IMG/VR virus record: IMGVR_UViG_3300037294_000132
Coordinates: 1-21,934 of that record
Reading direction: 5' to 3' (one strand)
DNA from: a virus
Length of the DNA stretch: 21,934 bases
Under the pieces are notes generated by a model. The model did not search any database, had not been told where the DNA came from, and saw only the letters and a list, made by a program, of their open reading frames with translations. Positions 1 to 21,934 of the stretch are shown here, one piece after another. Numbering within the stretch: the first letter of the stretch is position 1; each line of letters starts with the position of its first letter. Both the position numbers and the translations under genes were made by a program.

Positions 1-362
1 TGTTTTAAACCTACCATGTAAAACTTACCGTTATAGTCCTCAATTGCTACGTGAGGTCTTGCAGATGCTAACAATTTAATCTGTTCTTGTGTTGCCTTAT
101 CTAAAGTTGTTAAGGTTAAATTTAAAGTTGATGTATAAAAAGTTGTTCCGTTTTCTCTTGATGAATTAATTGCAGTTTCTAAAGAAGAATTTCCTTTTAT
201 ATCAAATTTAAAGAATGAAGGTGTACCTGCAATTGCTGTAATTTCTCCAGCAACAATTGTAGCAACTCCTAATGTTCCGTAATCTGCAAAGTAGATAGCT
301 TTTAAACCACCTACGGATGCCTTACAGGGTAGCGCTCTACCCGATGTCAATAAACATGCCAT
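1..362 (-). CDS. partial phage structural protein, possibly tail tube
   Basis: The gene opens at an ATG at 360-362 and stays open for 120 codons to the left edge, so the C-terminus is missing. The protein starts MACLLTSGRALPCKASVGGL and continues with a strand-rich, threonine-rich stretch and a segment ARPHVAIEDYNGKFYMVGLK near the cut. It has no membrane segment or catalytic motif. It is the next gene after the capsid candidate on the same strand, separated by an 88-bp gap with a terminator. A short beta-rich protein beside the capsid gene suggests a tail tube or head decoration protein. That role is an inference from context; the reading frame itself is secure. Confidence 0.6.
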   Translation of the reverse strand, partial: MACLLTSGRALPCKASVGGLKAIYFADYGTLGVATIVAGEITAIAGTPSFFKFDIKGNSSLETAINSSRENGTTFYTSTLNLTLTTLDKATQEQIKLLASARPHVAIEDYNGKFYMVGLK

Positions 363-387
363 AATTTGTATATTTTTTAGTTGTTAA

Positions 388-427
388 ATAAAAAAAATAA
401 GTAAGTAGATTAACTACCTACCTATTT
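388..427 (-). terminator. intrinsic terminator after the capsid gene
   Basis: Read on the minus strand, positions 427-414 and 408-395 form a 14-bp stem with two G-U pairs around a 5-base loop (409-413). Eight T residues follow directly (plus-strand A run at 390-397). It lies 24 bp after the capsid stop codon and 26 bp before the next start, so it probably lowers read-through and makes the capsid gene the most abundant message. Confidence 0.75.
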
Positions 428-450
428 TTATTACTATTAATTTATTTTTA

Positions 451-1389
451 TTAGATTCCGTAAGTAATAATTTCCGTAGGAATTGCATATTGAACAGCAG
501 CAGTGTAACACATTACAAATCTAACGTTTTTAGAACCGTCTATGTCTGCCATATCAATTAGTTTAACCTCATTGTAATCAGACAATAAACCTGTTCCAAA
601 AAATAAGTTAGACTTTAAAGCAGCAACCGCCTTGTTATCATTTAAACCATTTGCAATAACCAATTTAACACCGTCAAAGTATTGAATATCAATATCTTGA
701 TTGTTACCCATTGCCATGAATCCGTTGCCTCCTAAACCGCTTGCTTGGAAACCACCTAATGCACGTTTATAAGCTCTAAATATGTTTTGAGAAACATACA
801 CAAATAACTCCTCGTTACCATATAAAGTTGAAGGTATTTTATCAACTATCTTTCCAAGTTCAGCAATTACGTTTGAAGCATTTACACCACCAGCAATCGC
901 AGTAATTTTTTGACCTGCAAGAACAGCAGCATCAGCAGCTAATAAAGTAGCAAATCCATCAAATGAGCCTGCACCTGCTACACCTCTCCATATATCTTGC
1001 TCTGTTTTTTCTGCTACTTTCGCAGATAATTGTGCGATAAAATAATCCGAGAATGTTTTAGGCAAGTTGTCAAATGCTGAAAAACCCATTGATATCGCTT
1101 CCCAATCTGATTGGAATGGAGTTTTACATAACTCTAAATTTACTTTTAATTCTTTTGGCTGTATAACTTTTTCAGTTAAGGTAACTGTTGAAGTGTCTGC
1201 GAAATCACATGAAGCATTTGCAGTGATGCCATCAATAGCAACCACTTTTAAAACTTCTTTAAATTTAATGTTTGGTTTAATTTCGATTAATCCGTTTGAT
1301 AAAGTGTTTCCACTTAAAAGAGCTAGGGAAACATATTTTCCCGCAAACTCTCCTGCATAAGTTGTTGTAATATTTGTTACTGTTGCCAT
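451..1389 (-). CDS. putative major capsid protein
   Basis: A 312-residue soluble protein with an alpha/beta mix, no signal peptide and no Cys-rich or catalytic motif. It contains an amphipathic stretch around residues 96-136 (FQSDWEAISMGFSAFDNLPK onward, then FIAQLSAKVAEKTEQDIWRG) and a glycine-rich segment near 215-230. Length and position fit a major capsid protein: it follows a prohead protease and a scaffold-like gene in the same operon and is followed by a strong terminator. I do not see an HK97-fold signature that proves it, and another abundant virion protein remains possible. The start ATG lies 6 bp after the upstream stop codon. Confidence 0.65.
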   Translation of the reverse strand: MATVTNITTTYAGEFAGKYVSLALLSGNTLSNGLIEIKPNIKFKEVLKVVAIDGITANASCDFADTSTVTLTEKVIQPKELKVNLELCKTPFQSDWEAISMGFSAFDNLPKTFSDYFIAQLSAKVAEKTEQDIWRGVAGAGSFDGFATLLAADAAVLAGQKITAIAGGVNASNVIAELGKIVDKIPSTLYGNEELFVYVSQNIFRAYKRALGGFQASGLGGNGFMAMGNNQDIDIQYFDGVKLVIANGLNDNKAVAALKSNLFFGTGLLSDYNEVKLIDMADIDGSKNVRFVMCYTAAVQYAIPTEIITYGI

Positions 1390-1395
1390 ATTTTA

Positions 1396-1944
1396 TTAGT
1401 TATTTAATTTATTAAAAATTCTGTTTAATGTGTTGTTTTGTGATTTTCTAACGTAACCATTTGATTCTTTTTTTGCCGATACGTTTTCTGGATTGTGAGA
1501 AATACCTTGTACTTCTGCTAACTCAATTTCCTTAACCTCTACTTTTGCCAGTTTCAATTCGTTAATTTCGTTTCTCAACTTTTCAATTTCAGAGAAAAAA
1601 GTTTCAGTCGATACCGATTCAATTACCTTTTTAGGTGTAGAAGGCTCTGCTTGTAATTCTTCTTCTTCTACAACTTCTGCGGGTGCTTCTGGTTGCTCAG
1701 CGTCTACTTGCTTAATATCAGCAATTACGCCCTCCTCAGAAATTAAAATAGCCATACCATCTTCGGTTAAATATTCTCCTATTGGTAAAGCAACTCTTTC
1801 TTCGTCTGCTACTACAAAAATATCTGAGCCAATTTCAAAGGTTTCAGCCTCTAAGACCGCCCCGTTGTCTAGTTTCATCTGTTCTAACTTTACCTGTATA
1901 CCAAGTAATGTTCGAACTTTATTTAATGTTTCTTTTGTATTCAT
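1396..1944 (-). CDS. putative scaffolding protein
   Basis: A 182-residue acidic protein. The N-terminal 80 residues look folded and end in a beta-rich module (VALPIGEYLTEDGMAILISE). Residues 81-107 are a Glu/Pro/Ala-rich linker, and about 115-145 form a predicted coiled coil (FFSEIEKLRNEINELKLAKV). The tail is basic (RKSQNNTLNRIFNKLNN). An acidic helical protein with a basic C-terminal tail, placed between the protease and the capsid gene, matches the usual design of phage scaffolds, whose basic C-terminus binds the coat protein. No sequence family is recognised, so the role rests on architecture and order. Confidence 0.5.
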   Translation of the reverse strand: MNTKETLNKVRTLLGIQVKLEQMKLDNGAVLEAETFEIGSDIFVVADEERVALPIGEYLTEDGMAILISEEGVIADIKQVDAEQPEAPAEVVEEEELQAEPSTPKKVIESVSTETFFSEIEKLRNEINELKLAKVEVKEIELAEVQGISHNPENVSAKKESNGYVRKSQNNTLNRIFNKLNN

Positions 1945-1989
1945 ATTTATATAATAATTATTAAGTTAAATTTTGTATTTTCGTTTTTA

Positions 1990-2124
1990 TTATTCTTCTG
2001 GTTCTTTACTAATATTACCGATTCCTTGCTTCCAATAATCTGGTGCATGACATTCTTTACCTTGCACTTGCCCACATTCAATAGAGTATGTATTTTTGCA
2101 ATAACAATAAACTGCCCTACTCAT
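1990..2124 (-). CDS. 44-residue Cys-rich protein
   Basis: A small gene whose ATG overlaps the protease stop as TAATG at 2124 and which ends with TAA at 1990-1992. The product has four Cys in a CxC...C...CH arrangement (Cys7, Cys9, Cys17, Cys25, His26), which could bind one zinc ion, followed by a short polar tail ending KEPEE. The overlap suggests translational coupling to the protease. It sits within the head gene block, between protease and scaffold. I recognise no family; a zinc-stabilised minor head protein is only a guess. Confidence 0.6.
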   Translation of the reverse strand: MSRAVYCYCKNTYSIECGQVQGKECHAPDYWKQGIGNISKEPEE

Positions 2125-2693
2125 TATGATAATAATTTTTTAAGTTCGTCAATCATTTTTAATTCAGCTTCATCTTCTCGATTCTCTAATTTATCAGCAA
2201 AATAACCCTGAATGCTAAAGCCTTTTACTTTACCTGTCTTTACGTAGTCGTTCCAAATCTCATCGTTATTAACTTTCACACTCCCCATCCAAGTTCCAAC
2301 TGGAACGTCTAAACCATATAAGGCTGTTTTATCTTTTTCTTTGTCCTCTACTATCCAAGATTCCACCAATGTCAAACCCTCTAATTTACCATCATGCTCT
2401 AGTGTAGAGTTTGATTGATTGCCATTTTGCAAATACATTTGAGAAGCTTTTAAGACAGTTTCTTCTGAAAAAAACACGTAGTACTCCTCGTCTTTATCAC
2501 GTCTGTATATAGGTTTCTTTGGTATTAATAAAGCACCCATTAATAAACGTTTCTCTTTGCTAATTTCAGCAAGTTGTATTTGCTCGCTTTTCAATGCTAT
2601 AAAGTCAGATTCAATAGCGGGGTTTTCTACAACAGAAATTGCTTCAACTCCTATTGCATCATCCTCGTCTAAAATTAATTCAATCATTCTCAT
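2124..2693 (-). CDS. prohead protease, XkdF-like (Peptidase_S78_2)
   Basis: A 189-residue protein matching the XkdF-like phage serine protease family. Visible landmarks are VVENPAIESDFIAL (21-34), the MGALLIPKKPIYRRD segment (52-66), His100 in LEHDGKLEGLTLVESW, the PVGTWMGSVKVNNDEIW block (131-147), and Ser160 in VKGFSIQGYF. In this family a His and a Ser in these contexts are the likely catalytic residues. It should cut the scaffold and trim capsid parts during prohead maturation. Position just upstream of scaffold and capsid genes agrees. The ATG at 2691-2693 is preceded by an AT-rich motif seen at two other late genes. A second in-frame ATG lies two codons in. Confidence 0.8.
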   Translation of the reverse strand: MRMIELILDEDDAIGVEAISVVENPAIESDFIALKSEQIQLAEISKEKRLLMGALLIPKKPIYRRDKDEEYYVFFSEETVLKASQMYLQNGNQSNSTLEHDGKLEGLTLVESWIVEDKEKDKTALYGLDVPVGTWMGSVKVNNDEIWNDYVKTGKVKGFSIQGYFADKLENREDEAELKMIDELKKLLS

Positions 2694-2705
2694 AATTATA
2701 TAATG
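2693..2705 (-). promoter_or_regulatory. recurring AT-rich start motif, copy 1
   Basis: On the minus strand the bases before the protease start read CATTATATAATTATG. The core ATTATATAATTA recurs before the tail chaperone (9585-9601) and upstream of the small terminase (11271-11287). It could be a late promoter element or a start-site enhancer in an organism group that does not use Shine-Dalgarno sites. Confidence 0.35.
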
Positions 2706-2729
2706 TTTTTTAGTTTAATTTTTACATTT

Positions 2730-4634
2730 TTAAATCGATGCACCTGTAATTATATTCCTGTTTAAACTTTGGGATGTTGTAATGTTGTTAGCTACTACAT
2801 AAGCTTCTATTGGTTGCTGTGTTTGACTACCTATTGCAGTTGCTAATTGGTTAGTACTACTAGCACCCACTACATTAAATGCTGGTGGCAAACTTGGAAT
2901 GTTTGGAGTAGATATATTTGGAACTCCTATTCCAGAACTTATAGCACCTGCCTTAGTTTTAGAAACCGCAGATTTAACAGAACTTATAATCCCTACACCT
3001 TGAGCAATAGCACCTGCGATTGTTATAAGGTTTTGAGGAAAACCAATCTTAGAAGATTGAGCAACGTTTTCAGCAGTAGACACACCCGCAGAACCTACAG
3101 CCTCAATACCTTTAAATGTAATACGCTTAATATCCATTATAGTTTCTTTTAAGGCTAAGGCTTGTTTTACTATTAACAAGGCTCTACCTATTCCGCTTTC
3201 TGCGTCTGCAAATTGCGCAATAGCATCAACCACCATCGACTTATCTTTTATTTTTTGGTGTGCTAGTTTTCTTTCTGCTTCTGCAATTTCAATATCTCTA
3301 GTTATATTCGTTTGCCTTGAAGCCTCCATAAATACATCAAGTGCAATTTGTGCATCTACTTTTGCTTTAGTACCTGTATTTGCATTATCTACAATCGCTT
3401 GAAGTCTTGTAGATTCTTGTTCTTTTTCTAACTCATCAATTACTTTTAAAGCCTCTAGTCTTTGTAACTCGTTTTGTATTAATGATTTATTGAAACGCAA
3501 TCTTTCAATACTTAAATTAGATTCACTTTCAGCCTTTGTGTTTGTTAGTTCTATACTCTCTCTATCAAGTGCTAAATCGTTTGCTTTTTGTTCTGAGCGT
3601 ATACCTTCTATTTGCGCTTCTACTCCTGCAAGTTCTTTTAAAGCCTCAATTTGTGCTACTCTAAAACCAACGTTATTTGCGTCTTTTGCTAAGTTTGCAT
3701 TTGCAATTGATAACTGTATTCTTGCCTGTGAAAGCATTGCTTTCTCAACAGAATCTACTGCTATTAATAATTCATCATTTGCTTTTTTACGTACTTCTAT
3801 ACTGTTTCTTTCTTCATCTCTAATCTGTCTTAATTTTTCGGCTTGTCTGTCAAACTTCTCAAATATTAACCCTTGCATTGCTGCTGCAATTTCTGCTGAC
3901 TTAGTTAATTGTGTATTTGCTTGTGCTGTTTTTATAGCGTTTTCAATACTAATTTTACTGACTTCATCAACTATATTTTTACCAATGTTAATAGTTTCAG
4001 TTATTGCTTCTCCAAAGTTTTTAACAACATCAATACCTGCTTTTACTGCTTCTTTTCCTGTGTTAAATATTGCATCTTTAGTTGCTATAATTCCAAGCGT
4101 TAATTCTTTTATTTTTTCTTTATTATCATCTCCAAAAAAAGATTTTTCCCACGCTAACTGAGCCTCTTGCAAACGTAATTTAATACCAAAAAAAGCAAGT
4201 TTTAAAGGTGTAATTACTAGTGTAAGTAAACCACCAAGCACCTTGCCTAAAGCGTTAAAATTTTCTGAACTCTTTGCAACAGCATCGTATACGTTTACTA
4301 ATGCTGTAACCACTTGACCAACAATAATAGATACTGTTTCAAAAGCAATATTAAAAAAGTCTACTGCTCTTTGATTGCCTTCAAACATTTCTTTTAAAGT
4401 TGTAAGTGCAGCAATAACTAAACCAATACCAATGGCTTTTAAAGTAGTTCCAATTGCTCGAATACCACCTGCAACACTTTTTGCAGCAGAGTTTAATCCT
4501 TTAAAAGACTTTTCAGATTTCTTATTAGAATCTACAACTTCTTTATTTAATTCTTCTATTCCTTTAGTTATTTCTTCAACTCCTTTTAAAGCCTTATTGG
4601 TTTTAGCTTCTAATTCAACTATTATTTTTTCCAT
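2730..4634 (-). CDS. tail tape measure protein
   Basis: A 634-residue protein, mostly helical, built like phage tape measures. Residues 1-60 are a coiled coil. Two hydrophobic segments follow (about 60-80, AIGTTLKAIGIGLVIAALTT, and about 100-120), then another near 133-150. A long charged coiled-coil body (about 230-470) comes next, then an Ala/Gly-rich hydrophobic region (about 535-570) and a Ser/Asn/Thr-rich tail. The protein would run along the tail lumen and set tail length; at about 1.5 angstrom per residue this suggests a tail near 95 nm. Its start overlaps the end of a 47-codon gene. It lies after the tail-tip-like genes, the reverse of the common siphovirus order. Confidence 0.85.
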   Translation of the reverse strand: MEKIIVELEAKTNKALKGVEEITKGIEELNKEVVDSNKKSEKSFKGLNSAAKSVAGGIRAIGTTLKAIGIGLVIAALTTLKEMFEGNQRAVDFFNIAFETVSIIVGQVVTALVNVYDAVAKSSENFNALGKVLGGLLTLVITPLKLAFFGIKLRLQEAQLAWEKSFFGDDNKEKIKELTLGIIATKDAIFNTGKEAVKAGIDVVKNFGEAITETINIGKNIVDEVSKISIENAIKTAQANTQLTKSAEIAAAMQGLIFEKFDRQAEKLRQIRDEERNSIEVRKKANDELLIAVDSVEKAMLSQARIQLSIANANLAKDANNVGFRVAQIEALKELAGVEAQIEGIRSEQKANDLALDRESIELTNTKAESESNLSIERLRFNKSLIQNELQRLEALKVIDELEKEQESTRLQAIVDNANTGTKAKVDAQIALDVFMEASRQTNITRDIEIAEAERKLAHQKIKDKSMVVDAIAQFADAESGIGRALLIVKQALALKETIMDIKRITFKGIEAVGSAGVSTAENVAQSSKIGFPQNLITIAGAIAQGVGIISSVKSAVSKTKAGAISSGIGVPNISTPNIPSLPPAFNVVGASSTNQLATAIGSQTQQPIEAYVVANNITTSQSLNRNIITGASI

Positions 4635-4765
4635 TTTAACTCTTGTTTTTGTCTTGTAAATATTTCTTTAAAAGTTTCTGGAAACTTATTTTTTCCTTTT
4701 GCTAATTGCACTATTTCACTTTTGCAATCTGTATTTTTTAATAAAAATAATATGTCTTTTATCAT
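4622..4765 (-). CDS. 47-residue protein coupled to the tape measure gene
   Basis: A tiny gene with ATGA overlap at its start (ATG at 4763-4765 over the TGA of the 694-residue gene) and a 13-bp overlap at its end with the tape measure start. The product is basic, mostly helical and has one Cys (starts MIKDILFLLKNTDCKSEIVQ, ends QELKWKK). The double overlap argues for real translation and coupling to the tape measure. I recognise no family. Position directly before the tape measure would fit a helper of tail assembly, but the sequence does not show it. Confidence 0.55.
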   Translation of the reverse strand: MIKDILFLLKNTDCKSEIVQLAKGKNKFPETFKEIFTRQKQELKWKK

Positions 4766-6846
4766 AAGTCGTTTAGTAATTCTAGTTCAGATTTGCCATT
4801 TTCTAAATTTGTTGTTATTGAATTTATTTTATAAGACTTGCCAAAAATTATAAATTTATCAGCAAGGCTGTAATTTAGCAATATGCTTAAAGGTAAGTAT
4901 GCTGTTGCCTTTGTGATTCTGTTTGATTCGTTAAATACACTTGTAATAGATTGGCTGTGATAGTCTTTAAATAAAGTGTTTGTATTATCCCGACCTTCCC
5001 ATTCGTCTGGCTCTGCATCAAAGTTTAAAGATGGCTGACTAGCAAACGAAACAACATTCATATTGCTATTGCATGGCGCGAAATAATTACTTATTTGTTT
5101 GCTTGAAGTTGCAACATTAGAAGAGTTAACACCATTAACAAATGATATTGACGCTGTTTTTCTCGCTAAATTAAATAGTATTGGTTTACCTATATAAGGC
5201 TCTTGATTATCATCTACACAAAAACCCCACTGTATATCTTTTGTCGCTGAATTGTCCGCATCTATTAGCCTCTCAAACTTCATGTGTTCAAAAGGAATCG
5301 TATAATTAAAAATGTCGCCAGAGAATTTAATATTTGAATCTGTGCTATACTCTATTTTGCCCCATTGTTGGTTAAATAATTGATTATGAACCGATGCAAA
5401 GTAAGTCTGTAACCCTTCATAAGTGTATACAATTTCTCTAAATGGTAACGCTACATTTGATTGGCTTTTTTCTGTGTCAATATGCTTGGTTATATCGTAA
5501 GAAACACCACCGCTATAATAAGAATCTAATGTTTTTACAACTATTATACCGTCTTCTACGTACGCAACAAGGTTAAACATTTTAAAAATAGACGTTAAAA
5601 AGTCTAAAACTTTCATATTAGGTATTTGCTGAAGCATATTAAACTCAAATTGATCCGAAACAGAGAACGATCCAGTTGCATAATTAGCAAGAACAGTCGA
5701 TTGTGTGTCTCTATCTTCATTAAACCCAGAAACAAAGAAATCGACGTTACTAAAGTCAATTGTATTGGTTATTATAATCTGAACAGTATACGCTTCTTCA
5801 TAGAAGATAGGAATAGCCACGTTATTCTGTGAACCTGTAACACGCCCACTATTATAAATAGGTACACCACCTTTAAAAACTATAAAAGAGTATTGTGTAG
5901 TTGTAAATCCTGCTGCGGGTATTACACTTAATACTAAAACATTTACTTGTCGGTTTTGAAATAACGTTAATGCCGTATTTGTTATATCGCTGATGTCCGT
6001 ATTTGTTCCTGTAAAACCTGTTACTCCATAATTAAATGAGGTTAATTGTTCGCCATTAGTAACTACACCCTTTGTTCGGTGCATCCACATAAACAAGTCC
6101 TTAATTGCAACGTTTGTATCGTTAAAAAAATCATTGCTAAATAGTATGTTATACTTTTTTTCTATTGCCTTTATAATTATTAAAACTTTCAAAGCGTATT
6201 TTAATTCATTCCATTTAACCCCACGAATACCACCTGCAGCAGACCAAGATACATTACCACTATCGGCAACCTCTGCACTACTGTCAAAAAACAATCTTTG
6301 CGTATGCGTCAACAAAGGCACTTGTACAGGAGAAGTATACGTTACGCCGTCTACTGTTTTTTCTTGTACTGTTGTTAAGTATCTTTCAATATCAGTAGGT
6401 TTAAAATATAAAGGAGATGGATTTTGCACGTCTTCTTCAAAGTCAAAGTTACTTAACCAGTTTAAGCTTGATAATAAGTCATCGCCTATGGTTTGCTTTA
6501 ATGAAATAGTATTTCCAAAAAAAGTAATCTTATATGTGTGCGCTTTATTATCTTTTAAGTCTACGCCCTCCAATTTAATATAGCCATCTTTGTAAGGTAA
6601 AAAGTTTAATTCTAAATTTGCTTTTACTCTTACCCTTGCATCAAATCCACCTTGTATATCGTTGTTGTAATAGTGTTTAAATATCTTGTTGTTTACACTT
6701 GATGCCGGTACGCTAAACGTTCTAGAAAATTCTGTAAATATTTTGTCAATATCCATAACGTTTTTAATACTGTCAGTAACAACTACGCTCTCATCATTAA
6801 ATAAATCTACTCTTTGCCCTCCAATAAATAACTGTATCTTTTGCAT
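4762..6846 (-). CDS. putative tail tip or baseplate protein
   Basis: A 694-residue soluble protein. The N-terminus (IQLFIGGQRVDLFNDESVVV, then IKNVMDIDKIFTEFSRTFSVPAS) and the YKITFFGNTISLKQTIGDDL segment (105-124) are hallmarks I associate with a large structural protein widespread in Bacteroidota phages, usually placed near the tail tip. The middle (about 290-370) is beta-rich, and the end (SLADKFIIFGKSYKINSI onward) resembles an OB or beta-sandwich edge. The ATG directly follows the upstream stop. Together with the next gene it probably forms the distal tail or baseplate. A receptor-binding role is possible but not shown. Confidence 0.5.
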   Translation of the reverse strand: MQKIQLFIGGQRVDLFNDESVVVTDSIKNVMDIDKIFTEFSRTFSVPASSVNNKIFKHYYNNDIQGGFDARVRVKANLELNFLPYKDGYIKLEGVDLKDNKAHTYKITFFGNTISLKQTIGDDLLSSLNWLSNFDFEEDVQNPSPLYFKPTDIERYLTTVQEKTVDGVTYTSPVQVPLLTHTQRLFFDSSAEVADSGNVSWSAAGGIRGVKWNELKYALKVLIIIKAIEKKYNILFSNDFFNDTNVAIKDLFMWMHRTKGVVTNGEQLTSFNYGVTGFTGTNTDISDITNTALTLFQNRQVNVLVLSVIPAAGFTTTQYSFIVFKGGVPIYNSGRVTGSQNNVAIPIFYEEAYTVQIIITNTIDFSNVDFFVSGFNEDRDTQSTVLANYATGSFSVSDQFEFNMLQQIPNMKVLDFLTSIFKMFNLVAYVEDGIIVVKTLDSYYSGGVSYDITKHIDTEKSQSNVALPFREIVYTYEGLQTYFASVHNQLFNQQWGKIEYSTDSNIKFSGDIFNYTIPFEHMKFERLIDADNSATKDIQWGFCVDDNQEPYIGKPILFNLARKTASISFVNGVNSSNVATSSKQISNYFAPCNSNMNVVSFASQPSLNFDAEPDEWEGRDNTNTLFKDYHSQSITSVFNESNRITKATAYLPLSILLNYSLADKFIIFGKSYKINSITTNLENGKSELELLNDL

Positions 6847-7884
6847 TTATCGAATATTGTTTATTACGTTATAAGAATTTTCAAACTCCATTGTATACTC
6901 TACCAGCCTATCGTTTACGGATGTCTTAAAGGTTATGTCAGACGTTTTAATGTTTACAGGTAGGGTTTGTGGCGTACCTACTAAATTAGTTAACCAAACT
7001 CTCTCAGACAATAACAGTTGTTTAAATATTTCGTTTTGAGATTGGTCCAGATACCCGCTATTTAAAATTATAGATTCGTTACCTGTTAAGTTAAAATCCA
7101 CGTTTACATGACTGTCTACATTGTAAGTGTTATTTGTTTTTAAAATATTACCTTTATATGTTTCCTTCTTTACATTTAATTTATTTACAGATTTTTTAAA
7201 GAAAATACATTCTTGCTTTACACCGTATCTGTTTACAAATGTAATTTTATAGGGATTAAATTTACATTCTGATACTGTTGTTACATTTAAAGTGGTCGTC
7301 CCGTTGTCATCATCCACAACAATACTATCAACATTAACCCCTGCTGTGCTAACATACTCGACTTGTTCTAAACTTTCCGTACTTGATGTGAATGAGTTTA
7401 CAGTTGTACCACCTCCTGTTAAGTTCTGCGTAATAATTGGATTGTTGTTTGTTCTAAAAGGTATTCTATAAGAAGTTCCTTCTAATAAATACACTTGTGT
7501 TTGGTCAATTAGCAAAGTTTTATCATCATCAATTACATCGTTTTCAAAATAAGTATATGCACTAAATGCAATATCTAAATTAGTAACTGTCGCACCTTGC
7601 TGAACCTTGCTAATATTAAATGCTTTAATCACAGTTTTAACCCACGCAGTCTCTCCTCCAAATGCTTCGTTTAATGGTTGTGTTAAGTAGTCCTTAACTA
7701 TTTCCGCAATCTCAAAAGAAATTATATTAGACGCACCCGCTTTATATTTTTTAAATGTATAAGTAGGTGTAGCAGGTAAGTTAAAAATTGTATCTCCTTG
7801 CCATATAAAAACCTCTAAAGTAGCGTAACTAATTGATGCGTTTGTAATCGATACATACTTTGGACTTCTGGAATATATTGCCAT
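6847..7884 (-). CDS. putative tail or baseplate structural protein
   Basis: A 345-residue beta-rich protein with no catalytic motif or membrane segment. It starts MAIYSRSPKYVSI, has a Thr/Ser-rich central region (residues 155-205), and ends with VNIKTSDITFKTSVNDRLVE followed by a short strand. This C-terminal pattern recurs in structural proteins of Bacteroidota phages as I know them. It lies between the neck-like gene and the 694-residue tail protein, abutting both, so the two large proteins probably act in the same substructure of the tail. The exact role cannot be read from the sequence. Confidence 0.45.
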   Translation of the reverse strand: MAIYSRSPKYVSITNASISYATLEVFIWQGDTIFNLPATPTYTFKKYKAGASNIISFEIAEIVKDYLTQPLNEAFGGETAWVKTVIKAFNISKVQQGATVTNLDIAFSAYTYFENDVIDDDKTLLIDQTQVYLLEGTSYRIPFRTNNNPIITQNLTGGGTTVNSFTSSTESLEQVEYVSTAGVNVDSIVVDDDNGTTTLNVTTVSECKFNPYKITFVNRYGVKQECIFFKKSVNKLNVKKETYKGNILKTNNTYNVDSHVNVDFNLTGNESIILNSGYLDQSQNEIFKQLLLSERVWLTNLVGTPQTLPVNIKTSDITFKTSVNDRLVEYTMEFENSYNVINNIR

Positions 7885-7886
7885 TC

Positions 7887-8399
7887 TTATTTTTTTAAAT
7901 TGTCTTTTGTTGCTACTTTAATTAATGCTTCTACGTCTAAAGCGTACGCTTTAATGATGTCTTTATCTATATTTTCAAATGCTTTCTTAAATGGTTTAGT
8001 AAAAAACAAACTAGGCTTTATACCATTAATAAAAATACTTCTTGCAATCATAAATTGTAAAGACTTTCTTGGCAAAAATTTACCGTTCTTATCTTTAGGT
8101 GCTATGCCTTTTCTTACAATCCATTTATCCAATTTACTTGGTGGTGGCATCTTAGTAGTATAACTATAAGGGGTATCATATTTTTTCTCCTTACCACTAA
8201 CTCCAATGTCTTGAAATATTCCGTAATCCTCCATTAAAAAATCTAAACCAAAACTATTTTTGCTGACGTTTAAATCGTACTTTAAACTATTATAAAGTTG
8301 TTTAGAACTATTTTTTTTACCCCTTGTTAAGTTTGCACGTGATTGACTTATAACGTATTTAGCAAACCTATTAAGTTCCGCCTGCACATTATTTAACAT
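7887..8399 (-). CDS. neck / tail completion protein, HK97 gp10-like
   Basis: A 170-residue basic protein resembling the HK97 gp10-like group. It has an N-terminal helix (LNNVQAELNRFAKYVISQSR), then LYNSLKYDLNV, the MEDYGIFQDIGVSGKEKKYD segment (56-75), PPSKLDKWIVRKGI (86-99), and SIFINGIKPSLFFTKPFKKA (121-140). In this family the protein joins head and tail during assembly. Its start overlaps the end of the tail-terminator-like gene by 7 bp, a pairing common in siphoviruses. Confidence 0.6.
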   Translation of the reverse strand: MLNNVQAELNRFAKYVISQSRANLTRGKKNSSKQLYNSLKYDLNVSKNSFGLDFLMEDYGIFQDIGVSGKEKKYDTPYSYTTKMPPPSKLDKWIVRKGIAPKDKNGKFLPRKSLQFMIARSIFINGIKPSLFFTKPFKKAFENIDKDIIKAYALDVEALIKVATKDNLKK

Positions 8400-8848
8400 A
8401 TATCAATCTCATTAGGAATTAACACGTCAAAAGAACACGCCCAACCTGCAACTTCATCTTCAAATCTGTCATAGAATAGCTCAAAACTTGGTGTCCCGTC
8501 TAATTGATATAAATTCTGATGTAAATTACCACCTCGTAAAACTTGCACAAGTTTATTTAATACCACTAATTGTGTGTTAAGTACGTCTTGCTCATTGGTG
8601 TTACATACAAATATATCTAAAACCTCATCTTTAGACATATTGACTATGTCCATTGCTAAAATAGACATACTAAAACGTAAAATATTATCCTCATTTAATA
8701 CACTATTTACCATAATGTGAGAAAGAGGATACATAATTTGTTTGTCTAATGCTACTTTAGTAATGTCGCCAAACGTTACGTTGTTCACATTTGCATCACT
8801 TAGCAATTGTTCTTTTATTTTTTCAGTAACCGAATAAAATCCTTTCAT
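8393..8848 (-). CDS. putative tail terminator-like protein
   Basis: A 151-residue protein with an N-terminal helix, a central block with alternating strands (RFSMSILAMDIVNMSKDEVL) and a C-terminus AGWACSFDVLIPNEIDIC. Size, mixed alpha/beta content and place next to the neck gene fit phage tail terminator (gpU-like) proteins, which cap the tail tube before joining the head. The ATG at 8846-8848 comes immediately after the stop of the chaperone's -1 frame (8849-8851), so translation of this gene would be coupled to frameshifted ribosomes rather than to the zero-frame product, which stops 83 bp earlier. Confidence 0.5.
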   Translation of the reverse strand: MKGFYSVTEKIKEQLLSDANVNNVTFGDITKVALDKQIMYPLSHIMVNSVLNEDNILRFSMSILAMDIVNMSKDEVLDIFVCNTNEQDVLNTQLVVLNKLVQVLRGGNLHQNLYQLDGTPSFELFYDRFEDEVAGWACSFDVLIPNEIDIC

Positions 8849-9585
8849 TTAAAATTTGCTTTTTATATTTTGTGCTTCTAATTCTGCTTTCTCCTTCATA
8901 AAAGAAAGCATTGTAAAACATTGATGTATATTTAGTTCAGTGATATTTTTAAATTTCCTAATATCTCCGTTAGCGAGTGCATAAATTGATTGATACCAGC
9001 CCCACTTTGCGCCGAAGTTAGCTGTTTTTGAATAGCCTCCATCTCCTGCGGATTGTTGGAATAAAGTATCGTATGATTCGCTAATTCTATTCCTAAATTG
9101 TAAAAAAAAAAAAGACTACCAAAGACACAGCCTAAAGGCATATCTTTCATTCTGTCTGAATTTTCTGTATTGTATTTAGCAATATTATACTTTAGTTTTT
9201 GACCGTCCTTAATTGGTCTGTAAAGTACATTCATAGCCACGTGCATCTGTTCCCATTTGCTAGCATTATTATCTAAGTCGATGTACTCTCCTAAACTCAT
9301 ATCATCAAGGTCCGGAACAAATCCGTAATCAATACCGCCCATTGTAAAACGTTGTTGATGCTGTGGATTGCTTTCCATTAACTCGTTTAGTATATCTACA
9401 ATCGCAGAAACACTACTCATTTTTAATTTGTAACTATCAGATAAGGGAATACCACAAAATATCTCAATCATTTTTGCATCTAAGAAATTACCTTCTGGAT
9501 TGTTTTCAGCAACCTTTAAAAACTTTTGATATTGCCCTAGAGTAATTTCATTTAATGTAGTAGGTACGTTTATTTCAATCTTCAT
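8849..9585 (-). CDS. tail assembly chaperone, long -1 frameshift form (GT-like)
   Basis: Predicted 245-residue product made when ribosomes slip back one base at AAATTTA (8956-8950). Residues 1-212 are shared with the short form; then 33 new residues follow: KNITELNIHQCFTMLSF, MKEKAELEAQNIKSKF. The -1 frame stays open from the slip site to a TAA at 8849-8851, which touches the next ATG at 8848. The extension is amphipathic and helical, not random-looking. Many siphoviruses make two such chaperones (lambda gpG and gpGT) by a -1 shift, so the biology is precedented. The slip itself is inferred. Confidence 0.6.
8932..9585 (-). CDS. tail assembly chaperone, short form (G-like)
   Basis: A 217-residue protein with N-terminal LNEITLGQYQKFLKVAENNP, a middle FTMGGIDYGFVPDLDDMSLG, then YIDLD, AMNVLYRPI and a hydrophobic helix PLGCVFGSLFFFYNLGIELA. 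The pattern of a small domain, an SLGEYIDLD motif and an (A)VLYRP motif is what I know from putative tail or baseplate assembly chaperones in phages of this kind. Such chaperones bind the tape measure during tail assembly. A run of 12 T encodes part of the LFFFY segment. The start is preceded by the AT-rich motif that also occurs before other late genes. The frame ends with TAA at 8932-8934, 18 bp after a canonical slip site. Confidence 0.65.
   Translation of the reverse strand: MKIEINVPTTLNEITLGQYQKFLKVAENNPEGNFLDAKMIEIFCGIPLSDSYKLKMSSVSAIVDILNELMESNPQHQQRFTMGGIDYGFVPDLDDMSLGEYIDLDNNASKWEQMHVAMNVLYRPIKDGQKLKYNIAKYNTENSDRMKDMPLGCVFGSLFFFYNLGIELANHTILYSNNPQEMEAIQKQLTSAQSGAGINQFMHSLTEILGNLKISLN
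8950..8956 (-). promoter_or_regulatory. -1 ribosomal slippery heptamer A AAT TTA
   Basis: The minus strand reads AAATTTA at 8956-8950, phased in the zero frame as A AAT TTA, which fits X XXY YYZ exactly. Slipping gives AAA TTT and opens a 33-codon extension ending at the base before the next start codon. A run of five A follows at 8950-8946. I see no strong stem just downstream, so the stimulator, if any, is unclear. Confidence 0.6.
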
Positions 9586-9601
9586 AATTATATAATACTT
9601 T
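9585..9601 (-). promoter_or_regulatory. recurring AT-rich start motif, copy 2
   Basis: The minus strand carries AAAGTATTATATAATTA immediately before and into the chaperone start codon. The same 17 bases occur at 11287-11271, 20 bp upstream of the small terminase start, and a 12-base core occurs before the protease. Confidence 0.4.
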
Positions 9602-9605
9602 TTTT

Positions 9606-9758
9606 CTATTTATTTATAAAAAATCCTTTACAACTTTCGTACGCCTTGACCAACAAAAAGAATTGTTCGTGAGTTCTAGGCTGGTTAATGTTTACTTCCC
9701 TACCTGTTCGGTGATGTATGTAACATTGTATAGTTGCAATCATCTGTAAATTATCCAT
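9606..9758 (-). CDS. 50-residue protein downstream of large terminase
   Basis: The ATG at 9756-9758 shares its first base with the terminase TAA (TAATG), and the frame ends with TAG at 9606-9608. The product (starts MDNLQMIATIQCYIHHRTGR, ends YESCKGFFINK) is small, slightly basic and mostly helical, with two Cys and one HH pair but no clear zinc knuckle. Coupling to the terminase gene argues for translation. I recognise no family. Confidence 0.5.
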   Translation of the reverse strand: MDNLQMIATIQCYIHHRTGREVNINQPRTHEQFFLLVKAYESCKGFFINK

Positions 9759-10963
9759 TATCTTATGTTGTAGTTGCCCGCATTAGGGTTTCGCAAATGG
9801 TATTCAATATTGTATCGTGCGCCATCTATTGCGTGGTTATAATCATCAATATATAATTTACTTGATTTGTCAGAAAAAGAATAGTTGTTTAATTCTTTAG
9901 CAACGTTACTACTATTTGGCTCTAGTATAATTAAATACTCTAGCATCATAGTTACACCCACCTCAATCAATCCTTTCTTGTGTTGTTTAATATTACATCC
10001 ACGATGTTTTAAATCAGCTACAAGTCTAGGGTCTGTTTCTGATATAATAAGTTTATTGCCTACTTTCTGCAATATCATAGAAGCCAAGTCGTCAACTTTT
10101 AATCCATTTTGGTAAATATGTTCTTTTAAATATATTATCTTCTTAGCTTTATCGATTGCCACCTCTGTTAATGTATCTGGGTCAACAGAAAAACCGAAGT
10201 CCATTCCACATGATGTTTGTAATAAATCTGGATTAAATTCTCCAAACTGCCAATTAGTAAAAACAACTCCCTCGGCTTTATCTAACCACCCACCTAATAT
10301 CTTATGCTTATACTTTAAAGGATTTGTTAACCTAATATTCTCAATATTATCTAAAAAGGATTTAGGTAGGTTTAAACGATTATCTAAGTAAGTAGTATGT
10401 ATGTAACAAACATTCCCGACTTCACCGTTAAAACCTTCTTTTACGCCTTTACTCTCAAAGAACTTTTTATATATCCAATGCTCTTTAGTAGTTGGGTTTA
10501 AGATTAATATAATTCTATTTTGTTGAACGTTACTTCTAATCGATAAGTCAATAGTATCGAACTCATTTTCGTCTACCATTTCTTCGGCTTCATCTAAAAC
10601 CCATGTAGAAATCCCTTGCAAAGATTTTAAGTTTGCTGTTTGATTTCCTGCACTTGTTTTTATCCCTCTAAATAGTATTCTGCTTTCTGTTAAGTTGTTT
10701 GTAATCTCTTTTGTCTTAACATCAAAATAAGAAGATGAATCTAATAAATCTATTTTTTCGTTGAACTCTGGAATAATTGAAAGTTCCGCAGATGTCATAG
10801 TGTAACGAGTGTATAAGCAATTGTAACCAACTTTAAACGTATTGGTTGCTTCGATTAAAGTAGTACTATAAGATTTAGCCGAGCCACGCCCACCAGTCAG
10901 AATAAAGTATCTTGCCTGACTAGTACGCAATGGTTCAAACCTTTCATTTATTACTATACTCAA
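9758..10963 (-). CDS. terL: terminase large subunit (PBSX-type)
   Basis: A 401-residue DNA-packaging motor. ATPase: Walker A GGRGSAKS at 24-31, Walker B WVLDEAEE at 121-128 (Asp124, Glu125), coupling motif NPTT near 156-159. Nuclease domain: Asp255 in GMDFGFSVDPDTL, the ISETDPRLV segment (307-315), and Asp380 in NHAIDGARYNIEYH, the expected metal-binding acids of the RNase H-like fold. Length is normal for the family. It docks on the portal and cuts and pumps DNA into the prohead. The small terminase ends one base before its ATG, and a 50-codon gene overlaps its end. No portal gene follows it in this window, which is unusual. Confidence 0.9.
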   Translation of the reverse strand: MSIVINERFEPLRTSQARYFILTGGRGSAKSYSTTLIEATNTFKVGYNCLYTRYTMTSAELSIIPEFNEKIDLLDSSSYFDVKTKEITNNLTESRILFRGIKTSAGNQTANLKSLQGISTWVLDEAEEMVDENEFDTIDLSIRSNVQQNRIILILNPTTKEHWIYKKFFESKGVKEGFNGEVGNVCYIHTTYLDNRLNLPKSFLDNIENIRLTNPLKYKHKILGGWLDKAEGVVFTNWQFGEFNPDLLQTSCGMDFGFSVDPDTLTEVAIDKAKKIIYLKEHIYQNGLKVDDLASMILQKVGNKLIISETDPRLVADLKHRGCNIKQHKKGLIEVGVTMMLEYLIILEPNSSNVAKELNNYSFSDKSSKLYIDDYNHAIDGARYNIEYHLRNPNAGNYNIR

Positions 10964-11251
10964 TTACTCAGATTTTTTAAAATAGATTGTAGGTATTGTT
11001 ATACTGTCCCCGTTAGTAGTTACATCTAGAGTATCTTTAGGTTTACCAAGATAATACTCAAGGAATAACTTTGCTGCTGTAACATCCCTATCATCAATAG
11101 ACTTTTTATATATCATTTGAATTACCTTAATAACATCTTCTTTAGTTGATGCTTCTTGTAGTGCCTCCTTATATTCATTTTTACGCTTGTCTATTACGCC
11201 TTCCTTAGTCTTAGTACTATGTCCACCGTTTTCTGCCCTTTTATCTGCCAT
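10964..11251 (-). CDS. terS: putative terminase small subunit
   Basis: A 95-residue basic protein directly before the large terminase with no gap. Most of the chain is helical (KNEYKEALQEASTKEDVIKV), and the C-terminal part AAKLFLEYYLGKPKDTLDVT followed by a short strand resembles the end of small-terminase-like proteins of Bacteroidota phages as I recall them. The small subunit would recognise the packaging site and start DNA loading. A classic N-terminal helix-turn-helix is not obvious, so the call rests on position and the C-terminal motif. Confidence 0.65.
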   Translation of the reverse strand: MADKRAENGGHSTKTKEGVIDKRKNEYKEALQEASTKEDVIKVIQMIYKKSIDDRDVTAAKLFLEYYLGKPKDTLDVTTNGDSITIPTIYFKKSE

Positions 11252-11270
11252 ATTAATATAGATTAACTAT

Positions 11271-11287
11271 TAATTATATAATACTTT
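11271..11287 (-). promoter_or_regulatory. recurring AT-rich motif, copy 3
   Basis: The minus strand carries AAAGTATTATATAATTA, identical over 17 bases to the copy before the tail chaperone, and 20 bp upstream of the small terminase start. It lies in the 43-bp gap after the 42-codon gene. A promoter within the late operon is the simplest reading. Confidence 0.4.
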
Positions 11288-11294
11288 AAAAGGC

Positions 11295-11423
11295 TTATTT
11301 TATTTCCTCATCCCTAGTCATTTGTATTGCTTTAACAATAGCTTGGACTTCCAACGCTAATTTATAACACATTTTTTCTAGTAAAATAATACGCTCGTTT
11401 GTTGTATGTTTCTTTTGTTTCAT
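11295..11423 (-). CDS. 42-residue helical protein
   Basis: The ATG at 11421-11423 touches the TAG of the upstream 63-codon gene, and the frame ends with TAA at 11295-11297. The product (starts MKQKKHTTNERIILLEKMCY, ends IQMTRDEEIK) is predicted to be one long amphipathic helix with a basic start. It has no membrane segment. It belongs to a cluster of tiny genes between the sigma-like regulator and the terminase. No family recognised. Confidence 0.5.
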   Translation of the reverse strand: MKQKKHTTNERIILLEKMCYKLALEVQAIVKAIQMTRDEEIK

Positions 11424-11615
11424 CTATTTAGCTTTTTCGTTTAACTGTTCTATCCATGTTCTTAATAATTCTTTATTACAAGTACATAACTTGTAGTATT
11501 TGTGATTAAAATACTTTGCATGTAATTTAATTAACACCAGGTAATCTACATGAGCCATACTTGATGTAATTCGTTTGGATACTTCTCTCCATAACTTTTT
11601 GTCTTTTGCTACCAT
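11424..11615 (-). CDS. 63-residue protein with a CxC motif
   Basis: Basic protein with N-terminal MVAKDKKLWREVSKRITSSM and a C-terminal segment YYKLCTCNKELLRTWIEQLN. Small proteins with a similar HxxYYKxCxC...W motif occur near terminase genes in flavobacterial phages as far as I know, without a known function. The CxC pair could bind metal only with a partner, because no other Cys is present. It overlaps the upstream 43-codon gene by 7 bp and abuts the next gene, so it is part of the same message. Confidence 0.6.
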   Translation of the reverse strand: MVAKDKKLWREVSKRITSSMAHVDYLVLIKLHAKYFNHKYYKLCTCNKELLRTWIEQLNEKAK

Positions 11616-11740
11616 AATTCTATTTTATTTAATTTATCTTGTCTTTGATCACACCCGCAATCTTTACCCCATATTTTTTTAACCAAGTATTTTATGCCAG
11701 TGTATTTTGTAATTATTGCTATTAAGTTTCCTAATCTCAT
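11609..11740 (-). CDS. 43-residue protein with CGCDxR motif
   Basis: The ATG at 11738-11740 overlaps the TGA of the sigma-like gene (ATGA), and the frame ends with TAG at 11609-11611. The sequence holds LIAIITKYTGIKYLVKKIWG followed by KDCGCDQRQDKLNKIELW. The pattern 'TGIKxLVKKxxGxDCGCDxRxxKLN' is one I know as a recurrent, uncharacterised tiny protein of Bacteroidota phages. It has a hydrophobic helix and a CGC pair, so membrane association or a metal site is possible. Tight coupling to the regulator before it supports expression. Confidence 0.65.
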   Translation of the reverse strand: MRLGNLIAIITKYTGIKYLVKKIWGKDCGCDQRQDKLNKIELW

Positions 11741-12204
11741 AATGCTTTTTTTAATTTGAATTTAACTTTTCTATAAGTGTTATAAATCGAGTGATATGTT
11801 ATATTAGTTTTCTTTGCCAACTCCGTAATGCTACATTCATCTTGTATTAAGTTATACACCTTTTTGTCGTACCAATGTAATTTATCTAATTTAGATAGCA
11901 CCCTGTTGTTTGCTTCGTCAAAATCTAAATACTCAGAAGCTTGTAAATCTATAACGTAATCCAAAGATATTTTATTCTCCTTCTTTTGCCTATTTCTTAA
12001 CTGCAAAAAAGAACTACGCAAAGTCTTGTAGATATAATAGTAATTTACCTCATCGCCATAAGATATATTTAATCCCTTGTTAAGCATAGTACCTATAATA
12101 ACATACATATCGCCAACGATGTCTTCTGATTCTTCTTTATTGCATCCAAACTTCTTAACTGTGTTAATCCACTTAGCATGAGAGTTATATATTTTTTCTA
12201 GCAT
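11737..12204 (-). CDS. sigma-70-like regulator of the late operon
   Basis: A 155-residue protein arranged like a small sigma factor. Residues 20-60 (NKEESEDIVGDMYVIIGTML) resemble the core-binding region 2 helix, 59-75 carry a YYYIYKTLRSSFLQLRNR helix, and 110-153 carry a region-4-like helix-turn-helix (WYDKKVYNLIQDECSITELA, then NITYHSIYNTYRKVKFKLKK). It is the first gene of the leftward operon and has its own Bacteroidota-type promoter. It would switch on late genes, either as a true sigma factor or as a DNA-binding activator. The match is structural in feel rather than strong in sequence. Confidence 0.65.
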   Translation of the reverse strand: MLEKIYNSHAKWINTVKKFGCNKEESEDIVGDMYVIIGTMLNKGLNISYGDEVNYYYIYKTLRSSFLQLRNRQKKENKISLDYVIDLQASEYLDFDEANNRVLSKLDKLHWYDKKVYNLIQDECSITELAKKTNITYHSIYNTYRKVKFKLKKAL

Positions 12205-12223
12205 ATATAATATTTAATAATAC

Positions 12224-12255
12224 CAAAGATAAAACAATTAAATGCATAAAACAAA
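12224..12255 (-). promoter_or_regulatory. leftward promoter of the sigma-like gene
   Basis: On the minus strand TTTG (12255-12252) is followed after 20 bp by TATCTTTG (12231-12224), a match to the Bacteroidota TAnnTTTG element. The start codon is about 20 bp further on. The upstream TTTG lies inside the palindrome at 12250-12264, so a protein bound there would block this promoter. Confidence 0.6.
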
Positions 12256-12264
12256 CTATTTGTT
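12250..12264. promoter_or_regulatory. palindromic operator candidate 1
   Basis: AACAAA, three bases, TTTGTT: a perfect 6-bp inverted repeat in the divergent control region, covering the -33 element of the leftward promoter. Confidence 0.5.
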
Positions 12265-12270
12265 ATAAAA

Positions 12271-12287
12271 TTAAACAATTTGTTTAA
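12271..12287. promoter_or_regulatory. palindromic operator candidate 2
   Basis: TTAAACA, three bases, TGTTTAA: a perfect 7-bp inverted repeat whose centre lies 22 bp from the centre of the first palindrome, about two helical turns. It shares the AACA/TGTT half-site core with it, so both may bind the same dimeric regulator. Confidence 0.5.
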
Positions 12288-12299
12288 AAAAAATAAATA

Positions 12300-12319
12300 T
12301 GTTAAAGTATGTTAAAGTT
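12300..12319 (+). promoter_or_regulatory. tandem TGTTAAAGT boxes at the early promoter
   Basis: Two direct copies of TGTTAAAGT(A/T) start 10 bp apart at 12300 and 12310, just upstream of the -33 element of the early promoter. The same pair occurs at 18888-18908 before another promoter. Confidence 0.5.
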
Positions 12320-12321
12320 TA

Positions 12322-12351
12322 TTGTTTATCTAAATAGTGTTTGTATATTTG
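12322..12351 (+). promoter_or_regulatory. early rightward promoter
   Basis: TTG (12322-12324), 19 bp, TATATTTG (12344-12351), a very good Bacteroidota promoter. It lies 24 bp upstream of the first early ATG and should drive the tiny-gene cluster and the replication operon. Confidence 0.75.
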
Positions 12352-12374
12352 AACCATAATTAAAAACAAAAAAA

Positions 12375-12512
12375 ATGAAAAAATTAATTAAAATTATTTT
12401 AAGTCAGTTGCAAAAAAGAAACTTAGCACTAATTAAAACAGAAATGTTAACAACTGGTATAGTATGCGAGCATTATAGAAATGGTAATCGAATAGTAATA
12501 AATGTAAAATAA
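12375..12512 (+). CDS. 45-residue early protein
   Basis: First gene after the early promoter. The product starts MKKLIKIILSQLQKRNLALI and ends NGNRIVINVK; it is basic, with an amphipathic N-terminal helix and a short strand at the end. No family recognised. The next ATG follows one base after its stop, which supports an operon of small early genes. Genes in this position in phages often act on the host, but nothing here shows it. Confidence 0.5.
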   Translation: MKKLIKIILSQLQKRNLALIKTEMLTTGIVCEHYRNGNRIVINVK

Positions 12513-12513
12513 A

Positions 12514-12654
12514 ATGGTAATCAAAAAAACACTTCAAAGAATGGCTCAAAACATCGAGAGCAGTTTAGAAATTAAAGAGGATTATTTAACTCTTAAATTT
12601 ACACAAGACGATAAAGTTAAATTAAGTTTAATTGAAAAATATAAATCATTATGA
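12514..12654 (+). CDS. 46-residue early protein
   Basis: Starts MVIKKTLQRMAQNIESSLEI and ends VKLSLIEKYKSL. An N-terminal helix is followed by a short beta pair (DYLTLKFTQDDKVKLSLI), so a small folded domain is possible. Its TGA overlaps the next start (ATGA at 12651-12654). No family recognised. Confidence 0.5.
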   Translation: MVIKKTLQRMAQNIESSLEIKEDYLTLKFTQDDKVKLSLIEKYKSL

Positions 12655-12794
12655 AAGCATCAATAAAAAAATCATCTATTTACAAAACAAATAACCAATA
12701 TTATAATATTGAGGTTAACGGTGTAGAGATTGTAAAGTTAGAACGTTCGGAGGTTAGACAGTTAATAGGAATCCTAGACAATGAAATTAATTAA
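12651..12794 (+). CDS. 47-residue early protein
   Basis: Starts MKASIKKSSIYKTNNQYYNI and continues with EVNGVEIVKLERSEVRQLIG and ILDNEIN. Two or three strands and a C-terminal helix can be seen, like a very small alpha/beta DNA- or protein-binding domain. It overlaps the previous gene by 4 bp and the next by 14 bp. No family recognised. Confidence 0.5.
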   Translation: MKASIKKSSIYKTNNQYYNIEVNGVEIVKLERSEVRQLIGILDNEIN

Positions 12795-12903
12795 GATGGA
12801 AAACGAAAACAAATTTGACGCAGATACAGCGTACTTAGTAACAATAGTAATATTTTTAATCTACGCTATTTACGGCGTTCTTAAATACACTTTAAATGCA
12901 TAG
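12781..12903 (+). CDS. 40-residue single-pass membrane protein
   Basis: MKLIKMENENKFDADTAYLV is followed by TIVIFLIYAIYGVLKYTLNA, which contains one clear hydrophobic helix (about 19-35). The charged N-terminus precedes it, so the N-out or N-in orientation is not certain. An inner ATG at 12796 (MENEN) is an alternative start that avoids most of the overlap with the upstream gene. Small early membrane proteins in phages can be exclusion or lysis-control factors, but nothing specific is seen. Confidence 0.5.
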   Translation: MKLIKMENENKFDADTAYLVTIVIFLIYAIYGVLKYTLNA

Positions 12904-13057
12904 ACATACAGAAAGATTACAGAAATTAATAGACTTAGCAAAAACAATGGACCACACTTACTATTTTAACGAGTTAACACTTCTTAAACTAGATATTGAT
13001 ATTAGCATATTAGAAGCAGAATGTGAACAAATAAAAAGACAGTTATGCAAAATATAA
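12896..13057 (+). CDS. 53-residue helical early protein
   Basis: Starts MHRHTERLQKLIDLAKTMDH and ends SILEAECEQIKRQLCKI. Mostly helical, with Leu repeats that suggest a two-helix hairpin or coiled coil, and two Cys in the last helix. It overlaps the previous gene by 8 bp and the next by 13 bp. No family recognised. Confidence 0.5.
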   Translation: MHRHTERLQKLIDLAKTMDHTYYFNELTLLKLDIDISILEAECEQIKRQLCKI

Positions 13058-13251
13058 GCAACAAGCAATTTAAAAGAGTTTTAGAACAGCAAGAGCCTGT
13101 AAAAGAAACAGGAAACTATTTAAGTTACGAGAGCGAAGACATGAGCATCTACTACGATTATCAAAATGACATGTTTGTATATGATTTAACGGATGACTTT
13201 ACAATCGAGCAAACAACAATAATAAGAGAATATTTTAATTTATTTATATGA
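13045..13251 (+). CDS. 68-residue acidic early protein
   Basis: A short helical start (MQNISNKQFKRVLEQQEPVK) leads into an acidic, Tyr- and Asp-rich strand region (SEDMSIYYDYQNDMFVYDLT) and a C-terminal helix. The strongly negative, aromatic middle resembles small phage proteins that mimic DNA or bind basic host factors, but that is only an impression. It overlaps both neighbours, so it is very likely translated. Confidence 0.55.
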   Translation: MQNISNKQFKRVLEQQEPVKETGNYLSYESEDMSIYYDYQNDMFVYDLTDDFTIEQTTIIREYFNLFI

Positions 13252-13382
13252 GCAAAAAAGTAGAGGTTTACCAGAAGATAGCGGAGTTTGAAACTCAGAA
13301 AGAAGCAAGGGGACTTGTAAGGAACTTAAAAAGTTTGCAAGAAGTTAAAGGAAATGGAGAATTTAAAATATTTAAATTTTAA
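13248..13382 (+). CDS. 44-residue basic early protein
   Basis: Starts MSKKVEVYQKIAEFETQKEA and continues RGLVRNLKSLQEVKGNGEFK, then IFKF. One or two helices and a short terminal strand, rich in Lys. The ATG overlaps the stop of the 68-codon gene. No family recognised. Confidence 0.5.
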   Translation: MSKKVEVYQKIAEFETQKEARGLVRNLKSLQEVKGNGEFKIFKF

Positions 13383-13436
13383 CACTTTTTACTTGCATAG
13401 TAACTATAAAATTAATAAATTTACAAAAACAAAAAT

Positions 13437-13568
13437 ATGTATTTAGTAACAGAAAAGTATAAGTATTTAGAAGCGTTAAGCATTGTTAATGATAATTTTT
13501 ATAGCGATGCCGTAAAAGAAAAGTATAAGTTATTTATTAAGAATTATTTAAAAAACAAAAAAAAATAA
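13437..13568 (+). CDS. 43-residue early protein upstream of the annealase
   Basis: Starts MYLVTEKYKYLEALSIVNDN and ends IKNYLKNKKKK. Helical, with an aromatic-rich body and a very basic tail that could touch nucleic acid. The TAA shares its last base with the ATG of the Sak gene (TAATG), so translation is coupled. The 54-bp gap before it holds only a weak promoter-like pattern (TTG at 13393, TAAATTTA at 13416). Confidence 0.5.
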   Translation: MYLVTEKYKYLEALSIVNDNFYSDAVKEKYKLFIKNYLKNKKK

Positions 13569-14116
13569 TGGAAATATTTAAAACATTATCAGAAATAAAT
13601 GTAAACACACATACAGAAAAAAAAGGTAAATTTACTTATTTATCTTGGGCATTTGCTTGGGCGGAACTTAAAAAAAACTATCCATCTGCAACCTCTAAAG
13701 TGTATCACGATAAAAATACAAATATGCCTTACTTTGAATCAAATGCGGGTGTTATTGTAAAAGTAGGTGTTACAATAGATGGCTTAGAACATATAAACTA
13801 TTTACCAGCTATGGATTTTAGAAACCTAGCAATTCCATCTGAAAAAATTACAATGATGGATGTTAATAAAACAATACAAAGATGCACTGTAAAGGCTATT
13901 GCTTTGCACGGATTAGGATTATATATTTATGCTGGAGAAGATTTACCAGAGGAAGTTACAAATGATTTAGCACCTAAACCAATATTAAAAGTAAAACCCC
14001 CATTAACAGACGAACGCTTTGCAAATGCTTTAAAAGCTATAAAAGAGGGTAAAGCTAAGGTTGAAAGTTTAGATAAATTTGAATTAACAAGTAACCAATT
14101 AAATCAATTAAAATAA
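13568..14116 (+). CDS. single-strand annealing protein, Sak family (DUF1071)
   Basis: A 182-residue protein with the family's N-terminal signature: FKTLSEINVNTHTEKKGKFT, then YLSWAFAWAELKKNYPSA, a typical Sak/DUF1071 start. The core continues with a beta region (GVIVKVGVTIDGLEHINYLP), AMDFRNLAIP, and the helix MDVNKTIQRCTVKAIALHGL with GLYIYAGEDLP. The C-terminal 45 residues are a charged tail. Such proteins anneal single strands during phage replication and recombination, partnered here by the SSB and RusA in the same operon. Confidence 0.85.
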   Translation: MEIFKTLSEINVNTHTEKKGKFTYLSWAFAWAELKKNYPSATSKVYHDKNTNMPYFESNAGVIVKVGVTIDGLEHINYLPAMDFRNLAIPSEKITMMDVNKTIQRCTVKAIALHGLGLYIYAGEDLPEEVTNDLAPKPILKVKPPLTDERFANALKAIKEGKAKVESLDKFELTSNQLNQLK

Positions 14117-14328
14117 TGGAAGTAACAATTAACACCACTTTTAAAATACCGGCAGAAGATATAAAAGGCTTTGAAGAAAGTTTACGTAATTTTGTAAACG
14201 TTATAGACTTTAAACATATTTCGAATACTGAAAAATTATACTCAACAGATAAGACTTTTCAAAAGTTAGTAAAGGCTAAAAAAGAAGCAACTAAACAGTG
14301 TGAACTTTATATAAATAGACATAACTAA
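14116..14328 (+). CDS. 70-residue hypothetical protein
   Basis: Starts with a strand (MEVTINTTFKIPAEDIKGFE), followed by helices, and ends CELYINRHN. It shares TAATG overlaps with both neighbours, so it is translated with the annealase and DUF3310 genes. A small alpha/beta protein in the recombination module; no family recognised. Confidence 0.6.
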   Translation: MEVTINTTFKIPAEDIKGFEESLRNFVNVIDFKHISNTEKLYSTDKTFQKLVKAKKEATKQCELYINRHN

Positions 14329-14615
14329 TGGGATGTAGTAAGAAAAAATTTGAAGATATGCAAGAAGAAGAAGAAGCATACGAAAGACAAAAAGTAATCT
14401 TTCAAAATGGAAATAATGGAGAACATTACTTTGAAACTCCGGACCATTACGACAACGAAAAAGGAAGTCTTTATAAAATAGGCTTAGAGCGTGGATGGAA
14501 CGCATACCAGTTCGACGCAATAAAAAGAATTGACAGGGTAAATAAAAAAGGTCAATTTAAAGAGGATATCGAAAAAACAATAGTAGTATTAAAATTAATG
14601 TTAAACAATAAATAA
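14328..14615 (+). CDS. DUF3310-domain protein
   Basis: 95 residues. After an acidic, Glu-rich helix (8-20), residues 38-93 match the DUF3310 pattern: PDHYDNEKGSLYKIGLERGW, a central FDAIKRIDRVNKKGQFKEDI, and a final helix EKTIVVLKLML. DUF3310 is widespread in phage replication regions, and a relative in T7 (gene 1.7) is a nucleotide kinase, but the domain here is short and its activity unknown. It is coupled to the gene before it by a one-base overlap. Confidence 0.7.
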   Translation: MGCSKKKFEDMQEEEEAYERQKVIFQNGNNGEHYFETPDHYDNEKGSLYKIGLERGWNAYQFDAIKRIDRVNKKGQFKEDIEKTIVVLKLMLNNK

Positions 14616-14624
14616 ATAGAAATT

Positions 14625-15008
14625 ATGAGTGAATTAACGATTAACGGAAAAATTAAGTCTTTTACAAAAGTAGAAAGCGGAACGTCTAAAGCTGGCAAAG
14701 AATGGCAAAAACAATCCTTCATAGTTGCTAATGATGGCGGTTATGAAGGTAAAGAACAAATATTTTGTTTTGAAGTATTTGGAACTGAAAAAGTAGAAAA
14801 TCTAACTAAGTTTCAAAAAGTAGGCGATGAGGTAACTGTTCAATTTAACATAGGCACAAATGAATATAACAACCCTACTAAAGGATTGCAATACTTTACA
14901 TCGTTAAGTGCATGGAGAATTGAAAAGTTAGCAACTGCACCTGTACAAGAATACGCACCCGTTACATCTGCAGAACTTGAAGAAGAACTAGACGATTTAC
15001 CTTTTTAA
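14625..15008 (+). CDS. ssb: single-stranded DNA-binding protein (DUF3127 type)
   Basis: A 127-residue OB-fold protein: MSELTINGKIKSFTKVESGT, GKEWQKQSFIVAND (69% of strands visible in alternation), FCFEVFGTEKVENL, VGDEVTVQFNIGTNEYNNPT and a final SLSAWRIEKL strand. A flexible linker leads to the acidic tip EEELDDLPF (119-127), the classic SSB tail that recruits partner enzymes. It should coat single strands for the annealase, RusA and primase-helicase. This DUF3127 type is common in Bacteroidota, supporting the host assignment. Confidence 0.85.
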   Translation: MSELTINGKIKSFTKVESGTSKAGKEWQKQSFIVANDGGYEGKEQIFCFEVFGTEKVENLTKFQKVGDEVTVQFNIGTNEYNNPTKGLQYFTSLSAWRIEKLATAPVQEYAPVTSAELEEELDDLPF

Positions 15009-15010
15009 TA

Positions 15011-15217
15011 TTGGCAACTTTTAAAGAAATAGAAGCGTTCTTTTTGGATTATAAATTTGAAAAGGGCGTTTTTAAATTAAACAAATGCACCACGTTTAAC
15101 GACCCTAAAAAGTTAGTCAATACTCACGTATCATATTTGAAAGCAAATAGCGTAAATCGTGTTTATTTGCCTTATTACGAAAGATTAAAGCAATTATATT
15201 TAAAACTAAAAGAATAA
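15011..15217 (+). CDS. DUF6965-like small protein, TTG start
   Basis: A 68-residue protein with no ATG near the start: TTG at 15011-15013, two bases after the SSB stop, is the best start. The body, GVFKLNKCTTFNDPKKLVNT followed by HVSYLKANSVNRVYLPYYER, fits a small phage/bacterial domain with a conserved 'F(I/V)xxH...L..N...PYxxRL' pattern (DUF6965 as I know it). Role unknown. It sits between the SSB and the DnaA-like gene. Confidence 0.6.
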   Translation: MATFKEIEAFFLDYKFEKGVFKLNKCTTFNDPKKLVNTHVSYLKANSVNRVYLPYYERLKQLYLKLKE

Positions 15218-15218
15218 T

Positions 15219-15659
15219 ATGCCGAAATTTAAAAAAACATTATTAGAATTAGATAAAATAAAAGCTAAGGAGATAATAAAAACCATTAGTAATTTTTATA
15301 ATGTAGATATTTTAAGCAAGTCAAGAAAAAAAAATATAATATCAGCAAGGCACTTAGCTATTTATTATGTTTATAAAAAAACCACCATGTCACAAATGAA
15401 TTGCGCACTGCTTTTTAATAAAGACCATTCAACTATTAGACATTCTATAATTTCAATAGAAAATCTACTAAGCTACGATAGAGAATTTAGAAAAGAAAAA
15501 TTAAAAGTAGATGAAGAGGTAGAAAAAATAGACTTTCAAAAAATAGATGATTATAATTTATTTAAAGAGCAAAAAGAAGTACAAATACTTATTGAAAAAT
15601 TAAGCCTTAAGGATTTAATTAAACTAAAAAAGGAATTATGGGAAAAGATAAACAATTAA
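15219..15659 (+). CDS. DnaA domain IV-like DNA-binding protein
   Basis: A 146-residue protein whose residues 20-85 match the C-terminal DNA-binding domain of DnaA: SARHLAIYYVYKKTTMSQMN, then NKDHSTIRHSIISI (67-80), the basic-loop/helix signature that reads DnaA boxes (usual form 'xDHSTVxHA'). The AAA+ ATPase domain is absent. The C-terminal half is a charged helical tail. It could bind the phage origin or host DnaA boxes. It follows the DUF6965-like gene by one base and overlaps the next gene by 22 bp. Confidence 0.8.
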   Translation: MPKFKKTLLELDKIKAKEIIKTISNFYNVDILSKSRKKNIISARHLAIYYVYKKTTMSQMNCALLFNKDHSTIRHSIISIENLLSYDREFRKEKLKVDEEVEKIDFQKIDDYNLFKEQKEVQILIEKLSLKDLIKLKKELWEKINN

Positions 15660-15982
15660 AAAATGGGTTAGACTTATTGTTTCATTGCTACCTAACCATT
15701 GAATGTATGGAATCATATAATCTAACTGGCTTAGTAAAAAAGTTTGGCAATTTATTTAAAAACTCTTTAGAAAAAGCTGTAATGAATGGGATTGATAAAC
15801 AATCATTAAAGGATGAGGAGTTGCTAAACAATGCTATAAAAAAGAAAAAAAGAATGGTTTACCAAATTGCAAACATGAATGAAGTAGACCAGATTTTATT
15901 TAGCGAATTTACAGATAAATATGTTCAAAACATTAAAATAGCAAGAAAAAAAGGAGTTGTATTTTTTGATAAATTATTATAA
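15638..15982 (+). CDS. 114-residue helical hypothetical protein
   Basis: An all-helical basic protein starting MGKDKQLKNGLDLLFHCYLT and holding a Lys-run KKKKRMVYQIANMNEVDQIL. No membrane segment or enzyme motif. The 22-bp overlap with the DnaA-like gene means coupled translation. Position between an origin-binding-like protein and RusA suggests a replication or recombination helper, but no family is recognised. Confidence 0.6.
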   Translation: MGKDKQLKNGLDLLFHCYLTIECMESYNLTGLVKKFGNLFKNSLEKAVMNGIDKQSLKDEELLNNAIKKKKRMVYQIANMNEVDQILFSEFTDKYVQNIKIARKKGVVFFDKLL

Positions 15983-15985
15983 ATC

Positions 15986-16312
15986 ATGAAAATAAACGTA
16001 AAACCTTTATCTGTTAATCAATGCTGGGCAGGTCGTAGGTTTAAAACACCAAAATATAAATCTTATGAGAAGGAAGTTTTATTAAAATTATCTAAAATAA
16101 AGATACCAGAAGGCAAATTAGAAATAATTATAACGTTCGGACTATCTTCTAAACTTGCAGACTATGACAACCCTTTAAAAGCCTTTCAAGATATACTATG
16201 CAAGAAATATAAATTTGATGATAGGAGAATTTATAGAGGTATAATTGAAAAAGTTGACGTAAAAAAAGGAGAAGAATTTATAGAATTTTATATAAAAAAG
16301 TTTGATTATTAA
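15986..16312 (+). CDS. rusA: RusA family Holliday junction resolvase
   Basis: A 108-residue endonuclease. The core LADYDNPLKAFQDILCKKYK (58-77) carries the metal-binding acids Asp59, Asp61 and probably Asp69; FDDRRIYRG (77-85) supplies Asp78/Asp79, equivalent to the third catalytic Asp of RusA. N-terminal VKPLSVNQCWAGRRFKTPKY is also typical ('SVNxxW...R...T.....Y'). It resolves branched DNA made by annealing and replication, before packaging. The TTTG of the next promoter lies inside its last codons. Confidence 0.88.
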   Translation: MKINVKPLSVNQCWAGRRFKTPKYKSYEKEVLLKLSKIKIPEGKLEIIITFGLSSKLADYDNPLKAFQDILCKKYKFDDRRIYRGIIEKVDVKKGEEFIEFYIKKFDY

Positions 16313-16331
16313 ATAAAATTGATTATATTTG
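16301..16331 (+). promoter_or_regulatory. promoter of the small RNA / DUF6291 leader
   Basis: TTTG at 16301-16304, exactly 19 bp, TATATTTG at 16324-16331: the strongest Bacteroidota consensus match in the window, set inside the end of rusA. Transcription should start near 16337, directly before the structured RNA. Confidence 0.75.
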
Positions 16332-16336
16332 TATTC

Positions 16337-16424
16337 GTTGCGGTCGAAAACAAGGCAAATAAAATTTAACATAAACTCTTTAAAGATGATAGCTTCGACC
16401 CTATCTGATTTAAAGAGTTTTTTG
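16337..16424 (+). ncRNA. candidate small structured RNA or attenuator with pseudoknot
   Basis: Non-coding stretch between rusA and the DUF6291-like start. A perfect stem AAACTCTTTAAA (16373-16384) with TTTAAAGAGTTT (16409-16420) encloses a symmetric GAT/TGA internal loop and a second stem GATAG/CTATC (16388-16392, 16401-16405). The apical loop CTTCGACC (16393-16400) is complementary over 7 bases (TTCGACC) to GGTCGAA at 16342-16348 near the predicted 5' end, so a pseudoknot can form. A T6 run (16418-16423) follows, as in an intrinsic terminator. With its own promoter this gives an RNA of about 85-90 nt, 13 bp before the next start codon. Confidence 0.6.
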
Positions 16425-16436
16425 TATTTAAAAATT

Positions 16437-17078
16437 ATGAAGTTAACAAAAAGAAAAGGGTTTAATTTTTTTAGAAGTTATTTTGATGTTTATAATGAGT
16501 TAGAAAATAATGAAGATAAAGTTGCATTTATAGATGCTTTGCTTAATCGTCAGTTTATGGGTGTTAAACCAACTGATTTAAAAGGTATGTCAAAGTTCGC
16601 TTACATTTCACAAACTAATAGTATTGATAGTCAGGTTAAGGGTTACGAGGATAAAACAAAAACAAAATTAAACCCCTTTGAAGATAATTTTTTACCCCCT
16701 ACCATAGGGGTGTATAAAATAAAAACAACCCCTAGCCTACAAGTAGAAGAGAAAGAGAAAGAGAAAGAGAAAGAGAAAGAGAAAGAGAAAGAGAAACAAC
16801 AAAAAAACCAAGAATTTTTAAAAATGGTGTGTGATTTCTTTTCTCAAACCACAGAACCATTAAATAGAAAAGTTTGGGGGTTTATGAATAATCTAAATAA
16901 TAATGGTGAATTTGAGGAATTTGTAAGGCAAACAAATGCTTATATTAAATACAAAAAACAATCTGATGAAAAAATACATAGTTGGCTTGGTTACGAGAGC
17001 GAATGGAACTCATCAGATTATGTAGACAAATTGAGCAAAATAACAAAACCAGTTAAAAAATATAAACCATCACTTTAA
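16437..17078 (+). CDS. DUF6291-like replication protein
   Basis: The true start is the ATG at 16437-16439; the same frame is open further upstream only through the structured leader. The 213-residue product begins MKLTKRKGFNFFRSYFDVYN and has DKVAFIDALLNRQFMGVKPT, then KGMSKFAYISQTNSIDSQVK and GYEDKTK. This N-terminal domain is known from phage replication genes (DUF6291). A linker (Glu-Lys)8 follows at 105-120, then a second helical domain to residue 213 (WGFMNNLNNNGEFEEFVRQT, SWLGYESEWNSSDYVDKLSK). Two domains upstream of a primase-helicase suggest a helicase loader or origin protein; that role is inferred. Confidence 0.7.
   Translation: MKLTKRKGFNFFRSYFDVYNELENNEDKVAFIDALLNRQFMGVKPTDLKGMSKFAYISQTNSIDSQVKGYEDKTKTKLNPFEDNFLPPTIGVYKIKTTPSLQVEEKEKEKEKEKEKEKEKQQKNQEFLKMVCDFFSQTTEPLNRKVWGFMNNLNNNGEFEEFVRQTNAYIKYKKQSDEKIHSWLGYESEWNSSDYVDKLSKITKPVKKYKPSL
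16749..16796 (+). repeat. eight tandem copies of GAGAAA
   Basis: A perfect hexanucleotide microsatellite inside the DUF6291-like gene, phased GAG AAA and read as (Glu-Lys)8. Gain or loss of units keeps the reading frame but changes the linker length. Confidence 0.95.
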
Positions 17079-17080
17079 TT

Positions 17081-18886
17081 ATGAACAACTTTATAGAATG
17101 GAGTTCGTTAGAACTAAAAAAAACAAGTGGTAAGGAAAAGATATCCTGTCCAACCTGCGAAACTAGTAAACATAGAAAAGGTGATACCTCAATACAAATA
17201 AACCATTCAGAGGGGTTTGGTAAGTGTTTTAGGTGTGAGAGCCTAACCTTTAGAGAAAGTGAAAGTAAAAAAGTAAAGGATAAAGAATATAAGTTACCTG
17301 TTCAAACTTGGAAAAATTATACTAATTTATCTGATAAAATGGTGAGATTTATAGAGGATACCAGAAAGATAAACCAAAATACTTTAAAAGCTTTAAACGT
17401 TACCGAAGAATTATTTTATCAGCCAAAACAAGGTAAGGAGGTAAATAATATTGTTTTTAACTATTTTGAGAAAGACGTTTTAGTTAACAAGAAATATAGG
17501 GATGGAGCTAAAAACTTTATACAATCTGCTGGCACTCGTTCTATATTTTATAACATCAATTCTGTTATTGGCGAAAAGGAAGTTTGGATTTGCGAAGGGG
17601 AATTTGACGTTTTAGCACTTCATCAAATTGGTATTAAAAACGCAATATCAGTTCCAAATGGTGCGAATGATAACGATGATTACTGGTTAAATTCTAAAGA
17701 ATACTTAAAAGACGTAAAAAAATTTATTATTGCAGTTGATAACGATGAGAAAGGAAATGACTTAAAAGAGAAGATTGCGCAACGTTTAGGACGTTTTAGG
17801 TGTGAGTATATAGAATTTGTAAATAAAGACGCTAACGGCGACCTAATAGGGCAAATTTTGCATGATACAGTTAAAAAGCGTAAACGATTTCCAGTAAGTG
17901 GAACATTTAGCGTTTCTGAATTAAAAAAAGGTATATTAGAACTCTATGACAATGGTTTGCCAGATACTTTAAAACCTAAGGCATATTATTTTAGACAATT
18001 TAAAGAATGTTTCTCAGTTATGCGTGGGCAATTAACTACGGTAACTGGTATTCCTTCACATGGAAAATCAAACTTTACAGATTGGCTTGCATTAAATTTA
18101 ATAAATGATTATGATTTAAAGGGGTCTTGGTTTTCGCCAGAGCATTCTCCTATGGCACTTTACCAGACTAATTTAATGGAGAAAGTGATAGGACGTAACT
18201 TTTGGAAGGATAAAGAAACAACGCAAGGAACTGCCCCACGAATTACTAGAGATGAAATAGATAAATATGAAGAATGGGCAAATGAAAAAATATACTTAAC
18301 AGGTGCGGAAGGGGACACGTTACCAACCTGGGATTGGTTACTTGAAAAATTTAAAGAGCAAATGATTTCTTTTGGAATTGATATATTTGTGATTGATGCA
18401 TTTAACAAGGTACTTTTGCCAAATGGAAACAAGATTGACCAGATTAACATAGTGTTAACTAAACTTACACACTTTGCACAATCAAACAATGTTTTAATTA
18501 TATTGGTTGCCCATCCTACTAAAATGCAAAAAAACGAAGCAGGAATTTATAACGTTCCCGATTTGTACAGTGTTAGCGGTTCGGCTGATTTTAGAAATCA
18601 AACTCATAACGGATTTTCTATTTACCGAACATGGGAGGACGTGGAAAATAATATAGAGAATACTACCACGTTTTACAACATGAAAACAAAGTATAATTTT
18701 CAAGGGGATATAGGCTCGAGCGTAGACTTTAATTACTCTGAGGTTAACGGTCGTTATTATGAAAAAGATACACAAGAGCCTCTATTTAGTTTAATTGATA
18801 TTAGTGAAGAGTATATGAAAGAAAAAGAAATATTGCCTAAAACAACTGTAAAAGATGCCTTTGATATTGATGATTGCCCTTTTTAA
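17081..18886 (+). CDS. bifunctional DNA primase-helicase (T7 gp4-like)
   Basis: 601 residues. Zinc-binding domain: CPTC (23-26) and CFRC (49-52). TOPRIM primase domain: WICEGEFDVLALHQ with Glu172, and VDNDEKG with Asp220 and Asp222. SF4 helicase domain: Walker A GIPSHGKS (323-330), SPE with likely catalytic Glu354, Walker B IDIFVIDA (433-440, Asp439), and VAHPTK with His478. The order zinc, TOPRIM, ring helicase matches T7 gp4 and Twinkle. It would unwind and prime at the phage fork. The C-terminus DAFDIDDCPF is an acidic tip ending in Phe, like that of the SSB here. Start two bases after the previous stop. Confidence 0.92.
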   Translation: MNNFIEWSSLELKKTSGKEKISCPTCETSKHRKGDTSIQINHSEGFGKCFRCESLTFRESESKKVKDKEYKLPVQTWKNYTNLSDKMVRFIEDTRKINQNTLKALNVTEELFYQPKQGKEVNNIVFNYFEKDVLVNKKYRDGAKNFIQSAGTRSIFYNINSVIGEKEVWICEGEFDVLALHQIGIKNAISVPNGANDNDDYWLNSKEYLKDVKKFIIAVDNDEKGNDLKEKIAQRLGRFRCEYIEFVNKDANGDLIGQILHDTVKKRKRFPVSGTFSVSELKKGILELYDNGLPDTLKPKAYYFRQFKECFSVMRGQLTTVTGIPSHGKSNFTDWLALNLINDYDLKGSWFSPEHSPMALYQTNLMEKVIGRNFWKDKETTQGTAPRITRDEIDKYEEWANEKIYLTGAEGDTLPTWDWLLEKFKEQMISFGIDIFVIDAFNKVLLPNGNKIDQINIVLTKLTHFAQSNNVLIILVAHPTKMQKNEAGIYNVPDLYSVSGSADFRNQTHNGFSIYRTWEDVENNIENTTTFYNMKTKYNFQGDIGSSVDFNYSEVNGRYYEKDTQEPLFSLIDISEEYMKEKEILPKTTVKDAFDIDDCPF

Positions 18887-18887
18887 A

Positions 18888-18908
18888 TGTTAAAGTTTTG
18901 TTAAAATT
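18888..18908 (+). promoter_or_regulatory. second pair of TGTTAAAGT-like boxes
   Basis: TGTTAAAGTT (18888-18897) and TGTTAAAATT (18899-18908), starting 11 bp apart, just after the primase-helicase stop and upstream of the promoter at 18944. The same box pair precedes the early promoter at 12300-12319; here the boxes sit 11 bp, one helical turn, further upstream. Confidence 0.45.
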
Positions 18909-18943
18909 TAATATATTATAGTTTATAATGTAAATATAGGTTG

Positions 18944-18951
18944 TATATTTG
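18944..18951 (+). promoter_or_regulatory. promoter of the 18986-19310 gene pair
   Basis: TATATTTG, a perfect -7 element. The 11 bases TTGTATATTTG (18941-18951) are identical to those of the early promoter (12341-12351). The -33 region reads TTTA at about 19 bp rather than TTTG, so it may depend on an activator. Confidence 0.5.
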
Positions 18952-18985
18952 TAATCAATAACAACAATACTAAAAACTAGAAATT

Positions 18986-19126
18986 ATGACAACTACAATG
19001 AAATTAGCAATAGAAACTTATTCAAACTTAACAGGACAAACTTTTAACTCTTTAGTTGAAAAGTCTTTAGCAGGAGATAAAGTAGTAACTGATAATATTA
19101 TGAAGCTAATGTTTTTAGCTTCATAA
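18986..19126 (+). CDS. 46-residue hypothetical protein
   Basis: The product starts MTTTMKLAIETYSNLTGQTF and continues NSLVEKSLAGDKVVTDNIMK, then LMFLAS. Mostly helical and weakly hydrophobic at the end; no family recognised. It lies 35 bp behind a good promoter. Its last codons and stop form one arm and the loop of the 15-bp hairpin that also contains the next gene's start, so it may serve partly as a leader peptide for that gene. Confidence 0.5.
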   Translation: MTTTMKLAIETYSNLTGQTFNSLVEKSLAGDKVVTDNIMKLMFLAS

Positions 19127-19129
19127 TAT
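19095..19129 (+). promoter_or_regulatory. 15-bp hairpin holding the next start codon
   Basis: Perfect inverted repeat: 15-base arms at 19095-19109 and 19115-19129 around a 5-base loop. The second arm contains the stop of the 46-codon gene (TAA 19124-19126) and the first two bases of the next ATG (19128-19130). No T run follows, so it is a translation-control hairpin rather than a terminator. Confidence 0.6.
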
Positions 19130-19310
19130 GGCATACATATATCTAAATAAAGAAGATAATAGTTTACGTGTATTTGGAAGCGTTACGGCGATGTGTAAAG
19201 CTACTAATATAAACCTAAATAAGATTTATAACGTGTTTGGTAGAAAAGGCTTAAAAGAGCTCGAGAATGAATATTACAGGATTTTAAATACCAAGATAGA
19301 GCGTGCGTAA
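19128..19310 (+). CDS. 60-residue small HTH-like protein
   Basis: MAYIYLNKEDNSLRVFGSVT is followed by AMCKATNINLNKIYNVFGRK and a C-terminal EYYRILNTKIERA. Two short strands followed by a helix-turn-helix-like segment (about 18-42) suggest a small DNA-binding protein, of the kind used as a regulator or as a NUMOD-like DNA-binding module. It is the last gene before an intrinsic terminator that starts inside its final codons. Translation appears to depend on opening of the hairpin around its ATG. Confidence 0.5.
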   Translation: MAYIYLNKEDNSLRVFGSVTAMCKATNINLNKIYNVFGRKGLKELENEYYRILNTKIERA

Positions 19311-19343
19311 TACAATTCCAACATAATATGCTCGCCCTTTTTT
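19301..19343 (+). terminator. intrinsic terminator closing the replication-side operon
   Basis: GCGTGCGTA (19301-19309) can pair with TATGCTCGC (19327-19335) with one T-T mismatch and one G-T pair around a 17-base loop, followed by CC and six T (19338-19343). It overlaps the stop of the 60-codon gene and marks the change to the cassette-like gene array. Confidence 0.55.
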
Positions 19344-19403
19344 AAAACTTTTTACCAACGGATGCGGTTAAGGTTAGTTGCGTGAATAATTAATAAATTA
19401 AAT

Positions 19404-19652
19404 ATGGACTTAAAAAAAATATTAAAAAAAGCATTTAATGCTGGTTATAACACTTCATTAATGTATAATAATTTAGGAGATAAAGCACACAAGGATTTCC
19501 AAGAATTTTATAAAAAAGAAGTTACCGAGAAATTAACTTTAACCGATGTTGTACAGCAAAGCGAACAGTATTGCGAATGCACAAAGCCAACTTTAAGTAA
19601 AAGTGTTAGTAGATGTGGTAATTGTGACGAATGGTTTAAACAGCTTAAATAG
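19404..19652 (+). CDS. 82-residue protein with C-terminal Cys cluster
   Basis: Helical N-terminus (MDLKKILKKAFNAGYNTSLM), a middle EFYKKEVTEKLTL, and a C-terminal cluster CECTKP...RCGNCDEWFKQLK with four Cys at residues 57, 59, 71 and 74, a possible zinc ribbon. The 93-bp gap before it starts with the terminator and contains ACCAACGG (19363-19370) and TTAGTTGCG, a miniature of the junction arms seen further right. No family recognised. Confidence 0.6.
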   Translation: MDLKKILKKAFNAGYNTSLMYNNLGDKAHKDFQEFYKKEVTEKLTLTDVVQQSEQYCECTKPTLSKSVSRCGNCDEWFKQLK

Positions 19653-19846
19653 CAATATTGTGTACAACTTATGCATGTATAGTTTGTTGCGTAGGATAAA
19701 CGATAATTTAGTAAATATAGAATAGATTAATAACAAGAAAATAATGCTTTAAATAGAACAATAGTAGCAATTAATTATACACGTTGTTGGTTGCAGTTAT
19801 TTTAAAAAACCCCATTAATTTTATTTAAAATTAAAATATTTATAAT
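19653..19846. other. 194-bp non-coding junction before the methyltransferase
   Basis: No credible gene here. It starts with TTGTGTACAAC-like sequence and ends with TATACACGTTGTTGGTTGCA (from 19778), the same kind of 3' arm found before the membrane-protein gene (20655-20666) and the cREC gene (20981-20992). A middle AATAACAAGAAAATAATGC resembles the core of those junctions. The last 50 bp are very AT-rich leader. Confidence 0.4.
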
Positions 19847-20500
19847 ATGAAAAAGTACAAAATATTAAATTTATACGCTTGTTTAGGTGGTAATCGTTAC
19901 AAGTGGGATGAAGTTTATAGTAACTTAGAGGTTACAGCTGTAGAACTTGACCCAGAATTAGCAAGAATGTACCAGGAGCGTTTTCCTAATGATATTGTAA
20001 TTGTAGCGGATGCGCATAAGTATCTATTAAATAATTATAAAGAATTTGATTTTATATGGAGTTCGCCTCCTTGCCCAACTCATAGTAGAATACAAACAAG
20101 TTTAAAAGACAGGGATACATTTACTCCTTATTATCCAGATATGAAACTATATGAAGAAGTTATTTTTTTAGAACAATTTTTTAAAGGAAAGTATTGTGTA
20201 GAAAATGTAATACCTTATTATAAATTATTAATACCAGGTCATAAAAGAGATAGACATATTTATTGGACAAACTTTAATTTGCCAAATGTTTTATCAAGTA
20301 GGAGTGAAAGTATTGGGGGTTTAAATGAACATAAAAGACTAGAGGTGTTTCACGAATATAAATGCAAGGCTGGAATTGCTGGTTACAGAGATGTATTAAG
20401 AAATCTGGTAGATTATGAAGCAGGAAAAACGATTTTAGAAACAGCTTTCGAAATAGTAATAAAGCAAAAGGTTAATCAAGTAGATATGTTTCCAGTTTAA
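19847..20500 (+). CDS. phage-type DNA cytosine-5 methyltransferase
   Basis: 217 residues. Motif I ILNLYACLGGN (6-16, variant of FAGxGG), an acidic VELDPE (32-37), motif IV SSPPCPTHSRI with catalytic Cys76, motif VI CVENVIPYY (117-125) with Glu119, and a motif VIII-like RHIYWTNF (136-143). The rest is short: a full target-recognition domain and motif X are not clear, as in compact phage C5 methylases. The last residues QVDMFPV (211-217) fit the sliding-clamp-binding motif. It probably protects phage DNA from host restriction. No partner nuclease is nearby, so a solitary enzyme. Confidence 0.8.
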   Translation: MKKYKILNLYACLGGNRYKWDEVYSNLEVTAVELDPELARMYQERFPNDIVIVADAHKYLLNNYKEFDFIWSSPPCPTHSRIQTSLKDRDTFTPYYPDMKLYEEVIFLEQFFKGKYCVENVIPYYKLLIPGHKRDRHIYWTNFNLPNVLSSRSESIGGLNEHKRLEVFHEYKCKAGIAGYRDVLRNLVDYEAGKTILETAFEIVIKQKVNQVDMFPV

Positions 20501-20542
20501 TTTATGGGGAATAACAAGGAGGTTTTTTACAATAATTGCCAC

Positions 20543-20666
20543 CAACGGATTTGTACAAGGAAAGTAAACTATTAAAAAAAATAGAGGTATGTCGGAAATA
20601 CCGACAACCCACAAATAAACAATGAACAACGGAAAGCGAATAGCAGTTTATTTTCTTTGTACGTTG
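20543..20666 (+). repeat. structured junction element 1 (imperfect long hairpin)
   Basis: CAACG (20543-20547) and TACAAGG (20554-20560) pair with CTTTGTACGTTG (20655-20666) with six extra bases in one arm. Inside lies a short hairpin TGTCGG, AAATA, CCGACA (20590-20606), followed by CAACCCACAAATAAACAAT, almost the same as in junction element 2. Lies between methyltransferase and membrane-protein genes. Confidence 0.5.
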
Positions 20667-20690
20667 TTGTTAACTTTTAAATTTATAAAT

Positions 20691-20861
20691 ATGAAAATAG
20701 ATAAAAAAATATTAGCAATTATTATATTAATAAGCCTAGTTTTAATAGGTTTTACAATGATGTTTATATATATAAGAATAATCTTTTATCTTTTTTTAGG
20801 GTGCATAACTTTAGTTGGTATATTGACTTGGTGTTTGATGGCTCTCGATAATGAAATTTAA
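20691..20861 (+). CDS. 56-residue two-pass membrane protein
   Basis: From ATG 20691 the product is MKIDKKILAIIILISLVLIG followed by FTMMFIYIRIIFYLFLGCIT and LVGILTWCLMALDNEI: two hydrophobic helices (about 7-24 and 28-50). An in-frame ATG at 20622 would add 23 residues, but these would be read from the conserved junction element, so the inner start is preferred. A stand-alone small membrane protein in the accessory array; could be an exclusion or toxin-like factor, with no direct evidence. Confidence 0.55.
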   Translation: MKIDKKILAIIILISLVLIGFTMMFIYIRIIFYLFLGCITLVGILTWCLMALDNEI

Positions 20862-20875
20862 TTGTTACCAACGTT

Positions 20876-20986
20876 CAGTATATGAAACGGCTTGTAAAAT
20901 AAGCACATATTTCCAAAATGGAAACAACTCAATAAATAAACAATAACAACCGAAAAAGCACGGAACTAAAGCTGTTTTATATACAG
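20876..20986 (+). repeat. structured junction element 2 (imperfect long hairpin)
   Basis: CAGTATATGAAACGGCT (20876-20892) pairs with AGCTGTTTTATATACAG (20970-20986) in 16 of 17 positions, counting two G-T pairs. The loop holds a hairpin TTTCC, AAAAT, GGAAA (20910-20924), then CAACTCAATAAATAAACAAT, matching element 1. CCAACG precedes the first arm (20868-20873), and TGTTAACTG follows the second. Confidence 0.6.
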
Positions 20987-21026
20987 TGTTAACTGCTGTG
21001 CGGATTAATAATAAAAATATATAGAT

Positions 21027-21425
21027 ATGAAAATACTTTGGTTAGATGACTTGCGCAACCCTTATATTGATTTAGAGGGGCGAGTTCCAAAAGAAAAGGG
21101 AATAGTAGAATGGGTTTTGAACTATGAACAATTTACACAGTGGATTGAAAAGTTTGGACTACCTAAAATTATTTCTTTTGACCACGATTTAGCTGATGAA
21201 CATTATACACCAGAAGAATATTGGCATGATTACCAAGTTAGTAAAGACTACCAAGTCTCTCAAACTTATCAAGAGAAAACAGGTATGGACTGTGCTAAAT
21301 GGTTAGTAGATTATTGCATGGACAACAAGGTTAAACTACCTAAATTCTATGTTCATTCTGCTAATCCAGTGGGGGCTGACAATATAAGGGGCTTATTAAA
21401 TAACTACCTAAAGCATTGCAGTTAA
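21027..21425 (+). CDS. cREC (cyclic-phosphate processing receiver-like) domain protein
   Basis: A 132-residue single-domain protein: MKILWLDDLRNPYIDLEGRV with Asp7 and Asp8, LPKIISFDHDLADEHY with His53 and Asp54, TGMDCAKWLVDYCMDN (85-100), and KFYVHSANPVGADNIRGLLN with His110. The DD, FDHDL and VHSANP motifs are those of the cREC family, receiver-fold proteins common in phages and proposed to act on cyclic phosphates of RNA ends. No RNA ligase is in view. An internal DYQVS duplication (residues 68-78) is seen. It is flanked by gaps of 165 and 58 bp and stands alone. Confidence 0.8.
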   Translation: MKILWLDDLRNPYIDLEGRVPKEKGIVEWVLNYEQFTQWIEKFGLPKIISFDHDLADEHYTPEEYWHDYQVSKDYQVSQTYQEKTGMDCAKWLVDYCMDNKVKLPKFYVHSANPVGADNIRGLLNNYLKHCS

Positions 21426-21483
21426 CGTACCCTTTTAAGGAAAGTGCTGACTAGATTAATTAATAAATTTAAAAATAAACAAA

Positions 21484-21798
21484 ATGCAAAGAGTTGAATA
21501 TTCTAAAGAAGAAATTGATAATATTATTTTAAATAATAAGCAATTAGAAAGCGAAAATAAAAATCTAAAACTTGAAAACAAAGAACTAAAACAAGCATTT
21601 TCTTTAAAAGATGTTGGCAACTGGTTTAATGGGTTAAAAGAAACGCCTTCTGAGGAAAGACTAGAGTTTAGCAGATTTGTATTAGTTAAAAACAATAATG
21701 GTCTGTATAAAGTTGATAGATATGACTATCTGCATAATATGTGGATGTCTTCTGCGTGGGACAAGAACGAAACAAAATGGATAGAGCTACCAAGTTAA
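21484..21798 (+). CDS. coiled-coil protein with DUF551-like C-terminus
   Basis: 104 residues. Residues 8-37 are a strong coiled coil (LNNKQLESENKNLKLENKEL), which should make a dimer or trimer. The C-terminal part RFVLVKNNNGLYKVDRYDYL, then NMWMSSAWDKNETKWIELPS, resembles small phage DUF551-type domains ('VLV...W.....W.plP'). The role is unknown. It starts 58 bp after the cREC gene, in a gap with GTTAACG at its beginning. Confidence 0.6.
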   Translation: MQRVEYSKEEIDNIILNNKQLESENKNLKLENKELKQAFSLKDVGNWFNGLKETPSEERLEFSRFVLVKNNNGLYKVDRYDYLHNMWMSSAWDKNETKWIELPS

Positions 21799-21934
21799 AC
21801 TTGTTGCCAACGGTTTGGCTATGATGTCGGTTTTTATTTTTCTTAAAAACTGCATTATAGGTAGTGTTATACCCTGTTTTTTTAAGCGTTTGGAAAATAA
21901 TTTACATAAAAGTGTATTTTTATTTGGTAGTTAG
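21799..21934. other. start of another junction, cut by the window edge
   Basis: No gene is seen. The stretch begins with TTGTTGCCAACGGTTTGGCT, the same CCAACG-type left arm that follows other genes in this array. The right arm, if any, lies outside the window. T-rich tracts are present (21833-21841, 21877-21883), but no convincing stem precedes them. Confidence 0.4.

Follow-up and report, generated by a model that had tools for sequence, protein, structure and literature searches.

A conserved poly-T frame transition and a likely two-product gene in the late operon of flavobacterial phages

Ribosomal slippage is a known mechanism of phage tail assembly chaperones, among which E/E′ of P2 stand alongside gpG/gpGT of phage lambda. 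The lambda pair arises from one start codon, a −1 slip at a heptamer of the form X XXY YYZ yielding a minor long form that shares its N-terminal domain with the short form and carries an additional C-terminal domain (PMC5009743). Two product lengths are also made from Thermus thermophilus dnaX, in which slippage of RNA polymerase on a homopolymer of 9 has been demonstrated; a run of 9 A or T is the published length for efficient slippage by bacterial RNA polymerase (PMC5009743).

The gene described here lies in the late operon of a marine flavobacterial phage, within the 21,934 nucleotides of DNA that were analyzed (the window). As in lambda gpG/gpGT, a conserved in-phase heptamer joins a zero-frame and a −1 ORF, the second of which has no start codon. 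Unlike the lambda pair, the gene has no detectable sequence relation to gpG/gpGT, slips ∼56 codons before the zero-frame stop, contains a T run of 9 or more and is not adjacent to the likely tape measure gene. It shares with dnaX a homopolymer of 9 or more and two (here predicted) product lengths, although the proteins are unrelated and polymerase slippage has been shown in dnaX only. A −1 slip at the poly-T run, generating two products from one gene, is the likely explanation for the arrangement as a whole.

One start codon and two reading frames

The minus-strand ORF of 217 residues, the −1 frame abutting the next ATG and the 83-base gap left by the zero frame are all as described in the original prediction (Table 1). 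The zero frame stops with TAA at 8934–8932 and the −1 frame with TAA at 8851–8849. The −1 frame is open from a TAG at 9118–9116, immediately upstream of the poly-T run, and not merely over its last 33 codons as had been proposed; the true extension is 84 residues, with the slip at 9113–9102, ∼150 bases upstream of the place first given. The long product comprises zero-frame residues 1–161 followed by the 84-residue tail (9103–8852), a total of 245 aa. The predicted length of 245 residues is thus correct but its sequence is not, as ∼50 residues (∼162–211) differ between the two models (LQFRNRISESYDTLFQQSAGDGGYSKTANFGAKWGWYQSIYALANGDIRKF versus YNLGIELANHTILYSNNPQEMEAIQKQLTSAQSGAGINQFMHSLTEILGNL); because both give 245 aa, product length alone cannot discriminate between them. 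Separate initiation of the −1 ORF was considered and is unlikely, since it contains no ATG before tail codon 64.

Table 1. Features of the frameshifted locus and its surroundings in the window.
Feature	Position	Strand	Basis
Zero-frame ORF, 217 aa (short product)	8932..9585	−	ORF reading and 80 IMG/VR homologues
12-T run on the coding strand; frame-0 codons CTT TTT TTT TTT TAC	9102..9113	−	Sequence
Slip heptamer T TTT TTT, in phase, codons 159.3–161	9103..9109	−	Conservation
Second in-phase register of the poly-T heptamer	9112–9106	−	Sequence
−1 extension, 84 codons, LQFRNRISESYDTLF...KWGWYQSIYALANGD...IKSKF and TAA	8849..9103	−	Homologues
Dual-reading overlap of frames 0 and −1, ∼56 codons	8935..9102	−	Position-wise variation
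Possible stimulatory hairpin GGAAUA...UAUUCC, ∼9 nt 3′ of the heptamer	9058..9093	−	Window clade only
A AAT TTA of the original prediction; not a conserved slip site	8950..8956	−	Relatives
Next gene, 151 aa, phrog_30964 (function unknown); ATG at 8848 abuts the −1 stop	8393..8848	−	
634-aa gene, likely the tape measure, 4.3 kb downstream	2730..4634	−	Composition by eye

In the proposed mechanism, most decoding from the single start codon would give the 217-aa protein, and a fraction would slip back one base on T TTT TTT (9109–9103 or the overlapping register 9112–9106) and continue in the −1 frame to give the 245-aa protein, which would end against the next gene with an 84-aa, mainly helical C-terminal domain. 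Both products are presumably made in the cell, at some ratio.

A scan of viral contigs (IMG/VR) identified 80 loci that match residues 1–217 at 71–81% identity. The poly-T run at frame-0 codons 158–161 is retained in every one of them. The −1 frame likewise stays open in each as far as its end or the contig end, encoding a conserved protein (LQFRxRxxExYDxLF...KWGWYQSIYxLAxGDI...KEKAExE...IKxKF). Two further scans, using P12024L-like phages (30% identity) and the −1 tail alone as queries, yielded 63 and 80 loci, and the loci of all scans were pooled to 154 distinct sequences. Every one of the 154 distinct homologues, down to ∼27% identity and including the 63 distinct close relatives, has an in-phase T TTT TTN at the poly-T run, compared with 45 of 154 for the runner-up heptamer position, and the first six columns of the poly-T heptamer show zero parsimony changes. 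Across the pooled sequences, the −1 tail measures 80–92 aa wherever it is complete, and frame 0 runs on for 16–84 codons past the slip. The family corresponds to phrog_32199, that of P12024S gp38 (function unknown), which matches residues 5–179 of the window gene with an E value of 3.2e-22 and also matches all 33 members of set A4.

The Nonlabens (Persicivirga) phages P12024S and P12024L have a homologous N-domain (30% identity), a homologous −1 tail and the same T TTT TTT, there with 9 T, but differ from the window gene in that their zero frame ends ∼25 codons after the slip. Genes 38/39 of P12024S and 40/41 of P12024L (JQ823122, JQ823123; L082, L083 4001–4695) were deposited separately as hypothetical, with no frameshift noted; each pair represents a single frameshifted gene, of which it covers the zero frame and part of the −1 tail. 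No paper on frameshifting in this gene family was found in the openly licensed literature searched. The hosts of these isolates, together with one homologous locus within a Winogradskyella metagenome-assembled genome (MAG), agree with the earlier assignment to a Bacteroidota phage. That MAG was the only matching genome in a prophage survey (∼400 genomes drawn in each of the phylum and order searches), which suggests mostly virulent phages.

Position-wise variation shows −1 coding downstream of the poly-T run and well before A AAT TTA. Changes counted on a tree at frame-0 codon positions 1, 2 and 3 number 385, 237 and 1171 over codons 1–157, where third positions vary, and 69, 153 and 109 over codons 176–205, where the second position (the −1 wobble position) varies most (Fisher P = 1e-41 for 237:1171 versus 153:109). 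Heterozygosity gives the same pattern. If only frame 0 were coding, 5.5 −1 stops would be expected per sequence over the overlap, and if only the −1 frame were coding, 2.6 frame-0 stops; neither kind occurs in the 63 distinct close relatives, which are related and so are not independent trials. Frame 0 too is constrained at codons 162–175 and 206–217, where second-position rates are low, with little constraint in between. In contig L065 (1136–1786), frame 0 meets a TAA seven codons past the slip and the −1 frame is intact; together with the early zero-frame end in P12024S, this suggests that some members of the family can do without the frame-0 extension. In the −1 frame, the bases of the L065 TAA belong to the sense codons GTA ATT; this is one contig, and an error is possible. 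These comparisons show that the architecture is conserved and under selection, and they strongly support the earlier proposal of a conserved −1 frameshift that lengthens the gene to 245 residues and closes the gap.

Phages that carry both domains in a single frame provide an independent check on the junction. Duneviridae phages and the Microcystis phage Mea-Yong924-1 encode the same two domains in one uninterrupted ORF of 274–301 aa, with profile homology over both domains and the Phe-Phe junction; unlike the window gene, they need no frameshift. The Duneviridae protein is phrog_25418, from Flavobacterium phages 23T, FPSV-F7 and laban6-1 and Cellulophaga phage Ingeline_1. The N-domain profile matches the single-ORF protein up to the Phe-Phe at the poly-T run (probability 95, E = 2.5e-8), and the −1 tail profile alone gives no significant match to it. 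The fusion joined at the poly-T run matches phrog_25418 over both domains (hhalign probability 97.7, E = 1.5e-12). Sliding the join downstream by 10, 20, 30, 40 and 51 codons lowers the score from 77.7 to 68.2, 62.1, 59.2, 53.5 and 53.6, the last being the value for a join at A AAT TTA. The better match with the poly-T join establishes the −1 tail as the C-terminal domain of this protein and places the join at the poly-T run. Flavobacterium phage 6H gp10 (191 aa; L230 10352–10927) is a frame-disrupted version of a 293-aa single ORF that is intact in its close relatives 23T and FPSV-F7 (L232, L233 1501–2382). A split of gp10 at the same junction was considered and rejected, as its disruption lies upstream of the junction and is a mutation or a sequencing error.

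Likely role in tail assembly

The frameshift, the position in the late structural operon and the analogy to lambda gpG/gpGT point to the short form as the most likely main chaperone of tail assembly; the long form would be a minor chaperone whose extra domain recruits another tail component. The likeness to gpG/gpGT noted in the original prediction is a fair functional analogy, and the gene may well work like that pair, but its identity as a tail chaperone is inferred only. Because the likely tape measure gene is not adjacent, the gene is compared with the gpG/gpGT class rather than filed as a member of it. Four ORFs and 4.3 kb lie between the two genes, so the frameshifted gene is not directly upstream. 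The 634-aa protein that is likely the tape measure has a weak match to phrog_21537, ‘virion structural protein’ (E = 4.5e-5).

The main alternative is a real frameshift in a protein that is not a tail assembly chaperone, such as a neck or other assembly protein. We regard this as the less probable assignment but a serious one. It is consistent with the intervening ORFs, with the lack of any match to a Pfam or NCBIfam tail-chaperone family, and with the single-ORF Duneviridae homologues, which make the long form only and are located after the portal and adaptor genes. As single-ORF relatives make only the long form, the two-product ratio is not needed everywhere. Against it, tail chaperones typically show a two-product −1 frameshift of this kind within a late operon (PMC5009743), and there is a weak fold likeness to one protein so labeled. 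This likeness emerged when structures of the N-domain and the −1 tail were predicted separately. The N-domain model has a mean pLDDT of 79.5, low only at 192–217, and its Foldseek neighbors among viral proteins are mostly unnamed, the exception being the weak match labeled tail assembly chaperone (E = 0.04, TM ∼0.4); solved structures (PDB) gave no sequence or clear fold match. The −1 tail model consists of helices (pLDDT 71.0) and found one chance-level match among solved structures (E = 0.065) and unnamed proteins only among viral structures.

The late gene order of the window (3–11251) is unusual: the frameshifted gene and tail-type genes follow terminase and precede protease and capsid. 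An XkdF-type protease (2124–2693; PF14550, E = 2e-14) and a likely capsid gene (451–1389) are both downstream of the likely tape measure gene. By eye, the 151-aa gene that follows the frameshifted gene resembles a gene of 150–200 aa that follows the single-ORF homologues in Ingeline_1 and the Microcystis phage; neither this likeness nor synteny of the next genes with Duneviridae was detectable by profile comparison. Elsewhere in the window, also by eye, the product of 19847–20500 looks like a DNA cytosine methyltransferase (PPCPTHSR motif), and 17081–18886 encodes a 601-aa protein resembling a primase-helicase, with a zinc-finger-like stretch at its N-terminus.

Slippage by the ribosome or by RNA polymerase

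By default the ribosome is taken to slip on T TTT TTT, in line with the mechanism known for tail chaperones. The long product could instead be made by RNA polymerase inserting one U in the run of 9–12 T, and comparative sequence cannot separate the two; we consider the polymerase mechanism a serious rival, though the less likely of the two. An uninterrupted T-run of 9 or more is present at the frame transition in all 154 distinct homologues (9, 10 or 12 T, exactly 9 in 102), and this minimum equals the published length for efficient polymerase slippage (PMC5009743). Every sequence of the window clade has a full T TTT TTT in the upstream register (45 of 63), the downstream register (24 of 63) or both, and none of the 63 has only T TTT TTC or T TTT TTG. 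TTC, which encodes 29% of the Phe residues in the rest of the gene, is absent at codon 160 in the window clade and at the two slip codons in a second group of homologues. On the other hand, an in-phase T TTT TTT with its flanking residues (an aliphatic xTT before, a Tyr TAY after) gives 9 T automatically, so that the T9 is not an independent observation.

A downstream stimulatory structure would favor the ribosome. A hairpin that is possibly stimulatory lies at suitable spacing in the window clade, where 88% of cells are paired and slid registers reach at most 60%, but that clade shows no compensatory changes. The hairpin is absent in distant relatives, which have no conserved downstream stimulatory structure, a point for the polymerase; RNAalifold returned no supported consensus structure. 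That RNA polymerase slippage on the invariably retained run of 9 or more T, rather than the ribosome, sets the ratio of short to long product, with the family elsewhere having fused the two frames into one ORF, is a shade more doubtful still.

Improbable readings and implications

A slip at A AAT TTA (8956–8950), the site originally predicted, is very improbable. The motif is in phase in the window genome as claimed, and A AAT TTG occupies the same place in 22 of the 63 relatives; however, just 1 of the 63 has the exact heptamer, 23 have some X XXY YYZ at that position, and 40 have lost the motif. Homologues were expected to keep both this heptamer and an open −1 frame; only the frame is kept. 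A AAT TTA spans codons 210–212, later than the −1 coding signature in codons 176–205, so −1 coding is already in force upstream of it, and a fusion joined there fits the single-ORF homologues far worse. The gene contains five in-phase X XXY YYZ heptamers (9520, 9112, 9109, 8956 and 8953), and in AT-rich DNA one near the stop is thus little better than chance. By the criterion set in the original prediction, homologues lacking the heptamer refute A AAT TTA as the conserved site.

Homopolymer runs are error-prone and related phages have an intact single ORF, but a sequencing or assembly indel or a broken gene is the least credible reading of all and is refuted by conservation, the same two-frame arrangement recurring in 154 distinct sequences from many studies, including two isolate genomes, and the 63 distinct close relatives having no stop in either frame across the overlap.

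Frameshifting is a known trick of phage tail-building genes, and here it appears in a new family annotated only as unknown. The analysis identifies as frameshifted a gene of marine flavobacterial phages, a large group that is mostly uncultured, and supplies the correct long product of this gene, whose halves have been deposited as two hypothetical genes or as one truncated gene. With its T-run of 9 or more, the gene lends itself to a direct test of ribosomal versus polymerase slippage, and the single-ORF versions within the family allow frameshift-dependent forms to be compared with naturally fused ones.
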